DNA from: Alphaproteobacteria bacterium
GTDB lineage: Bacteria; Pseudomonadota; Alphaproteobacteria; UBA8366; Aestuariispiraceae
Length of the DNA stretch: 64,000 nucleotides
Assembly: GCA_030065235.1 (NCBI GenBank)
Contig: JASJDC010000005.1
Location: 248,001-312,000 of the forward strand
Reading direction: 5' to 3'
Notes under the pieces: model-generated
Database searches by the model: none
The model's input: the letters and a program-made list of their open reading frames with translations, nothing else
What the model was told of the DNA's origin: nothing
Translations under genes and position numbers: made by a program
Shown here: positions 1-64,000 of the stretch, piece by piece
Numbering within the stretch: position 1 is the first letter of the stretch
Layout: the number at the start of each line of letters is the position of its first letter

Positions 1-1199
1 GCGTGCTGTTGGGCCTCGGCAAGTTCAATAGGATCCTCGAGGTCGATTACGACAACCGCTGCGCCCGGGTTCAGCCCGGCGTCACCAATCTGGCGATCAC
101 CAAGGCGGTCGAGGCGGACGGCTTCTATTATGCGCCCGACCCGTCCAGCCAGATCGCCTGCTCGATCGGCGGCAATGTGGCGGAGAATTCCGGCGGCGTG
201 CATTGCCTGAAATACGGGCTGACAACCAACAACCTGCTCGGCGTGCAGATCGTCACTATCGACGGTGAGGTGATCGAGATCGGCGGCAAGCATCTCGACT
301 CGGAGGCCTATGACCTGCTCGGCGTCATGACCGGGTCGGAGGGCTTGTTGGGCGTGGTGACCGAGGTCACCGTGCGCCTGCTGCGGACGCCGGAAACCGC
401 GCGCGCCGTGCTGCTCGGCTTTGAGACCAGCGAGGCGGCCGGCGATTGCGTCGCCAAGATCATCGGCGCTGGGATCATCCCCGGCGGCATGGAGATGATG
501 GACAAGCCGGCGATCCACGCCGCCGAGGATTTCGTGCGGGCGGGCTATCCGCTTGATGTCGAAGCCTTGCTGATCGTCGAACTGGACGGGCCGACGCAAG
601 AGGTCGATTATCTGATTGACCGGGTGCGCGAGATCGCCGATGGCTGCGGCGCGGTCAGCCAGCGGGTCTCCGAGTCCGAGGAAGAGCGGCTGACTTTTTG
701 GGCCGGGCGCAAGGCGGCTTTTCCCGCCGTCGGCCGAATCTCGCCGGACTATTACTGCATGGACGGCACGATCCCGCGCCACCAATTGCCCAAGGTCCTG
801 ACTCGGATGAACGAACTATCCAGCCAGTACGGCTTGCGGGTCGCCAATGTCTTCCATGCCGGTGACGGCAACCTGCACCCGCTGATCCTTTATGACGCCA
901 ACAATCCCGGCGAGTTGGAAAAGGCGGAGGATTTCGGTTCTGATATTTTGAAGTTGTGCGTTGAGGTCGGCGGCGTGCTGACCGGCGAACATGGTGTGGG
1001 CGTTGAGAAACGCGATCTAATGGGGACGATGTTCAGCGAGGCCGACCTGCAGCAGCAGCAGCGCCTGAAATGCGCTTTCGACCCGGGCGGGTTGCTTAAT
1101 CCCGGCAAGGTGTTTCCGACCCTGCATCGCTGCGCCGAACTGGGGCGGATGCATATCCACAAGGGCCAGATGCCCTTCCCCGATATTCCCCGGTTCTAG
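1..1199 (+). CDS. glcD: Glycolate oxidase FAD-linked subunit GlcD (5' end outside window)
   Basis: This is the flavin subunit of the membrane-associated glycolate dehydrogenase, oxidising glycolate to glyoxylate with GlcE and GlcF. About 398 residues are visible; the reading frame is open to the left edge, so the N-terminal part of the FAD domain is missing. The PCMH FAD domain shows ENSGGVHCLKYG near visible residues 61-72, and the FAD-oxidase C-terminal domain shows HAGDGNLHP near 285 and TGEHGVGVEKR near 327, all typical of GlcD. It ends 13 nt before glcE in what is clearly one operon glcDEF. D-lactate dehydrogenase is the closest alternative, but the glcE/glcF neighbours settle it. Confidence 0.95.
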   Translation, partial: VLLGLGKFNRILEVDYDNRCARVQPGVTNLAITKAVEADGFYYAPDPSSQIACSIGGNVAENSGGVHCLKYGLTTNNLLGVQIVTIDGEVIEIGGKHLDSEAYDLLGVMTGSEGLLGVVTEVTVRLLRTPETARAVLLGFETSEAAGDCVAKIIGAGIIPGGMEMMDKPAIHAAEDFVRAGYPLDVEALLIVELDGPTQEVDYLIDRVREIADGCGAVSQRVSESEEERLTFWAGRKAAFPAVGRISPDYYCMDGTIPRHQLPKVLTRMNELSSQYGLRVANVFHAGDGNLHPLILYDANNPGELEKAEDFGSDILKLCVEVGGVLTGEHGVGVEKRDLMGTMFSEADLQQQQRLKCAFDPGGLLNPGKVFPTLHRCAELGRMHIHKGQMPFPDIPRF

Positions 1200-1212
1200 G
1201 GACGCGGCCGCG

Positions 1213-2436
1213 ATGACGCATTTCACCCCGGAAACGCCGGATCAGGTCCGCGAGGCGGTGGCTTGGGCGGTCTCCGAAGGCGCGCCGCTTTCGGTGCGCG
1301 GGGCGGGGACCAAGGCGTCGGTCGGTCGGCCCATCAATACAAGCCATGAGTTGGATCTGTCGCGCCTGACCGGGATCACGCTGTATGAGGCGGAGGAACT
1401 GATCCTGCAGGCCTGGGCCGGGACGCCGATGTCGGAGATCGAAGCGGCGCTTAGCGCGCGCAACCAGCGCCTGGAATTCGAGCCGCCGAACTATGCGGCT
1501 CTTTTGAAGTCGGACAAAGGCGCCGGGACGCTGGGCGGCGCGGTCGCCGCCAATCTGGCGGGGCCGCGGCGGATCAAGTCGGGCGCCGCGCGCGACCATT
1601 TCCTCGGTTTCGAGGCGGTGTCGGGCCGGGGGGAGGATTTCAAGTCCGGCGGTCGGGTGGTCAAGAACGTCACCGGCTACGACCTTTGTAAACTGATGGC
1701 GGGCTCCTGGGGCACGCTTGGGGTGATGACCCGGATCACAGTGAAGGTCATGCCGGTGGCGGAGAAACAGCGCACAGTGCTGCTCGCGACGGACGACCCG
1801 GAGACGGCGGTTCGGGCGCTGACCGAGGGGCTGAATTCGCCCTATGATCTCTCCGGCGCCGCCTGGGTCCCGACCGCCATCGCGGCGCGGTCGGGTCTGT
1901 CGCTGATATCGGGGCAAGGGTCGGGCGTCGCTGCGCTACGCCTGGACGGGCCGGGACCCTCGGTTGAATATCGCTGCGAGAAACTGCGTCAGATGCTGGG
2001 CGTGCATGGTCCGACCGACGAATTGCACAGCCGAAACAGCGCCGGTTTCTGGCGCGAGATTCGCGATGTCGCGCCCTTCAGCGCGTCCGATGACTTGCGT
2101 GCGGTCTGGCGCCTATCCACGGCGCCCAGCGAAGGCGCGGCGCTTTATGGATCGGTCATGGCGTTGCCAGGGGCGGAAGCGTTCCTCGATTGGGGCGGCG
2201 GTCTGATCTGGCTCGCCGTCGAGGGGGCCGGTGACGCCGGCGCCGAGGCGATCCGGACGGCGCTCCAGGCCCATGGCGGGCACGCCACCCTAATCCGCGG
2301 CGGGGCCGACCTGCGCGCCGCTGTCGAGCCGTTCCAACCTTTGAAGCCGGGCGTGCGACGTCTGACGGAGAAGATCAAACAGGCCTTCGATCCGAGCGGG
2401 GTGCTCAATCCTGGCCGGATGTATGACGGCGTGTAG
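1213..2436 (+). CDS. glcE: Glycolate oxidase FAD-binding subunit GlcE
   Basis: Second FAD-binding subunit of glycolate dehydrogenase, 407 residues, normal for GlcE. It has the short FAD_binding_4 fold with GAGTK near residue 32 and GSWGTLGVMTRITVKVMP near 163, and the family C-terminal signature AFDPSGVLNPGRM. The ATG at 1213 follows the glcD stop by 13 nt and glcF starts 14 nt after its stop, so the three genes are probably co-transcribed. Function follows from family and operon context; nothing is missing or frameshifted. Confidence 0.94.
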   Translation: MTHFTPETPDQVREAVAWAVSEGAPLSVRGAGTKASVGRPINTSHELDLSRLTGITLYEAEELILQAWAGTPMSEIEAALSARNQRLEFEPPNYAALLKSDKGAGTLGGAVAANLAGPRRIKSGAARDHFLGFEAVSGRGEDFKSGGRVVKNVTGYDLCKLMAGSWGTLGVMTRITVKVMPVAEKQRTVLLATDDPETAVRALTEGLNSPYDLSGAAWVPTAIAARSGLSLISGQGSGVAALRLDGPGPSVEYRCEKLRQMLGVHGPTDELHSRNSAGFWREIRDVAPFSASDDLRAVWRLSTAPSEGAALYGSVMALPGAEAFLDWGGGLIWLAVEGAGDAGAEAIRTALQAHGGHATLIRGGADLRAAVEPFQPLKPGVRRLTEKIKQAFDPSGVLNPGRMYDGV

Positions 2437-2450
2437 GCGAAGGCGGATCG

Positions 2451-3785
2451 ATGCAGACGAATTTCACTTTGGCGCAGCTCGCCGACCCTGACATCCAGGA
2501 AGCCAACGACATCCTGCGCGCCTGCGTGCATTGCGGATTCTGCACGGCGACCTGTCCGACCTATGTCACTCTGGGCGACGAATTGGATTCGCCGCGCGGG
2601 CGGATCTATCAGATCAAGGATATGCTGGAGAATGAGAAGCCGGCGCCGGCCAAGGTGGTCAAACATATCGACCGCTGCCTGTCCTGCCTGTCCTGCATGA
2701 CCACCTGCCCGTCCGGCGTGCATTACATGCATCTGGTCGATCACGCCCGCGCCTATATCGAAGAGACCCACACGCGCAGCCTGAAGGACCGCTTCCTGCG
2801 GGAAGTGTTGGGCGCGGTCCTGCCGAACAGGATCCTACTTCGCCTGGCGCTGGTGGGCGCCTGGATCGCCAAGCCGCTGGGGCCTTTGCTCGGGCTGATC
2901 GACAAGCGTTTCGCCGCTATGCTGAAGCTGGCGCCGGGGGCGCCGCCCAAGCCATCGCCTGTCGATACGCCCCAGGTCTTCCCAGCGACCGGTCCGGCGA
3001 AGTTGCGGGTCGCATTGCTGAATGGCTGCGCGCAGCCGGTCCTGCAGCCGCATGTCAACGAAGCCACGGTGCGCCTGCTGACCCGGCTCGGCGTCGAGGT
3101 GGTGGTCGCCGACGGCGCCGGCTGCTGCGGCGCGCTGGTCCATCACATGGGCAAGACCAAGCGCAGCCACGCCCAGGCGGCGGCCAACATCCGCGCCTGG
3201 ATGGCGGTGCATCGCGAAGACCCCCTGGATGCGGTGATCATCAACGCGTCGGGCTGCGGCACGACGGTTAAGGATTACGGCTATATGTTTCGGAACGATC
3301 CGGAACTGGCCGAGGACGCCAAGACGATCTCCGGCCTGACGCGCGATATCACCGAGTTCGTGGATCAGTGGGGTCTTTTGCCCGTCGATGCGGGCGCGGC
3401 CCTCACGGAAAAGCCGGTTGTCGCCTATCATTCCGCCTGTTCGATGCAGCATGGTCAGAAGATCACGCACGCGCCGAAATCGCTTCTGAAAAAGGCCGGC
3501 TTCACCGTCAAAGAGCCGCTGGAAGGTCACCTGTGCTGCGGTTCCGCCGGGACCTACAATATCATGCAACCGGAGATCGCCACGAAATTGCGAGACCGTA
3601 AGGTCGCCAATATCGAAAAGACCGGGGCGGATGTCATCGCGGCCGGCAATATCGGCTGCATCACCCAGATCGCCGGCGCCGCCAAGACGCCGATCGCGCA
3701 CAGTGTCGAGCTTTTGGACTGGGCGACAGGCGGTCCGATACCGCCGGCCTTGGAAGCGGTCAGCGCGTCGGCGTCAAGGCCGTAA
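2451..3785 (+). CDS. glcF: Glycolate oxidase iron-sulfur subunit GlcF
   Basis: Iron-sulfur subunit that passes electrons from the flavin subunits to the quinone pool. 444 residues. Two ferredoxin-type 4Fe-4S motifs are seen, CVHCGFCTATCP near residue 25 and CLSCLSCMTTCPSG near 75-88, followed by two CCG (DUF224) domains with CCGALVHH near 225 and CCGSAGTYN near 363. Last gene of glcDEF. Its last 12 nt overlap the 3' end of the convergent DUF2817 gene, so no separate terminator space exists between them. Confidence 0.95.
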   Translation: MQTNFTLAQLADPDIQEANDILRACVHCGFCTATCPTYVTLGDELDSPRGRIYQIKDMLENEKPAPAKVVKHIDRCLSCLSCMTTCPSGVHYMHLVDHARAYIEETHTRSLKDRFLREVLGAVLPNRILLRLALVGAWIAKPLGPLLGLIDKRFAAMLKLAPGAPPKPSPVDTPQVFPATGPAKLRVALLNGCAQPVLQPHVNEATVRLLTRLGVEVVVADGAGCCGALVHHMGKTKRSHAQAAANIRAWMAVHREDPLDAVIINASGCGTTVKDYGYMFRNDPELAEDAKTISGLTRDITEFVDQWGLLPVDAGAALTEKPVVAYHSACSMQHGQKITHAPKSLLKKAGFTVKEPLEGHLCCGSAGTYNIMQPEIATKLRDRKVANIEKTGADVIAAGNIGCITQIAGAAKTPIAHSVELLDWATGGPIPPALEAVSASASRP

Positions 3786-4910
3786 GGCCCGCCTGCCGGC
3801 CAGCATCGCCCGCAGCGCCGGCGGCGGTCCGACCGACCGCTCCACCCTATCTTCCAAGGCGGTTGGGTTTTGCGCCATCGCCTCGCTCACCATCGGCTCG
3901 AACGCGTCCCAGATCGAGTCGGTCCAATCCCTGTCTGTGAACAGCGCGCGCAGCGCCATATCGCCCAGCGGATCGGCCCCTGACGGCAGGACCTCCCGAC
4001 CGGCTCGGCGTGTCCCACCCCCGACACCGCACAAAGCGATCGCGCTGCTAAGACGCTTTTGATCGAGAAAGTGCGCCAGACCCGCCGCCGCATCAGACCG
4101 GTCGTCACCCGCCGCGCCATTGTCGTCCAGGCGCCGCCGCCCTGCCGCGGTCTTCTCGAGCGGCCAAAAGTCTCGGCCCGGCCAGAGCGCCCGCAGGTCA
4201 AGCGCGCCGAAGGCGCCGGGGCCCGGCTGAATGTCGAGAAGGTGGATCTGGCGGGCTTTGGCCAGCCGGCCCCGCGCGATCGCCCGCAACGTCCGCGATC
4301 CCCACAGAGACGGTCCGGAAGCCGAAACGCCTCCCTGTGGCGTACCGGCCGGAGCGGAATCGCGCGCCATCGCCTGACGATACCGCGCTTCGGCGGCGCT
4401 GAGCAGGGCGCTCTGCCAGGATGGGTCGCCAGGTCCGCTGTTTACTTGGTCGAGCGGCGTCTTGTCGGCGGGATCGCGCGCTATGGCGTCGCCGTCGATT
4501 GGCGCCGCGCCGAAATCCGGCCTGGGTCCGGGCCAGATCGCGCCATGCGGGTTTACCGCATGGATCAGTACCAACCCTGTGTTCCGATTCAGCGCCCGAT
4601 GCAGCCGGGCGCTGAGCAGGCGGGTCATGAGGCCGGCGGCAAGGAAGCCGCCGACGCGCGGCGCGCTGGAAACCAAGACAAGCAGCCGATCGGCGGCGGG
4701 CGCGCCGAGCCGGGCGACATCGCACCAGGCGTCCTCGGCCGCCGACTTGCGCTGCGCCGAATGGCTTTCGAGCCGAGCGCCCACCCTCTGCGCCGCGGCG
4801 AGAAAGGCGGCGCGGGCCGGCGCCAGGGCCCCGGGGATCTCGAGACTGGGCGTTTTCGCCGCGTCGTCGTCAGGCCGAGACTGGCCTAAAGTTTGATCAT
4901 GATCTGTCAT
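3774..4910 (-). CDS. DUF2817-like protein lacking the zinc-peptidase active site
   Basis: 378 residues. The framework matches the DUF2817 branch of zinc carboxypeptidase-like (M14-related) proteins: HAVNPHG at residues 117-123, SLWGSRTLRAI at 201-211 and LLDIQPGPGAFG at 224-235. The residues that normally bind zinc in this family do not appear: the usual SGTHGVEGF reads SSAPRVGGF (81-89), the VDLNRNF stretch is absent, and the DLHTGLG histidine is Gln in DIQPGPG. I infer a pseudo-enzyme or a decaying gene, although the frame is intact over its full length. It is convergent with and overlaps glcF by 12 nt, and its start lies only 17 bp from the divergent TPR gene. Confidence 0.7.
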   Translation of the reverse strand: MTDHDQTLGQSRPDDDAAKTPSLEIPGALAPARAAFLAAAQRVGARLESHSAQRKSAAEDAWCDVARLGAPAADRLLVLVSSAPRVGGFLAAGLMTRLLSARLHRALNRNTGLVLIHAVNPHGAIWPGPRPDFGAAPIDGDAIARDPADKTPLDQVNSGPGDPSWQSALLSAAEARYRQAMARDSAPAGTPQGGVSASGPSLWGSRTLRAIARGRLAKARQIHLLDIQPGPGAFGALDLRALWPGRDFWPLEKTAAGRRRLDDNGAAGDDRSDAAAGLAHFLDQKRLSSAIALCGVGGGTRRAGREVLPSGADPLGDMALRALFTDRDWTDSIWDAFEPMVSEAMAQNPTALEDRVERSVGPPPALRAMLAGRRALRP

Positions 4911-4927
4911 CTCGCCATACTGCTTTC

Positions 4928-5509
4928 ATGATTCGAAACGCTGCGACATTGTTCTCCACTGGGCTCCTCACCTGCGCCCTTCTTTTCGCCGCCGCCGCGT
5001 TCCAGGGGCCGGCGCGCGCCGACCAGAACGACCCGCGCCTCGACCCGCTGTTCGAGCAATTGTCACAGGCTCAATCTCCCGCCTCCGCGCGCGTCCTGGC
5101 GGGCGAGATCTGGCGCATCTGGCTCGATAGCGGCCAGGACAGCATCAATATCCTGATGCGGCAAGGCGTCGAGGCGATGAATTCGGGCCGCACCGCCGAG
5201 GCGGCGGAGGCCTTCGACGCCATGGTCGAATTGGCGCCGGATTTTTCCGAAGGCTGGAACAAACGCGCCACGCTGCGCTTCTACGAGGGCGATTTCGCCG
5301 GGTCGATTGAGGACATCAAGCGGACCCTTGCGCTCGAGCCAAGGCATTTCGGCGCCCTGTCGGGATTGGGTATGATTTATGATGCGCTGGAGGAACCGGA
5401 AGGCGCGCTGAAGGCCTATCAGGCGGCGGCCGAGATTCATCCGTTCTCGTTTCACGCGGAACGCCGCATCGAACAGATCACACAAGAACTGAACGATCGG
5501 CGTATCTGA
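4928..5509 (+). CDS. Exported tetratricopeptide-repeat protein
   Basis: 193 residues with an N-terminal signal-like hydrophobic stretch (about residues 8-26) ending ARA-DQ, so probably periplasmic. Residues ~75-185 contain about three TPR units, visible as AVEAMNSGRTAEAAEAFDAM, then KRATLRFYEGDFAGSIEDI and SGLGMIYDALEEPEGALKAY. TPRs make protein-protein contacts; the partner is not evident. The gene is divergent from the DUF2817 gene with a 17-bp gap, so the two promoters must overlap each other or the coding ends. The next gene (5555) follows by 45 nt and may be in the same transcript. Confidence 0.8.
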   Translation: MIRNAATLFSTGLLTCALLFAAAAFQGPARADQNDPRLDPLFEQLSQAQSPASARVLAGEIWRIWLDSGQDSINILMRQGVEAMNSGRTAEAAEAFDAMVELAPDFSEGWNKRATLRFYEGDFAGSIEDIKRTLALEPRHFGALSGLGMIYDALEEPEGALKAYQAAAEIHPFSFHAERRIEQITQELNDRRI

Positions 5510-5554
5510 GCCCGGACGATTCGATCCGATCCGCGCAATCAGCAAGAGGCGGCC

Positions 5555-6301
5555 GTGAGCGCGCTTTTCAAGGAACTGGCTTATCGTGAGACCCCGATCG
5601 GGGCGTTGAGCCTGCGGCGCCGTCGCGAACTGTCGCTTGATGTCGATGTCTATGAGATCAAGCTCGGCGATGAATTCTTGATGTCGAGCCTATTCACCGC
5701 GTCCGAGATCGCCTTGGCGGATCTTGGCGTGGCGGCGCTCGGCGCGCTCGAGCCGGGAGAGGCGGGGTTCGACATCGTCGTCGGCGGGCTCGGGCTCGGC
5801 TATACGGCGCAGGCGGTCCTGGCGCATCAGGCGGTGGGATCGCTGGTGGTCGTGGACTATTTGCAACCGATCATCGATTGGCACCGCACCGGCCTGTTGC
5901 CGCTTGGTCCAGAATTGACGGCCGATTCGCGCTGCCGCTTCGTGCAAGGCGACTTCTTCGCCATGGCGGAGGGAAAGTCTGGGGCGGAAATCGGCTTCGA
6001 TCCAGACCGTCCCGGCCGGCGGTTCGACGCGATCCTGGTGGATATCGACCACGCGCCGGATGCGCTGCTCGACGACCGCAGCGCCAGTTTCTACCGGCCG
6101 GCCGGGCTCGCCGCGCTGATGAACCATCTTAAGCCGGGCGGCGCCTTCGGTCTTTGGTCGAATGATCGACCCGATACGGCCTTTACTGAGCGGTTGGCCG
6201 GCGTTTTCGCCGAAGCCTGGGACGAGCCGGTGACCTTTCCCAACCCGCTTCAGGACCGGCCTTTCACCCAGACCGTCTATCTGGCGCGCGCGCCGCGGTA
6301 A
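5555..6301 (+). CDS. Spermidine synthase-like / SAM-fold protein
   Basis: 248 residues with the class I SAM-dependent fold of the spermidine synthase family: a glycine-rich motif IVVGGLGLGYTA near residues 70-81, an acidic loop VVVDYLQPI near 96, and DAILVDIDHAP near 160. Whether it makes polyamine or methylates a substrate cannot be told; related proteins are annotated only as spermidine synthase-like. The GTG at 5555 is chosen because it precedes the conserved region and follows the TPR gene by 45 nt. It converges with pyruvate kinase with 33 nt between stops. Confidence 0.72.
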   Translation: MSALFKELAYRETPIGALSLRRRRELSLDVDVYEIKLGDEFLMSSLFTASEIALADLGVAALGALEPGEAGFDIVVGGLGLGYTAQAVLAHQAVGSLVVVDYLQPIIDWHRTGLLPLGPELTADSRCRFVQGDFFAMAEGKSGAEIGFDPDRPGRRFDAILVDIDHAPDALLDDRSASFYRPAGLAALMNHLKPGGAFGLWSNDRPDTAFTERLAGVFAEAWDEPVTFPNPLQDRPFTQTVYLARAPR

Positions 6302-6334
6302 ATGCATCACGGGCGGTCGGCGCCCCAAGGGCGG

Positions 6335-7759
6335 CTATCCCCCCATGCCGATCCGGGCGATGCGCAGCATATTGGTGATGCCGGGCGCGCCGAACGGAAC
6401 GCCGGCCGTGATGATGACCCGGTCGCCGGGCCCGGCGATGCCGTCGATCCGCGCCTGATGGCCGGCGATCTCGACCATGTCCTCCAGGCTGTTGGCGTCC
6501 GGCGTGCGTCTGGAATGCACGCCCCAGACTATGGTCTGACGGCGGGCTGTCGTCTCGCGTGGAGTCAGGCTGACGATTGGATAGCGCGGGCGCTCGCGGG
6601 CGATCCGAAAAGCCGTCGATCCGCTGGTCGTATAGGTGACGATGGCGGCAGGGTTGATGCTGTCCGCCGCCACTTTCACAGCTGCGCTGATCGCGTCCGG
6701 CGTCGTGTCCTTGGCGTCGTTGTTCTGCGCTTCCAGACCGTCCCAGTAGGCGGGATCGTCCTGAACCCGCTCGACGATCCGGTTCATCATCGTGACCGCC
6801 TCGACCGGATAGGCGCCGGCGGCGGTCTCGCCGGATAACATGACCGCGTCGGCGCCCTCATAGACCGCGGTGGCGACGTCCGAAGCCTCGGCGCGCGTCG
6901 GCACCGGCCGTTCCATCATGCTGTCCAGCATCTGCGTCGCCACGACGACAGGCTTGCCGGCCTGCCGAGCGACTTGAACGATCCGGCGCTGTTGGATCGG
7001 CACATCCTCCGCCGGCATCTCCACGCCCAGATCGCCGCGCGCAACCATCACCGCATCCGCCAGATCCACGATCGGCTCCAGCCGTTCGATCGCCGCCGGC
7101 TTCTCCAGTTTCGCCAGGATGCCCGCTTGTTCGCCGATCAGGCCACGCGCCTCGACAATATCCTCCGGCCGCTGCACGAAGGACAGCGCTACCCAATCGA
7201 CGCCCAATTCCAGGCCGAAAGCGAGGTCGCGGCGGTCTTTTTCGGTGAGCGGCGACAGCGGCAACACCACGCCTGGCACATTGACGCCTTTGCGCTCCGA
7301 CAACGGACCGGCGACCACCACCTCGGTATCGGCGAATTTCTGGCCGCAGCTTTTCACCCGCAGGCGCACCTTGCCGTCATCCAGGAGTAGGTCGGCGCCC
7401 GGCTCCAGGGCCGCGAAAATCTCAGGATGCGGCAGGGTCGCGCGTTCCTGGTCGCCTGGCGCGTCGTGCAGATCCAGGCGGAAACGGTCACCGATGGCGA
7501 GTTCGATCGGACCTTCGGCGAATTTGCCGATCCGCAATTTCGGTCCTTGCAGGTCCATCATGATCCCGACAGGGCGGCCGGTGGAGCGTTCCAACTCGCG
7601 AATGGCCGCGTGCCGCGCCCGATGCTCGTCATGCTCGCCATGGGAGAAGTTCATCCGGAAGACATCGACGCCCGCCATGAACAGCGCCTCGATTTGTTCG
7701 GCGGTCCCGCTGGAAGGGCCAAGCGTGGCGAGAATTTTGGTGCGGTGTTTTCTTCTCAT
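6335..7759 (-). CDS. pyk: Pyruvate kinase
   Basis: Converts phosphoenolpyruvate and ADP to pyruvate and ATP, the last step of glycolysis. From the ATG at 7759 the protein is 474 residues and begins MRRKHRTKILATLGPSS, the usual pyruvate kinase start; upstream in-frame codons give a proline/arginine-rich tail that is unlikely to be real. MDLQGPKLRIG, the K-containing ALSFVQRPEDI region and VARGDLGVEMPAEDVP, with EKPAAI before it, are diagnostic. A short inverted repeat CCTTT-CCG-AAAGG lies just upstream of the start (7773-7785), close to the ribosome-binding region. Confidence 0.95.
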   Translation of the reverse strand: MRRKHRTKILATLGPSSGTAEQIEALFMAGVDVFRMNFSHGEHDEHRARHAAIRELERSTGRPVGIMMDLQGPKLRIGKFAEGPIELAIGDRFRLDLHDAPGDQERATLPHPEIFAALEPGADLLLDDGKVRLRVKSCGQKFADTEVVVAGPLSERKGVNVPGVVLPLSPLTEKDRRDLAFGLELGVDWVALSFVQRPEDIVEARGLIGEQAGILAKLEKPAAIERLEPIVDLADAVMVARGDLGVEMPAEDVPIQQRRIVQVARQAGKPVVVATQMLDSMMERPVPTRAEASDVATAVYEGADAVMLSGETAAGAYPVEAVTMMNRIVERVQDDPAYWDGLEAQNNDAKDTTPDAISAAVKVAADSINPAAIVTYTTSGSTAFRIARERPRYPIVSLTPRETTARRQTIVWGVHSRRTPDANSLEDMVEIAGHQARIDGIAGPGDRVIITAGVPFGAPGITNMLRIARIGMGG

Positions 7760-8334
7760 TGGACTTTGAGGGCCTTTCCGAAAGGTGCGTGTCGTGAGTG
7801 GCGCAGACCGGCGGGGTCGTGGGGAAGTACAGCGGATCACCGCGCGCCACAAGGGTGTGGTCGCGATCCGTCAAAGGAATGATGGGGGCTGAGGACTGGG
7901 TCGGTCGGTTTTGCGATGCGGCTGCACAATCCCGCGCCGCCGAGCGCCGTTGTTACCCCAGCGTCGCTAATCCGCAAGTCATTATGATTCTCGACTTGAA
8001 CGCCTTTTTTGCAGTACCATCTGCGGTGTTTAGGTCCGCGCGTCGCCGTATGCACGCTCAACGGCGTGAAGCGGTGGGACGGGCCTGAAAGCGATCGGAC
8101 CCGACTGTGGGCCGACGGGGAAGGTATGGGTTTCCGAGCGCGGTTCTGCGCCTTGGCGAGCCCCTCGATCGGTTGATCGAGATCGTCATTGCAGAGCGCG
8201 TCGTACTCTCGACGTTTCCCTGGACAGCCCTTCTGGCGCGGTTGCGGCGCCCGACGCGAAATCCTTGCGCGTCCGTGCGATGGTTGACGGACGATGCAAG
8301 GGAATTCGGTTGGTTTGAGAAAAGGAGACGCTCG
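7760..8334. other. Intergenic region between pyk and ydcH-like gene
   Basis: 575 bases without a supported gene. It must contain the leftward pyk promoter and the rightward promoter of the small YdcH-like gene. I see imperfect GC-rich inverted repeats (for example around 7839-7866) and an isolated T-run at 8008, but no convincing RNA gene or promoter pair. Short frames in it have no family resemblance. Confidence 0.5.
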
Positions 8335-8499
8335 ATGACTGCAGAGGCCCGACTTGAGGCATTGAAGGAACGGCACGCCACACTCGAAACCAAGATAGAA
8401 ACCGAACAACGCCGCCCGATGCCGGATGAAGGCTTGGTGCATACATTGAAACGGGAAAAGCTCCATCTTAAAGATGAAATAAGCCGCCTGATGCATTAG
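8335..8499 (+). CDS. YdcH/DUF465 family small protein
   Basis: 54-residue protein that matches the DUF465 (YdcH) family in length and pattern: an amphipathic helical hairpin with LEALKERHATLETKIETE, a proline turn RRPMPDE, then LKREKLHLKDEISRL. Family members are cytoplasmic, abundant and of unknown function. The ATG at 8335 is chosen because AAAGGAG stands 8 nt upstream; a longer in-frame extension to 8107 looks non-coding. Isolated, with dispersed repeat sequence downstream. Confidence 0.85.
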   Translation: MTAEARLEALKERHATLETKIETEQRRPMPDEGLVHTLKREKLHLKDEISRLMH

Positions 8500-8614
8500 C
8501 GGGCAAGTCTGCGTTCGTCCACCCAGGGTGGGCGCTTGAAGTTTGAAAGAAGCGGCGTCTCGCAGCCAATCAGCGCCGGTTAGGATTGGTCCGATAGCCC
8601 GGCGGCCATCTCAA

Positions 8615-8684
8615 ACCGTCATGCCGGCCCTGAGCGGGCATCCAACGGGCGGAACCATGGGCCCCGGATCACGTCCGGGGCGAC
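8615..8684 (+). repeat. Dispersed palindromic repeat, copy 1
   Basis: The core CCCCGGATCACGTCCGGGG lies at 8662-8680 and is a hairpin (7-bp stem). Together with about 45 upstream bases (AACGGGCGGAACCATGGG and a CATGCCGGC element) it is similar to the copy at 13,052-13,110 read on the other strand. It sits between two genes, as such small repeated elements of alphaproteobacterial genomes usually do. Confidence 0.75.
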
Positions 8685-8743
8685 TCGGCCTGCGTAGTTG
8701 CAAAGCAAATCACGCTCACCACCTGTACACTCTGCGGACCGGC

Positions 8744-10366
8744 TTAGAGCGCTTGGGCCTGGTCCCGCAGTTTGAATTTCTGAACCTTGCCGGTCGAGGT
8801 CTTAGGCAGGGGGCCGAAGATCACGGTCTTGGGCGCTTTGAAGCGCGCCATGTTCGCGCGGCAGAAGTCGATCACCGCCGCTTCGGTCAGGTCCGAGCCG
8901 TCTCGGGTCAGCACGAAGGCGCAGGGGGTTTCGCCCCATTTCTCGTCCGGCCGCGCCACGACGGCCGCTTCGACGATGTCGGGATGCTGATAGAGCGCAT
9001 TCTCGACCTCGATGGTCGAGATGTTCTCGCCGCCTGAGATGATGATGTCCTTGGACCGGTCCTTCAATTCGACATAGCTGTCCGCGTGCCAGACCCCTAG
9101 ATCGCCGGAATGGAACCAGCCGCCAGCGAAGGCCTCTTGCGTGGCCGTCGGATTCTTCAAATAGCCGCGCATGACGATATTGCCGCGGAACATCACCTCG
9201 CCCAGAGTCTCCCCGTCTTTCGGGACCGGCGTCATGGTTTCCGGGTCGAGCACGGCAAGATCCTCGAGCGTCGTATAGCCGACCCCTTGACGCGCCTTCT
9301 TCGCCGCCCGCGCTTCCGGGTCGAGCGCGCTCCAATCTTCATGCCAGGCGCAGACCACGGCGGGGCCGTAAACTTCGGTCAGGCCATAGACATGCGTGAT
9401 GTGAAAGCCTTGCTCCTCCATGCGCTGCAAAACGGCGGGCGGCGGCGGCGCGGCGGCGGTCATCACCTCGACGGTGCGCTCCAGCGGCCGGCGCTCGTCA
9501 TCGGTCGCGTTGATCAGCATGCCCAGCACCACCGGCGCGCCGCAGAAATGCGTCACCCCATGGTCAGCGATGGCGGCGTAGATATGCGCCGCGCTGACAT
9601 TCCGAAGGCAGACATGGGTCCCGGTGATCGCAGCGATGGTCCAGGGAAAGCACCAGCCGTTGCAGTGGAACATCGGCAGGGTCCAGAGATAGCGGACCTG
9701 ACCCGGCAGGCTCCAGACCACGATATTGTCCAGCGCCAGGAGATAGGCGCCGCGATGGTGATAGACGACCCCTTTAGGATTGCCGGTCGTGCCGGATGTG
9801 TAGTTCAGGGTGATGGCGTCCCACTCGTCGGCGGGCGGCGCCCAGTCGAAATCCGGGTCGCCCTCGGCAAGGAGCCCTTCATACTCGATCGATCCAAGAC
9901 GCGCGCCGCCGGGCCCCTCTGGATCGTCGACATCCACCACCAACAGGTCTTTGCGTTCGGTCAGGCTCAGCGCCTCGCGCATCACCGGCGCAAACTCGGT
10001 GTCGGTGATAACCACCTGCGCTTCGCCATGGTCGAGGATGAAAGCGATGGTCGCCGCGTCCAGCCGTGTATTCAGGGCGTTCATCACGGCCCCGGTCATG
10101 GGGACGCCGAAATGCGCCTCCATCATCGCCGGGATGTTCGGCAGCATGCAGGCCACTGTGTCGCCTTTGCCGATTCCGCGCCGCGACAGCGCCGAGGCGA
10201 GTCGCCGGCAGCGGGCATATTCCTCAGCCCAGCCGCGCGCGATCCGGCCATGGATCATCGCTGTCTTTTCCGGATGCACCAGGGCCGCGCGTTTCAGAAA
10301 GCTCAGCGGCGTCAGGGCGGCGAAATTCGCGTCGTTCTTGTCCAAACCGGTCTCGAAAATGCTCAT
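8744..10366 (-). CDS. Acyl-CoA ligase (AMP-binding, fatty acid/MMPA-CoA ligase-like)
   Basis: 540 residues from the ATG at 10,366 (MSIFETGLDKN). ANL-superfamily enzyme that activates a carboxylic acid with ATP and CoA. Visible: P-loop YTSGTTGNPKGVVYHHRG, motif YGLTEVYGP, the hinge HSGDLGVWH...DRSKDIIISGGENIS and the C-terminal catalytic lysine region LPKTSTGKVQKF. The overall sequence is closest to the medium-chain/aryl or methylmercaptopropionate CoA-ligase type; substrate cannot be fixed from sequence. It is divergent from prpE with 235 bp between starts, which contains a TTGCGCAA palindrome (10,481-10,488). Confidence 0.85.
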   Translation of the reverse strand: MSIFETGLDKNDANFAALTPLSFLKRAALVHPEKTAMIHGRIARGWAEEYARCRRLASALSRRGIGKGDTVACMLPNIPAMMEAHFGVPMTGAVMNALNTRLDAATIAFILDHGEAQVVITDTEFAPVMREALSLTERKDLLVVDVDDPEGPGGARLGSIEYEGLLAEGDPDFDWAPPADEWDAITLNYTSGTTGNPKGVVYHHRGAYLLALDNIVVWSLPGQVRYLWTLPMFHCNGWCFPWTIAAITGTHVCLRNVSAAHIYAAIADHGVTHFCGAPVVLGMLINATDDERRPLERTVEVMTAAAPPPPAVLQRMEEQGFHITHVYGLTEVYGPAVVCAWHEDWSALDPEARAAKKARQGVGYTTLEDLAVLDPETMTPVPKDGETLGEVMFRGNIVMRGYLKNPTATQEAFAGGWFHSGDLGVWHADSYVELKDRSKDIIISGGENISTIEVENALYQHPDIVEAAVVARPDEKWGETPCAFVLTRDGSDLTEAAVIDFCRANMARFKAPKTVIFGPLPKTSTGKVQKFKLRDQAQAL

Positions 10367-10601
10367 GGCGCGGTCCTGTCTGTGCAAACGGTCGGGGGAT
10401 TGGGGACCATTCGGCGCAGCGGCGTCAAGCGCTCTCCGAGTCCCTGCTCGGCCGCGCTTTTGATCTAAGACAAAGCGAAATTGCGCAAAACCTTGGCTTA
10501 TTGTGCGGTCTCGGTCCGATTTAGCGCCTTCAGAAACAGGCGCGTTGGAACCAGTATCGAGGTGGTGAGGGAGGCGGCGAAAAACAGCCGTTGCAAAAAG
10601 A

Positions 10602-12500
10602 ATGGGTCGGTTGGACGAGCTACAAAAACAGGCGCTGCGGGATCCGGAAACCTATTGGGCGCAGGCGGCCACGGACATCGATTGGGACAAGCCGTGGGAC
10701 ACGGTCCTTGATGACAGCGGCGCGCCGCACTTCTATCGCTGGTTCGCCGGGGCCGAATGCAACACGTGCTACAACGCGCTCGACCGCCATGTTGAAGGCG
10801 GGCGCGCAGACCAGCCGGCGCTGATCTATGACAGCCCGATGACGGGAAGCAAAAAGAGCTTCACTTATCGAGAGTTGCAGGACAAGGCGGCGCGCTGCGC
10901 CGGCATGCTGCGCGCGCTTGGCGTCGAGAAGGGCGACCGGGTGATCATCTATATGCCGATGATCCCCCAGGCGGTCGTAGCGATGCTGGCCTGCGCCCGG
11001 CTGGGCGCGGTCCATTCTGTCGTGTTCGGCGGCTTTGCGGCGGCCGAACTGGCGACCCGGATCAAGGATGCGGCCCCCAAAGTTATCGTCACCGCAAGCT
11101 GTGGGTTGGAGCCCGGCCGGACCGTTGAATATCAACCCATGGTCGATGAGGCGTTGGAGCTCGCGCCGGACATTGTCCAGAAAGTCGTCGTGGTAAAGCG
11201 CGAGCAAGCCGATTGGACCCTGCGCGACGGCCGCGACATCGACTGGAAAGACGGCATGGACGCGGCCGAACCGGCCGACTGCACGCCCGTCGCCGCCACC
11301 GACCCGCTTTATATCCTCTACACCTCCGGCACCACCGGCCAGCCCAAGGGCGTGGTGCGCGACAATGGCGGCCATATGGTGGCGCTGAAATGGTCGATGA
11401 AGAATATCTACAACATCGATCCGGGCGAAGTGTTCTGGGCGGCGTCCGATGTCGGCTGGGTCGTCGGCCACAGCTATATCACCTATGCGCCGCTGCTGCA
11501 TGGCTGCACGACCATCCTGTTCGAAGGCAAGCCGGTCGGCACGCCGGACGCCGGCACGTTCTGGCGGGTGATCGAAGAGCATGATGTCGTGACCCTGTTC
11601 ACGGCGCCGACCGCCTTCCGCGCGATCAAGAAAGAAGACCCGACCGGCGCGCTGGTTCAGAATCATGATCTGTCCAAGTTGCGCGCGCTGTTCCTGGCCG
11701 GCGAGCGCTGCGACCCTGACACGCTTCATTGGTCCGAAGAGATTCTGGGCGTGCCGGTGATCGACCATTGGTGGCAGACCGAAAGCGGCTGGCCGATGAT
11801 CAGCAACTGTCTCGGCGTCGAGCAATTGCCGGTGAAGCCTGGCTCGCCGACGCGGCCCGTGCCGGGCTTTGACATTCGTATCCTGGACGACGCCTGCGCC
11901 GAGGTTCCGCGCGGCGAGATGGGGGCGATCAGCATCAAACTGCCGCTGCCGCCCTCTTGCCTGCCGACGCTCTGGAACGCGGACGCACGCTGGATCGACG
12001 CCTATCTCAGCGACTATCCCGGCTACTACAAGACCGGCGACGCCGGCTATATGGACGAGGACGGATACATTTACGTCATGTCCCGCACCGACGACATCAT
12101 CAATGTGGCGGGGCATCGTCTCTCGACCGGCGCGATGGAGGAGGTGCTGGCCGGACACCCAGATGTTGCTGAATGCGCCGTGATCGGCGTGTCCGACCAG
12201 CTTAAGGGTCAAGTTCCGCTCGGCTTCCTGGTGCTCAAAGCCGGCGTCGATAAGACTCATGAGGATATCACGAAAGAGGCGGTGAAGCTGGTCCGCGAGA
12301 AGATCGGGCCGGTCGCCGCGTTCAAGACCGCGACGGTGGTGCCAAGGCTGCCGAAGACGCGGTCGGGCAAGATCCTGCGCGGGACAATGGCGAAGATCGC
12401 CGACGGCGCCGAGGTCAAGACGCCGGCGACCATCGACGATCCCGCCATACTGACCGAGATCGCCGACGCGCTGAAAGTCGTCGGCTATGCACAGGCTTAG
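10602..12500 (+). CDS. prpE: Propionyl-CoA synthetase
   Basis: Activates propionate (and to some extent acetate) to propionyl-CoA. 632 residues, normal for PrpE. It opens with the ACAS N-terminal domain (YWAQAATDIDWDKPWDTV), carries VFGGFAAAELATRI typical of PrpE rather than Acs, the P-loop YTSGTTGQPKGVVRDNGGH, WWQTESGWPM and the acetylatable lysine motif PKTRSGKILRG near the C terminus. Works with pccB/pccA at 35-39 kb, which carboxylate propionyl-CoA. An Lrp/AsnC regulator follows in the same direction 47 nt later. Confidence 0.93.
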   Translation: MGRLDELQKQALRDPETYWAQAATDIDWDKPWDTVLDDSGAPHFYRWFAGAECNTCYNALDRHVEGGRADQPALIYDSPMTGSKKSFTYRELQDKAARCAGMLRALGVEKGDRVIIYMPMIPQAVVAMLACARLGAVHSVVFGGFAAAELATRIKDAAPKVIVTASCGLEPGRTVEYQPMVDEALELAPDIVQKVVVVKREQADWTLRDGRDIDWKDGMDAAEPADCTPVAATDPLYILYTSGTTGQPKGVVRDNGGHMVALKWSMKNIYNIDPGEVFWAASDVGWVVGHSYITYAPLLHGCTTILFEGKPVGTPDAGTFWRVIEEHDVVTLFTAPTAFRAIKKEDPTGALVQNHDLSKLRALFLAGERCDPDTLHWSEEILGVPVIDHWWQTESGWPMISNCLGVEQLPVKPGSPTRPVPGFDIRILDDACAEVPRGEMGAISIKLPLPPSCLPTLWNADARWIDAYLSDYPGYYKTGDAGYMDEDGYIYVMSRTDDIINVAGHRLSTGAMEEVLAGHPDVAECAVIGVSDQLKGQVPLGFLVLKAGVDKTHEDITKEAVKLVREKIGPVAAFKTATVVPRLPKTRSGKILRGTMAKIADGAEVKTPATIDDPAILTEIADALKVVGYAQA

Positions 12501-12547
12501 GCAGGCGGCGGCCAGGGCAACGAGGACGGGAGCGTAAGGGCTGGACC

Positions 12548-13018
12548 ATGCCGGCGATGACGGAACTGGACGCGATTGATCGCAAGATCCTGTCGGCGAT
12601 GCAGAAGAACGCCGGCCTGTCGATCGCGCAACTGTCCGAAGCCGTCGGCCTATCGCAAAGCCCCTGCTGGCGCCGCATCAAGCGCCTGCGCGATGACGGC
12701 GTGATCAAGGGCGAGGTGGCCCTGGTCGATCCCAAAGCGGCGGGCCTGAACCTGACCGTCCTGGCGGCGGTGACGTTGAACGACCATCATGACGAGACGA
12801 TCGCCGGCTTCGAGGAAGCGGTCGCCGAATGGCCCGAAGTGCTCGAATGCCACGCCGTCACCGGCGACCGCGACTATCACCTGCGCATCATGGCCAGCGA
12901 CATCGACGCCTATGAGCAATTCATGACCGGCAAACTCCTGAAACAACCGCAAGTCGCCGGCGTCAACTCGCGCTTCTCCCTCCGCCGCGTGAAATACACG
13001 ACCGCCCTGCCGGTATAG
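12548..13018 (+). CDS. Lrp/AsnC family transcriptional regulator
   Basis: 156 residues (153 if the second ATG at 12,557 is used, which gives the classic start MTELDAIDRKIL). N-terminal winged HTH with LSIAQLSEAVGLSQSPCWRRIKRL, then a RAM ligand-sensing domain (EVLECHAVTGDRDYHLRIMASD). Such proteins sense amino acids and act locally or globally. Being 47 nt downstream of prpE it may be co-transcribed, but it is more likely an independent regulator; the regulated gene is not shown by the sequence. Confidence 0.92.
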   Translation: MPAMTELDAIDRKILSAMQKNAGLSIAQLSEAVGLSQSPCWRRIKRLRDDGVIKGEVALVDPKAAGLNLTVLAAVTLNDHHDETIAGFEEAVAEWPEVLECHAVTGDRDYHLRIMASDIDAYEQFMTGKLLKQPQVAGVNSRFSLRRVKYTTALPV

Positions 13019-13051
13019 ACCCAGCACCGCCCAACTCATGCCGCATCGTCG

Positions 13052-13201
13052 CCCCGGACGTGATCCGGGGCCATGGTCCCGCCCGATGGCTGCCGGCTCG
13101 CAGGCTGGTAGGCGAATGAGGCTGATATAACGGCGTTGCGGTTTCCCACTCTGTTGCCGCATCTACCGGGCTTTCACGTGGGCCCCGGATCACGTCCGGG
13201 G
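13052..13201. repeat. Dispersed palindromic repeats, copies 2 and 3 (inverted pair)
   Basis: Copy 2 has the core CCCCGGACGTGATCCGGGG at 13,052-13,070 (reverse orientation of copy 1), and copy 3 has CCCCGGATCACGTCCGGGG at 13,183-13,201. The two face each other and enclose about 110 bp, so the whole could fold into a long hairpin. Copy 2 shares the CCATGG-TCCCGCCCG flank with copy 1 at 8,641-8,661, so these are related elements and not chance palindromes. Confidence 0.75.
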
Positions 13202-13263
13202 CGACGGCGTTGCAGCCGCCGCGTCACGCAGTGCTAGATTGAGCGCCCATCGGGTGGCGTCAT

Positions 13264-13815
13264 TCACCCATCCTCAAATATGCCGGTTGGCTTTCCGTCG
13301 ATCGTGGTCGTGTTCTTTTTCCGCCAATAGCGCTGCACGCCTTCCGCGCCCATTTCATCGTAGAACGGCACAAGTTCTTCTTCGCCGCGCGAATGACGGA
13401 ACTCCATGACCGGCACACCGGTTCCGCACGAGGTTTGGACGCGGTCGATCCTCAGATCGAAAATCTGCCGGCTGCCGGCGAGTTTTGGAAAGCTCGAAAC
13501 AAAGCCCTGCCAATCCGGGTCACGCGGATGGACCACCTTGGCTTTTCCATAGACCCTCAGGATCAGGGCATCGCCTTCGAATGCGCAGAACATTAGGGTC
13601 ATGCGTGCGGTGGAGCGCACATGCGCCGCCGTCTCATTGCCGCTGCCCGAGAGGTTGAGCCAAACGATCCGGTCTTCGCCTTGAACGCGCAAGGTATCAA
13701 TTCCTTTCGGCGAAACATTCACCTGCCCGTCGCGATCCGCCGTCGCGACAAAAAACATCGCCTGCTTCTCGATGAATGTGCGCAGAGCCCGGTTCAACTT
13801 GGTTCGCATTGGCAT
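13264..13815 (-). CDS. Pyridoxamine 5'-phosphate oxidase-fold flavoprotein
   Basis: 183 residues of the PNPOx-like split-barrel family (FMN or related cofactor binding). The N-terminal part FFVATADRDGQVNVSPKG and IVWLNLSGSGNETAAHV are typical of the family branch that binds FMN or F420/heme-like cofactors; the C-terminal part (SCGTGVPVMEF, QRYWRKKN) is characteristic of a widespread uncharacterised subgroup. Substrate unknown; it is not the vitamin B6 enzyme PdxH. An SOS-box-like site lies 30 nt upstream of its start. Confidence 0.8.
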   Translation of the reverse strand: MPMRTKLNRALRTFIEKQAMFFVATADRDGQVNVSPKGIDTLRVQGEDRIVWLNLSGSGNETAAHVRSTARMTLMFCAFEGDALILRVYGKAKVVHPRDPDWQGFVSSFPKLAGSRQIFDLRIDRVQTSCGTGVPVMEFRHSRGEEELVPFYDEMGAEGVQRYWRKKNTTTIDGKPTGIFEDG

Positions 13816-13844
13816 GGCTGCGTCCTCCCACTAGGGTAAAATAA

Positions 13845-13859
13845 GAACATAAAAAGAAC
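13845..13859 (-). promoter_or_regulatory. Possible LexA (SOS) box
   Basis: GAAC-ATAAAAA-GAAC, which read on the gene strand is GTTC-N7-GTTC, the known alphaproteobacterial LexA operator form. It sits 30 nt upstream of the PNPOx-like gene start in an AT-rich stretch, the expected promoter position. A chance match somewhere in a 64-kb window is possible, so the position is the main support. Confidence 0.45.
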
Positions 13860-14103
13860 ATATGGTCAAGATGGTTCGTGCATTGGCGCCTTAGCTGCCG
13901 TCCTCCGACGGGACGATCCAAATGGCGATAGATCTGGGCGACGCGTTGTCGGAGGCCGAGATCTAATCGCCGACGATGCGGCCGAGTATTTGCGAGAACT
14001 GTTCTCGGCTGTCCGGTGCGCGCCCTTTACCGTGCAGGAAGGATTGCGGATCGGCTGCTCAGTTCGACGAGCAGCGAGTTTAAAGGACTTCGTAGCCCCT
14101 AAC

Positions 14104-15096
14104 TCACCCCACCATCAGCATGATCTTGCCGATATGGCTGCTGCTCTCCATCAGGGCGTGCGCCTTGGCCGCTTCGGCGAGCGGGAAGGTCGCGTGGATC
14201 TGGGGCGCGACGGTTCCGGCCTCGAGCATGGGCCAGACGTCAGACAATAGATTGCGCGCGATCTCCGCCTTCATTGCGTCGGTCTGCGGCCGCAGGGTTG
14301 AGCCGGTGACGGTCAGGCGCTTGATCATGATCCGCGTGATATCCAGCGCCGCCTTGGGCCCGTTCAGAAAGGCGATGAAGACATAGCGGCCGTCCATGGC
14401 CAGCGCGTTCAGGTTCGGCTGGATATAGTCGCCGGCCACCATGTCGAGCACCAGATCGACGCCGCGCCACTCGGTGATTTCCGCGACCCGCGCCGGCCAA
14501 TCCTCTTGCTTATAGTTGATCACCGCGTCGGCCCCGAGCTTGGCGCAGGCGGCCGCTTTTTCCGCGTTGCCGACCGTGGTGATGACATGGGCGCCGAAGC
14601 GTTTCGCCAGTTGGATCGCGGTTGTGCCGATGCCGCTGGACCCGCCATGCAGCAGCAGCCACTCGCCCGCCGTCAGCCGGCCCCGCATGAAGACATTGCC
14701 ATAGACGGTGAAAAAGGTCTCCGGCAGGGCGGCGGCCTCGATCATCGAATAGCCGGTCGGGATCGGCAGGCAATGATCCTGATGGGTGACGCAGTATTCA
14801 GCATAGCCGCCGCCGGGCGTCAGCCCGCAGACCGTATCGCCCACCCGCCAGCGCGTCGCGTCCGGCCCGATCGCGTCCACCGTGCCGGCGACCTCGAGCC
14901 CCGGCAGGTCGCTGGCGCCGGGCGGCGGCGGGTAAGCCCCGGCGCGCTGCGCCACATCCGGTCGGTTCACGCCGGCGGCGGCGACCTTGATCAGCACCTG
15001 ACCGGGACCAGGGGTCGGGACTGGCCGGGTCGTCGGTTTCAGCACCTCCGGCCCGCCGGGTTCGGTGATTTCGACGGCGGTCATCATGTCGGTCAT
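14104..15096 (-). CDS. NAD(P)H quinone oxidoreductase (zinc-free MDR, PIG3-like)
   Basis: 330 residues of the medium-chain dehydrogenase/reductase superfamily, quinone oxidoreductase branch. It has the N-terminal GroES-like domain with GVNRPDVAQRAGAYPPPPGAS, the nucleotide motif LLLHGGSSGIGTTAIQLAKRFGA near residues 140-160, and no zinc ligands. The PIG3-like sequence suggests NADPH-dependent reduction of quinones. Start could be the ATG at 15,096 or one of the next two ATGs a few codons later. Confidence 0.88.
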   Translation of the reverse strand: MTDMMTAVEITEPGGPEVLKPTTRPVPTPGPGQVLIKVAAAGVNRPDVAQRAGAYPPPPGASDLPGLEVAGTVDAIGPDATRWRVGDTVCGLTPGGGYAEYCVTHQDHCLPIPTGYSMIEAAALPETFFTVYGNVFMRGRLTAGEWLLLHGGSSGIGTTAIQLAKRFGAHVITTVGNAEKAAACAKLGADAVINYKQEDWPARVAEITEWRGVDLVLDMVAGDYIQPNLNALAMDGRYVFIAFLNGPKAALDITRIMIKRLTVTGSTLRPQTDAMKAEIARNLLSDVWPMLEAGTVAPQIHATFPLAEAAKAHALMESSSHIGKIMLMVG

Positions 15097-15242
15097 AGGC
15101 GGTCCCCTGGTCCAATTCGGAGTTCTGCGTTGACGCGCGCGCCGCCCTCGCTTGAACTAGCCTTTGTAAGACCGGCCTGAACCGGTGGCAAACCGAGGCG
15201 CGCCCGTGAACCGCGCCTGAAACCAAAGAGGGAGGCGTCGCT

Positions 15243-15428
15243 ATGAACCCGGACGATCTGGAACCCGCCAAGCCGAAAACTGTCGAACCCGCCGACCTGG
15301 AGGTCATGTCGATCGAGGCGTTGGGGGAGTATATCGCGGAACGGGAGGCCGAGATCGAACGCGCCCGCGCCGCAATCGCGAAGAAGCAGGCGGCGCATGC
15401 GGCGGCCTCTTCGGTCTTCAAGCAGTAG
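15243..15428 (+). CDS. DUF1192 family small protein
   Basis: 61 residues with the DUF1192 pattern common in alphaproteobacteria: an acidic proline-rich start, then LEVMSIEALGEYIAEREAEIERARAAI, a short helix rich in Glu/Arg, ending in a Lys/Ala tail. Function unknown. It lies 23 nt before the CurA-like oxidoreductase gene and is probably in one transcript with it; AGGGAGG stands just upstream of the ATG. Confidence 0.85.
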   Translation: MNPDDLEPAKPKTVEPADLEVMSIEALGEYIAEREAEIERARAAIAKKQAAHAAASSVFKQ

Positions 15429-15451
15429 CGCGCAGACCTGGGGAGCCGCTT

Positions 15452-16474
15452 ATGACCGAAAACCGGCAATGGGTCCTGGCCTCGCATCCGACAGGCATGC
15501 CCGACTTGGCGAACTGGCGGTTGGAGACCGCGCCGATTCCCGATCCGGAGGACGGAGAGGTCCTGATCCGGGCGCTCTATTTGTCGGTCGATCCCTATAT
15601 GCGCGGCCGGATCAGCCCTCAGAAAAACTATGCGGCGGGCGTCTCGGTCGGCGAGGTGATGCAGGGCGGCGGTGTCGGTGTGGTGGTGAAAAGCCGCGCG
15701 GCGGCGCTTCAGGAAGGCGATTTTGTCGAGAGTTTCGGTTTCGGCTGGCGGGACTATTCGGTTCAGCCGGCCCCGGGTCTGACCAAGGTCGATCCGACGC
15801 TTGGCCCGCTGACCGCCTGGCTCAGCTATCTCGGCCTGCCGGGCCTGACCGCCTATTTCGCCCTGTTGGAGACCGGCGCGGTGAAGGCGGGCGACACGGT
15901 CCTGGTCTCCGCGGCTTCCGGCGCGGTCGGTCAGATTGTCGGCCAGATCGCCAAGCTGAAAGGCGCGCGCGCCGTCGCGGTCGCCAGCAGCGACGAGAAA
16001 CTCACTTGGTGTCGGTCGATCGGCTATGACGCCGGGATCAACTACCGGACGGTTCCCGACCTGACAGAGGCGGTGGCCGAGGCCTGCCCGGACGGGGTCG
16101 ATGTCTTTTTCGACAACACGGCCGGGCCGATTCACGACGCGGCGATGAAGAATCTGGCGCTATTCGCCCGGATTGTGATCTGCGGCACGATCGCCCTGGC
16201 CGACCGCTTCGAAGAGCCGGATATCGGCGAGCGGTTCATCCGCGCGATCCTGGTGGCCCGCGCCAAGATGCAGGGTTTCCTGCTGTTCGATCACACAGAC
16301 CGGTTTGACGCGGCGCGGGCCGAACTGGCCGCCTGGGAAAAGGACGGCCGGCTGCATCATCGCGAAGACATCGCCGAGGGTCTCGAGCAGACGCCGGCGG
16401 CCTTCCTGAAGCTGCTGCATAGCGAGAATTTCGGAAAACAGCTCGTCCGCATCGCGCACGATCCCACGCTCTAG
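15452..16474 (+). CDS. NADP-dependent MDR oxidoreductase (CurA/alkenal reductase type)
   Basis: 340 residues. Matches the CurA/leukotriene B4 12-hydroxydehydrogenase-like branch of MDR enzymes that reduce alpha,beta-unsaturated carbonyls with NADPH. Diagnostic parts are LSVDPYMRGRIS near residue 46, LGLPGLTAYFALLETGAVKAG near 128-148 and VSAASGAVGQIVGQIAK near 151-168, followed by DVFFDNTAGPIHD. Start ATG fits; preceded by the DUF1192 gene. Confidence 0.9.
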   Translation: MTENRQWVLASHPTGMPDLANWRLETAPIPDPEDGEVLIRALYLSVDPYMRGRISPQKNYAAGVSVGEVMQGGGVGVVVKSRAAALQEGDFVESFGFGWRDYSVQPAPGLTKVDPTLGPLTAWLSYLGLPGLTAYFALLETGAVKAGDTVLVSAASGAVGQIVGQIAKLKGARAVAVASSDEKLTWCRSIGYDAGINYRTVPDLTEAVAEACPDGVDVFFDNTAGPIHDAAMKNLALFARIVICGTIALADRFEEPDIGERFIRAILVARAKMQGFLLFDHTDRFDAARAELAAWEKDGRLHHREDIAEGLEQTPAAFLKLLHSENFGKQLVRIAHDPTL

Positions 16475-16595
16475 CTTGTTGAGACTCAGTCGAATTCGAG
16501 AGAATCGGCATCCGGCCGCAGGAAAAGCTAAATATTCCGCTCGATTGGCCAAGTAAATAGGGAGATTTTGCTGCGCTCTTAACCAGAAGTCGGAA

Positions 16596-16601
16596 TATAA
16601 T
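16596..16601 (+). promoter_or_regulatory. Candidate -10 box of small RNA gene
   Basis: Perfect TATAAT in a GC-rich genome, about 7 nt before the presumed start of the candidate RNA at ~16,608. No good -35 box is visible at 16-18 bp, so an activator or alternative sigma use is possible. Confidence 0.45.
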
Positions 16602-16607
16602 ACCGCA

Positions 16608-16707
16608 CTTCATACCCCGACGCTTATCGCGATCATTTTCCTAGATGGCGTGAAGCGTTCTTGGACTCCCTGTTCAACTTGAGCCGCCCGTGCGGCTCAA
16701 TTTTTTT
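16608..16707 (+). ncRNA. Candidate small RNA with Rho-independent terminator
   Basis: About 100 nt. A 5' hairpin is formed by ACGCTT (16,620-16,625) with AAGCGT (16,653-16,658), extended inside by CGC/GCG and ATC/GAT with small symmetric internal loops; its loop reads ATTTTCCTA, resembling an anti-ribosome-binding sequence. A linker containing ACTCCCTGTTCAAC follows, then a terminator: stem TTGAGCCG (16,679-16,686) with CGGCTCAA (16,693-16,700) and seven T. This hairpin-seed-terminator layout is that of Hfq-type bacterial sRNAs. No coding frame fits. 14 nt of it are complementary to the next transcript. Start is inferred from the TATAAT. Confidence 0.5.
16679..16707 (+). terminator. Intrinsic terminator of candidate sRNA
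   Basis: Perfect 8-bp stem TTGAGCCG/CGGCTCAA with 6-nt loop CCCGTG followed by seven T residues (16,701-16,707). It could also end the transcript of the upstream oxidoreductase gene, which stops 204 nt before. Confidence 0.85.
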
Positions 16708-16823
16708 GTCCGTCTGCGGCTCAGACCCGACCGATCGCCAACCAGCGAAGCCGGCATTGCGCGGTGATTTGTGACGGATTTTCGAGGCGATCGAAAAACC
16801 CGGAGAAAAGTACTATTTCCCTT

Positions 16824-16851
16824 TTGACAAATGTCCGCAGACTGCTATCGT
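16824..16851 (+). promoter_or_regulatory. Promoter of the metY leader RNA
   Basis: Consensus -35 TTGACA at 16,824-16,829 and a -10-like TATCGT at 16,846-16,851 with a 16-bp spacer, predicting transcription from about 16,857. It leads into the structured segment that ends at the terminator 16,904-16,929, and beyond it to metY. Confidence 0.55.
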
Positions 16852-16856
16852 CCCGG

Positions 16857-16935
16857 CCAAGCAAGTTGAACAGGGGTCCCGTCAAAGGGGTTATGCTTGC
16901 ATAGGGTCGCTTCGGCGGCCCATTTTTTTGCTTGG
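16857..16935 (+). ncRNA. Structured leader or small RNA upstream of metY
   Basis: About 79 nt. Ends pair perfectly (CCAAGCAA 16,857-16,864 with TTGCTTGG 16,928-16,935); alternatively GCAAG (16,861-16,865) can pair with CTTGC (16,896-16,900). It contains CAAGTTGAACAGGG (16,862-16,875), the exact complement of a part of the upstream candidate sRNA, and a terminator hairpin. Mutually exclusive pairings next to a terminator suggest attenuation control of metY, but it fits no riboswitch consensus I can recognise. A free-standing small RNA is the alternative. Confidence 0.4.
16904..16929 (+). terminator. Intrinsic terminator/attenuator before metY
   Basis: GGGTCGC-TTCG-GCGGCCC hairpin (one G-T pair, UUCG tetraloop) followed by A and seven T residues. 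It lies 131 nt upstream of the metY start on the same strand, so transcription reaching metY from the promoter at 16,824 must read through it. Confidence 0.8.
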
Positions 16936-17060
16936 AATTCAGGGATTTAGGATTGACGGGGCGGCGCGCTCGGTTGCCGGGCCGCGCCGGCGGCGCTACC
17001 ATCCTTTGGTCTAGCGGAATTGGACCGGGCCGGTTCGCGCGGCGCTGTCGGGAGCGGAGA

Positions 17061-18392
17061 ATGGTCAAACCGGGTTTCCTGAATTTCGATACGCTGGCGC
17101 TGCATGCCGGGCAGCAGCCCGACCCTGTTTTCGGCGCGCGTGCGACCCCGATCTATCAGACCACCTCCTATGTCTTTGAGGATGTCGATCAGGCGGCCTC
17201 GCTGTTCAATCTCGAGGCGGCGGGTCATATCTATTCGCGCATTTCCAACCCGACCGTGGCCGTGTTGGAAGAGCGGATGGCGGCGCTTGAGGGCGGCGTC
17301 GCGGCGGTGGCCTGCGCCTCAGGCCATGCGGCGCTGCATCTGATTGTCGCGACTCTGATGGGCCAAGGCGCGCATATCGTGGCGTCCAAGTCGCTTTATG
17401 GCGGCTCAATCAATATGTTCAGCCATACTTTCCCACGGTTTGGGATCGAGACGACCTTCGTCGATCCGCGCGACCCGGAGGCCTTTCGGGCGGCGATTCG
17501 GCCCAACACCCGGATGGTCTTCTCGGAAGTTCTCGGCAATCCCGGGCTGGAAGTGCTAGATATCGAAGCGGTCGCCCAGGTCGCCCATGATGCCGGTTTG
17601 CCGTTAGTCCTCGACGCGACCTTTTGCACGCCGCATCTCTGCCGGCCGATCGATCACGGCGCCGACATCGTGATGCATTCGGCGACCAAATGGCTCGGCG
17701 GTCATGGCGTCGCGATGGGCGGCGTGATCATCGATTCGGGCCGGTTCGATTGGGCCGCCAGCCGAACGCCGGACGGGGCCGACCGGTTCCCGACCATGAC
17801 CGAGCCTTACGCCGGCTATCACGGCATTGTCTTTGCCGAAGAATATGGCCCATCGGCCTTCGCCATGCGGGTTCGGGCTGAGGGTCTGCGCGACTTTGGC
17901 CCGGCGCTCAGCCCGCAAAACGCGTTCTATATCCTGCAAGGAATCGAGACTCTGCCGCTGCGCATGGCCAAACATGTTGAAAACGCGCAGTTGGTCGCGG
18001 AATTCCTCGAAGCGCATGAGGCGGTGGGCTGGGTCAGCTATCCGGGGCTCGATAGCCATCCGGATCAGACGTTGGCGCAACGCTATCTGCCGAAGGGGCC
18101 GGGCTCGATGCTGTCTTTCGGTGTCAGGGGCGGGCGCGCCGCCGGGGCCGCCTTCATCGAATCGGTGCGCATCTTCAGCCATCTCGCCAATGTCGGCGAC
18201 GCCAAGTCTCTGGTCCTGCATCCGGCCACCACCACCCATCGGCAGTTGAGCGCCGAGCAACTGAAGGCGTCGGGAGTCGGCGAGGATCTGGTCCGGCTCT
18301 CGATCGGCCTGGAAGACCCGCAAGACCTGATCGACGATCTTAAGCAGGCCCTTCGGGCCGCTCAGAAGGCGGCGCCGATGGCGGCCGAATAG
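17061..18392 (+). CDS. metY: O-acetylhomoserine sulfhydrylase (MetY-type)
   Basis: PLP-dependent Cys/Met metabolism enzyme making homocysteine from O-acetylhomoserine and sulfide, for methionine synthesis. 443 residues, the longer MetY size. Features: FDTLALHAGQQPDP at the start, IYSRISNPTVAVLEERM, SKSLYGGS, and the PLP lysine at residue 210 in SATKWLGGHG; the C terminus keeps the SLVLHPATTTH region. The ATG at 17,061 has GGAG ten nt upstream; an in-frame extension to 16,932 would overlap the attenuator and looks non-coding. Likely controlled by the RNA elements upstream. Confidence 0.92.
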   Translation: MVKPGFLNFDTLALHAGQQPDPVFGARATPIYQTTSYVFEDVDQAASLFNLEAAGHIYSRISNPTVAVLEERMAALEGGVAAVACASGHAALHLIVATLMGQGAHIVASKSLYGGSINMFSHTFPRFGIETTFVDPRDPEAFRAAIRPNTRMVFSEVLGNPGLEVLDIEAVAQVAHDAGLPLVLDATFCTPHLCRPIDHGADIVMHSATKWLGGHGVAMGGVIIDSGRFDWAASRTPDGADRFPTMTEPYAGYHGIVFAEEYGPSAFAMRVRAEGLRDFGPALSPQNAFYILQGIETLPLRMAKHVENAQLVAEFLEAHEAVGWVSYPGLDSHPDQTLAQRYLPKGPGSMLSFGVRGGRAAGAAFIESVRIFSHLANVGDAKSLVLHPATTTHRQLSAEQLKASGVGEDLVRLSIGLEDPQDLIDDLKQALRAAQKAAPMAAE

Positions 18393-18428
18393 CGCCGCCG
18401 GTTCTCAGGATCTCTGGATGTTCCCCCT

Positions 18429-19238
18429 ATGATTGTCACAGTAGACGATGCGGATACCTACCTGTCGGACGGCGGCCAGGCCTTCGACCCCACGAAGCCG
18501 AGCGTGATCTTCGTGCATGGCGCCGGCATGGATCACACGATTTGGGGGCAACAAACGCGCTTTACGGCGCATCGCGGGTTCAACACGCTGGCGGTGGACC
18601 TTCCCGGCCATTTCAGGAGCGCAGGCTTGCCGCCTAAGTCGATTGAATCCTATGCGGATTGGCTGAACCGTTTGATCGAGGCGGCCGGGGCGGCGCCGGC
18701 GATCCTGGTCGGGCATTCGATGGGCGCGCTCATCGTGTTGGAGGCCGCCGCCCGGCGGCCTGACCTATGCCGAGGCTTGGTGTTGGCGGGCGTGTCGGCG
18801 CGTATGCGGGTGCATCCGGACCTGATCGCCGCGGCGGAGGAGAACCGCATCCTGGCGCCGGAGCTGATGACGGCCTGGGGCCATGGGCCGGCGGCGCATC
18901 GCGGCGGCAATATCGCCAGCGGCGTCTGGCTGGTCGGCGGCGCGCTACGCTTGTTGGAGCGCGCGGCGCCCGGATTAATTGCCAATGACTTAAAGGCGTG
19001 TGGCGCCTATGAAGGCGCTCCGGAGGCCGCAGCAAAGGTCAATGTCCCGGTCCTGATCCTGGCGGGCGCTTTCGACAAGATGACGCCGGTGAAGGCGGCG
19101 GGGCCGATCGTCGACGCCCTTGATGACAGGCGTCTGCATTTGGTCGAGAATTCCGGCCATATGATGATGTTGGAGGCGCAGCAGGAGACACGCGAGGCGT
19201 TGCTGACTTTTTTCCAGTCTCTGACGGCGGAGGCTTAG
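18429..19238 (+). CDS. Alpha/beta hydrolase
   Basis: 269 residues with the alpha/beta-hydrolase fold. Oxyanion region HGAGMDHTIWGQQ near residue 31, nucleophile Ser97 in GHSMGAL, likely acid in AGAFDKMTPV near 214 and catalytic His in ENSGHMMML near 239. Substrate unknown. The start lies 36 nt after metY and a thioesterase gene begins 7 nt after its stop, so all three could be one transcript. Confidence 0.87.
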   Translation: MIVTVDDADTYLSDGGQAFDPTKPSVIFVHGAGMDHTIWGQQTRFTAHRGFNTLAVDLPGHFRSAGLPPKSIESYADWLNRLIEAAGAAPAILVGHSMGALIVLEAAARRPDLCRGLVLAGVSARMRVHPDLIAAAEENRILAPELMTAWGHGPAAHRGGNIASGVWLVGGALRLLERAAPGLIANDLKACGAYEGAPEAAAKVNVPVLILAGAFDKMTPVKAAGPIVDALDDRRLHLVENSGHMMMLEAQQETREALLTFFQSLTAEA

Positions 19239-19245
19239 GTCTGCG

Positions 19246-19689
19246 ATGAGACGCGAGGATGCGCCGGCGCGCGATTCATTCAAACGCTTTCACCGGATCA
19301 CGACCCGCTGGATGGACCAGGATCCGTTCGGCCATGTCAATAATGTAGAGTATTACTCTTACTTCGACACGGCGGTGAACGAGCACCTGATCCGAGAGGC
19401 GGGCTTGAGCCCGCGCGACAGCGCGGTGGTCGGCATGGTGGTCGACACACAATGCAGCTTCTTCAGGGAACTGACCTTCCCTGAAGCGATCGACGTGGGG
19501 CTCCGCGTCGCCAAACTTGGGACGACCTCGGTCACCTACGAGATCGGCGTCTTCCGCGACGGCGAGCCCGCGCCCGCGGCCTATGGACGGTTCGTCCATG
19601 TCTATGTCGAGCGCGAAACCATGCGCCCAATGCCGATTCCTGACGCCGTGCGGAAGGCCTTGGCGCCTGTGTTGGCCGACCAGACCTAA
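19246..19689 (+). CDS. Acyl-CoA thioesterase (4HBT/YbgC-like hotdog fold)
   Basis: 147 residues. Hotdog-fold thioesterase with the 4HBT signature RWMDQDPFGHVNNVEYYSYFD, where the Asp is the usual catalytic residue. Predicted to cleave short acyl-CoA or hydroxybenzoyl-CoA-like thioesters; substrate not determinable. Follows the hydrolase by 7 nt. Its stop overlaps the 3' end of the convergent GntR regulator by 4 nt. Confidence 0.88.
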   Translation: MRREDAPARDSFKRFHRITTRWMDQDPFGHVNNVEYYSYFDTAVNEHLIREAGLSPRDSAVVGMVVDTQCSFFRELTFPEAIDVGLRVAKLGTTSVTYEIGVFRDGEPAPAAYGRFVHVYVERETMRPMPIPDAVRKALAPVLADQT

Positions 19690-20417
19690 CCAAGGTCTTT
19701 ATGTGCGGCGAGGTTCAGGGTTTCGTACCGCGACCGAACCCACGCCAGATGGCGGGCCATGGCGTCGCGTGCGGCGGCCCGGTCGCGTTGTTCCAGGGCG
19801 TCGGCGATGGCGCTGTGCTGGTCGTGGACCGCCTGATCGTCTTCCGGCCCGCCGAACAGTTCGAACCGGTGAAAGCGGACCATTTCGCTGAGCGTGCCGT
19901 GGATGACGCCGACCATGTGACGATAGATCGGGCTGTCGCAGATCCGGGCTATCGCCAGGTGGAAATCGATATCGGCCTGAGCCTTGTTGTCATCCGGGTC
20001 GGCCATGCGGGCGATATGGCCGCGCAATTCCGTGATATCGGCCGCCGTTGTCCGCGACGCCGCGCGCTCGGCCGCCCAGCATTCCAGCAGCGTCCTGATT
20101 TCCAGCAGATCGAGCAGGCTGGTGCGGTCGAGCTGCGCCAACGCGGTCAAGGCCGGGTCGCCGATGGTTTCCGGCGCCGCGACCCGGGCGCCGCCGCCGC
20201 GCACCACCGTCAGCAGCCCTTGCGCCTTCAATTGTTGAAGTCCCGCCCTGACGGAGACGCGGCTGACCGCCAGCAACTCGGCAAGTCGTCTCTCAGACGG
20301 CAGCCGGTCGCCCGGCCCAAGATCGCCCGACGCGATTCGGCGCAGCACCTCTGAGGCGACGCGGTCGCCCAGGCTTGGCTGCTCGATTGGGTGAAACGGT
20401 TCGGACATGGCCGGCAT
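19686..20417 (-). CDS. FadR/GntR-family transcriptional regulator (FCD domain)
   Basis: 243 residues. N-terminal winged HTH of GntR type (DRLPSERRLAELLAVSRVSVRAGLQQLKAQGLL) and a C-terminal FCD ligand-binding domain (LLEIRTLLECWAAERAA, DIDFHLAIARICDSP with the metal-binding Asp/His). Such regulators usually control organic acid or sugar-acid use. A good operator-like palindrome lies directly upstream, suggesting autoregulation; the TRAP transporter at 22-25 kb is a possible target but this is only inferred. ATG at 20,408 (MSEPFHP) is an alternative start. Confidence 0.9.
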   Translation of the reverse strand: MPAMSEPFHPIEQPSLGDRVASEVLRRIASGDLGPGDRLPSERRLAELLAVSRVSVRAGLQQLKAQGLLTVVRGGGARVAAPETIGDPALTALAQLDRTSLLDLLEIRTLLECWAAERAASRTTAADITELRGHIARMADPDDNKAQADIDFHLAIARICDSPIYRHMVGVIHGTLSEMVRFHRFELFGGPEDDQAVHDQHSAIADALEQRDRAAARDAMARHLAWVRSRYETLNLAAHKDLG

Positions 20418-20435
20418 ACTGCCTTGATCGCGTCA

Positions 20436-20458
20436 ATTGGTCCAATGGTTAGACCAAT
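20436..20458. promoter_or_regulatory. Probable GntR/FadR-type operator
   Basis: ATTGGTC (20,436-20,442) and GACCAAT (20,452-20,458) form a perfect inverted repeat, and the inner TGGTTAGACCA (20,446-20,456) is itself a TGGT-N3-ACCA site as bound by PdhR/LldR-like FCD regulators. It lies 19 nt upstream of the regulator start, in the gap to the next gene. Confidence 0.6.
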
Positions 20459-20480
20459 CGGCCGGCGCCGCCGCCCCGCC

Positions 20481-21008
20481 TCAGGCGGCGTGGCGGTCGC
20501 GGGTGAGGAGCCAGACGCGGGCGACGGCGACGGTGGAGACGCCGACGATCTCGGCGATGCGTTTGAACGGCACCCGCTCGCGCAGCAACCCGGCGATCAG
20601 GCGGAACTCGTCCTCTTTCCCGGGAATATAGGTGCGGGCGCGCGCCGGGGCGACGCGTTCGGCCCGGGTTGGTTCGTCCCGCAGCCCCCGTTTCCGCGCC
20701 TCCTCTTTGGCCATCATGTAGCGGTATTTCTCGGCCCGCTCCATGGTTTCGGTCATCCGCACCATATTCGCGGCCCAAGCCTCGGCCGCGCGGCGGCGCG
20801 CGGTGCGTTCGGCCTGATCAATGCTCCCGTCATCTTCCTCTGGGAAGGCCTCCAACTCGGCCTCCTCCAGGGTCAAGCCATTGGCTTCGGCGATCCGGGC
20901 GGCCGCAATCTCGGCGGCGCGGCGCTCGCCCTCAATCGTCGCCGAGCGCATGACCCCGATCACCTTGCGCAGCTTGTCGCGCTCATTCTCTGAAAGCGGC
21001 GTCGCCAT
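20481..21008 (-). CDS. Conserved hypothetical protein (DUF2786-like N-terminus, C-terminal HTH)
   Basis: 175 residues from the ATG at 21,008 (MATPLSENERDKL). The N-terminal segment LRKVIGVMRSATIEGERRAAEIAAARIAEANGL resembles a DUF2786 repeat. The middle is charged and helical. The C-terminal 35 residues (FRLIAGLLRERVPFKRIAEIVGVSTVAVARVWLL) have a helix-turn-helix look. I do not recognise the family with certainty; a DNA-binding role is inferred from the HTH only. Divergent from the amidohydrolase gene. Confidence 0.6.
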   Translation of the reverse strand: MATPLSENERDKLRKVIGVMRSATIEGERRAAEIAAARIAEANGLTLEEAELEAFPEEDDGSIDQAERTARRRAAEAWAANMVRMTETMERAEKYRYMMAKEEARKRGLRDEPTRAERVAPARARTYIPGKEDEFRLIAGLLRERVPFKRIAEIVGVSTVAVARVWLLTRDRHAA

Positions 21009-21114
21009 AAGCATCCCTAGCAGGCCCGTCTCCAACAAAGACGGCGGTTGCGAAATCCGGCTGGTATCTTATCTAGTAGCGTCTGCGATTTACAGAGAAC
21101 CTTTGGCGCACGCG

Positions 21115-21969
21115 GTGAAAACTCACCTTTCCACAGCCGAACCGACCGGGTCGGCGTCCACTTTGCTTGGACCTAGCGACCCGGAAGTCTATTCGATTGT
21201 CCAGCCGTCCGGCGCGCGACCGGCGCTGCTGGTGACCGACCATGCGTCTAACATTGTGCCGCAGGCGCTCGATGGTCTGGGCCTCGCGCCGGACGTCATG
21301 GAATTGCATATCGCCTATGATATCGGCGCGGCGGGGGTGACGCGGCGTCTGGCGGAACGGCTCGACATTCCGGCGGTGCAGAGCGGCTTCTCCCGGTTGG
21401 TGATCGATATCAACCGGCCGCCGGAGGATTTCACCAGCATCCGTGAGATCAGCGACGGCGCGGTCATCCCGGGCAACCGCGACCTGACGCCGTTCGATCG
21501 GCTGCAAAGGGCGCAGGAGATCTTCTGGCCTTACCATAATCGCGTTGAGGCGATGATGCGCGAGGCGCGGCTGCGCGCCGGCCGGGCCGGGGTCGAGGCG
21601 CCGGCCTTGATCTCCGTCCATTCCTGCACCGACGAGATGCGCGGCATGAAGCGGCCTTGGCATATCGGCGTGCTCTACAACCGGGACTGGCGGATGGCCT
21701 ACGCCGTTCTGGAGGCGCTGGAGCGGCAAAATCCGGAGCTGATGATCGGCGACAACAAGCCGTATTCCGGCCTCGACCCGTACGGCTTCACCGTCGAGCA
21801 TCACGCGCTGCCGGCGCGCCTGCCCAACATCCTGTTCGAGGTGCGTCAGGATCTGATCGGCGATGCGGCCGGCCAGCGGAAATTCGCCGATATCCTCGCC
21901 CGCGCCTTGGAGGAGGTGCTGGCCGATCCGCAGCAACTGACCTTCTTCCAACGCGGCGAGATCGACTGA
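21115..21969 (+). CDS. N-formylglutamate amidohydrolase family protein
   Basis: About 284 residues from the GTG at 21,115. Matches the N-formylglutamate deformylase (HutG/FGase) family: LLVTDHASNIVPQALDGLGL, the HIAYDIGAAGVTRRLAERL segment, SRLVIDINRPPED, SVHSCTDEMRGM and GDNKPYSGLDPYGFTVEHHALP. The family hydrolyses N-formylglutamate in histidine degradation, but stand-alone copies often act on unknown N-formyl or peptide substrates. The start is uncertain because no ATG lies close to the conserved region. Confidence 0.85.
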   Translation: MKTHLSTAEPTGSASTLLGPSDPEVYSIVQPSGARPALLVTDHASNIVPQALDGLGLAPDVMELHIAYDIGAAGVTRRLAERLDIPAVQSGFSRLVIDINRPPEDFTSIREISDGAVIPGNRDLTPFDRLQRAQEIFWPYHNRVEAMMREARLRAGRAGVEAPALISVHSCTDEMRGMKRPWHIGVLYNRDWRMAYAVLEALERQNPELMIGDNKPYSGLDPYGFTVEHHALPARLPNILFEVRQDLIGDAAGQRKFADILARALEEVLADPQQLTFFQRGEID

Positions 21970-22008
21970 CGCCCATATCCTTCGCCGCGCGACAAAGCTG
22001 CCGGGACG

Positions 22009-23385
22009 CTAATTGGTGATGATTTCCGGCCCCATCATTGTGGTCGGCAGCCAGGTCGAGATGATCGGCACATAGGTCACCAGGATCAGGAAGACGAACA
22101 GGATCGAGACCCAGGGCAGGGCCGCCTTCACCACATTGATCATCGACATCTGCGCCACCCCCGCCGTCACGAACAGGTTCAGTCCGACCGGCGGGGTGAT
22201 CATGCCGATCTCCATATTGACCACCATGATGATCCCCAGATGGATCGGATCGATGCCCAGCTCGATAGCGATCGGGAAGACCAGCGGCGCGACGATGACC
22301 AGCAGACCCGACGGCTCCATAAACTGACCGCCGATCAATAGGATGATGTTAACGACGATCAGGAAGGTGACGGCGCCGAAGCCGGCGTTCAGCATCGCCT
22401 CGGTAATCAGTTGCGGGATCCGCTCCTCGGTCAGGACATGCTTCAGGATCAAGGCGTTGGCGATGATGAAAAGCAGCATGATGGTCAGCTTGCCGGCTTC
22501 GAACAGCGTCTTCTTCGTGTCCTCATGGGTGAACACGGTCAGCGCGCTGAGGGGCTTGCGGAAGAATGAAATCTTCTCGTCTTCGCTGATATTCAGCGGC
22601 CCCATGTCCTTGTAGACGAAATTGGCGATGACGAAGGCGTAGACCGCCGCGACCGCCGCCGCCTCGGTCGGGGTGAAGACCCCGCCATATATGCCGCCGA
22701 GGATGATGATGATCAGCAGCAGGCCCCAGGCCGCATCGACGAAGGCGGACCAGATTTCGCCCCAACCGGCGAAAGGCTGCGAAGGCAAGCCTTTGAACTT
22801 GGCGTAGATATAGATCCCGACCATCAGCATCAGGCCCGCCAATAGGCCCGGGAACACGCCGGCCAGGAACATGCGCCCGACCGAAACGTCGGTCGCGGCC
22901 GCATAGACCACCATGACGATCGAGGGTGGGATCAGGATGCCGAGCGTGCCGGCGTTGCAGATCACGCCGGCGGCGAATTCTTTCTTATAGCCGACTTGGC
23001 GCATGCCGGCGATGACGATCGTGCCGATCGCCACCACCGTCGCCGGGGAGGAGCCGGAGAGCGCCGCAAACATCATACAGGCGAAGACCGAGGCGATGGC
23101 GAGCCCGCCTTGGAAATGGCCGACGACCGCGATCGCGAAACGAATGATCCGGCGCGCCACGCCGCCCGTCGACATGAAGGTTGAGGCGAGGATGAAGAAA
23201 GGGATGGCCAACAGCGTATAATGGCCGGCGAAGGCCTGGAACAGCGTCTGTGAGATCGAGGCCAAGGACCCGTCCGAGAAGGCGACGAGGAAGAGTACGG
23301 AGCTGAGGCCCAGCGATACGGCGACAGGCACGCCGATCATCATCAGGCCGATGACCAGGGCGAACAGAATTCCTGCGGCGGCCAT
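22009..23385 (-). CDS. dctM: TRAP transporter large permease DctM
   Basis: 458 residues, about 12 membrane segments, the ion-coupled permease of a tripartite ATP-independent periplasmic transporter. Seen: FFILASTFMSTGGVARRII, ALSGSSPATVVAIGTIVIAGM, NAGTLGILIPPSIVMVVY and the C-terminal MITPPVGLNLFVTAGV, all family hallmarks. A cytoplasmic insertion (about residues 250-290, KDMGPLNISEDEKISFFRKP) makes it slightly longer than the ~425-residue norm. Follows dctQ by 3 nt in the operon dctPQM. Confidence 0.93.
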   Translation of the reverse strand: MAAAGILFALVIGLMMIGVPVAVSLGLSSVLFLVAFSDGSLASISQTLFQAFAGHYTLLAIPFFILASTFMSTGGVARRIIRFAIAVVGHFQGGLAIASVFACMMFAALSGSSPATVVAIGTIVIAGMRQVGYKKEFAAGVICNAGTLGILIPPSIVMVVYAAATDVSVGRMFLAGVFPGLLAGLMLMVGIYIYAKFKGLPSQPFAGWGEIWSAFVDAAWGLLLIIIILGGIYGGVFTPTEAAAVAAVYAFVIANFVYKDMGPLNISEDEKISFFRKPLSALTVFTHEDTKKTLFEAGKLTIMLLFIIANALILKHVLTEERIPQLITEAMLNAGFGAVTFLIVVNIILLIGGQFMEPSGLLVIVAPLVFPIAIELGIDPIHLGIIMVVNMEIGMITPPVGLNLFVTAGVAQMSMINVVKAALPWVSILFVFLILVTYVPIISTWLPTTMMGPEIITN

Positions 23386-23388
23386 GGC

Positions 23389-24036
23389 TCAGGCTCCTTT
23401 TCCGCTTTGGCCGCTTTGGCCGGTGTGGCTGCGCTCGACTTCGTCGACCAGCTCTTCGGCTTCATGCGCGGCGATCAGCAGATCGCGCTTGTCCCGCACG
23501 ATCTCCCAACCCGCCTCGAGAAAGCGAAACAACAGCAGCGCCATGGCGATCGGCATGATCGAATAGGGGATGAAGCGCGGCATTTTCTCGTACCGCTCGC
23601 CTTCATTCACCCAGTCGGCGAGGAACTGTAGGAAGGCGGGCATCGGCACATCGTTGACCTCGAAGAAGGCGCGCCGGCCGATGAAGGGGGACCAGAAGTC
23701 CCAGGCGCCTTTCAGCATCACGGCGGCGAAGCCGATGCAACAGGCGGCGGCGGCCAGGGTCATCAGCTTCTGCGCCGGTTTCGGCAAGGCTTTGACCAAC
23801 ACATCGACGCCGATATGCAGCGTGTGTTTCACCCCGTACGAAGCGCCGAGCAGCACCAGCCAGGCGAACAGAAACACCGTCGCCTCCAAGGCCCAAAGAA
23901 TGTTCGAATTGAAGACATAGCGGGCGATGACATTGGCGAAGGTGATCACTGTCATCAGGCCGAGGATCGTGGCGATCAGCGTCTCCTCGATCCGGTCCAT
24001 GCGGTTCTTCGGCCGCTCTTGTGCGTGAAAACTCAC
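23389..24036 (-). CDS. dctQ: TRAP transporter small permease DctQ
   Basis: 215 residues with four membrane segments (about 15-35, 50-70, 90-112 and 160-180), the small membrane subunit that supports DctM. WALEATVFLFAWLVLLGASYGVKHTLHIGVDVL is the conserved central part. The C-terminal tail is long and charged (EEVERSHTGQSGQSGKGA), with a short Gly/Gln/Ser repeat near the end. Located between dctP and dctM. Confidence 0.9.
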   Translation of the reverse strand: MSFHAQERPKNRMDRIEETLIATILGLMTVITFANVIARYVFNSNILWALEATVFLFAWLVLLGASYGVKHTLHIGVDVLVKALPKPAQKLMTLAAAACCIGFAAVMLKGAWDFWSPFIGRRAFFEVNDVPMPAFLQFLADWVNEGERYEKMPRFIPYSIMPIAMALLLFRFLEAGWEIVRDKRDLLIAAHEAEELVDEVERSHTGQSGQSGKGA

Positions 24037-24114
24037 TCTTTCCCTCCCCTCACAGACGCCCGGCTGCGCAATGGGCCGCGCGATCGGCCGCGCGTCTGGA
24101 CTGGGAAAAGAAAT

Positions 24115-24180
24115 GGACCGCGCGACTGGGAAGTCACGCGGCCCGATGCAACTTTTTGATTCGGCTGACTTAATCAGCCG
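24115..24180 (-). promoter_or_regulatory. Two hairpins in the dctP-dctQ gap
   Basis: Two strong inverted repeats fill the 154-nt gap: GGACCGCGCGACT with AGTCACGCGGCCC (24,115-24,143, loop GGGA, two mismatches) and CGGCTGA-CTTAA-TCAGCCG (24,162-24,180). Neither has a T-run on the transcribed strand, so they are more likely 3' stabilising or processing structures that raise the level of the binding-protein message over the permeases than terminators. Confidence 0.55.
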
Positions 24181-24190
24181 GGCGGTTGTG

Positions 24191-25204
24191 CTAGCTGGCG
24201 GAGTTGTAGGACGCCGCCGCGTCGATCAGGTCCTGGCCGATATCGTCCTTGAACTGATCCCAGACGGGCTTCATCGCGTCGACCCATTCTTGGCGCTGCT
24301 CGGCGCTCAAGGTGCGGATCACGCCGCCCGCATCCAGGATTTTCTGCTTGTTATCCTGGTTCACCGCATAGGCTTCCGCGTTCCTTGTCTCCGTCACTTC
24401 GCGCAGAATTTGCGCGAACTGGTCGCGCACCGCCGGGTCCAGGCCTTCCCACCAATCGGTCGAGGTTACGACCAGATAGTCGATGATGCCGTGGTTGGTT
24501 TCGGTGATGCCGTCTTGAACTTCAAAGAACTTACGTCCGTAGATGTTCGACCAGGTGTTTTCCTGACCATCCACGACCTTGGTCTGCAGCGCGCCATAAA
24601 CCTCGCTGAACGCCATTTTCTGCGGGTTCGCGCCAAGCGCTTCGAATTGGGCGACCAGAACGTCGGACGCCTGCACCCGGAATTTCAGACCATCCGCATC
24701 GGCCGGCGACATCAGCGGCCGCGAGGCGGACATCTGTTTCATGCCGTTGTGCCAGAATTCCAGCCCTTGCAGGCCGCGGCGCTTCATCGCGTCTTTCATC
24801 GATTGGCCGTCTTCGGAGACCTGGAACCGGTCGACTGCATCGATATCGGCGAACAGGAAAGGCAGGTCGAACAGCCGGAACTGCTTGGTGAACTTCTCGA
24901 ATTTCGAGAGCGACGGCGCCGCCAGTTGCACATCGCCGTTCAGCATCGCCTCCAAGACCGTGTCGTCATTGTAGAGGGTCGAGTTCGGGAACACCTCCAT
25001 ACAAGCCGTCCCGTTCATCTCGTCGTTCACGCGCTGCGCCAGCAACGACGCGGCGATGCCCTTCGGATGACGGTCGGTGTTGGTGACATGGCTGAACTTG
25101 ATCACCATTTCGCCCGCATCGCAGGCGGCGAGGGCGCTTGTCGTCGTGAGAGACGCGGAGGCCGCAAGAACGCCCGCGGCGAGGGCTAGAGATTGAAAAC
25201 GCAT
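24191..25204 (-). CDS. dctP: TRAP transporter substrate-binding protein DctP
   Basis: 337 residues, periplasmic, with a signal peptide (about residues 1-26, ending SALA-AC). DctP-family solute receptor: VIKFSHVTNTDRHPKGIAA at the mature start, LPFLFADIDAVDRF, MSPADADGLKFRVQ with the conserved Arg that binds the carboxylate near residue 175, and DGQENTWSNIY. Typically binds C4-dicarboxylates or other organic acids; the ligand cannot be named. First gene of dctPQM. Confidence 0.92.
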   Translation of the reverse strand: MRFQSLALAAGVLAASASLTTTSALAACDAGEMVIKFSHVTNTDRHPKGIAASLLAQRVNDEMNGTACMEVFPNSTLYNDDTVLEAMLNGDVQLAAPSLSKFEKFTKQFRLFDLPFLFADIDAVDRFQVSEDGQSMKDAMKRRGLQGLEFWHNGMKQMSASRPLMSPADADGLKFRVQASDVLVAQFEALGANPQKMAFSEVYGALQTKVVDGQENTWSNIYGRKFFEVQDGITETNHGIIDYLVVTSTDWWEGLDPAVRDQFAQILREVTETRNAEAYAVNQDNKQKILDAGGVIRTLSAEQRQEWVDAMKPVWDQFKDDIGQDLIDAAASYNSAS

Positions 25205-25250
25205 GAATTCCTCCCAAGGTTTTCTTTATCGGGGCGGGATGGCTATACCA

Positions 25251-25262
25251 ACCGGCGCCGGT
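25251..25262. promoter_or_regulatory. Palindrome upstream of dctP
   Basis: ACCGGCGCCGGT, a perfect 12-bp palindrome 46 nt upstream of the dctP start, next to an AT-rich TTTTCAAAACACACT. It is a possible operator, but GC-rich palindromes occur by chance in this genome. Confidence 0.25.
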
Positions 25263-25391
25263 TTTCAAAACACACTGGGCGAGTATCACAGTCCCGGCGA
25301 ACCATGGCAATAAGCGCGCGCGTTTGGGCCTGCGCCCGATCGGCGCGGTTCGGAACGCCGCCGATCGACAACCCGAAAGTGGGATTCTCGT

Positions 25392-26831
25392 ATGACTGCA
25401 CGCGTGAACGGCCTGTCATCCGTCGGCGGGGTCGGGGTCGCCCTGCTATTGGGGCTCGCCATAGGCCTGCTCGGCGGCGCGACCGCGTCCCGGGCGCAAC
25501 AGGTCCCGGACAGCGACGGCCAGATCAAATTGACCTTCGCGCCGATCGTGAAAAAAACCGCGCCGGCGGTGGTGAACATCTACACGAAGAAAGTCGTGCG
25601 CCAGCGCGGCAACCGGCTGTTCGACGATCCGTTTTTTCGGCGCTTTTTCGGCGATAGCCTGCCGTTCAATAGCGGGCCGCGCGAACGGGTGGAGAATTCG
25701 CTGGGATCTGGGGTCATCGTCGACGATGACGGCATCGTCATCACCAATCATCATGTGATCGACGGGGCCGACGAGATTCGGGTGGTTCTGACAGACAAGC
25801 GCGAATTTCAGGCGGCGGTTCTGCTCAGCGATCAGCGGACCGACATCGCCATTCTGCAGATGCAGGAGTTGAAGCGCGACCTGCCGACGATCCCATTTGG
25901 CGATTCCGAAGACATCGAAGTCGGCGATCTTGTGATCGCCATCGGAAATCCCTTCGGTCTGGGCCAGACGGTGACCAGTGGAATCGTCTCCGGCTTGGCG
26001 CGGACCTCGGTCGGGATCACCGACTTCCGCTCCTTCATTCAGACCGATGCGGCGATCAACCCCGGCAATTCCGGCGGCGCCCTGATCGACACCAACGGTC
26101 GGCTGATCGGCATCAACACGGCGATCTTCTCCAAGAGCGGCGGCAGCCAGGGAATCGGCTTCGCCGTGCCGATCAGTATGGTGCGTCGGATCCTATCCAG
26201 CGCCGTGGCGGGCGAGCCCTTGGTCCGGCCGTGGCTCGGTTTCTCCGGCCGCGACGTGGATGCGGAGATCGCCGAGGCCTTGGGATTGGAACTGCCGGGC
26301 GGCGTGATCGTCGAGGAGGTCCATCCCGAGAGCCCCGCCAGCGCTGCGGGCTTGGAACGCGGGGATGTGATTATTTCGGTGGCCGGCCGGCAGGTCGACG
26401 ATGGACAAAGCCTGCGTTTCTACTTCGCCACCCGCGAGTTGGGCGGGGAGGTGGAACTCGGCTATCTGCGCGGCGAGAGCTTTCAGGAATCGCGCTTTGC
26501 GCTGTTGGCGCCGCCAGAGACACCGCCGCGGGATCGCACCGACATCGCCGGCGACTTCCCGATTTCCGGGTTGCGGGTGGTCAACCTGTCCCCCCGCGTC
26601 GCCGAGGAGATGGGGATTTCCACAGATATGACCGGCGTCATCGTCGAGGGCGTCCGGCGCGGGTCGGTGGCGGCCCAGGCCGGCATTCGACGGATGGATA
26701 TCATCACGACGGTGAACGGACGGGACATCACGCTGGTTTCCGATCTGGTCGCCATCACCCGCTCGCCGCCGGGCCAGTGGCTGGTGGAATTGAACCGGCA
26801 GGGACGCCGACTGGTCCTGGAGGTGCGCTAG
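25392..26831 (+). CDS. Do/DegQ-type periplasmic serine protease
   Basis: 479 residues. Periplasmic trypsin-like protease and chaperone of the HtrA family. An N-terminal signal/anchor (about residues 14-34) is followed by the protease domain with the triad His121 (TNHHVI), Asp151 (RTDIAILQ) and Ser227 (GNSGGAL), then two PDZ domains (about 285-370 and 395-475). It is transcribed away from dctP and followed one nt later by rarA. Confidence 0.93.
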   Translation: MTARVNGLSSVGGVGVALLLGLAIGLLGGATASRAQQVPDSDGQIKLTFAPIVKKTAPAVVNIYTKKVVRQRGNRLFDDPFFRRFFGDSLPFNSGPRERVENSLGSGVIVDDDGIVITNHHVIDGADEIRVVLTDKREFQAAVLLSDQRTDIAILQMQELKRDLPTIPFGDSEDIEVGDLVIAIGNPFGLGQTVTSGIVSGLARTSVGITDFRSFIQTDAAINPGNSGGALIDTNGRLIGINTAIFSKSGGSQGIGFAVPISMVRRILSSAVAGEPLVRPWLGFSGRDVDAEIAEALGLELPGGVIVEEVHPESPASAAGLERGDVIISVAGRQVDDGQSLRFYFATRELGGEVELGYLRGESFQESRFALLAPPETPPRDRTDIAGDFPISGLRVVNLSPRVAEEMGISTDMTGVIVEGVRRGSVAAQAGIRRMDIITTVNGRDITLVSDLVAITRSPPGQWLVELNRQGRRLVLEVR

Positions 26832-26832
26832 G

Positions 26833-28161
26833 GTGGCGTCCCGCAAGAAAGCGGGGGCCGACGCCGGACCGGGACTCTTCGCCGCCCAGGCGCCGCGCCC
26901 GCTGGCCGACCGGCTGCGGCCGCAAAGCCTGGACGAGGTCGTTGGGCAGGACCATCTGCTGGGACCCGAAGGCCCATTGCGGCGGATGGTCGATCAGGGC
27001 CGGCTCAGTTCCCTGATCCTTTGGGGCGGGCCCGGCTGCGGCAAGACGACCATCGCCCGGCTGTTGGCGGAAGGCAGCGATCTGGCTTTCGAGCCGCTGT
27101 CGGCCGTCTTTTCCGGCGTCGCGGACCTGCGTGCGGTCTTCGAACGCGCTCGCGACCGGCGTGTCGGCGGTCAGGGGACGCTGCTTTTTGTTGACGAGAT
27201 CCACCGATTCAACCGGGCGCAGCAGGACGGTTTCTTGCCCTATGTCGAAGACGGCACGGTCATTCTGGTCGGCGCGACGACGGAGAATCCGAGCTTTGAG
27301 TTGAATGCGGCGCTGCTGTCGCGGGCGCAGGTCTTCGTCCTGAACCGGCTCGACGCGGCGGCGCTCGGCGATCTGATCGCGCGGGCCGAAGCGGAGGAGG
27401 GACGGCCGGTCCCGGTCGATACGGATGCGCGATCGGCTCTGATCGCGATGGCCGACGGCGACGGGCGCTATCTCTTGAATATGGTCGAGGCGCTCTACAC
27501 GACCGGCGTCTCCAAGCCGATGACGCCCGAGGACTTGACCGGAATCGTACAACGCCGGCTGCCAATCTATGACAAGGCGCAGGAGAGCCACTACAATCTG
27601 ATCAGCGCCCTGCATAAATCGCTGCGCGGATCCGATTGCGACGCGGCGCTCTATTGGTTCGCCCGGATGCTGGCGGGCGGCGAAGACCCTCTCTACATCG
27701 CGCGCAGGCTTGTGCGTTTCGCCTATGAGGATGTTGGTATGGCCGACCCACAGGCGGCGCTGCAGGCGCTGGCCGGATGGGACGCCTATGACCGGTTGGG
27801 CTCGCCCGAGGGGGAGCTGTCGCTGGCGCAAGTGGTGATCTATCTGGCGACGGCCCCGAAATCGAACGCGGTCTACACGGCCTACAAGGCCGGGGCCAGG
27901 ACCGCCAAGGAGACGGGCTCGCTGCCGCCGCCGAAACATATCCTGAACGCGCCGACCGCGTTGATGAAAGAGATCGGCTACGGCGCCGGCTATCACTATG
28001 ACCATGACGCCGAGGACGGATTTTCCGGCCAGAGCTATTTCCCCGACACGATGGCCAGAGCGGCGCTGTATCACCCGGTCGAACGCGGTTTCGAACGCGA
28101 AATCAAGAAACGATTGGACTATTGGTCCCGGCTTCGGTCGCGGCGGGAAACGGAGGGTTGA
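26833..28161 (+). CDS. rarA: Replication-associated recombination protein A (RarA/MgsA)
   Basis: 442 residues, AAA+ ATPase acting at stalled replication forks. The start is the GTG at 26,833, one nt after the protease stop. Walker A GGPGCGKTT near residue 65, Walker B LLFVDEIHRF near 117-126, the sensor region ATTENPSFELNAALLSRAQV, and the C-terminal tetramerisation part with DAALYWFARMLAGGEDPLYIARRLVRFAYEDVG. Normal length and intact. Confidence 0.94.
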   Translation: MASRKKAGADAGPGLFAAQAPRPLADRLRPQSLDEVVGQDHLLGPEGPLRRMVDQGRLSSLILWGGPGCGKTTIARLLAEGSDLAFEPLSAVFSGVADLRAVFERARDRRVGGQGTLLFVDEIHRFNRAQQDGFLPYVEDGTVILVGATTENPSFELNAALLSRAQVFVLNRLDAAALGDLIARAEAEEGRPVPVDTDARSALIAMADGDGRYLLNMVEALYTTGVSKPMTPEDLTGIVQRRLPIYDKAQESHYNLISALHKSLRGSDCDAALYWFARMLAGGEDPLYIARRLVRFAYEDVGMADPQAALQALAGWDAYDRLGSPEGELSLAQVVIYLATAPKSNAVYTAYKAGARTAKETGSLPPPKHILNAPTALMKEIGYGAGYHYDHDAEDGFSGQSYFPDTMARAALYHPVERGFEREIKKRLDYWSRLRSRRETEG

Positions 28162-28226
28162 GACGGGGCGCGCGAAACCAATACCTTCGCTTGTTTCCCT
28201 GCCATCCGAGACCTAGTTTCCGGCTC

Positions 28227-28607
28227 ATGAAATTGATCCTCGCCATTGCATTGGGCGGCGCGCTTGGGGCCGTCGGTCGGCATCTCGCGGCGCATCGCCT
28301 GAATGAGTGGATCGGCGGCGGATTCCCGGTCGGGATCATGGCCTGCAACATCGTTGGATCGTTTCTTATGGGGGCGCTGGTCGAACTGGCGGCGCTCACC
28401 TGGTCGCCCTCCGCCGAAATGCGCGCCTTTTTGACGGTCGGGGTGCTCGGCGCTTTCACCACTTTCTCGACTTTTTCACTTGAGACGGTGTTGCTGATCC
28501 AACGCGGCGAGGCGGTGAAAGCCGCGCTCTATGTCGGCCTGTCGGTCGGTCTGTCGATCCTCGGGCTCGTCGCCGGGATGCAGTCGGTCAAGGCGGCGCT
28601 GTCATGA
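28227..28607 (+). CDS. crcB: Fluoride exporter CrcB/Fluc
   Basis: 126 residues with four membrane helices; a dual-topology fluoride channel. Key motifs: GGALGAVGRH in helix 1, CNIVGSFLMG in helix 2, and GVLGAFTTFSTFSLET in helix 3 containing the phenylalanine box and central Na+ site. The ATG at 28,227 gives the standard start MKLILAIALGGALGA. Its stop overlaps the next start by 4 nt (ATGA), so it is translated with the pseudouridine synthase gene. No fluoride riboswitch is recognised in the 65-nt gap upstream. Confidence 0.93.
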   Translation: MKLILAIALGGALGAVGRHLAAHRLNEWIGGGFPVGIMACNIVGSFLMGALVELAALTWSPSAEMRAFLTVGVLGAFTTFSTFSLETVLLIQRGEAVKAALYVGLSVGLSILGLVAGMQSVKAALS

Positions 28608-29740
28608 GCGGTGTGCAAATCCGGGTGGTCGGCCGCAAGGACGCCGAATTGCGGCTTGATCGGTGGTTCAAGGAGCATTTCCCTGATCTTGGCTTCGGCC
28701 GGCTGCAGAAACTGCTGCGCACCGGCCAGGTGCGAGTCGACGGCAAACGCGCCAAGGCGGGCCAAAAGGTCCTGGCCGGACAGGAAATTCGGGTCCCGCC
28801 GTTGGCGCCGAAGCCTGAGAGCGGCGACGCGCCGGTGCGGCGGCTCGGTCCGAAATCGGCCGTCGTATCGCCGGAAGATACGAGTTTGCTGAAATCAATG
28901 GTGATCTACCGCAGCGACGATGTCTTCGTCGTCAACAAGCCGGCTGGGCTCGCGGTCCAGGGCGGGGCCAAGACGGAACGGCATCTGGACGGGATGCTCC
29001 CCGCCTTGGCCGGGCCGGACGGCGAGGTCCCGCGCTTGGTCCACCGGCTCGACCGGGACACCAGCGGCGTGATGATGCTGGCCCGCACGCGCAAGGCGGC
29101 GACCGCGCTCTCAAACGCGTTGAAAGGCAAGGACACGCGCAAGCTCTATTGGGCGATCACCGCCGGCGTTCCCAACCCGCGCGAAGGCGAGATCAGCATG
29201 GCGCTCAGCAAGTCGGGCGGGCCGGGGCGCGAGCGCGTCGTCGCGGACGCCGAGGACGGCAAATCAGCGATCACCTGGTACAAAGTGATCGACGCCGCCG
29301 GGGCGCGGGCCGCGCTGGTTGCGCTGTGGCCGCGCACCGGCCGAACCCATCAGTTGCGCGCGCATATGGCGGAACTGGGCGCGCCGATCCTGGGCGACGG
29401 GAAATATGGCGGCAAGTCGGCGTTCCTCAGCGGCGACGCCTTTCCGAAGCAGGTGCATCTGCATGCGCGGGAGATCGATATTCCCGCCGCGTCCGATAAG
29501 CCGACGGTCAAAGGGGCCGGCGCGCGGGTGACAGCGCCATTGCCGGACCATATGCGGCAATCCCTGGCGCTGCTCGGCCTCAACGCTGAAGATCTGGCTG
29601 AGGACCCGTTCGAGGGTTGGTCGGCCCCGAAACCGCGCAAAAACAAGAAAACGGGCGAAGGCCGCGCGTCGCGGGGGCGGCCGGCCAAGACGGCTAGGGC
29701 GAAGCGGGGCAAACGCTGGTCGACCCGGCCAAGGGCCTGA
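28604..29740 (+). CDS. RluC/RluD-family rRNA pseudouridine synthase
   Basis: 378 residues. N-terminal S4 RNA-binding domain (about 15-75, RLDRWFKEHFPDLGFGRLQKLLRTGQVRVDG) and a RluA-type catalytic domain with the active-site Asp in HRLDRDTSGVMMLART near residue 151. Sites are in 23S rRNA by family precedent; RluC is most likely. The last ~30 residues are a lysine/arginine-rich tail (RASRGRPAKTARAKRGKRW). Overlaps crcB by 4 nt and precedes a HAD gene by 8 nt. Confidence 0.87.
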   Translation: MSGVQIRVVGRKDAELRLDRWFKEHFPDLGFGRLQKLLRTGQVRVDGKRAKAGQKVLAGQEIRVPPLAPKPESGDAPVRRLGPKSAVVSPEDTSLLKSMVIYRSDDVFVVNKPAGLAVQGGAKTERHLDGMLPALAGPDGEVPRLVHRLDRDTSGVMMLARTRKAATALSNALKGKDTRKLYWAITAGVPNPREGEISMALSKSGGPGRERVVADAEDGKSAITWYKVIDAAGARAALVALWPRTGRTHQLRAHMAELGAPILGDGKYGGKSAFLSGDAFPKQVHLHAREIDIPAASDKPTVKGAGARVTAPLPDHMRQSLALLGLNAEDLAEDPFEGWSAPKPRKNKKTGEGRASRGRPAKTARAKRGKRWSTRPRA

Positions 29741-29748
29741 CCCAGGCG

Positions 29749-30450
29749 ATGACGCGCCCATCACCTGACACTGAGCCAGCGCCGTTTGTCGTCTTCGATT
29801 GCGACGGGACCCTGGTGGACAGCCAGCGCGGCATCATCCTCTCTGCGCGCGCGGCCCTCGAACAAGAAGGGCTGCCGATCCCCAGCGATGAGTTCATCCG
29901 CCGGGGCGTCGGCCTGCGGCTGGACGCGGCGTTGGCGCGGTTGGCCCCGGAGGCGGACGCCGAGACCCTGACGCGCATCGTCGAGACCTATCGCAACACG
30001 TTCTTCCAACTGCGTCAGTCGCCCGATCATCAGGAACCGCTCTATGAGGGGGCGGCGGACAGTATCGCCAGCCTGGCGCAGGCCGGTTGCCTGTTGGGGA
30101 TCGCCACCGGCAAGAGCCGGCGCGGCCTGCTCGCGACGCTGGAACGGCACGGCTGGAGCGATGCCTTTGTCGTTTTGAAGACGGCCGATGACGGGCCCGG
30201 TAAGCCGGATCCGACGATCTTGCAGGATGCGATCCTGGAGGCCGGCGCCGCGCCGGAGACGACGGTCATGGTCGGCGACACGAGCTTCGATATCGGCATG
30301 GCGCGGGCCGCGCGGGTCTATGCGATCGGGGTCGGTTGGGGCTACCATCCGACAGAAGAGCTTGCGCGGGCCGGCGCCGACGCGCTTATCGATGACTATA
30401 CCGAGCTCACGCCTGCGATCAGGCGCGTTTTGAAAGGGCTTATCACATGA
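29749..30450 (+). CDS. HAD-superfamily phosphatase (phosphoglycolate phosphatase-like)
   Basis: 233 residues. Nucleophile motif FDCDGTLVDS at residues 16-25, motif II GIATGKSRRG near 115, motif III GKPDPTI near 152 and motif IV VGDTSFDIGMA near 174, with a helical cap of subclass IA. Probably removes phosphate from a small metabolite; the rluC-HAD order is common in proteobacteria, where this gene is often annotated Gph-like. Its stop overlaps the AsmA gene start by 4 nt. Confidence 0.88.
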   Translation: MTRPSPDTEPAPFVVFDCDGTLVDSQRGIILSARAALEQEGLPIPSDEFIRRGVGLRLDAALARLAPEADAETLTRIVETYRNTFFQLRQSPDHQEPLYEGAADSIASLAQAGCLLGIATGKSRRGLLATLERHGWSDAFVVLKTADDGPGKPDPTILQDAILEAGAAPETTVMVGDTSFDIGMARAARVYAIGVGWGYHPTEELARAGADALIDDYTELTPAIRRVLKGLIT

Positions 30451-33400
30451 AATGGGTGGTGCGGATCGGCCTCGGGCTTCTCGTCTTAGTCGTGGTGGCG
30501 GTTGGGGGCGCCTTGGCCTTCATCGCGACCCTGGACAAGACCTTCTTCGAGAACCAGGCGAAGCAGGCGACAGGACGGGATCTATCGATTACGGCGCTGG
30601 ATCTGAACCTGTTGTCGATGACGCCATCCGTGTCGCTGCGCGGCTTAGCGTTCGAAAACGCGGTCTGGTCGTCCACTCCCTATCTCGCGACCGTCGAGTC
30701 GCTGGACCTTTCGATCAAACTGACGCCACTTTTTTCCGGCGTCTTGGATGTCGAGCGCCTGATCCTGAACGGGGCCGAGATTTCCGTTGAATTCGACGAA
30801 ACCGGCCGCAGCAATTTGGACTTCGACGCCGAAGACGACGCGCCGGCGCAATCTGAAGCGGCCGGGGACGCGGGTCCGCGACCTGGGGAGGGCGGCGGCG
30901 CGCCGCTGCTGCCGATCCTCCGTTTGGTCGATATTTCCGATGTGACGGTCACGATCAGTGATGCGTCGCGCGACCTGACTAACGTTATCGCTTTCGAGCA
31001 AGTGTCGATCCGGGGCGATTCGGCGGATCAACCGTTGGACGTTCGCGTGATTGGGACCGCAAACGATCTGCCGCTTGTCGCCGACGGGCAATTGGGCGCG
31101 CCGGACGCGATCTTGGACCCGGCGCAGTCTTGGCCGGTGAATCTGGCGGGGGATTTTTCCGGGATCGGCTTTCAAGTTGACGGTGCGGTTCAAGACCCGG
31201 CGCGCGGCGCGGGCGTCGATGTCGTGTTCACGGTCAGCGGCGAGGAACTGGCGGACGCGGCGCGGCTTGCCCGGATCGACGTGCCGACCATCGGCGCTTT
31301 TGACCTTCGCGGTGAGTTGATCGGGGACGCAGAGACGGAATTGGCGATCCGAGACCTGAATATCGAGATCGGCTCCACCGCTTTCGTGCGTATTGAGGCG
31401 TCGGGGGGCGTCGCTGCGGTGACGAAGGGCGAGGGCGTCGCCTTGGATGTGCTGGTTCAGGGCTTGGAAACCGCCGCCTTGTCGCCGGTCGTTGAACGGT
31501 TCACCGGCGAGACCGTGCCGGCGCTCGGTCCTTATAACATCAGCGCCTCAATCAATGGCGGCCAGAGCAGCGGCTTGGCGCTCAGCAATCTGAATCTTGC
31601 GCTCGGGCGCAGCGACTTTCTGGTGGTCAACGCCAATGGCTCTGTGGCGGACCTTCTGACCGCGAGCGGCGTCAGCGTCGGCTTCGCGCTGCAGACGCCG
31701 TCCATCGCCGGCCTCAATCCGTTGGTCGAACCCTATACGCCCCAACCGATCCCCGATCTCGGCGCGCTCCTGGTGCAGGGCGTCGTCACCGGCGGACTCG
31801 AATCCGAGTTGCAACTGTCGGACTTGAACCTCGATCTGGGCGGCTCGGATTTGGTGCGGGTGACCGCGACGGGCGGCGTCTCGAACGTGCTTAACAGCCG
31901 CGGGCTTGATCTCGTGATCCGCGCCGTGAGCGACCAGGTCGGCGCCCTGTCGCCGTTGGCGCAGCAATATGCGGGTCAGGAAATCCCGGCATTAGGGCCG
32001 CTGGACGCCGCCGCAACCGTGGTTGGCGATCTTGAGGGCGTAGTCCGCATTAATGATCTGTCTTTGTCCTTGGGCGACTCCAACCTGATCGCGGTGACCG
32101 CCGCCGGCGTAATCGAGAATGTCTTGGAGCAGCGTGGGATCAATCTCGCCCTGACCGCGAAGAGCGACCAGATCGCGGCTCTTTCGCCGCTGGCGCAGCG
32201 CTACGCGGGGCAGGACGTTCCGACCCTGGGGCCTTTGGACGCATCCGCGACCATATTTGGCGATCTGGATGGCGCGATCGGCCTGCGCGACCTGTCCTTG
32301 GCCTTAGGCGGCCCTGACCTGATCGCCGTCACGGCCAACGGCGCGATCGAGGATATTGTGGACCAACGCGGGATCAATCTCGCGCTCACCGCCAACAGCG
32401 ATCAAATCGGCGCCTTGTCGCCGCTGGTCCAACAATATGCCGGCCAGCCTGTTCCGGCGCTTGGCCCGCTCGACCTATCGGCCTCGATCACTGGCGATGT
32501 GAACGGCGTACTGGCGCTAAGCGCCTTGGACATGACGCTCGGGGGCGGCGGCGTAATAGACGCACAAGTCACCGGCGGCGTCGCTGACCTTGCAGCGCTG
32601 ACCGGGCTGGACCTGCGCATCATGGCGCAAGGGGACGAAACCGCGGATCTCACCCCAATCGTCGAGCAATTCGGGGCCGACCCGGTCCCGGCCTTCGGGC
32701 CGTTCTCGATCCAGGCGACAGTCCGGGGGTCGCCTGACAGCGCGATGGCGCTCGAAGACATGGCGGTGAATATCGGCGCGGCGGAGACGGCCCGGCTCTC
32801 CTTTTCTGGCGCGATTGCGGATGTGGTGGCGCTTTCGGGCGTCGATGTCGGCTTGGCTATAGAGAGTCCAAACCTCGCCAACGCCTCGACCGCGGATATC
32901 GAGCTGCCGCCGATCGGGCCGATCGAACTGCGCGCCCGGGCCACGGGAACGCTGTCGGAGCGGATCGAGATGCGCGGTCTGACCGCAACGATCGGCTCTA
33001 GCGATCTTGCGGGCGATCTGGTCGCTTCGATTGACGGCGAGAGACCGCGCCTGGACATAACGCTGAATTCCAACCGCTTGGATACAGAGGAATTGTGGCT
33101 TAAACTGGAAAGCGACGAAGTCGCGTCGAGCGCCGGCGGCCAATCCGGGTCTGCAAGTGCTGCGGCGCCCGATGATGGTCGGGTCATTCCCGATGATCCC
33201 TTGCCGTTCGAACTGCTCAGGGCTGTCGATGTCAATGGATCGGTGAAAGTGGCGACACTGCAGCTGCAAAAGTCGGAACTGACCAACGCGGAAATCGGGC
33301 TGTCGCTGAATAATGGCGATCTGAAGGTCTCGCCTCTAACAGCCAACGCGGCCGGCGGTCTGGTTACCGGCGATTTCGCGTTGACGGCGTCGCAAGATAC

Positions 33401-34136
33401 GCCATCGCTCAATTTCTCGTTGCAGGGCGATAATCTCGATATCGGCGGCGTGATGCTCATTCTAGGAACGCCTGGGGTGATCAGCGGCCCGTTGACCGTG
33501 GATGTATCACTGTCCGGGCTTGGCCGCAGCCCGCGCGAAATCGCCGGGTCGCTGGACGGTTTCGCGCGCGTGCTGGTCGCCAATGGCCAGATGAACAAGT
33601 CGGCGATGATCCGGGAGTATGGCGAGGGCGTGACGCTTGTGACCCAAATCCTGTTCGCCAATCGAGAGGATGTCATCGTCGAGTGCCTGATCGCCGACAC
33701 CGTGCTTGAGAACGGCGTCGTCAAGACCCAAGCCGCTGCGGTGGAAACCGAGATTTCCACGATCACTGTCGATGGCGATGTCGACCTAGGTCAGGAAACG
33801 TTGGATCTTGATGTCGTGCCGCGCGGCAGCATCGCCGGGTCGGTTAATCTCGGCGTTCCCGTCGCTGTCGGCGGCACCTTTACCTCGCCGAGCTACCGCA
33901 TTCGCGGCGGCAGGGCGGCCTTGGGCGTCGGCCTGGGCTTTTTGACCGGCGGCGTCGCCCCGGCGGTGGGCGCGCTCTTTGCGCAGAAGGTCGGCGTCGG
34001 CCATCCTTGCCGGGATATGAAAGTGCAGGCCGCTCCCACTCAGCCTGTCACCACGGAACCGGCGGAGCCCCAGAGCGAGCCCGCATCGCCGGAAGAGGCG
34101 GTTCGTGGTTTGCTGGAAGGCCTGCTCGGCGATTGA
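30447..34136 (+). CDS. AsmA-family protein with 78-residue repeats
   Basis: 1,229 residues. One N-terminal membrane anchor (about 5-27), an AsmA N-terminal domain (QATGRDLSITALDLNLLSMTP), and a C-terminal AsmA-like part ending in a Pro/Glu tail. Between residues ~290 and ~800 six copies of a 78-residue unit repeat; the unit contains L(S/N)PLVxxYxGQxVPxLGPLD followed by a DLNLxLGxSDLI strand pattern. Copies 3-5 are most alike. AsmA-like proteins of this kind are thought to form long beta-rich bridges for lipid transport between the inner and outer membranes; here the repeat number would set bridge length. Overlaps the HAD gene by 4 nt. Confidence 0.88.
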   Translation: MKWVVRIGLGLLVLVVVAVGGALAFIATLDKTFFENQAKQATGRDLSITALDLNLLSMTPSVSLRGLAFENAVWSSTPYLATVESLDLSIKLTPLFSGVLDVERLILNGAEISVEFDETGRSNLDFDAEDDAPAQSEAAGDAGPRPGEGGGAPLLPILRLVDISDVTVTISDASRDLTNVIAFEQVSIRGDSADQPLDVRVIGTANDLPLVADGQLGAPDAILDPAQSWPVNLAGDFSGIGFQVDGAVQDPARGAGVDVVFTVSGEELADAARLARIDVPTIGAFDLRGELIGDAETELAIRDLNIEIGSTAFVRIEASGGVAAVTKGEGVALDVLVQGLETAALSPVVERFTGETVPALGPYNISASINGGQSSGLALSNLNLALGRSDFLVVNANGSVADLLTASGVSVGFALQTPSIAGLNPLVEPYTPQPIPDLGALLVQGVVTGGLESELQLSDLNLDLGGSDLVRVTATGGVSNVLNSRGLDLVIRAVSDQVGALSPLAQQYAGQEIPALGPLDAAATVVGDLEGVVRINDLSLSLGDSNLIAVTAAGVIENVLEQRGINLALTAKSDQIAALSPLAQRYAGQDVPTLGPLDASATIFGDLDGAIGLRDLSLALGGPDLIAVTANGAIEDIVDQRGINLALTANSDQIGALSPLVQQYAGQPVPALGPLDLSASITGDVNGVLALSALDMTLGGGGVIDAQVTGGVADLAALTGLDLRIMAQGDETADLTPIVEQFGADPVPAFGPFSIQATVRGSPDSAMALEDMAVNIGAAETARLSFSGAIADVVALSGVDVGLAIESPNLANASTADIELPPIGPIELRARATGTLSERIEMRGLTATIGSSDLAGDLVASIDGERPRLDITLNSNRLDTEELWLKLESDEVASSAGGQSGSASAAAPDDGRVIPDDPLPFELLRAVDVNGSVKVATLQLQKSELTNAEIGLSLNNGDLKVSPLTANAAGGLVTGDFALTASQDTPSLNFSLQGDNLDIGGVMLILGTPGVISGPLTVDVSLSGLGRSPREIAGSLDGFARVLVANGQMNKSAMIREYGEGVTLVTQILFANREDVIVECLIADTVLENGVVKTQAAAVETEISTITVDGDVDLGQETLDLDVVPRGSIAGSVNLGVPVAVGGTFTSPSYRIRGGRAALGVGLGFLTGGVAPAVGALFAQKVGVGHPCRDMKVQAAPTQPVTTEPAEPQSEPASPEEAVRGLLEGLLGD
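31509..32690 (+). repeat. Six 234-bp coding repeats in the AsmA gene
   Basis: The G(E/Q)xVPxLGP element recurs at 31,509, 31,743, 31,977, about 32,211, 32,445 and 32,679, an exact 234-bp (78-codon) period. The middle copies share long runs such as QRGINLALTA and SDQIxALSPL, indicating recent internal duplication. Confidence 0.85.
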
Positions 34137-34163
34137 TCCCGGGCGAAGATAGGCGGGATTTAG

Positions 34164-34865
34164 GTGAAACGCTTCTACAAGACAGCCTCCGTCCAGGCGT
34201 CAAAGGTCGGCGAAGGCTATCAAGTCTTTCTGGATGACCGGGTTCTGAAATCTCCGGCCAGGGCCGGTCTGATCCTGCCGACCGACGCCGTGGCCGAGGC
34301 GATTGCGGAGGAATGGCGCGGCCAAGAGGAACAGATTCAGCCCGCGTCGATGCCGATGATGACCCTGGCCGCGACGGCGGTCGATCGGGTCGCGCCGCAA
34401 CGGGACGCGGTCGCGGCGGAGGCGGCGGCCTATGCCGGTTCGGACCTGTTGTGCTACCGCGCCGATCTTCAGGCGGAGCTGGCGGCTGCGCAGGCCGCCG
34501 GCTGGGACCCGGTCCTTGATTGGGCGCAGGAGCGATTTGGCGCGTCTTTCATCATTACGAGCGGCGTCATGCCGGTGGTTCAGGCCAACACGACGCTGAT
34601 GCTGCTGGCGCGCGAGGCGGCTGGGCTCGACCCGTTTCGCCTGGCCGCCCTACATACATTGACGGCGGCGATGGGATCCTTCGTGCTGGCCCTTGCCGTG
34701 CGGGAGAAGCAGGTCGCGCCCGACGCCGCCGTAGTGCTGTCGCAGATCGACGAAGATCATCAGGCGACGCTCTGGGGCCGCGACGAAGAGGCGGTCGAGC
34801 GTCGGGCGCGGGTCGAGGAGGACGTCCTGTCGGCGAGCCGCTTTCTCGACTTGCTCGAGAGCTAG
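34164..34865 (+). CDS. ATP12-type F1-ATPase assembly chaperone
   Basis: 233 residues, the alphaproteobacterial relative of mitochondrial ATP12, which binds the F1 alpha subunit during ATP synthase assembly. Seen: MKRFYKTASV and GYQVFLDDRVLKSPAR at the start, AEEWRGQEEQIQPASMPMMTLAATAVDR, SDLLCYRA, and DQATLWGRDEEA-type ending (DHQATLWGRDEEA). The start is the GTG at 34,164. Starts 27 nt after the AsmA gene stop. Confidence 0.92.
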   Translation: MKRFYKTASVQASKVGEGYQVFLDDRVLKSPARAGLILPTDAVAEAIAEEWRGQEEQIQPASMPMMTLAATAVDRVAPQRDAVAAEAAAYAGSDLLCYRADLQAELAAAQAAGWDPVLDWAQERFGASFIITSGVMPVVQANTTLMLLAREAAGLDPFRLAALHTLTAAMGSFVLALAVREKQVAPDAAVVLSQIDEDHQATLWGRDEEAVERRARVEEDVLSASRFLDLLES

Positions 34866-35080
34866 ACGGCGCGGTCGCCCGCTGGAAACCATCGCGGTTT
34901 TTTGCAAGGCGCTCGGCGCCGGCTCATTTCCATACTGGAATGACCGATTTGCGGTGTATCAATGAAACGCCGCGGAAGCCGCGCCAGACTGGCCGCGCCT
35001 GACCGCCGGAGTCTGGCCATTCGGGCTTTCCTCCTTTAATCCGGAAAAGGTCGATGACGCGGCGCAGCGGGGGAGTTGCG
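34866..35080 (+). promoter_or_regulatory. Leader region of pccB
   Basis: 215-bp gap. It contains a palindrome TTCCA-TAC-TGGAA at 34,928-34,940 in a locally AT-rich spot, about 140 nt before the pccB start, and GGGAG as ribosome binding site at 35,071. The palindrome could be an operator for the propionyl-CoA carboxylase genes; no known regulator motif is matched. Confidence 0.3.
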
Positions 35081-36613
35081 ATGCAGAGCATAATCCAACA
35101 ATTGGAAGAAAAACGCGCGCGCGCCCGTTTGGGCGGTGGCCAAAATCGGATCGACTCGCAGCACGCCAAAGGCAAGCTCACCGCCCGCGAACGAATCGAT
35201 GTGCTGCTGGATCAAAACACGTTCGAAGAATATGACATGTTCGTCGAGCATGATTGCAGCGATTTCGGCATGGACGCCCAGAAAGTGCCCGGCGACGGGG
35301 TCGTCACCGGCCATGGCGAGATCAACGGCCGGCCGGTCTTTGTCTATTCTCAGGATTTCACTGTCTTCGGCGGGTCTTTATCCGCCGCGCACGCGCGCAA
35401 GATCTGCAAGGTCATGGACCAGGCGATGAAGGTCGGCGCGCCGGTGATCGGGCTCAACGATTCCGGCGGCGCGCGGATCCAGGAAGGGGTCGCTTCGCTG
35501 GCCGGCTACGCGGATGTTTTCCAGCGCAATGTCTTAGCGTCGGGCGTGGTGCCGCAAATTTCGGCCATCATGGGGCCTTGCGCCGGGGGCGCTGTCTATT
35601 CGCCCTCAATGACCGACTTTATCTTCATGGTGCGCGACAGTTCTTACATGTTCGTCACCGGGCCCGATGTGGTGAAGACCGTGACCAACGAGGTGGTGAC
35701 AGCGGAAGAGCTCGGCGGGGCCATCACCCACACCACCACTAGCGGCGTCGCCGACAAGGCCTATGAGAACGACATTGAGGCGCTGCGCCAATTGCGCCGC
35801 TTCGTCGGCTTCATCCCTTCCAGCAATCGCGAAAAAGCGCCGCGCCGACCGACCCATGATCCGTTTGATCGTCAAGAAATGTCGCTCGACTCCCTAGCGC
35901 CGTCCAATCCGAACAAGCCTTACGACATGAAGGAGCTGATCCACAAAATTGTCGATGAAGGCGAGTTCTTCGAGACCCAGCCCGACTATGCCGGCAACAT
36001 CCTGACCGGTTTCGGCCGGTTCAACGGCGAGCCGGTCGGGATCGTGGCCAACCAGCCGCTGGTTCTGGCGGGTTGTTTGGATATCGCCTCGGCGGTCAAG
36101 GGCGCGCGCTTCGTCCGGTTTTGCGACGCTTTCAACATCCCGCTGGTGACTTTGGTCGATGTGCCGGGCTTCCTACCGGGGACGGCGCAGGAATATGGCG
36201 GCATCATCAAGCATGGGGCCAAGCTGCTCTACGCCTATGCGGAGGCGACGGTGCCGAAGATCACGATCATCACCCGCAAGGCCTATGGCGGCGCCTATGA
36301 CGTGATGGCGTCGAAGCATTTGCGCGGCGACATCAACTACGCCTGGCCGACGGCAGAGATTGCGGTGATGGGGCCGAAAGGCGCGGTCGAGATCATTTTC
36401 CGCGCCGACAAGGACGATCCCGGAAAGCTGGCGGAGCGCGAGCAGGAATATCGCGAGAAATTCGCCAATCCGTTCGTCGCCGGTTCTCTAGGGTTCCTCG
36501 ACGATGTGATCATGCCGCACAACACGCGTCGCCGGATCTGCAAGGGGTTGAAATTGTTGGCCAATAAGAAACTCGAAAATCCGTGGAAGAAACACGGCAA
36601 TATCCCGCTTTAG
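35081..36613 (+). CDS. pccB: Propionyl-CoA carboxylase beta subunit (carboxyltransferase)
   Basis: 510 residues from the ATG at 35,081, giving the standard start [20 protein letters not shown]; a 9-residue longer version is possible. Transfers carboxyl from biotin to propionyl-CoA. Family signs: [59 protein letters not shown] and the oxyanion [12 protein letters not shown] region. Works with PccA encoded by pccA 580 bp downstream. Confidence 0.95.
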
Positions 36614-36627
36614 TCGTGACCGCGCCC

Positions 36628-37176
36628 ATGAGCAAACCGTCTGACGCCGCCGCGCCGCTCCGCCTGCATATCGGCGGGCGCACAGCCAAGCCGGGCTGGA
36701 CGGTGCTGAACGCGCAGGACGGACCGGACGTCGATATTGTCGGCGATCTGCGCGACCTTTCAGGTTTCGCCGACGCCAGCGTCGTGGAGATCTACGCCAG
36801 TCACGTGCTGGAGCATCTGGACCATAGGACCGAAGCGGTCGCCGCGTTGCGCGCCTTCCAGCGCATCCTGACGCCGGGCGGACGGGCGATGATCGCCGTA
36901 CCCGACATGGGCATGATCTGCCGGATCATGATCGATTCCCGCGTCGATGCGAACCTGAGACTACACCTCATGCGGATCATCTATGGCGGTCAGGTCGATG
37001 CATGGGACTATCATAAATCCGGATTCACCGAGGATGTTCTGGCCGGATATCTGAGCGAGGCGGGTTTCCGCGACATTCATCGGGTGACGTCGTTCGGTCT
37101 GTTTGACGATACCAGTGAATTGACCATCGGCGGCGCGCCGGTCAGCCTGAATGTGGTCGCGACCAAGACGGCCTAA
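36628..37176 (+). CDS. SAM-dependent methyltransferase (class I)
   Basis: 182 residues from the ATG at 36,628. Small methyltransferase-11-like fold: VEIYASHVLEHLDHRTEAVAALRAFQRILTPGG is the typical motif after the SAM pocket, but the N-terminal glycine-rich motif I is weak (VDIVGDLRDLSGF). Related domains occur in predicted O-antigen or sugar methyltransferases. It sits between pccB and pccA, 14 nt after pccB and 17 nt before pccA, so it must be co-expressed with them; a role in the carboxylase itself is not known. Confidence 0.75.
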   Translation: MSKPSDAAAPLRLHIGGRTAKPGWTVLNAQDGPDVDIVGDLRDLSGFADASVVEIYASHVLEHLDHRTEAVAALRAFQRILTPGGRAMIAVPDMGMICRIMIDSRVDANLRLHLMRIIYGGQVDAWDYHKSGFTEDVLAGYLSEAGFRDIHRVTSFGLFDDTSELTIGGAPVSLNVVATKTA

Positions 37177-37193
37177 CGGGGAGCGCAGGGAGC

Positions 37194-39197
<2,004 letters not shown>

Positions 39198-39207
39198 GCG
39201 CGCCCAG

Positions 39208-39477
39208 GTGGCGACCTGTCATTGCATCATATCCGGCCGGGTTCAGGGCGTCGCCTATCGCGCCTGGACTCAACGCGAGGCGCAGCGCCGAGGCCTGACC
39301 GGGTTCGTCCGCAACCTGCCCGACGGCTCGGTCGAGGCGCTGTTCTGCGGCGCGGAGAGTGCGGTTCAGGCAATGGTCGAGGCCTGCCGGTCCGGCCCGG
39401 CCTTGGCTCAAGTCACGCATATCGACGCCGACCCCGCCGACGATCCGGCCCTGCCCGGTTTCGAGATCCTAGTCTGA
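39208..39477 (+). CDS. acyP: Acylphosphatase
   Basis: 89 residues from the GTG at 39,208. Hydrolyses acyl phosphates. Contains the signature loop [17 protein letters not shown] with the phosphate-binding Arg, [20 protein letters not shown] with the conserved Asn, and the usual length. Read through from pccA (10 nt gap). Confidence 0.9.
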
Positions 39478-39593
39478 TCGACATATCAGTAGCCGCATGC
39501 AAAGATGGGTATTGCCTATCGGATCTACTATCGGTTTTTGAAATCCTCTTTGGTCCCTGATAGGCGTTGTCGTTTCTGGTTGAGGGTGCAGGA

Positions 39594-40802
39594 ATGCTTG
39601 CAATAGCGGACACGCTGCGTCTTGTGGAAGACGAAATTATCACGCCCGAGCAGGCCAGGATAATCGAAGCAAGAGGGCGCGAAGCGAAGGTTGCACTGGC
39701 GGTCAATTCCGTGCTTTGCCTTGGAATAGTCTCGGCGACGGCTGGGCTAATTTTCTGGTTGAAGGACGCGTTAGTTGTCGCGTTTTTCGGATCGTTGTTG
39801 TGCGGCGCCGGTTTTGTGATCTTTCAACGAGGCGGCGCATTGTTTCGCATGTTCGCCAACTCTGCGATTCTGGTTGGCGCAGGCATGCTGATCGGCGGCG
39901 CCGGTTTCGAACTTGTTGCCAACTACAGAAATGTCGCGGGATTGTTTTTGGCCACGGGCGGCGCGGCGATCGCATTAGCCGCGGGATGGCTGTTTTGTCG
40001 CCGGTTTGCAAACCTCGAGTTTGTTGTGGGTTGCGTATTGTTGATGGGGGCGGCCGCTCATCTTGTCGGATTGGGACTATTGGTGGAGCAGTTTAAGGTT
40101 GTTGGAGTCCTGGCAAGTATATGCTATTTTTACTCGGCGATGGTGATAGCAGGTGCGGGTTGGGTGGTCGATGTTCGCTTTGTCACCGCCTTCGCTATTA
40201 TTCCATTCGCTCAAATGCTGCACGTTGACACGGGCTATTTTCGCGCGACCTATTTCTTTAGTTCTCCCGAGTCCACTATTTCGATTCTCCAAATGGCGAT
40301 TTTGATTGGGTTTTGCGCGTGGGTATCGGCGCGGGTGGCCGACCGAACCCGCCGACATGCGCGCACCCTTGCTGTGATGGCGTTTATTGTGGCCAATCTT
40401 TGCGCTCTTGTAGGGTCGATTTGGGGTGATGTGTTGGGCGCGACACTCTGGGGCCCGGGTCACCTGCGGCCCGGCGCCTTCTCCTTGGCGGAAGGTCAGC
40501 TCTCCGGTTGGGAAGCGTTTCAAGCCGGAGTGTTGGTGATTTCAGACCAACTCTATTCGGTGCTCTGGGCGGTTGCGCTTGCCGTGTTAGTGTTTTGGGC
40601 TGCGCATCGAAATTTGCGCGGCCTCTTCAACACCGCTCTCACTTTTGGTGCAATCCATGCGTACACACAACTCTTCGAAAGCTTCTACAACGAGCCGGCC
40701 GCCTATGCTATTGGCGGTTTCGCCGCGATACCCTTCGCCTGGGGTGTGTGGCGGCTCAACAAAAGATTGGCGTCGCGAGCGATCGCGGCGACGTCTTGCT
40801 AG
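39594..40802 (+). CDS. DUF2157-like polytopic membrane protein
   Basis: 402 residues from the ATG at 39,594, with GAGGGTGCAGGA as ribosome binding site. A cytoplasmic N-terminal start (LRLVEDEIITPEQARIIEARGREAK) resembles the DUF2157 head; then about ten hydrophobic helices fill residues 35-395. No transport or catalytic motif seen. Its base use is clearly less GC-rich than the neighbours (many A/T-ending codons), so it may have been acquired. It converges with lipB; the 158-bp gap between them has no clear terminator. Confidence 0.6.
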   Translation: MLAIADTLRLVEDEIITPEQARIIEARGREAKVALAVNSVLCLGIVSATAGLIFWLKDALVVAFFGSLLCGAGFVIFQRGGALFRMFANSAILVGAGMLIGGAGFELVANYRNVAGLFLATGGAAIALAAGWLFCRRFANLEFVVGCVLLMGAAAHLVGLGLLVEQFKVVGVLASICYFYSAMVIAGAGWVVDVRFVTAFAIIPFAQMLHVDTGYFRATYFFSSPESTISILQMAILIGFCAWVSARVADRTRRHARTLAVMAFIVANLCALVGSIWGDVLGATLWGPGHLRPGAFSLAEGQLSGWEAFQAGVLVISDQLYSVLWAVALAVLVFWAAHRNLRGLFNTALTFGAIHAYTQLFESFYNEPAAYAIGGFAAIPFAWGVWRLNKRLASRAIAATSC

Positions 40803-40960
40803 CGCTTGATCCTAAACTGACATGCGTGCGGGTGGTCGCTGGGGCCGCAAAAAAAAGATGTTGGATTGCCGGATGGGCAAGAGCGAGGGAATTGCGACAC
40901 GATCATTGGCCGCCTTGGATCCCGAGGGACTATCGAACGCAAGAGAGTCTGTGTTTTCGA

Positions 40961-41686
40961 TCAGGTCCTGTTGTTCGACTGAGTTTCAACCGTGCGATGT
41001 TCACCAAACACCTCGTCGAAACTCTGCATCAGCGCGACGTCGAGGTCGGCCATGGTCACCGGCAGGCCGAGATCGACCAGAGACGTAACGCCCAAATTGG
41101 GGTCGGAGATGCCGCAGGGGATGACGCCCTGAAAATGGCTCAGGTCTGGTTCGACATTGATCGAGACGCCGTGGAAGGTGACCCAGCGGCGGATGCGCAC
41201 GCCGATCGCGGCGATCTTGTCCTCGCGCCCCGCGCCGCGATCGACCCAGATACCGACCCGCCCATCCCGCCGCTCGCCTTTGACATTGAAAGAGGTCAGG
41301 GCGCGGATCACCCAGTCCTCCAAGTCGCAGACATAGCGTCTGACATCCGGCCCGCGCCGCTTCAGGTCCAGCATGACATAGGCGATGCGTTGTCCAGGGC
41401 CGTGATAAGTGTATTGGCCGCCGCGCCCGGTCTGGAAGACCGGCAAGTCGTGCGACAAGAGGTCGGATGGATCGGCGCTGGTCCCGGCGGTGTAGAGCGG
41501 CGGATGTTCCAACAGCCAGACCTGCTCCGGCGCTTCGCCTGCATGGATCGCCGCCGCCCGCGATTCCATCGCCGCAACCGCATCGAGATAGGGGATTGGC
41601 CGGTCCTCGATCCGCCATTCGACGGCGCCGCCTGTCGCGCTGGCGGCGGCCGACGCAGATCGTGCGGCGCTGGGCGGTGAAATCAT
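40961..41686 (-). CDS. lipB: Lipoyl(octanoyl) transferase LipB
   Basis: 241 residues. Moves octanoyl from acyl carrier protein to lipoyl domains. Motifs: [13 protein letters not shown], the [21 protein letters not shown] signature, the catalytic Lys in [18 protein letters not shown] and catalytic Cys in [15 protein letters not shown]. Length slightly above the ~215 norm because of an Ala/Ser-rich start. Overlaps nothing; upstream is an unknown gene in the same direction. Confidence 0.94.
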
Positions 41687-41730
41687 CGGGTCGGCGGCTC
41701 GCTATTGACGGGGCCGACCCTCTATGGCGC

Positions 41731-42402
41731 TTAGATCGGGGACAGGCAACAGCAGTATTGCCGGCGGCCGTCTTCGGACAAGGCCAGCGGTACGACGACA
41801 CAGTCGAAGCCGGCCTCGGCGTCTTTCTCGGCGCGCAGTTCGAAGAAGACGGGCGCGCCCTTCGCCTTCACCATGTCGAAAATGTTCGACAGCGCCAACA
41901 GGGCGGTGCGGTTCGATTCCGGCGCGTCGTCGCCGCGCCCGTCATTGGCCGGGGCCAGACGCTCACGCTCTTTGGGCCGCCAAACGCCGTCGATATAGAC
42001 CGAAATCGACGATAGCAGCGTGTAGCCGAGATTGCGCGCGCTGGCGAAGGCGATGTCCGGCGGACCTTCGCTGCGCTCCGCCTGACCCCACAGATCGGCG
42101 ACCCGGCAGGCGGGCCAAAAGCCCATCCGGCGATAAGCGTCGTCGCTATGAACCAGCGACATATGATACACGGTCTTGGCCTTCGGGCTGACCCTTGTCG
42201 GCAGGTCCCGCTCAGCCGTCCCCCTCCGCTGCGCCAGATTGTGTAGAACGGCCCCGCCGACGGGTGCGACGGCGGGCGCCAGAACAATGTCAGCAGGCGT
42301 GTCGGTCGGTGTCTGCATCTCTATCGGCGCTCCCAATTTGGACGATCTCGGCCGGCGCCTGGGCCAGGGAAGAGACCCCGCCGCGCGCTCCGGATTTACC
42401 AT
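41731..42402 (-). CDS. Conserved hypothetical protein
   Basis: 223 residues from the ATG at 42,402 (other starts at 42,318 are possible). I do not recognise the family. It has an arginine/proline-rich start, then a mixed alpha/beta body with VSPKAKTVYHMSLVHSDDAYRRMGFWPACRVADLWGQ, ARNLGYTLLSSISVYIDGVWRPKER and an end FDCVVVPLALSEDGRRQYCCCLSPI that has some resemblance to PAS-type sensor domains of alphaproteobacteria (ending in a hydrophobic strand). No catalytic motif. Transcribed toward lipB. Confidence 0.45.
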   Translation of the reverse strand: MVNPERAAGSLPWPRRRPRSSKLGAPIEMQTPTDTPADIVLAPAVAPVGGAVLHNLAQRRGTAERDLPTRVSPKAKTVYHMSLVHSDDAYRRMGFWPACRVADLWGQAERSEGPPDIAFASARNLGYTLLSSISVYIDGVWRPKERERLAPANDGRGDDAPESNRTALLALSNIFDMVKAKGAPVFFELRAEKDAEAGFDCVVVPLALSEDGRRQYCCCLSPI

Positions 42403-42481
42403 CTCGTAAAGTCGTACGCCGGCGACCGCCAATTGGATTATAAAATGTAGGGATATTTCGCCTGAAGTGAGGCAAGCTTCC

Positions 42482-42512
42482 CGCCGGCCCGGGCCGCTTG
42501 CCCGGGCCGGCG
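42482..42512. repeat. Perfect 13-bp hairpin upstream of tRNA-Leu
   Basis: CGCCGGCCCGGGC (42,482-42,494) and its exact complement (42,500-42,512), loop CGCTT. Very stable. No T-run follows on either strand, so it is not a normal intrinsic terminator; it may block transcription between the unknown gene and the tRNA. Confidence 0.6.
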
Positions 42513-42536
42513 CGATTTGCTAAACGCCCGCTTAGT

Positions 42537-42623
42537 GCGGTCGTGGCGGAATTGGTAGACGCGCAGCGTTGAGGTCGCTGTCCGGTAACACGGGTGGAAG
42601 TTCGAGTCTTCTCGACCGCACCA
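42537..42623 (+). tRNA. tRNA-Leu (anticodon GAG), with encoded CCA
   Basis: 87 nt. Acceptor GCGGTCG pairs perfectly with CGACCGC; D-arm GCGG-AATTGGTAGA-CGC; anticodon stem CAGCG/CGCTG with 7-nt loop TTGAGGT (anticodon GAG); long variable arm of a class II tRNA; T-arm GGAAG-TTCGAGT-CTTCT; discriminator A and CCA in the DNA. The prophage integrase starts 137 nt after it. Confidence 0.95.
42597..42623 (+). other. Probable prophage attL in the tRNA 3' end
   Basis: Tyrosine-recombinase phages usually insert in the 3' half of a tRNA gene, leaving an intact tRNA on one side. The T-arm/acceptor end of tRNA-Leu is directly followed by the integrase gene, so the crossover lies here. The exact core cannot be set because attR is beyond the window. 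Confidence 0.6.
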
Positions 42624-42724
42624 TAGATCATCCTAGAAAACCGGCTTAACGCTTATTTATCAAAGACTTTCTGTGGTTTTGAGCTGCGCTAGGCACGGAA
42701 CACAGTAAGAACGCATACCCCTTT

Positions 42725-42753
42725 TTGACACCCTGTTACGAACGAATTACGAA
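42725..42753 (+). promoter_or_regulatory. Integrase promoter with direct repeats
   Basis: TTGACA at 42,725-42,730 and TACGAA at 42,748-42,753 with 17 bp between give a start at about 42,760, next to the ATG at 42,761, so the message may be leaderless. Two direct TTACGAA repeats (42,736-42,742 and 42,747-42,753, 11 bp apart) overlap the -10 and could bind integrase or excisionase. Confidence 0.4.
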
Positions 42754-42760
42754 TCTCGCT

Positions 42761-43735
42761 ATGGCGACGTTTCGGAAATTGCCGTCGGGCAAGTGGCAGG
42801 CGCAGGTGGCGCGCAAGGGGGTGCGGCGGTCGGCCAGTTTCGACACAAAGCGCTCGGCGCAAGACTGGGCGGCGCGTCAGGAATACCTGGCTCTAAACCA
42901 ATCGGCGGACACTGACAAATCGACCTTGGCCGATCTGTTCGATCGCTATGCGCGCGACGAATCGCCGAAGCGACGCGGCGCGCGTTGGGAAGTGATCCGA
43001 CTGAGCCGGCTGGCGCGCGACCCGCTCGGGCAGGTCCGGGTGTCGGAGGTCGGTCCAAGCGATCTTGCCGCCTGGCGCGATCGGCGGATGGCTGAGGTGT
43101 CCGCCGGTTCCGTGCGGCGTGAACTGGCGCTGCTGTCGGCCGTGTTCAACGTCGCGTGCCGAGAGTGGCGCGTCCTCGATCAGAATCCTGTCTCGGAGAT
43201 CAGAAAGCCGCCGCCCACGCCGCCACGGGATCGCCGCGTCTCTGACGACGAAATTGAGCTCTTGGTCGCGGCCGGCGGCGGGGATCTGCAGAGCAAGACA
43301 GGGCGGGCGGTGCATGCCTTTCTGTTCGCGATCGAGACGGCCATGCGCGCCGGCGAGATCGCCCGGTTGACGGACGCGGATGTCGATCGGACGGCGCGGG
43401 TCGCGCATTTGGCGCTGACCAAGAACGGGTCCGCGCGGGACGTGCCGCTATCGCGCCGAGCGATTGACCTGATCGACGCTTTGCCGGCGCAAAAGGCTGG
43501 GCGCGCGCTTTTCGGGCTTAGCAGCGCGCAGATCGATGTTCTGTTTCGAAAGGCCCGTGACAAGGCGGCGATCGCGGATCTGACCTTTCACGACAGCCGC
43601 CACGAGGCGATCACACGGTTGTCGCGCAAGCTCGACGTACTCAGCCTAGCCCGGTCGGTCGGCCACAAAGATGTTCGGATGCTGATGGTCTATTACAATG
43701 AAAGCGCCCAGGACCTGGCGCAGCGGTTGGACTAA
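42761..43735 (+). CDS. int: Prophage tyrosine integrase
   Basis: 324 residues from the ATG at 42,761. N-terminal arm-binding part (MATFRKLPSGKWQAQVARKG, with SFDTKRSAQDWAARQE), core-binding domain (LADLFDRYARDESPKRRGARWE) and catalytic domain with Arg in ETAMRAGEIARLT, Lys in LTKNGSARDVPLS, HxxR in FHDSRHEAITRL, His in VGHKDVRMLMVYY and the nucleophile Tyr in the last motif. Integrates the phage at the adjacent tRNA-Leu. Its stop overlaps the convergent excisionase-like gene by 4 nt. Confidence 0.93.
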   Translation: MATFRKLPSGKWQAQVARKGVRRSASFDTKRSAQDWAARQEYLALNQSADTDKSTLADLFDRYARDESPKRRGARWEVIRLSRLARDPLGQVRVSEVGPSDLAAWRDRRMAEVSAGSVRRELALLSAVFNVACREWRVLDQNPVSEIRKPPPTPPRDRRVSDDEIELLVAAGGGDLQSKTGRAVHAFLFAIETAMRAGEIARLTDADVDRTARVAHLALTKNGSARDVPLSRRAIDLIDALPAQKAGRALFGLSSAQIDVLFRKARDKAAIADLTFHDSRHEAITRLSRKLDVLSLARSVGHKDVRMLMVYYNESAQDLAQRLD

Positions 43736-43995
43736 CCGAGCACCGAGGCGCGCGCGATCCGGATTCGGCCGCCCTCGCGTCGTGTCTCGAACTCGCCATT
43801 GCGGACCTTGCGCCGCACGGTATCCGCGTTCAACCGTAAATGGGCGGCGGCCTCTTTCACAGTGAGCCATTCGGGCATGGCGCTGCGGCGCTGCGCCTCG
43901 ATCTCGCGGACAAGGCTGGCCACGGTCTCTTTCAGCGCGCCGACCTCGCGGGTGAGGGCGCCGATTTCCTCCGCCGTTGCGATCTCAATACCCAT
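43732..43995 (-). CDS. Excisionase-like HTH DNA-binding protein
   Basis: 87 residues from the ATG at 43,995, which has GAGG at 8 nt. N-terminal 40 residues form an acidic coiled-coil-like helix; the rest is a winged HTH of the MerR/excisionase type (WLTVKEAAAHLRLNADTVRRKVRNGEFETRREGGRIRI). Position next to int suggests directionality factor for excision, or a small regulator. Convergent with int. Confidence 0.7.
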   Translation of the reverse strand: MGIEIATAEEIGALTREVGALKETVASLVREIEAQRRSAMPEWLTVKEAAAHLRLNADTVRRKVRNGEFETRREGGRIRIARASVLG

Positions 43996-44034
43996 CACAC
44001 ATCCTCTTGGGCTTTCTCAGCAGGGACGGTCCGG

Positions 44035-44451
44035 TCATCGCCGCTTCTCCGCGCACCAATTGTGCTGACGGCCCGGAACCCAACGGACGCCGTGGCCTTG
44101 GGCGATCATCCAGTCCGTTACGTCGACGCCATCCACGGTGAGAAAAGCCTCGGTCCGGCCGTATCCGCCGTCGCCTGTGCGCGTCACGGTGACGGTGCGG
44201 CTTCGCTGAACGAGACCCTGCAAAGCGCGTGTGGCGTTCTCGCCGGCGATCCGTTCACGGCGGCAGCGCGCGCGGTGACCTGTTTCCGGGGCGTCGAGGT
44301 CTTTGAGGCGGATCGACTCGCCGTCGATCTCCACGGTGTCGCCATCGATCACGCGGATGTCCTGGGTGGGCGCTGGCGGATCGGATGCAGCGGCCGGGCC
44401 GCCGAACGCCAGCAGGAAAAGCAGCGCGGCTAGGGTGAGGGAGCGTTTCAT
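44035..44451 (-). CDS. Secreted SNase-like nuclease
   Basis: 138 residues from the ATG at 44,451. Signal peptide about residues 1-22 (LTLAALLFLLAFGGPAAA), then a thermonuclease (SNase) fold with the Ca-binding VIDGDTVEI near 34, LKDLDAPETGHRARC near 50-64 with the catalytic-type Asp/Glu/Arg, and a C-terminal IAQGHGVRWVPG. Would act on nucleic acid outside the cytoplasm. Its start overlaps the upstream gene's stop (ATGA), so it is in one transcript with the GcrA-like gene. Confidence 0.82.
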   Translation of the reverse strand: MKRSLTLAALLFLLAFGGPAAASDPPAPTQDIRVIDGDTVEIDGESIRLKDLDAPETGHRARCRRERIAGENATRALQGLVQRSRTVTVTRTGDGGYGRTEAFLTVDGVDVTDWMIAQGHGVRWVPGRQHNWCAEKRR

Positions 44452-44831
44452 GGGTACGCCTTCTTCTTTTCTGTATCGGCGGCCTTTCGATAGGCGCGGG
44501 TCATGTGGGCGGGGCAGTAGGACGCGCCGGCGACCGCGACGGGCGCGCCGCAGAAGCAGCCGAAATCCGGCGCGTGGCGGCCGCCATCGCCCCAAAGCGG
44601 CCATCGACACGTCTTCGGCGGGCGCAGGTCGGAACCGCCTTGCAAAGGGGCCGGCTTGGCCGGCTGTTTCGTTTTGGCGCGGTAGAGGTGGCCCATAACC
44701 GCGCTGCGCGTGACCGGGCTCGGAAACAGGCCGGACTCGTTGGCCGCCCTGGCGATCTCGAACGCGGTCGGCCGGCCGCCGCTTTTATGCCGCTCCAGCA
44801 CGAACTCCCGCAAGCTTGTGTGTGGTTTCAT
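44448..44831 (-). CDS. GcrA-family regulator encoded by the prophage
   Basis: 127 residues from the ATG at 44,831. Residues 40-52 VTRSAVMGHLYRA correspond to the GcrA motif VTRNAVIGKVHRL that reads methylated GANTC promoters, and residues 75-114 (CRWPLW...FGCFCGAPVAVAGASYCPAHMTRAY) match the sigma-binding C-terminal domain with its cysteines. The usual N-terminal WTDERVELLKKLW stretch is replaced by another helix. Probably a phage copy of the cell-cycle regulator GcrA, which would act on host or phage promoters. Overlaps the neighbours by 4 nt on both sides. Confidence 0.72.
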   Translation of the reverse strand: MKPHTSLREFVLERHKSGGRPTAFEIARAANESGLFPSPVTRSAVMGHLYRAKTKQPAKPAPLQGGSDLRPPKTCRWPLWGDGGRHAPDFGCFCGAPVAVAGASYCPAHMTRAYRKAADTEKKKAYP

Positions 44832-45232
44832 GGCGCGCCCTCGTGACGCGTCGGCTCCCATTTGATGATCCAGCCGGCGAAGGGCAGGCCGTGCATGTCC
44901 TCGAAAAAGGCCACGAAATCCTCGGTGGAACGGAACGCGTCGTCGCAGGCGAGCTTCTCGATCTCGTGCGGACTGAGCACACGGTCGCGGATCGTGACGC
45001 ACGGGCCGTCGCCATGCTGGTCGGGGCGATCAATCGTGATCGGCGCGCAGAGGGTGCAGCGGCCTGTCGCGATCCGGCGGGCGGCCCTTGTGCGCCACCC
45101 TTCCCAATGGGCCAGTCTGTCGCCAGGCTTGCAGGGCGGGCGCCCATCCTTGCGCTCGGGCCGGATGGTCTGGCGCTTAACGCCTTGGGCGATCGGCCGA
45201 ACGAACCGCTGTTTGTATCCGAAGGCGGGCAT
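44828..45232 (-). CDS. ASCH-like phage protein
   Basis: 134 residues from the ATG at 45,232. The core KQRFVRPIAQGVKRQTIRPERKDGRPPCKPGDRLAHW followed by TGRCTLCAPITID is typical of ASCH-domain-like phage and prophage proteins (a PUA-related fold linked with RNA binding). Function unknown. Head of a leftward operon with the GcrA-like and SNase genes (ATGA overlap). Confidence 0.55.
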   Translation of the reverse strand: MPAFGYKQRFVRPIAQGVKRQTIRPERKDGRPPCKPGDRLAHWEGWRTRAARRIATGRCTLCAPITIDRPDQHGDGPCVTIRDRVLSPHEIEKLACDDAFRSTEDFVAFFEDMHGLPFAGWIIKWEPTRHEGAP

Positions 45233-45388
45233 GGCCCTATCCAAGTTCCTGTTTTCGGCAGGTCTCTCGTACTCGGTTCCTAGCGGCAGAGGGAGGCGTG
45301 AGCAAAAGCAGCGCGGTCGAAAAGGCGATACGCTTCATTGGGGAAAACCCCGTTGCTTCTGATCGGCAGGGTGTGCAAGGCTGCCGTT

Positions 45389-46537
45389 ATGACCGATCCC
45401 AAGAAACCTGTTTGGCCGGACCGGCCGTTGACATGGACCGAGGCGGCCACTCTCTCTGGGGTCTACAACCCGTTCACATTGTTCAACTGGTTTGGGGGTT
45501 ACTGGTTTTTTTGGTGGCGAAAGCATCCCGGCCTCCGTGTGCTGATCGAATTCGGAGGCGCTGCTATCCTCGTGGCCGGTGTCTACGGCCTTTATGCGGA
45601 ACTTCAACAACGGGACGTCGACCGCGCGACGCGCCACGCCACGCTGATCGCCCAAATCGCTGAACTCTCTGCGAATCCAAACAAGGATGCGGTAGGGCCT
45701 GCTGTCCGCCGGATCGTGCAATTGCTGGCGGATCAGGGTGGATCGTTGGCTGGAATGAGCTTGGCTGGGGTAGACCTGAGTCTTTTGAACCTTGAAGGGG
45801 TAGATCTCAGGAACGCGAAGTTGGCTAATGCGAATCTGAGTCTCACAAGTCTGAACGGGGCGAACCTGAGCGGCGCAACTCTGACCGAAGCGAATCTGAG
45901 AGATGCGAGTCTGAACGGTGCGGACCTGAACTCGGCGGACTTGTCCGCGGCGAACCTGAGAAGTGCGAAATTGAACAATGCCAACCTCGCCTCGGCCGAT
46001 TTGCCGAAGGCGGATTTGCGCGCGGCGCATTTGATCCGTGCAAATTTGCACGGCGCGACCCTGTTCGGTGCGGATCTTCGCGCGGCAGAATTGAGCAAGG
46101 CGAATTTGCTTTTCGCGGATCTGGCCGGTGCGGATCTTCGCGCAGCCGTCCTGCGCAAGGCGAATTTGGCTTTCGCGGACTTGGTCGATGCGGATCTTCG
46201 CGCATCGGATCTGACGGACGCAGAAATTCTTAGTGCAGACTTGACGCGTGCGGATTTGAGCGGAGCGGACATGACTGGTTTGGCGCTGGTTTTCGTGAAT
46301 CTGAGTGAAGCAAATCTGAGCGGGACTCACATGATTGGGAAGGAGGTGGCACGTTTGGTTTGGAACAGGACCGGGGACTATGAGTATTTTCTTCGGCTGC
46401 CTGATGAAGCGTCTATGCTGAGAGAGGTGCGAGGCCTGACGCAGGAGACAATACTCTTTTCTTGTCAAAGGTTGGGCGCGGACGGTCCAGCGCTTACTCA
46501 CGGGTTGGTGTGGCAGCGGCGCATCTGCAGCGACTAA
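45389..46537 (+). CDS. Membrane-anchored pentapeptide-repeat protein
   Basis: 382 residues from the ATG at 45,389. An N-terminal aromatic-rich stretch (FNWFGGYWFFWW, residues 32-43), one clear membrane helix (about 51-70), a short linker, then 39 uninterrupted pentapeptides (A(D/N)LxX register) at residues 120-314, which fold as a right-handed quadrilateral beta-helix. A 65-residue non-repeat end follows. DNA shows a matching 15-bp periodicity. Runs against the surrounding leftward genes with its own promoter region, as lysogenic-conversion genes do. Function unknown; pentapeptide proteins are known as gyrase inhibitors and membrane scaffolds. Confidence 0.78.
   Translation: MTDPKKPVWPDRPLTWTEAATLSGVYNPFTLFNWFGGYWFFWWRKHPGLRVLIEFGGAAILVAGVYGLYAELQQRDVDRATRHATLIAQIAELSANPNKDAVGPAVRRIVQLLADQGGSLAGMSLAGVDLSLLNLEGVDLRNAKLANANLSLTSLNGANLSGATLTEANLRDASLNGADLNSADLSAANLRSAKLNNANLASADLPKADLRAAHLIRANLHGATLFGADLRAAELSKANLLFADLAGADLRAAVLRKANLAFADLVDADLRASDLTDAEILSADLTRADLSGADMTGLALVFVNLSEANLSGTHMIGKEVARLVWNRTGDYEYFLRLPDEASMLREVRGLTQETILFSCQRLGADGPALTHGLVWQRRICSD
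45770..46352 (+). repeat. 15-bp coding periodicity of the pentapeptide array
   Basis: Thirty-nine consecutive pentads starting LAGMS, LAGVD and ending LSGTH. At DNA level units such as gcgaatctgag and gcggatcttcgcg recur every 15 or 30-75 bp, showing growth by duplication. Confidence 0.8.
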
Positions 46538-46601
46538 ATCATCCTTGAGGCGGGACAACGGATCGCCTAACTGTGGCTGCAACTTTGTGGCGGACATGGC
46601 C

Positions 46602-46925
46602 CTATCCCCGCTCCTGTTTCAGCCAGGCCTTGCGCACAAGGTCCCGCGCTTTGGCGCGGCGGCGGTCGTCGCGCAGCCAGGCGTCGAGCAGCTGGCAGAA
46701 CCGTTTGAAGCCGCCTGGGCGTCGCTTGCCGCGCCATTCCATCGCGAGATCGTAGAGCCGCGCGCCGCGTTCGCTTCGGCGCTTGTGATACTTCATGCGG
46801 CAGGCGCTGCTGCAGAATTCCTGATCCCGGCGGGTCGGCCAGTAGGGATCCGTGCATTCCTTGCAGAAGCTGACCGGGCGCGGCGGCGCGCCTTTCGGTT
46901 TCAATATCGGGGCCGAGTCGGGCAT
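46602..46925 (-). CDS. Phage zinc-finger-like protein
   Basis: 107 residues. A four-cysteine motif CKECTDPYWPTRRDQEFCSSAC (residues ~21-42) resembles treble-clef zinc fingers, then a basic helical part (RMKYHKRRSERGARLYDLAMEWRGKRR). Found as an unnamed family in phages. It is the promoter-distal end of the leftward early operon and ends close to the convergent pentapeptide gene. Confidence 0.5.
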   Translation of the reverse strand: MPDSAPILKPKGAPPRPVSFCKECTDPYWPTRRDQEFCSSACRMKYHKRRSERGARLYDLAMEWRGKRRPGGFKRFCQLLDAWLRDDRRRAKARDLVRKAWLKQERG

Positions 46926-47065
46926 GCCTGTTCACCCCCTCGGTTCTGGGCGCGGCGGCGGTCGGGTCTGCGCCGTCTGGACGGCGGGCTTGCCGGGGCG
47001 CTCGCGGCCCCCTTTGACGCCCTGAGTCTGGCCCGCCGCCGCCGCGTGGGGTGTCCGTTCTGAGG

Positions 47066-47542
47066 TCAAAACGGCATCTCGTCGTCTAGATCGTTGAGGG
47101 GATCGCCAGACGGTGCTGGCCCGCTGCTCGACGGCGGGTCGCTGGGGCGGCCATACTCGTCGGGGCCGTCGGCCGGCGGCGGGCCGCCTTCGCGGCGGTC
47201 GAGCATCTGGATTTCGCTGCGATAGGCTTTCAGGACGATCTCGGTCGTGTAGCGCTCTTGTCCCGACTGGTCGGTCCATTTGCGCGTCGCCAGCGCGCCT
47301 TCGATATAGGCTTTGGAGCCCTTGTGCAGATAGCGCTCGGCGATCTCGGCGAGGGGTTCGTTGAAGATCACGATCCGGTGCCATTCGGTGCGCTCGCGCG
47401 ACTCGCCGGTCGTCTTGTCCTTCCATCGCTCCGAGGTGGCGAGGGACAGGCTGGCGATCTTCCGCCCGTCTTGCGTCGTGCGGATTTCCGGGTCGCGGCC
47501 CAAATGGCCGACCAGAATGACCTTGTTGACGGAGCCGGCCAT
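47066..47542 (-). CDS. ssb: Single-stranded DNA-binding protein
   Basis: 158 residues from the ATG at 47,542. OB-fold SSB with [67 protein letters not shown] and [16 protein letters not shown]. Pro/Gly/Ser-rich linker and the acidic tip DDEMPF, which recruits replication and repair partners. A second, phage-encoded SSB for prophage replication. In the leftward early operon, 1 nt after the HD gene. Confidence 0.93.
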
Positions 47543-47543
47543 G

Positions 47544-48134
47544 TCAGATTGCTCCAACCCTGGGGGTGGGACGGCCGGCCTGGCCAAAGTAGAGTTCAAG
47601 GCGTGTCAACCATTCCTCGGCGGCGCGGGGCCAGGACCATGTTTTGATCGGCATGGGCAGGGGTGAGGGCAACGCGTAGCTCCAATGGCGGCTGGTCGGG
47701 GCCAACAGGTCGCGGCGCTCGGTCGCCAGCAGGGTCAGGTCGGCGAATTTCACATTCGCCTCGGCGGTCGGGTCGAGCGGCGTCTCCAGGCCCGCCGCCG
47801 CGTAGATGGCGCGATCGGTGATCTCGGTGAGCTGTTCCAGAGCGCGGGCGCCGTCCAGGGCTTTGAAGGCCTCTTTCAAGGGCGCGGTCTGATCGCCGAC
47901 AAACGCCTCATGGGCGTCATGCAACAGGCCATGCAGGCGCCATTCCGGCGGCAGGCTGTCGGCGACGAGGCAGCAATGCTGGGCGACGCTGTAAAAGTGG
48001 GTCGTGTGGCCGTTGAAGCGGCACAGCTTCGCCAGGCTCTCGGCGATGTCGGGCCAATGCACCTGATCCGGGGTCGGGCTGAGCAGGTCCCAGGTTCGGC
48101 CTGACGCCGTTTGCATCCAGGGGTCGGCGCTCAT
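47544..48134 (-). CDS. HD-domain phosphohydrolase (YfbR-like)
   Basis: 196 residues from the ATG at 48,134. HD-superfamily nucleotidase: [19 protein letters not shown] near residue 40-58 and the HD motif [12 protein letters not shown] near 70-80 followed by an Asp, as in 5'-deoxynucleotidases YfbR. Probably adjusts the nucleotide pool during phage replication. Overlaps the following small gene by 4 nt (ATGA). Confidence 0.82.
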
Positions 48135-48310
48135 GGCGCAAGTCCCCCGGCGCGCAGGGCCGCTGCGGCGGCGGTGACCAGGGCGGCGAGGGTGAGGGCC
48201 AGCCACATCCATCCGAACGGGGTCAGGGTGTTCAGGGCGCGGCGCAGGGCGCTGCGCCGGTGAGAACGGGTCGGGAAAGGACCGTCTTCGGTTCTGTTGA
48301 GTTTCGGCAT
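48131..48310 (-). CDS. Small membrane protein
   Basis: 59 residues from the ATG at 48,310. Basic start (MPKLNRTEDGPFPTRSHRRS) then one long hydrophobic helix (WMWLALTLAALVTAAAAAL). Overlaps the HD gene start by 4 nt. No known family; the coupling suggests it is a real gene. Confidence 0.5.
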   Translation of the reverse strand: MPKLNRTEDGPFPTRSHRRSALRRALNTLTPFGWMWLALTLAALVTAAAAALRAGGLAP

Positions 48311-48452
48311 TCGCGGCCTCTTGCGGTTTGGGTTCTTGGGGTGAAGGTGCGGGAGGGGGTGGTCAGTCCCCTCCCGCGCTGCGCCGCTTGGGGGGGGAAG
48401 GGAGGAGCGGCGCGGCGTTCGTGTCTTGCTTCCTCTGGCCTCGCTTTCCGGC

Positions 48453-49451
48453 CTAACTCTCCGGCTGCCCATAAAAGAGCGGCAGTTCGGTCTCCTCAGC
48501 GGCGCGGTCGCAGGCCCCTTCGACGGCGTCGGTGAAGAACAGGTCCGGGCGATGCAGGGACAGCAGCCAGGTGATCCGGCCGCCCTGCAGCCGGTAGCGC
48601 AGGCGCACCGGGATTCGGTAAAAATGGCCTTTGCGGAAGACCGGAATGGCGATCAGGAACAGGTTCGGGACGTCGATCGGTTTGCCGGCCTCGTCTCGGT
48701 GCTCGCTTTCGAAGCGCAGTTTGGCCTCGCCGGAGGCGGTGTTGATCACCTCCTGCACCTTCTGCTGGTCGTGGATGCGCAGGCCCTTGGCCAGTTCCAT
48801 CAGCTTTCCGTGGCCGCAGACCTTGCCGCCGATCTTGGCGACCAGATCGATCAGCCGCTTGTCGCTGTCGTCCGGCGTGGCCGCTTTCTGGGCCGCCTTC
48901 TGGCCCGCCGGCGCGTCGCCGGTGAGGAAGGCGGGCGGGGCCATCACATCGACAATCCGGTCTTCGAGGAATTCGGCGAAAGCGCCCTGTTCGAGAGGTT
49001 CGCCGCCGACCGCCTTCCAAGCCAACCACTCGTCCGACAATGGAAAATCATAGCGCGCGCGATGTTTGCCGAAACGCGGGTCAGACTCAGCGCCGCTGCG
49101 ATGATAATCCAGCACCGCGACCAAGGCCGGATTGGTCGGGTCGTCGATGCAGAACAGCGCCGAGTCGTCGTCCTTGAAGCGGTTCACATGGGCGATCAGG
49201 CTGTCCAGGTTGGTCAGGGTCGCGATACCTTCGCGGCGTTCCGGCTTGTCGCGATAGGGGTCCAGAAAGGGCTTGACGGACTCAGCGCGGAGGCCGCCTT
49301 GGCCATCGGGCAAGACGAGGATTTCAGTCACTGTCTGACCAGGCTGGCCAGTGATGCGTGCAATTTCCGGCTTGATATGGGAGCGCACAATATCGGCGAC
49401 CGCTTGCGCCTCTGACGGAATCCGGCTGGGCCTCGGGGTAGTATCAGGCAT
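48453..49451 (-). CDS. DUF2303 phage protein
   Basis: 332 residues. Matches the DUF2303 family found in temperate phages: EAQAVADIVRSHIKPEIARI, VLDYHRSGAESDPRFGKHRARYDFPLSDEWLAWK, FLEDRI, and the ending IPVFRKGHFYRIPVRLRYRLQGGRITWLLSLHRPD. Function unknown; usually located next to ssb/recombination genes, as here. In the leftward early operon. Confidence 0.82.
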   Translation of the reverse strand: MPDTTPRPSRIPSEAQAVADIVRSHIKPEIARITGQPGQTVTEILVLPDGQGGLRAESVKPFLDPYRDKPERREGIATLTNLDSLIAHVNRFKDDDSALFCIDDPTNPALVAVLDYHRSGAESDPRFGKHRARYDFPLSDEWLAWKAVGGEPLEQGAFAEFLEDRIVDVMAPPAFLTGDAPAGQKAAQKAATPDDSDKRLIDLVAKIGGKVCGHGKLMELAKGLRIHDQQKVQEVINTASGEAKLRFESEHRDEAGKPIDVPNLFLIAIPVFRKGHFYRIPVRLRYRLQGGRITWLLSLHRPDLFFTDAVEGACDRAAEETELPLFYGQPES

Positions 49452-49466
49452 GAAAGTCTCCTATGG

Positions 49467-49859
49467 TTAGACGGTGCGCACGTCGTCTTCGGCGTCGACC
49501 GGCGTGACGTCGCGAACGCCGAACATGTGCATCTGTTTCGGGTTGTGGCCGGTGAAGTGGTTTTTGTCGGTCGACCAGGCCATGGTCTTGTGGCGCGGCG
49601 GTTTCTGCGTCTTGACCGTGTAATCCGCCCGAATGTCGAAGACGCCCCCGTCCAGGGTGAAATCGATGGCGACGGTCAGCTTGCCCTTTGGCTTGCCGCC
49701 ATAATCCAGGACGTGCTGGTTCAGCGCCGCGTTGATTTGTTTGAGCGCGTCAGACAATTCGCCATGCAGGTCGCCATCCTCCAGAAGTTGTAGGAACTGC
49801 GCGAAGGTGAAGCAGGCGGGCAGGGGCTGCCCGTCTACGGCTGTTGGTGTGTCGCTCAT
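49467..49859 (-). CDS. Hypothetical phage protein
   Basis: 130 residues. The middle (KGKLTVAIDFTLDGGVFDIRADYTVKTQKPP) looks like a small beta-sheet domain; the end carries HFTGHNPKQMHMFGVRDV. No family recognised. Position upstream of the DUF2303 gene in the same operon is common in related prophages. Confidence 0.55.
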   Translation of the reverse strand: MSDTPTAVDGQPLPACFTFAQFLQLLEDGDLHGELSDALKQINAALNQHVLDYGGKPKGKLTVAIDFTLDGGVFDIRADYTVKTQKPPRHKTMAWSTDKNHFTGHNPKQMHMFGVRDVTPVDAEDDVRTV

Positions 49860-49883
49860 GCGTGGCGGTCCTTTCAGTGGGGT

Positions 49884-50192
49884 TCAGCGGTCGTTGGCGG
49901 GTCCGGTCTCGATTCGCTCGATATGCTCGAACGCGTGGGTACAGACCCGGAGCCAGAAGTCTTTCGGCATTGGCCGCCCTTTGAGGTGTTCGTGCGCATG
50001 GAATCCGAGCAGGGCGGTCGATTTCAGGATAATGTCGAGGCATAGGGATAGGGCGACAGCGTCGTCCACTTCTGTCTCCTGGGCGGCGGCCAGAAATATG
50101 TTGTCCACCTTGGCGAGGTCTTGGCCCAGGTTTTCCGCCAGGGCGAGGAGTTGCGGCGGTAATTCAGCGAGGTCTGTCCGTTTGCCGCTCAT
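49884..50192 (-). CDS. Hypothetical phage protein
   Basis: 102 residues, mostly helical (LAELPPQLLALAENLGQDLAKVDNIFLAAAQETEVDDAVALSL). No motif seen. Its ATG overlaps the stop of the upstream gene by 4 nt. Confidence 0.5.
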   Translation of the reverse strand: MSGKRTDLAELPPQLLALAENLGQDLAKVDNIFLAAAQETEVDDAVALSLCLDIILKSTALLGFHAHEHLKGRPMPKDFWLRVCTHAFEHIERIETGPANDR

Positions 50193-50500
50193 TGCAGGAC
50201 CCGCGGGGCGGCGGCGCCATTGGTGTGCGTGAAAATCTCCTCGACCAGTGTGAGAAATTCCTGTTTGTCGGGCGCGCCGCTGATCACGGTTTTCTCGGCC
50301 AGGTAGAGTGAGACTGCGGCCTGGATTTGTGCCGCCACGATCGTGCGTGTCGCGACCGAGGCGGGAAGGGCCTCGCCCTCCGCGCTGTGCAGCATCTCGC
50401 TGGCTGTGGCGGTAAGCCGATGCACGGTCGTCTTGCCAAGCACGGTGATCTGCTCACGCAGGTCGGCGCGGTTTTCGATCTTCAAGGTGACGCCGTTCAT
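50189..50500 (-). CDS. Hypothetical phage protein
   Basis: 103 residues from the ATG at 50,500. Helical, with VTLKIENRADLREQITVLGKTT and LYLAEKTVISGAPDKQEFLTLVEEIF. No family known to me. Sits 2 nt after the upstream stop in the leftward early operon. Confidence 0.5.
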   Translation of the reverse strand: MNGVTLKIENRADLREQITVLGKTTVHRLTATASEMLHSAEGEALPASVATRTIVAAQIQAAVSLYLAEKTVISGAPDKQEFLTLVEEIFTHTNGAAAPRVLQ

Positions 50501-50502
50501 GG

Positions 50503-50721
50503 TCAAATCTCTCCGCCCAGGCGGCCGGCGGCGATGGCGCGGGCCTGTTCGCCGTGGCGGTCAATCTCGGCGGGCGTGAAGCCGGCGCGGAGGAGATCGT
50601 CCCGCGACGCCTCGCCCTTGGCGCGGGTCGCCTTGACCAGAGCGGTCGCCATAGCCCTCGCTCGGTCGGCGGCCCGATCCTGTCCCGGCGCGGCGTTTCG
50701 ATTGTGGGGCGCGGTGCGCAT
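50503..50721 (-). CDS. Small hypothetical protein heading the leftward early operon
   Basis: 72 residues from the ATG at 50,721. Basic, with a short helix-turn-helix-like element (ASRDDLLRAGFTPAEIDRHGEQARAIAA). First gene after the operator cluster at 50,733-50,800, so probably the first early gene under repressor control. Confidence 0.5.
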   Translation of the reverse strand: MRTAPHNRNAAPGQDRAADRARAMATALVKATRAKGEASRDDLLRAGFTPAEIDRHGEQARAIAAGRLGGEI

Positions 50722-50732
50722 CGGCTGCTCCT

Positions 50733-50800
50733 TTGTGCAACAAGTAAGGTGCATACCATGCAACAAATCGCGCACGGCGTCAACGGGGGAAGTTGCACAA
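50733..50800 (-). promoter_or_regulatory. Repressor operators at the leftward early promoter
   Basis: GGTGCATACCATGCAAC (50,748-50,764) matches the operator GTTGCATACTGTGCAAC beside the repressor/Cro genes at 14 of 17 positions. Further GTGCAAC (50,735-50,741) and GTTGCAC (50,792-50,798) half-sites lie around it. It is directly upstream of the leftward early operon. Confidence 0.65.
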
Positions 50801-50825
50801 GGATTCTCAATGGCGGTGGAGGGCG

Positions 50826-51422
50826 CTAGAAGCGGTGCGGGCTCGCGAATGGTCCGATGAAGCGAATCTCGGGCCGGAACTGGCCCTCGCCGGCTTGGCC
50901 AATGGCGACGATGCTTGCGCCGTTCTCGAACCGCCAGACCGCGCGGCCCACGGATGGACCAAGGCCAATTCGCGTCAGGTCCGTCAGGATCAGGTCGGGC
51001 GGCCCGTAACCGACAGTCAGGGCGGTGACCAATTCTCCGAAATAGCCCTGCGCCTGCTGGATAAGCCCGATCCCATCGCCAAAGAGTCGGGTTTCCGTGC
51101 TTAGCCAGATCGCGTCCAGAGTCTGCGCATCTGACTCGCCACGCTCGATCTCCACCCGCCATGGTTTCCACGCGAGGAAACTGTTGAATACGAGAGGTCC
51201 TGAACTGTCCAAATTATCAAGTGTTACGGAGTATAGCCCGTCGCTTTCTTCGACCGAGCCGGCTTTCGGGAGCGCCGCAAGCGCGCGTTTAGCCTCTTCC
51301 ATGGACGCGCCGAAAGTCAGGCCGCGCCAGCCGGCGAGGTCCCCTTCCGCCGCGAGAGATGGCGGGGAAAACAGCAGAAATGCGGCGGCCGCTGCGGCTG
51401 GGAGGGTGCGAAGGATCGGCAT
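50826..51422 (-). CDS. Exported protein of unknown function in the repressor operon
   Basis: 198 residues with a signal peptide (about 1-24, LPAAAAAAFLLFSPPSLA). Mature part is mixed alpha/beta with GWRGLTFGASMEEAKRALAALP and VTALTVGYGPPDLILTD; no family recognised, though 'LTFGMSxEEvxxaLG' openings are common in periplasmic proteins. Starts 2 nt after the repressor stop, so it is expressed in the lysogen and is a candidate lysogenic-conversion factor. Confidence 0.65.
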   Translation of the reverse strand: MPILRTLPAAAAAAFLLFSPPSLAAEGDLAGWRGLTFGASMEEAKRALAALPKAGSVEESDGLYSVTLDNLDSSGPLVFNSFLAWKPWRVEIERGESDAQTLDAIWLSTETRLFGDGIGLIQQAQGYFGELVTALTVGYGPPDLILTDLTRIGLGPSVGRAVWRFENGASIVAIGQAGEGQFRPEIRFIGPFASPHRF

Positions 51423-51424
51423 TG

Positions 51425-52102
51425 CTAACGCGAGTGATATTTGCCGACGATCAAATAGACCGCATGGGCGTCGGCGCGTGCGACGCTGAGTTCCGTCGAG
51501 GGGTTGTGCTGTTTCAGCCGGATCTCGTCGCCGCCTGAGATCAGCGTTCTGATCATGGCCTCGTGGCTCCCGGCCTCCGGTTGCTTCACGACCAACACGT
51601 CATCGCCGGGATTGGCTGGCCGGTTCGGATGGATCAGGATCAGGTCGCCTTGGCGATAGGCGGGCTCCATACAGTCGCCGACGACATACAGCCCGAAGCC
51701 GTTGTCAGCGTTCAAAAGCGGTTCCGGCCGCTTCACCCAATCAATCGGATCGTAACTCAGCGCCATGGCGGTCGCGCCGGCGGGTGCGCTGGCGTAGATC
51801 GGCAGGTCCGCGCCGTCCGTGTTCGCGCGCGGCCGCTTGATCGAAACCGAGCCCCCTTGGCCGGCCTCGTCGTCGCGCAGCGGGCGTGTCCCGTTCGGCG
51901 GCGGTTGGTAAAGCGCGCTCGGATTGACGCCAAGCGTTCGGGCGATTCCGTTCAGCGTCGGCGTGGTGAGCCCGGACAGGCCGCGCTCCAGTTTCGAGAT
52001 CACGGACTTGTCCCGGCCGACGGCGTCGGCCAGCTGCTGCTGGGTCATTTCGCGGGCTTCGCGCCATTCGCGAATGTAAATCTGTGGGCCGGGCTGCTGC
52101 AT
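51425..52102 (-). CDS. CI-type phage repressor (Xre HTH + S24 peptidase-like)
   Basis: 225 residues from the ATG at 52,102. N-terminal HTH (MTQQQLADAVGRDKSVISKLERGLSGLTTPTLNGIARTLG) and C-terminal LexA/CI-like domain with GLYVVGDCMEPAYRQGDLILIHPNRPANPGDDVLV, where the serine equivalent is in the VxGDCMEP region: the usual Ser before Met is Cys, so autocleavage is doubtful. Divergent from the Cro-like gene across two palindromic operators. Confidence 0.88.
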   Translation of the reverse strand: MQQPGPQIYIREWREAREMTQQQLADAVGRDKSVISKLERGLSGLTTPTLNGIARTLGVNPSALYQPPPNGTRPLRDDEAGQGGSVSIKRPRANTDGADLPIYASAPAGATAMALSYDPIDWVKRPEPLLNADNGFGLYVVGDCMEPAYRQGDLILIHPNRPANPGDDVLVVKQPEAGSHEAMIRTLISGGDEIRLKQHNPSTELSVARADAHAVYLIVGKYHSR

Positions 52103-52124
52103 GATCGGGCGCACCCTAACACAG

Positions 52125-52167
52125 AATGCAATAATCTCTGTTGCATTGTGGTTGCATACTGTGCAAC
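52125..52167. promoter_or_regulatory. CI/Cro operators OR
   Basis: Two palindromes in the 74-bp gap between repressor and Cro-like genes: AATGCAA (52,125-52,131) with TTGCATT (52,141-52,147), and GTTGCATACTGTGCAAC (52,151-52,167). Both have the half-site TTGCA and the second recurs at the leftward early promoter. Confidence 0.75.
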
Positions 52168-52176
52168 AACGACACC

Positions 52177-52389
52177 ATGAACAAACTCGGCCTATACCTT
52201 CGCGACAACGGCCTCACCTACGCCGCGTTCGGCGCACAGATCGGGAAAACACGATCCACGGTCAGCCGCATCGTGGCGGGCCAGGTCAATGTCGATCGCG
52301 AAACAGCGCATGCTATCTATGAGGCGACGGCGGGCGCCGTTACGCCGAACGATCTGTTCGGTTTGGGCGATGAGGGGGGCGTGCGGTGA
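52177..52389 (+). CDS. Cro-like HTH regulator
   Basis: 70 residues from the ATG at 52,177. Xre-type HTH (LRDNGLTYAAFGAQIGKTRSTVSRIVAGQVNVDRETAHAIYEAT). Small Cro size and divergent position to the CI-type repressor. First gene of the rightward early operon; its stop overlaps the next start (TGATG). Confidence 0.82.
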   Translation: MNKLGLYLRDNGLTYAAFGAQIGKTRSTVSRIVAGQVNVDRETAHAIYEATAGAVTPNDLFGLGDEGGVR

Positions 52390-52610
52390 TGTCACTGTCG
52401 CTGTTCCTTCTCGCCCAGGCGTTGCGCTTTTTCATGGCGCGCCAGGTCGCGTTCAAGTTGGGCCGCGCACGGGTGGTTCGGGTCGGCTCGCAGCTTTTGC
52501 TGACAGAGGGCGGCCAATGCGTCCAGTCGGTTCGGGTGCTGTTCCATGGGGCGAGAATGGCGTCGGGGCGCGGGACTGGCATTAAGCAACTTACGGGGGT
52601 TTTCGCATGA
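52389..52610 (+). CDS. Small hypothetical protein between cro and cII
   Basis: 73 residues. Its start overlaps the cro stop and its stop overlaps the next ATG (ATGA), the arrangement of translationally coupled genes, and third-position GC is higher than first-position GC in this frame. The product is hydrophobic and unfamiliar. An opposite-strand frame at 52,392-52,589 yields a natural-looking helical peptide and cannot be excluded. Confidence 0.35.
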   Translation: MSLSLFLLAQALRFFMARQVAFKLGRARVVRVGSQLLLTEGGQCVQSVRVLFHGARMASGRGTGIKQLTGVFA

Positions 52611-53170
52611 GCGCGAGCAAGGATGGTTTGGGCCGGCTATTTCCGTCGACGTCCTATCAGGCGTTGAAAGCGGCGTTCCGGCGCTTGGCCAAGGCGGCGG
52701 GGGGCCAGGAATCGGCGGCCTCGATCACGCGGGTCGATCATCAACGGATCAGCAAATACGGGCGGCCGCAGGAATCCATGCAGGCGCCGGTCGATGTGGT
52801 CGCCGATCTGGAGGCGGATGTTGGCGAGCCGCATGTCACCCGCATGCTCGCCGATCTGCAGGGCTATCTGCTGATCCCCAAACCGCCGACCCAGGGCGAC
52901 CCGGAATGGATCGCGCATCTGGGCGCGCTGGGCAAAGAGGCGGGGGAGGCGATCGCGCGCCTCTCGGAAGCCTTGGCGACGGACGGAACCATCACCGCCG
53001 ACGAGGTCCGCGACATGGAATTGCGGCGCGAGGTGCGCGAAGCGATGGAGGTCCTGGCGCGGGTCGATCAGGCCTTGGCGGCGGTCGAACGGGCTGGCGA
53101 AGAGGGTCAGCCTGTCTCGGGGGCGGCCTCGGGGGCGGCCTCGGGGGCGGCCTCGGGGGGCGGATTGTGA
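52607..53170 (+). CDS. CII-like phage regulator
   Basis: 187 residues. N-terminal part LKAAFRRLAKAAGGQESAASITRVDHQRISKYG reads like the HTH of CII-like phage regulators; the rest is helical with AGEAIARLSEALATDGTITADEVRDMELRREVREA. The C terminus is a four-residue tandem repeat SGAA x3 plus SGGG. Position after cro fits. Confidence 0.55.
   Translation: MSASKDGLGRLFPSTSYQALKAAFRRLAKAAGGQESAASITRVDHQRISKYGRPQESMQAPVDVVADLEADVGEPHVTRMLADLQGYLLIPKPPTQGDPEWIAHLGALGKEAGEAIARLSEALATDGTITADEVRDMELRREVREAMEVLARVDQALAAVERAGEEGQPVSGAASGAASGAASGGGL
53117..53161 (+). repeat. 12-bp tandem repeat at the CII-like gene 3' end
   Basis: TCGGGGGCGGCC repeated three times perfectly (53,117-53,152) plus a variant fourth copy, coding Ser-Gly-Ala-Ala. 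Prone to slippage. Confidence 0.85.
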
Positions 53171-53241
53171 CCCGGCCCCGCGCCTGGACGCACACGGGAC
53201 GCGCCTGGGCGGGGCCAGGGAGGGGGTCAGACCGGCCGCGA

Positions 53242-53649
53242 TCAGACCAAATCGTCCAGGTCCAGATCCAAGGCCCGGGCGAGGGCGGACAAGACCTTGG
53301 TCGAGCCGGTGCGCTTGCCGGTTTCAATCTGCGACAGATAGATCGGATTGATATCGACGGCGGCGGCCAAGGCCTTCTGCGTCATCCCGCGATATTCGCG
53401 GAAGACCTTGAGCGGACGCTCGCCCGCCAGCAGCCGGTCAACGACATCGGCGGGAAACGTTTCCTCATTCGCCGCAATGGCCAGATCATACAGCGCCTCG
53501 TCGGACAGGGCCGCCTCCGCCAGGCTTGCATCCGCCGGGGCCGCATCAGAGCGCGCCGCGCCGCCCGCCAGCCGTTGATAGTCGGGCCAGGGGATCACGG
53601 CGAAGGCCGGTTGGCCGTCGGCCCCGTGGATGATTTGCAATTTGCTCAT
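53242..53649 (-). CDS. Xre-family antitoxin
   Basis: 135 residues. N-terminal region (PAFAVIPWPDYQRLAGG) as in RelB/Phd-like partners of RelE toxins, a Ala-rich linker, and a C-terminal Xre HTH (VFREYRGMTQKALAAAVDINPIYLSQIETGKRTGSTKVLSALARAL). It is downstream of the toxin gene by 9 nt and probably represses the pair. Confidence 0.82.
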   Translation of the reverse strand: MSKLQIIHGADGQPAFAVIPWPDYQRLAGGAARSDAAPADASLAEAALSDEALYDLAIAANEETFPADVVDRLLAGERPLKVFREYRGMTQKALAAAVDINPIYLSQIETGKRTGSTKVLSALARALDLDLDDLV

Positions 53650-53658
53650 GATCGCCTC

Positions 53659-53916
53659 CTAGCTGTAAATGTCGCCGCGCGGCCCGACCCGCAGAATGTC
53701 GATCACCCGGATCGCATCGTCCCGATTGTAGATCGCGCGGTACTCGCCGATGCGCAGCCGAAAACCGGGGCGGCCTTTCAACGGCTTGGCGTCGATATCG
53801 GCGCGGTTTGGGTCTGCCGCCAATTTGTTCAGCTCGGCGCGAATGCGTTGGGCCTGTTTGGCCGGAATCTTCCGCAAGGCTTTCAGCGCCGATTTCTGAA
53901 TAGTCAGTCTATACAT
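53659..53916 (-). CDS. RelE/ParE-superfamily toxin
   Basis: 85 residues from the ATG at 53,916. RelE-like mRNA interferase fold: YRLTIQKSALKALRKIPAKQAQRIRAELNKLA, LKGRPGFRLRIGEYRAIYNRDDAIRVIDILRVGPRGDIY. Conserved basic residues and the Arg/Tyr region in the beta-strand core are present. Gene order is toxin-antitoxin as in HigBA types. Confidence 0.85.
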   Translation of the reverse strand: MYRLTIQKSALKALRKIPAKQAQRIRAELNKLAADPNRADIDAKPLKGRPGFRLRIGEYRAIYNRDDAIRVIDILRVGPRGDIYS

Positions 53917-53942
53917 CGTCTCGCCCTTTCGACAATTCAGAA

Positions 53943-54019
53943 TATAGCGCTGCGCTTTATAGATATCGAGCAAAAAGCTAAGTTTTTCGCGAAGAAAATA
54001 AAGCGATGTGCTTTATTTT
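53943..54019. promoter_or_regulatory. AT-rich operator of the toxin-antitoxin pair
   Basis: The 128-bp gap between the toxin and the primase gene is strikingly AT-rich. It holds a perfect 10-bp palindrome AAAATAAAGC (53,995-54,004) and GCTTTATTTT (54,010-54,019) with GATGT in the centre, and a related TATAGCGC-T-GCGCTTTATA site at 53,943-53,962. Likely antitoxin binding sites that also cover the primase promoter. Confidence 0.55.
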
Positions 54020-54044
54020 TGCTTGACCGCGACGGGGCGGGGGC

Positions 54045-55070
54045 ATGAGCGCGGCGGGCCGAGATCGGGCGTTCCGCGAGGCGGTCCGGGCGCGCACGTC
54101 TCTGGTCTCGTTGATCGGCGCGGATGTGGCGTTGAAGCGGCGGGGGCGCGAGCATTGGGCCTGCTGCCCGTTCCATTCGGAAAAGACCGCTTCCTTCTCG
54201 GTCAGCGAGGAGAAAGGCTTCGCCCATTGCTTCGGCTGCGGCTTTCATGGCGACGCGTTCGATTATGTGATGGAACGCACGGGCTGCGATTTCCCGACGG
54301 CTTTGGAGGATCTGGCGATCCGCGCGGGTCTGCGGCCGGATCGCGACGGCCGGGTGCGGCCGAAGGCCAAACCCGTCGCGCGGCTGAGCGCCGAGCAGCT
54401 GGCGCAACAGTCGGCCGAGGCGATCCGGCGCGCCGCCGAGATTTGGCGCGCGAGCCGTCCCGTTGGCGGCACGCTGGTCGAGACCTACCTCCGGTCGCGC
54501 GGGATCGAGCCCGCCGCGATCCCCGGCTGGCCCTTGCCGACGCTGCGGTTCCATCCCGGCCTCGACCATTGGGTGGAGACGCGCGAGGCGAAAAAGGCCT
54601 GGCGGTTCCTGGGCGCGTTCCCGGCGATGATCGCTTTCGTGCAGCGCCCGGACAAGAGCTTCGCGGGCGTGCATCGCACCTGGCTGCGCGCCGATGGCGC
54701 GGGCAAGGCGGCCTCGCCGAGCGCGAAGAAAATGTTGGGCGATACCTATGGCGGCGCGCTGCGCCTCTGCCCGGCGGCGTCGGAGTTGGCGGTCGCCGAG
54801 GGGATCGAGACGGCGCTGTCGGTGCGCATGGCGACCGGGCTGCCGGTCTGGGCGGCGCTGTCGGAGGGGAACCTGGGCGCGGCGCTGCCGCCGATCTGCC
54901 GGCGGGTCATCCTCTGCGCCGACAATGACACGAAGGACAAAAAGACCACGGCCAACCGGCTGGAAAAATCGCGTGCGGCCCACGCCGCGCGCGGCTGCAC
55001 CGTCAGCCTCTGCCGCCCGCCCGAGGGCATGGACTTTAACGACCTGCTGCTGCGGGGGGCGGTGGTGTGA
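54045..55070 (+). CDS. Phage DNA primase (CHC2 zinc finger + Toprim)
   Basis: 341 residues. CHC2-type zinc finger CCPFHSEKTASF...CFGCGFHGDAFDYVMERTG near residues 35-75, linker, and a Toprim domain (AVAEGIETALSVRMATG, RRVILCADNDTKDKK) near 240-310. Lays primers for phage DNA replication; no helicase domain, so it probably works with the P4-type protein encoded downstream. First gene of the replication block. Confidence 0.88.
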   Translation: MSAAGRDRAFREAVRARTSLVSLIGADVALKRRGREHWACCPFHSEKTASFSVSEEKGFAHCFGCGFHGDAFDYVMERTGCDFPTALEDLAIRAGLRPDRDGRVRPKAKPVARLSAEQLAQQSAEAIRRAAEIWRASRPVGGTLVETYLRSRGIEPAAIPGWPLPTLRFHPGLDHWVETREAKKAWRFLGAFPAMIAFVQRPDKSFAGVHRTWLRADGAGKAASPSAKKMLGDTYGGALRLCPAASELAVAEGIETALSVRMATGLPVWAALSEGNLGAALPPICRRVILCADNDTKDKKTTANRLEKSRAAHAARGCTVSLCRPPEGMDFNDLLLRGAVV

Positions 55071-55072
55071 TG

Positions 55073-55768
55073 TTAGCCGGAACGCTCCGCCTTGACTTGA
55101 TCAAAGAGGCTTTCGTGGGCTTTGAGTTCGCCGGGAAGGGTGAACAAGTATTCCAAGATCAATTCCGTGATCGAGTAAACGGCGTTGGCGTAATTCTGGC
55201 TGGATGTGTCTATCACGTGTGCAGCGTCGTTCCCGTCCAATCTAACTTTGTGTGCTGCATCTACCAATTCATCGCTAAGTCTACCCATTTCGGCCAGTTT
55301 CTTAATGCGCGGATACAATTTCTCTTTTTGTCCCAGGTCAGGAAACTGGATTTTAAGGCCAATTTCCAGCGCTCGCCGAAACATGACCACCGCAGAGTCA
55401 AGATTACTACGACGAAGGTTGTCGATGGCTTCTTTAAATGCGTTCTCTACTTGTGGCGGAAGATGTCTGGGTGCGTCCTGCGTCTGAATTGGACTCGTGT
55501 ACTCGATCGCGGCCTCCGCCATGACAGGCAAAGTGGGCCTAGATTGTCCGCCAAATATGTTGGAAATGCCCACAGCAAAGATGCGTCGGCAAACATTGCA
55601 AATAGCAGGCACCTCAATGTGTCGCGGGCCGTTAGGCGGACGGAAATCTACGCTCCTTCCGTAGAAGTATACGGGGTCCTTCAATCCAACACAGAGCACC
55701 TTAATTCCCGCGTTCACAGTGCCGCATCGAGGACAGGTGACCTCTTTATCAATTATCTCAATATCCAT
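55073..55768 (-). CDS. DUF4145 protein inserted against the replication operon
   Basis: 231 residues from the ATG at 55,768. N-terminal zinc ribbon (CPRCGTVN ... CNVCRRIFA) and a C-terminal DUF4145 domain (NLDSAVVMFRRALEIGLKIQF, VDAAHKVRLDGNDAAHV). DUF4145 is often found in or beside anti-phage restriction and defence genes, but its role is unknown. The coding sequence is clearly lower in GC than its neighbours and runs opposite to them: a separately acquired cargo gene. Confidence 0.8.
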   Translation of the reverse strand: MDIEIIDKEVTCPRCGTVNAGIKVLCVGLKDPVYFYGRSVDFRPPNGPRHIEVPAICNVCRRIFAVGISNIFGGQSRPTLPVMAEAAIEYTSPIQTQDAPRHLPPQVENAFKEAIDNLRRSNLDSAVVMFRRALEIGLKIQFPDLGQKEKLYPRIKKLAEMGRLSDELVDAAHKVRLDGNDAAHVIDTSSQNYANAVYSITELILEYLFTLPGELKAHESLFDQVKAERSG

Positions 55769-55917
55769 ATCATCCCAAAGCGGCTCGGATTCTCCGCGAT
55801 TCTCGGTCCGTTCAGTTGCGCTAGACTGTGTGCAGCCTACCAGCAAAACTCCTCATCTTGTCCTTGTAATCGCATTTCAGAGGGATGTCGTCCAGGCGGC
55901 TGCTCCGGGGACGCGCC

Positions 55918-56553
55918 ATGACTGCCAATGCAGCGCGGGCGGGGAGCGTCGGGCGGGCCGATCCGGACCGACATCCCGATGATTTCTACCGGACCGAGGC
56001 CTATGCGACGCGCGCGCTGATCCGGGGATTGGCGCAGGCCGGGATCCGGTTGGACGGCGTGATCGTGGATCCGGCCTGCGGCGATGGGGCGATCCTGGAG
56101 GCGGCGGCGGGCTGCGGCGTCGCGATGCTGGGCTCCGATCTGGTCTTTCGCGGCGTCGGAACGGGCGGCGTCGATTTTCTGGCCGATGATTGGCGGCGCG
56201 CGGCGGGGTTCAAGCCGCCGGATTGGGTCATCATGAACCCGCCCTATCGCAATGGCCTGCCGCTGCGATTTCTGGACAAGGCCCTGCGCGAGGCCAAGCG
56301 CGGCGTCGCCATTCTGGTCGGCTTCAATTGGATGGCGGCCGAGGGCAAGAACGACAAGCCGGTCTCGCGGCAGGTCTTTATCGAAGACCCGCGCCTGGCC
56401 CTGAAAATCCCGGTCGGGCGCATGTCCTATCTGCCGCCCGAGAAGGACAAGGGCGTGAAGGGCTTCAAGGATTTCGAGTGGCTGGTCTTCCTGCAGGCCA
56501 AGCGCGAACCGGGCTTCACGCAACGCCACTACACGCGGCTGGACGGATCATGA
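55918..56553 (+). CDS. DNA adenine methyltransferase (N6-MTase)
   Basis: 211 residues from the ATG at 55,918 (a start at 55,885 is equally possible). SAM motif I VIVDPACGDGAILEAA near residue 50 and catalytic NPPY in WVIMNPPYRNGLPLRFLDKAL near 95. A lone methyltransferase of a temperate phage, no restriction partner seen. Ends with an ATGA overlap to the next small frame. Confidence 0.82.
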   Translation: MTANAARAGSVGRADPDRHPDDFYRTEAYATRALIRGLAQAGIRLDGVIVDPACGDGAILEAAAGCGVAMLGSDLVFRGVGTGGVDFLADDWRRAAGFKPPDWVIMNPPYRNGLPLRFLDKALREAKRGVAILVGFNWMAAEGKNDKPVSRQVFIEDPRLALKIPVGRMSYLPPEKDKGVKGFKDFEWLVFLQAKREPGFTQRHYTRLDGS

Positions 56554-56624
56554 CCCGGCCGGAAGCGAGCGCCGAGAAATCGCCGCAGACGCGCGCAGCG
56601 GTCCCTTCGGGTGGTGAGTCGTGA
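56550..56624 (+). CDS. 24-residue coupled peptide
   Basis: Starts in the methyltransferase stop (ATGA) and stops in the next start (GTGA). The peptide has the PQ-RA--PS-G pattern also found at the start of the 57,550 gene, and their DNA is similar over ~35 bases. May be a duplicated leader rather than a functional protein. Confidence 0.25.
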   Translation: MTRPEASAEKSPQTRAAVPSGGES

Positions 56625-57553
56625 GGAACGTTAAATCTTATAGCGGGGGGAAGGACAGCACCGCTATGTACCTGCTCGCCCTGGAGCAAGGGCGCGAATT
56701 CCTGCCGGTGTTTGCGGATACCGGAAACGAGCATGAACTCACCCTGGACTATGTCCGACAGCTGCCGGCCAAGACGGGCGGGCCGGAGATTCGGTGGGTC
56801 AAGGCTGATTTCTCCGAAGACATCGCGCGCAAGCGCAAGTTCGTTGCCGCGACGTGGCCGGAGAAGGGGGTGCCGCAGGACCGAGTGAATCGCGCCTTGG
56901 TGGTGCTGCAGCCGACCGGCGTCCCGTTCCTTGATCTGTGCTTGTTGAAAGGCCGGTTTCCCAGCACGCGCGCGCGATTCTGCTCTTCGGAACTGAAACA
57001 TATTCCGATCTTCGAGCAAGTGATCAATCCACTCTTGGAAGCCGGCGAGACGGTCGTATCCTGGCAAGGGGTCCGGGCTGAGGAGAGCGCGCGGCGCGCG
57101 GCGTTGCCGAAACTGGAGCGGTTGGGCGGCGGTTTGTTCAATTGGCGTCCGTTGCTTCATTGGACCTGGCAAGACGTTTTCGACATCCATCGCCGCCATG
57201 GTGTTGAGCCGAACCCGCTTTACACGATGGGTGCGGGGCGCGTCGGCTGTATGCCCTGCATCCATGCGCGCAAGGACGAAATCGCCAATATCGGCGCGCG
57301 GTTCCCGGAGCATGTCGCGCGGATCGCCGAATGGGAACGACTGGTCGGCGAGGCATCCAAACGCGGGATTTCCTCTTTCTTCGCGCATGACAAGACGCCG
57401 GGTGATCATCAGGGCCGCGTCGATATCCCGATGCCAGGGATTCATGAGGTGGTGGAATGGGCGAAAACGTCCAGAGGCGGCCGGCAGTACGACGCGTTGC
57501 GGGCGCTGATCGACCCGCCGAAATGCTCGTCGCTTTATGGGTTGTGTGAGTGA
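56621..57553 (+). CDS. PAPS-reductase-like PP-loop protein
   Basis: 310 residues from the GTG at 56,621. PP-loop ATP-binding motif SYSGGKDSTAMYLLAL at the start, and cysteines in RFCSSELKHIPIF and VGCMPCIHARKD. Such phage-encoded phosphoadenosine-phosphosulfate-reductase-like proteins are common next to methyltransferases; related DndC proteins take part in DNA sulfur modification. The reaction here is unknown. Confidence 0.78.
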   Translation: MRNVKSYSGGKDSTAMYLLALEQGREFLPVFADTGNEHELTLDYVRQLPAKTGGPEIRWVKADFSEDIARKRKFVAATWPEKGVPQDRVNRALVVLQPTGVPFLDLCLLKGRFPSTRARFCSSELKHIPIFEQVINPLLEAGETVVSWQGVRAEESARRAALPKLERLGGGLFNWRPLLHWTWQDVFDIHRRHGVEPNPLYTMGAGRVGCMPCIHARKDEIANIGARFPEHVARIAEWERLVGEASKRGISSFFAHDKTPGDHQGRVDIPMPGIHEVVEWAKTSRGGRQYDALRALIDPPKCSSLYGLCE

Positions 57554-57909
57554 GAGCGGCCGATATGACGTTCACTGAAAGACCGCCGCAGGAGCGCGCA
57601 ACCGCCCCTTCGGATGGTGCGGGTGCGGACGGGGGCGTTGAGGGCGGCCCCGAAGCATTCAACGCGACGCGTTCGAACGCTTCCGCGCATCTCGACCCCG
57701 ACGGGCGGTTTATCCATCTCTGCGCGCATCCGGGCTGCGATTCTTGGGGCCTGTTCGGGCTCGGCGTCTCGATGCTGTCGGGCGTGTTCGGGCGCTGGTT
57801 CTGCGCGGCGCATATCGACGCGGCTTTGGCGGGACGTGCTGATCAGGGGCGCGGCGGCCCGCCAGGCGGGCGGCCGGCGGATGCGCAGGGGCAAGGACGG
57901 TTGCTGTGA
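57550..57909 (+). CDS. Phage zinc-finger-like protein
   Basis: 119 residues (114 from the ATG at 57,565). Conserved part FIHLCAHPGCDSWGLFGLG...GRWFCAAH has a CxxxxC...CxxH zinc-binding look. The tail is Gly/Arg/Pro-rich. Start overlaps the PAPS-like stop. Family unnamed. Confidence 0.5.
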   Translation: MRAADMTFTERPPQERATAPSDGAGADGGVEGGPEAFNATRSNASAHLDPDGRFIHLCAHPGCDSWGLFGLGVSMLSGVFGRWFCAAHIDAALAGRADQGRGGPPGGRPADAQGQGRLL

Positions 57910-59513
57910 GCGACGAGGGGGTGGAAGGCGGCGCGCCGGAGCCGGGACCGGAGCCTGGTTCCGCTCCAGGGGCGGAGGCGATCCGGGGCATCGTCTCTCA
58001 GGCCCAGGTCGTGCGGTTTCCCGGCGGCGGCGATGGCGGCGGCCCAGGCGGCGGCGCGGGAAGCGGGGGCGAAGACATCAATCTCGCGCTGGCGGAGAAG
58101 GAACGGAATGATATCGGCAACGCCGAGCGGTTTCTGGCCCGGCATGGCGATGCGCTGCTGCATGTGCGCGAGGTCGGCTGGCACCATTGGACCGGCGCGC
58201 GCTGGAGCCCGGACGGCGCGGATGAGGCGGTCAAGACCAAGACCCATGAAACCGCGCGCTCGATCATGGAGGAATTGGCGGCCCTGCAGAAGCGCGGCCG
58301 GCCCGACAAGGTCCCGCCAGGCGATTGGGAAGAACGCCTGGAAAAACTCCTGAACTGGTCGATCCGGTCGGGCGACAGGGGCAAGCTGGAGGCGATGGCG
58401 GCGGAGGCCGCGCCCTATCTGTCCGTCCCGCCGGAGGCCATGGATTCGGACCCGTTCCTGCTGAACCTGGCGAACGGGACGCTGCGGCTGGAAGGGGCGT
58501 GTGACGCGCTTCGGCCGCACAATCCGAATGACCGATTGGCCAAGATCATGGATGTGGGTTTCGACCCGGAAGCGGTCTGCCCAGAGTTCGATCGGTTCTT
58601 GGCGCGGGTGCAGCCGGACCCGGACATTCGCGCGTTCCTGCAGGTCTGGACCGGCTATTGCCTGACCGGGGCCACGGGCGAGCAGAAACTGGTTTTCAAC
58701 TTTGGCGAGGGCGGCAACGGCAAGTCGGTGTTTGTCGATTTGATCGCCAAGATGATGGGGCCGTATGCGGTCTCGCTGCCCTTCGCCTCGCTTGTGCGCG
58801 ACGATCGCAAGCGCGGGGCCGAGGCGACGCCGGATCTGGCGCGGCTGCCGGGCGCTCGGATGGTGCGGGCGTCGGAGCCGGAGAAGGGCGCGCGATTCGC
58901 AGAGGCCGCGATCAAGGCGATCACCGGCGGCGAGGAAATCACCGTCCGGCATCTCAATCACGGGTTTTTCGATTTCGTTCCGACCTTCAAGCTGACGCTC
59001 AGCGGCAACCACAAGCCGTCGATACGCGGACAGGACCGGGGCATTTGGCGGCGATTTTTGCTGGTGCCGTGGGATGTGAACCTGCCGGAGGAGGAACAGG
59101 ACACGGACCTGCCGGCGAAACTCTGGGCCGAACGGTCGGGCGTGCTGAACTGGATGCTCGACGGCGCGCGGATCTGGCTGGAGCGCGGTCTGGTTGTGCC
59201 GGCGGCGGTGATGGACGCCACGAATGAGTATCGCGCCGATTCGGACCCGCTCGGCCGGTTCATCGCGGAATGTCTGGAGACGGCGTCGGGCCAGACCGTC
59301 CAGGCGGCGCTGATGTATGACGCCTACAAGGCTTGGTGCTCGGCCAATGCGGAGCGGGCCTGGTCGATGACGGCGTTCGGCCGCGCCATGCCCGAGCGTG
59401 GTGTGGAGAAGTCGGACGGGCGTATACGGGTCTATCTGAATGTGCGGTTGGTGAATGTGCCGGAAGGGGACCGTGACCCGCCGCCGGCGGACGGGCCGGA
59501 GGATTATGGCTAA
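57906..59513 (+). CDS. P4-type primase/helicase (D5-like superfamily 3)
   Basis: 535 residues from the GTG at 57,906. After a Gly/Pro-rich start, a D5 N-terminal domain and a superfamily-3 helicase: Walker A NFGEGGNGKSVFVDLI near residues 266-281, Walker B-like ARMVRASEPEKGARF, sensor TLSGNHKPSIRGQDRGIWRR. Related to the alpha protein of satellite phage P4, which binds iterons at its origin and unwinds DNA. Directly upstream of the repeat cluster at 59,513. Confidence 0.88.
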   Translation: MSDEGVEGGAPEPGPEPGSAPGAEAIRGIVSQAQVVRFPGGGDGGGPGGGAGSGGEDINLALAEKERNDIGNAERFLARHGDALLHVREVGWHHWTGARWSPDGADEAVKTKTHETARSIMEELAALQKRGRPDKVPPGDWEERLEKLLNWSIRSGDRGKLEAMAAEAAPYLSVPPEAMDSDPFLLNLANGTLRLEGACDALRPHNPNDRLAKIMDVGFDPEAVCPEFDRFLARVQPDPDIRAFLQVWTGYCLTGATGEQKLVFNFGEGGNGKSVFVDLIAKMMGPYAVSLPFASLVRDDRKRGAEATPDLARLPGARMVRASEPEKGARFAEAAIKAITGGEEITVRHLNHGFFDFVPTFKLTLSGNHKPSIRGQDRGIWRRFLLVPWDVNLPEEEQDTDLPAKLWAERSGVLNWMLDGARIWLERGLVVPAAVMDATNEYRADSDPLGRFIAECLETASGQTVQAALMYDAYKAWCSANAERAWSMTAFGRAMPERGVEKSDGRIRVYLNVRLVNVPEGDRDPPPADGPEDYG

Positions 59514-59751
59514 ACCCTCGCAACCCTCGCAAACCCTCGCACGAAATCGCCCAGGCGGAGCGCCGGTTTGCGAGGGTTGCGAGGGTTGCGAGGGTTTTTC
59601 CGGCCCTCGCGCATGTAGGCGCGCGCGCATGCGCGTGGACCTGACATAACTATCGCAACCCTCGCAGGTGATGAATAAGATGTTGAAAACAATAAAGAAT
59701 GTGAAACACAAACCCTCGCGCCAAACCCTCGCGAACCCTCGCAACCCTCGC
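59513..59751. repeat. Iteron-like cluster: 11 copies of AACCCTCGC around an AT-rich stretch (candidate origin)
   Basis: Direct copies at 59,513, 59,522, 59,532, 59,657, 59,711, 59,724, 59,734 and 59,743; inverted copies (GCGAGGGTT) at 59,570, 59,579 and 59,588. Spacing is 9-11 bp inside each group. Positions 59,666-59,712 are AT-rich, unusual in this GC-rich region. The first two groups can pair into a long hairpin followed by TTTTT, so a terminator role for that part is an alternative. Iterons plus an AT-rich melt zone next to a P4-type helicase resemble a phage replication origin. Confidence 0.6.
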
Positions 59752-59754
59752 AGG

Positions 59755-60303
59755 GTGATTGATGTCGAGAGATTGCTCGAATGGACCTATCAGGATCAGG
59801 CGGCGGATGCGGTGGCGCGGCGGGAGTCGGCGTTGGCCGCGCCGGCGGGGGCGCGCAGCTGCTTGGTCGCGGTCGAGCGTCAGGGTATGTTGGGGGTGCG
59901 GATCGATTGTGCAGGTGCGGGCATGATGCACGCCCCTGGCGCACATCCCGATGCGGAGGCGGTGCATGAGGCGCTCTGTCGGCTAAAGCCTTTATGGATC
60001 GGACTGCTGATCGATTACGGGAAGTCCGGGGCCGCGCCGGATTGGATGCCGGGGGCGACGCCCAGGCCGGAGCCGATCCTGCGCTCGAATGGCAAGCCGC
60101 AGGTGGAATACTACGACCGCCCCGCCTGTCGGCGTCCCGCCTATTGCCCGCTGCGCTACAACCCGGAGCCGGAGCACCTGGCCTTCGCCCGTGAAATCTA
60201 TGCAGAGTGGTGGTCGGCGCTGGCGGCGCTGGCCGAGTCCTTGCCGGTATTGGCCATGCATGAGGTGACCGGCCCGAGCGCGCCGCGCGCGCCGTGGTTG
60301 TGA
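59755..60303 (+). CDS. Hypothetical phage protein
   Basis: 182 residues from the GTG at 59,755, right after the last iteron; upstream in-frame ATGs would put the repeats inside the coding region. Sequence VERLLEWTYQDQAADAVARRESALAA, then a Cys-rich end (YDRPACRRPAYCPLRYNPEP) with no known domain. Last gene before the terminator at 60,359. Confidence 0.55.
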   Translation: MIDVERLLEWTYQDQAADAVARRESALAAPAGARSCLVAVERQGMLGVRIDCAGAGMMHAPGAHPDAEAVHEALCRLKPLWIGLLIDYGKSGAAPDWMPGATPRPEPILRSNGKPQVEYYDRPACRRPAYCPLRYNPEPEHLAFAREIYAEWWSALAALAESLPVLAMHEVTGPSAPRAPWL

Positions 60304-60358
60304 CGGGCTGTTGACAGGCGGGGAATTTCTTGCCAACGTAGCCGCACCCACAAAAAGG

Positions 60359-60393
60359 CTCGCACCCGGAAACGGCGCGCGGGCCTTTTTCTT
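60359..60393 (+). terminator. Intrinsic terminator of the replication operon
   Basis: GGCTCGC with GCGGGCC (one G-T pair) enclosing an inner CCG-GAAA-CGG hairpin, followed by TTTTTCTTTT. A TTGACA at 60,311 with a poor -10 lies upstream and could start a short RNA ending here. Confidence 0.6.
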
Positions 60394-60521
60394 TTCCGAA
60401 CTCGTCGCGCCACGCGCGAGACCGCCGCCTCATCGTGGCGGAAAAAAAGGTACTTCCCGCCCAAAACCGAACACGGGTGGCGCGGGCGCGGGAGTTCGGT
60501 AGTTTTTTGAGATTCAAACGA

Positions 60522-60569
60522 GGTTGACGGCGGTTGACTCGGTTGACGCTGGCCTGGGCCAGGGTTGAC
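60522..60569 (+). repeat. Four direct GGTTGAC repeats upstream of the ParB-methyltransferase gene
   Basis: GGTTGAC at 60,522, 60,532, 60,541 and 60,563: intervals 10, 9 and 22 bp, about one, one and two helical turns, so all face one side of the DNA. The last copy ends 21 nt before the ATG. Likely a regulator binding site. Confidence 0.65.
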
Positions 60570-60590
60570 CGAGCGCGTCGGGGTGCGGCT

Positions 60591-61844
60591 ATGGCTCAAG
60601 AAATTGGTGCTGAGAAGATTGAGCGGCGCGCGGTCGCTGATCTCGTGCCTTACGCACGGAACGCGCGCGCGCATTCCGATGAGCAAATCTCGGTGCTGGC
60701 GGCGAGCATCGGTCGGTACGGGTTCAACAATCCGGTCCTGGTCGATGAGGCGGGCGGCATCATCGCGGGTCACGGTCGAGTGCTCGCGGCTAAGCGGCTG
60801 GGGATGGAGACGGTTCCGGTCGTGCCGCTGGCTCATCTGACCGAGGACGAAAAGCGGGCCTATATCCTGGCGGACAACAAGACCGCTGAATTGGCGGGTT
60901 GGGACGAGGATCTGCTGCGAATCGAAGTGGCCGACCTGGCGGAGAAAGATTTCGACCTGAGCGGCATCGGGTTCAACGAAAAGGAAATTACCAAACTACT
61001 GGTCGAGCCGGACCCGACTGACGACAACGGCGACGAGGGGTCGGACCCGGATTCCGCGCCGGAGGCCAAGTCCGATCCGGTTTCCATGCTGGGCGACGTG
61101 TGGCGGCTCGGGGCGCATCGTCTGGTCTGTGGGGATTCGACGGATCCTGAGACGGTCGAAGTCCTCATGGTCGGCCAGCTGGCGGACCTCGTCTTCACCG
61201 ACCCGCCGTATGGCGTTGGCTACACCGGCGGCAAAAAGAAGTGGGTCGGCATCAAGAACGATGATGTCGTGAGTGGTGATCTTGTGGCGTTCCTTGTTGC
61301 TGTTTTTGCGAACTTGGATGCGTTCTCGGAGAAAGATGCGGCTTGGTACATCTGGCACGCAGCGAATACGAGTGCAGAGTTTTACAGCGCGCTTGCCGAG
61401 ACCGGCAGGAAGGCAAGCGCGCAGATTGTGTGGGTCAAGAATGTTATGGCTGGAGGTTTCGGTCACTACCGTTCTCGCCATGAGCCGTGCATTTACGTGT
61501 CGGGCAAAAACTACGCTGGCCGTGACCAAGACACGGTCTGGAACGTAAAAAAGGAGCACGGGTATTTGCACCCGACACAAAAACCGGTTCGCCTGGTCGA
61601 GCGCGCCCTGCGGAACAGCAGCCGACGGGGAGATGTGGTGTTGGACGTTTTCGGCGGGTCCGGGTCCACGTTGATCGCGTGCGAGCGGACGGGCCGGGCG
61701 GCGCGGTTGGTCGAATTGGACCCGCGCTATGTGGATGTGATCGTGCGGCGTTGGCAGGAATTCACCGGCGAGATCGCGACACTCGAAGGGTCTGGAAAGG
61801 CCTTTGAGGAGGTGGCGCAGGAACGCTTTGCGGCGGCCGCTTGA
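60591..61844 (+). CDS. ParB-domain DNA methyltransferase fusion
   Basis: 417 residues from the ATG at 60,591. N-terminal ParB/Srx-like domain (IERRAVADLVPYARNARAHSDEQISVLAASI, IIAGHGRVLAAKRLG, LADNKTAELAGWDE), a linker with acidic stretch, and a C-terminal amino-methyltransferase with DPPYGVGY (motif IV) before FGGSGSTLIACE (motif I), the beta-class order. ParB-MTase fusions are common near terminases in temperate phages and methylate phage DNA. The gene is followed 8 nt later by the small terminase. Confidence 0.9.
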   Translation: MAQEIGAEKIERRAVADLVPYARNARAHSDEQISVLAASIGRYGFNNPVLVDEAGGIIAGHGRVLAAKRLGMETVPVVPLAHLTEDEKRAYILADNKTAELAGWDEDLLRIEVADLAEKDFDLSGIGFNEKEITKLLVEPDPTDDNGDEGSDPDSAPEAKSDPVSMLGDVWRLGAHRLVCGDSTDPETVEVLMVGQLADLVFTDPPYGVGYTGGKKKWVGIKNDDVVSGDLVAFLVAVFANLDAFSEKDAAWYIWHAANTSAEFYSALAETGRKASAQIVWVKNVMAGGFGHYRSRHEPCIYVSGKNYAGRDQDTVWNVKKEHGYLHPTQKPVRLVERALRNSSRRGDVVLDVFGGSGSTLIACERTGRAARLVELDPRYVDVIVRRWQEFTGEIATLEGSGKAFEEVAQERFAAAA

Positions 61845-61852
61845 GGTGACGG

Positions 61853-62401
61853 ATGATTGGGAGCCAAGCGGCGTACGCGGAGCATGCCGGCATATCGAGG
61901 CAGGCGGTCAATAAGGCGGTCAAGCAACGCAAGATCCCGGTAAGGCCCGACGGCCAAATCGATTTCGAGGAAGCCGATCACGCCAGACGCCAAAACGGCG
62001 ATCCGGCGCGGCGAATGGCGGCGATGGCGGGTGAGCCCGAACCGCCGGACCATGAAGATGAAAATTTGGCATTGGACGAGGCCGCCCCGAAAACGGGCGG
62101 CCTTTCCTTTAACAAGGCCCGAACGGTCCGAGAGGCCTATCAGGCCAAGATGGCCGAGCTGGAGTATGAGCGCCAGCTGGGCTTGTGGCTGCGGAAGCAG
62201 GAGGTCCAGGACGCGATGGTCGCGTCGGGTCGGAAGATCCGGCAGGGGCTGGACGGTGTGGTCGGTTGGGCTGAGGAGCTGGACGCGGCGGCGCGGAACG
62301 GCGGGATCGAGGCGGTTCGGACGGTATTGAAAGAGCGGGTGCGCACGCTCGAAACCATGATTGTGGAAAGTCTAAACCTGTTGGCGGATGATGACACGTA
62401 A
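61853..62401 (+). CDS. Terminase small subunit-like protein
   Basis: 182 residues. N-terminal HTH (QAAYAEHAGISRQAVNKAVKQRKI) as in Nu1-like packaging proteins, a charged linker, then a helical oligomerisation part (EYERQLGLWLRKQEVQDAMVASGRKIRQGLDGV). Recognises packaging sites for the large subunit encoded next; its stop overlaps the large subunit gene start. Confidence 0.82.
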   Translation: MIGSQAAYAEHAGISRQAVNKAVKQRKIPVRPDGQIDFEEADHARRQNGDPARRMAAMAGEPEPPDHEDENLALDEAAPKTGGLSFNKARTVREAYQAKMAELEYERQLGLWLRKQEVQDAMVASGRKIRQGLDGVVGWAEELDAAARNGGIEAVRTVLKERVRTLETMIVESLNLLADDDT

Positions 62402-64000
62402 GAGCACATTGGCGGTGATCGCCGGCGCGCTGGCGTTGGGCCTAGCGCCCGATCCGGTGATCGAGCCGGCGGACTGGGCGTCGGAGAACCTGGTGGTCGC
62501 AGACGGCCCGCAGGCCGGCCATCGCTGGTCGCCGGACCTGACGCCCTATGCGGTCGAGATACTCAACACTCTCGCGGCCGATAGTCCGCACAACCGCGTG
62601 TCGGTCCGCAAGTCGGCGCAGACCGGCCTCACGGAAGTGGGGATCGCCTGGATCGGGTCGATCATCGACAAGACGCCGGCGAAGGCCATGGTCGTGTTCC
62701 CGACCATCACGTCGGTGCAGGACTTCAATCGGGAGAAACTGACGCCGACGATCGAGGCGACGGAGCCGCTGCGCCGCAAGGTGAGCCAGCACCGGAGCCG
62801 GTCGGCGACGGCGTCAACGGCGCTGAACAAGCGGTTTCAGGGCGGGTCGCTGACCCTAACCGGCGCGAACAGCGCATCCGACCTGCGGTCGAAGACGGTC
62901 AAGTACCTGTTCTGCGATGAGGTGGACGAATGGCCGCTCGACTTGGACGGCCAGGGCGACCCGATGGAGATGGCCAAGGCGCGCCAGACGGCCTTTCACG
63001 CTACGGGCGAATACAAGCTCTTCGAGGCCTCGACCCCGACCATTCAAGGCGTGTCGCGGATCGATGCGGCCTTCGAGGAAGGGGACCAACGCTATTTCCA
63101 GGTTCCATGCCCACATTGCGGCGAACGGCAGCGGTTGGTCTTCGGGTCGAAGGACACGGCGCACGGGCTGAAATTCTCGACCGAATGGCCGTATCAGGCG
63201 CACTATGTCTGCGCGCATTGCGGCGCGGTCATCGAGCATCACCAAAAACGCGCCATGGTGCTGGCGGGCGTATGGGTCGCGGAGAACCCCGGACCCGGCC
63301 GTCATCCGAGCTATCATATCGATGCGCTCACGTCGCTGCTGACTACATGGGACAAGATCGCCGAGGCGTTCCTCAAGGCCAAGGACGATCCGGGCAAACT
63401 CAAGGCCTTTGTGAATCTCTGGCTTGGAGAGGCCTGGGAAGAGCGGGGCGACGCGCCGGAATGGAACCGGCTGTATGCGCGGCGCGAGGATTATGCGGCG
63501 CGGACCATTCCGCCGGGCGGCGTGATCTTGACCGGCGCCGCCGACGTGCAGGCGGACGGCGTCTATTACGAGGTCGTGGCCTGGGGGCGCGACAAGCAAT
63601 CCTGGTCGATCGATATCGGCTTCCTGGATGGCGACACGGCGGACTCGTCCAATCTGGTCTGGGCCAAACTGGGCGAGGTCCATGAGCGGCGGTATCAGGA
63701 CGCCTATGGCAATTCCTGGCAGGCCGATGTCTTCGCAGTGGATTCAGGCTTCAATTCAAACACGGTCTATCAGTGGTGCCGGACGCATGCGCGGGCCATG
63801 GCGATCAAGGGCGAGGCGGGGTGGCACAAGGCGGCGATCTCGTCCACGCCGACCAAGGTGGACATCAACCTGCGCGGAAAGCGGCTGCGCCGGGGCGTGG
63901 AGCTTTGGCATGTCGGGACATGGCCTTTGAAGGCGGAACTGTATGCGAGCCTGCGCAAGGATGGGTTGCGGGACGGCGCGGAGTTGGACCCGCCGGGCTT
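62391..64000 (+). CDS. Terminase large subunit, GpA family (3' end outside window)
   Basis: At least 536 residues; the frame is open to the right edge. Lambda GpA-like packaging ATPase: DWASENLVV...GHRWSPDLTPYAVEILNTL, Walker A-like VRKSAQTGLTEVG, Walker B FCDEVDEWP, a zinc-binding-like CPHCGERQRLVF...CAHCGAV, and the nuclease region GAADVQADGVYYEVVAWG with VFAVDSGFNSNTVY. Start ATG at 62,391 (or 62,388) overlaps the small subunit stop. Confidence 0.9.
   Translation, partial: MTRKSTLAVIAGALALGLAPDPVIEPADWASENLVVADGPQAGHRWSPDLTPYAVEILNTLAADSPHNRVSVRKSAQTGLTEVGIAWIGSIIDKTPAKAMVVFPTITSVQDFNREKLTPTIEATEPLRRKVSQHRSRSATASTALNKRFQGGSLTLTGANSASDLRSKTVKYLFCDEVDEWPLDLDGQGDPMEMAKARQTAFHATGEYKLFEASTPTIQGVSRIDAAFEEGDQRYFQVPCPHCGERQRLVFGSKDTAHGLKFSTEWPYQAHYVCAHCGAVIEHHQKRAMVLAGVWVAENPGPGRHPSYHIDALTSLLTTWDKIAEAFLKAKDDPGKLKAFVNLWLGEAWEERGDAPEWNRLYARREDYAARTIPPGGVILTGAADVQADGVYYEVVAWGRDKQSWSIDIGFLDGDTADSSNLVWAKLGEVHERRYQDAYGNSWQADVFAVDSGFNSNTVYQWCRTHARAMAIKGEAGWHKAAISSTPTKVDINLRGKRLRRGVELWHVGTWPLKAELYASLRKDGLRDGAELDPPG

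Follow-up and report, generated by a model that had tools for sequence, protein, structure and literature searches.

The P4 alpha protein carries a fused primase, and P4 has separate ori and crr sites. The closest known systems to the locus described here are the SaPI/PICI and SCCmec Rep-iteron origins and the origins of lactic phages. In SCCmec, the isolated C-terminal domain of the D5-type protein Cch2 binds iterons just 3' of its own gene (PMC7581432), and a plasmid can be replicated from a PICI rep-ori, in which two iteron sets lie either side of an AT-rich region (PMC6092414). Lactobacillus phages phiadh (NC_000896) and A2 (AJ251789) have an annotated rep_origin directly after a homologous primase-helicase.

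The window analyzed here is the whole stretch of 64,000 nucleotides from an Alphaproteobacteria bacterium, and all coordinates are window positions unless another locus is named. It contains an array of 9-bp iterons directly after a helicase gene. As a whole, this array is best explained as the replication origin of a prophage, driven by the adjacent helicase, and on the comparative sequence analysis we consider that reading very probable. The kind of origin is already known; the interesting part is the matching of iteron to helicase C-terminal domain across the family.

The prophage and its helicase

The element is a tailed prophage at tRNA-Leu, and 16-bp repeats of the tRNA end at both ends give its bounds and its size of about 40.4 kb. 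The integrase (42725-43735) adjoins the attL-like repeat and tRNA-Leu. Terminase, portal, head, tape-measure and tail genes lie 3' of the array, and possession of these genes rules the element out as a PICI satellite. The relevant features on the 5' side of the array are as follows.

42608-42623, plus strand: attL-like 16-bp tRNA-Leu end, with its copy at window-equivalent 83023-83038, beyond the window.
54045-55070, plus strand: DnaG-like primase (CHC2 zinc finger and Toprim) in a gene of its own, apart from the helicase; proposed primer source.
57906-59513, plus strand: P4/D5-family SF3 helicase, 535 aa, from profile and fold matches; proposed origin-binding initiator.
59241-59453, plus strand: winged-helix-like C-terminal domain of the helicase (residues ~446-516), proposed iteron reader, with G505-R506-I507-R508 at 59418-59429.

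Other genes of the prophage include a member of the deoxyribonucleoside 5' monophosphate phosphatase family (47544-48212), an N6/N4 DNA methyltransferase with a fused ParB-like N-terminal domain (60534-61844), and a phosphoadenosine phosphosulfate reductase-like gene inside the replication module (56621-57553), a similar one being found near the helicase of phage RR1-A.

The helicase matches D5_N, DUF5906 and Pox_D5 in Pfam and DNA primase families in PHROG, and scores E = 3 × 10−77 against TIGR01613, with 259.3 bits, above the curated cut-off of 108.7. Profile matches are to D5 and PrimPol chains. The AlphaFold2 model, with a mean pLDDT of 89.7, has the SF3 AAA+ helicase fold, and its best Foldseek matches are to ASFV PrimPol. 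The C-terminal end of the model is a helix-helix-hairpin, which we read as a predicted winged helix, with G505-R506-I507-R508 positioned on the turn of the wing. The helicase was not found in any of the other 13 genomes of the same bacterial family.

The iteron array

The array spans 59513-59751 and comprises the following parts.

59513-59540, plus strand: left block, three direct iterons, exact matches with homologous sites in 8 relatives.
59570-59596, minus strand: left block, three inverted iterons, exact matches with homologous sites in relatives.
59648-59665, plus strand: central tandem of AACTATCGC (59648-59656) and AACCCTCGC (59657-59665), the TATCGC variant being conserved in relatives.
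59666-59710, no strand: AT-rich segment of 45 bp, proposed melting site from its AT content.
59711-59751, plus strand: right block, four direct iterons, exact matches with homologous sites, inside the reading frame that continues into the following gene.

The unit AACCCTCGC occurs exactly 11 times, with 8 copies on the plus strand (starts 59513, 59522, 59532, 59657, 59711, 59724, 59734 and 59743) and 3 on the minus strand (starts 59570, 59579 and 59588). Since the rest of the 4.18-Mb genome contains only 26 more copies, each of them isolated, 11 copies in 239 bp are far beyond chance. A 12th site is the variant AACTATCGC, whose TCGC core is present in 8 of 9 aligned sequences. The AT-rich segment is 71% AT and separates the central tandem from the right block. 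Among all 45-mers of the prophage within the window, 21,333 in number, it ranks about 10th for AT content. There is no switch of GC skew at the array site, a result that is uninformative. An Rfam search gave no match, and among the matches listed by a literature search on the unit AACCCTCGC, none concerns phage origins by title or abstract.

An earlier note, made from the sequence alone, had described eleven 9-bp units, eight direct and three inverted, and each of them proves exact in position. Their placement directly 3' of a P4-type helicase also stands, the first unit overlapping the stop codon of the helicase (TAA 59511-59513). The helical-turn spacing that the note reported is only approximate: adjacent units run head to tail 9-10 bp apart, once 13, and the start-to-start jumps between blocks are 38, 69 and 54 bp. 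The flanked AT-rich stretch is present between blocks, at 45 bp and not 47. The description of the element as non-coding is only partly right, given the overlap with the stop codon and the open frame that runs through the right block.

Helicase and array in other genomes

The relatives were collected in two ways. IMG/VR was scanned for pairs of neighboring units, which yielded 76 stretches, and the 55 of these with at least 5 units were kept. A homologous helicase ends at most 600 bp upstream of the array in 44 of the 55. Of the 11 arrays without one, 6 sit no more than 100 bp from the end of their contig; L062, taken up below, is also among the 11. The helicases that adjoin arrays of AACCCTCGC-type units have about 32-82% identity. 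Reading from the helicase, the strand order is +---+--++-++ in many of them, while close relatives of the window have +++---+++++ or something similar. Two loci, L005 (1839-2002) and L031 (1870-2033), each have seven CCCTCGC units in the order +------, with no D5-type helicase detected nearby, even though neither array is at a contig end; these may use another initiator or one that acts in trans.

The second set consists of 123 loci picked by the helicase alone from phage contigs, genomes and named phages. The region from −60 to +440 of the helicase stop was searched, and a 7-mer array was called significant if it was matched by at most 1 of 100 dinucleotide shuffles. By this measure, 89 of the 123 have a significant array, usually of a unit other than AACCCTCGC, and the mean count of the top 7-mer is 5.8, versus 2.8 in a control stretch immediately upstream and 3.0 in one farther downstream. 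All these tests are comparative, and kinship among the loci inflates the raw counts. In the other 34, among them L086 (46% identity), an array was not detected there, nor was one in phiSASD1, Javan499 or a small Thermaerobacter plasmid. The earlier note had proposed a search of relatives with the same helicase, and the outcome is that AACCCTCGC clusters lie beside the helicase in such relatives and that other units occupy the place beside more distant helicases.

Units specific to lineages include TAGGGAGGC, AGGGACGC, AACCCTACA, AACTGTCAC, CCTTCCA and ATCCTCCC, along with others, and they align to a shared profile near AACCCTC[G/C]C, in an alignment that was seeded with the unit of the window so that the skeleton is partly imposed. 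An early guess at the skeleton, GGGNNGNNR, was dropped in favor of the aligned family profile.

A case outside phages is the circular 46-kb plasmid of Methylobacterium currus (L232), in which AACCCTCGC and AACTATCGC units (6194-6563) follow a P4-family primase. No other recognized replication gene was found on it among the annotated genes and those unannotated stretches that were tested, and by its sequence the plasmid appears to replicate by a helicase-iteron module of the phage type. The same plasmid carries a type I-E CRISPR-Cas system and chromate genes.

Matching of the unit to the C-terminal domain

Iteron profiles per locus were compared with 97 nonredundant helicases by partial Mantel tests. 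Iteron distance correlates with C-terminal-domain distance when the ATPase core is controlled (0.45, p = 0.001); with the C-terminus controlled, the correlation of iteron distance to core distance is 0.06 (p = 0.14). The pattern suggests that the C-terminal domains of these helicases each read their own 9-letter word. A case at close range is L090, where the helicase is 82% identical and nearly all units at the homologous sites are TATCGC, not CCCTCGC.

A candidate for what does the reading is the Arg-x-Arg on the wing. Tabulated against units ending in TCGC, Arg-x-Arg gives counts of 40/5/4/48, for a Fisher odds ratio of 96 and p = 6 × 10−17, which are raw values with some of the Arg-x-Arg calls being regex artefacts. 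On the core tree, there are 2 joint gains of Arg-x-Arg and TCGC among 4 TCGC changes, with p of about 0.012 under random placement, and because there are only two such gains we take the association as a lead only. In line with what this lead predicts, L090 has kept Arg-x-Arg together with the TCGC end.

We may now ask how far this generalizes. In tailed phages, plasmids and satellites alike, the SF3 helicase initiators might share one origin design, with the C-terminal winged helix reading a variable word of about 9 bp built on a common skeleton near AACCCTC[G/C]C, and with the origin and the wing changing together; we put this forward tentatively, as an idea with slightly less than an even chance. 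Under that shared design, the wing-tip Arg-x-Arg would read the TCGC end, again as a lead only. If the design is true, iterons would be predictable from helicase sequence and origins could be located in many uncharacterized phages. The matched pairs of helicase and 9-letter word make a rule of protein-DNA matching testable, and with so many natural pairs one can examine how a single family of winged helices recognizes different DNA words.

Site conservation, the downstream gene and a possible left-block hairpin

When nine close relatives are aligned, most of the columns without any change are those of the TCGC cores of the iterons. Two further features come into consideration when the array is read in other ways.

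59680-60303, plus strand: downstream gene, ATG at 59680, the start inferred from relatives; PHROG 9306 for the longer ORF.
59512-59597, plus strand: potential hairpin of the left direct against the left inverted iterons, with T5 after it; the predicted RNA fold has −68.7 kcal/mol and z = −8.5.

The right block sits in a reading frame that stays open into the downstream gene, and this frame is likewise open in relatives including L006, L014, L028, L041, L070 and L090, so that the DNA of the right block is probably both origin and coding sequence. The N-terminal motif of the protein resembles IExLLxWAYxxELPK and reads VERLLEWTYQDQAAD in the window. This overlap of the array with the start region of the gene, together with the capacity of such binding sites to serve several roles, is what favors regarding the array as an operator or an incompatibility-type control site, which the helicase or some other DNA-binding protein of the phage would occupy to control the next gene or copy number while replication starts elsewhere. 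That reading is very unlikely, as the identity of the unit follows the helicase C-terminal domain, the annotated phiadh and A2 origins are at the same place, and a similar N-terminal motif occurs after the array in just 33 of 95 loci, whereas the arrays follow the helicase.

Another way to read the left block, with its +++/--- order, is mainly as a terminator or RNA hairpin ending the helicase operon, the other copies being incidental. The hairpin is predicted to be very stable and has its T5 tail, and 93.7% of cells are paired, with 12 pairs showing two-sided changes. But a direct and an inverted iteron are complementary to about the same degree whether or not the two correspond in register, and with no register-specific advantage, iterons changing in parallel explain the covariation. 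The T-run is not retained in all relatives, a scan for consensus terminators (with loops of 3-8 only) found nothing, and the central and right blocks are conserved direct repeats, unable to form the hairpin of the left block. A main function as terminator, which the earlier note had named as what could overturn its reading, is therefore rejected on the register test and the variable T-run, leaving it highly improbable. The hairpin is probably a by-product of oppositely oriented iterons that change in parallel, and may have a secondary role in termination.

That the repeats are chance, or a coding tandem repeat lacking regulatory function, does explain L062, where no helicase was detected and the array translates in open frames into short repeated peptides, but for the array in the window it is barely credible and is rejected on the conservation of individual sites, with units on both strands, unequal gaps, invariant cores at homologous positions, and recurrence beside helicases of about 32-82% identity.

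Proposed mechanism and comparison with known origins

The array as a replication origin is thus the reading carried forward. It is based on the anatomy, the co-occurrence with the helicase, the conserved positions of sites and the covariation with the C-terminal domain; binding by the helicase, the geometry of its oligomers, the melting site, the source of primers and the direction of replication are what we infer. By analogy to Cch2 and SaPI Rep, the C-terminal winged helix of the helicase would bind the 9-bp iterons, and helicase hexamers should assemble on the blocks flanking the 45-bp AT-rich segment, open this segment, and load themselves there. The DnaG-like primase would then supply primers for extension by a host polymerase. 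If this is right, the array makes replication easy to approach by experiment in many temperate phages, both within and outside Alphaproteobacteria, and the SaPI/PICI type of origin extends to complete phages and a plasmid.

The origin reading of the earlier note is supported by the helicase-adjacent arrays in relatives, the tracking of the C-terminal domain, the annotated Lactobacillus origins and the published precedents. Its choice of P4 as the model is right as to family, the helicase having the P4-family primase C-terminal domain (TIGR01613), but SaPI/PICI-type origins fit better. Unlike P4, which is compared here by description, the window has a separate primase gene and a probable origin adjoining the helicase gene.

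Like SaPI/PICI elements, the locus has its probable origin right behind the gene for the initiator helicase (rep) (PMC6092414, PMC7581432), and a similar layout of left and central units, 45-bp AT-rich segment and right block. It differs in belonging to a complete tailed prophage of about 40 kb with its own capsid and tail genes, in having its primase as a separate DnaG-like gene, and in its unit, a GC-rich 9-mer. SCCmec Cch2 is alike in having a helicase of the D5_N/primase C-terminal type with iterons directly 3' of the gene, but its site, compared by description and not by alignment, has three AAGTG iterons, and its partner is the polymerase CCPol-MP versus the DnaG-like primase here (PMC7581432).

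The lactic phages phiadh and A2 have repeated units at the annotated rep_origin, in the homologous place. In phiadh (L229, 2846-3231) these are AACCCTACAC and AACTATACAC around an AT-rich stretch, within the annotated rep_origin, and these CCC and CTA variants parallel AACCCTCGC and AACTATCGC in the group of the window. The differences are that phiadh and A2 are phages of Firmicutes, that their helicase is fused to a longer N-terminal part and has 31-35% identity to the helicase of the window, and that the 3' half of the unit is not the same.
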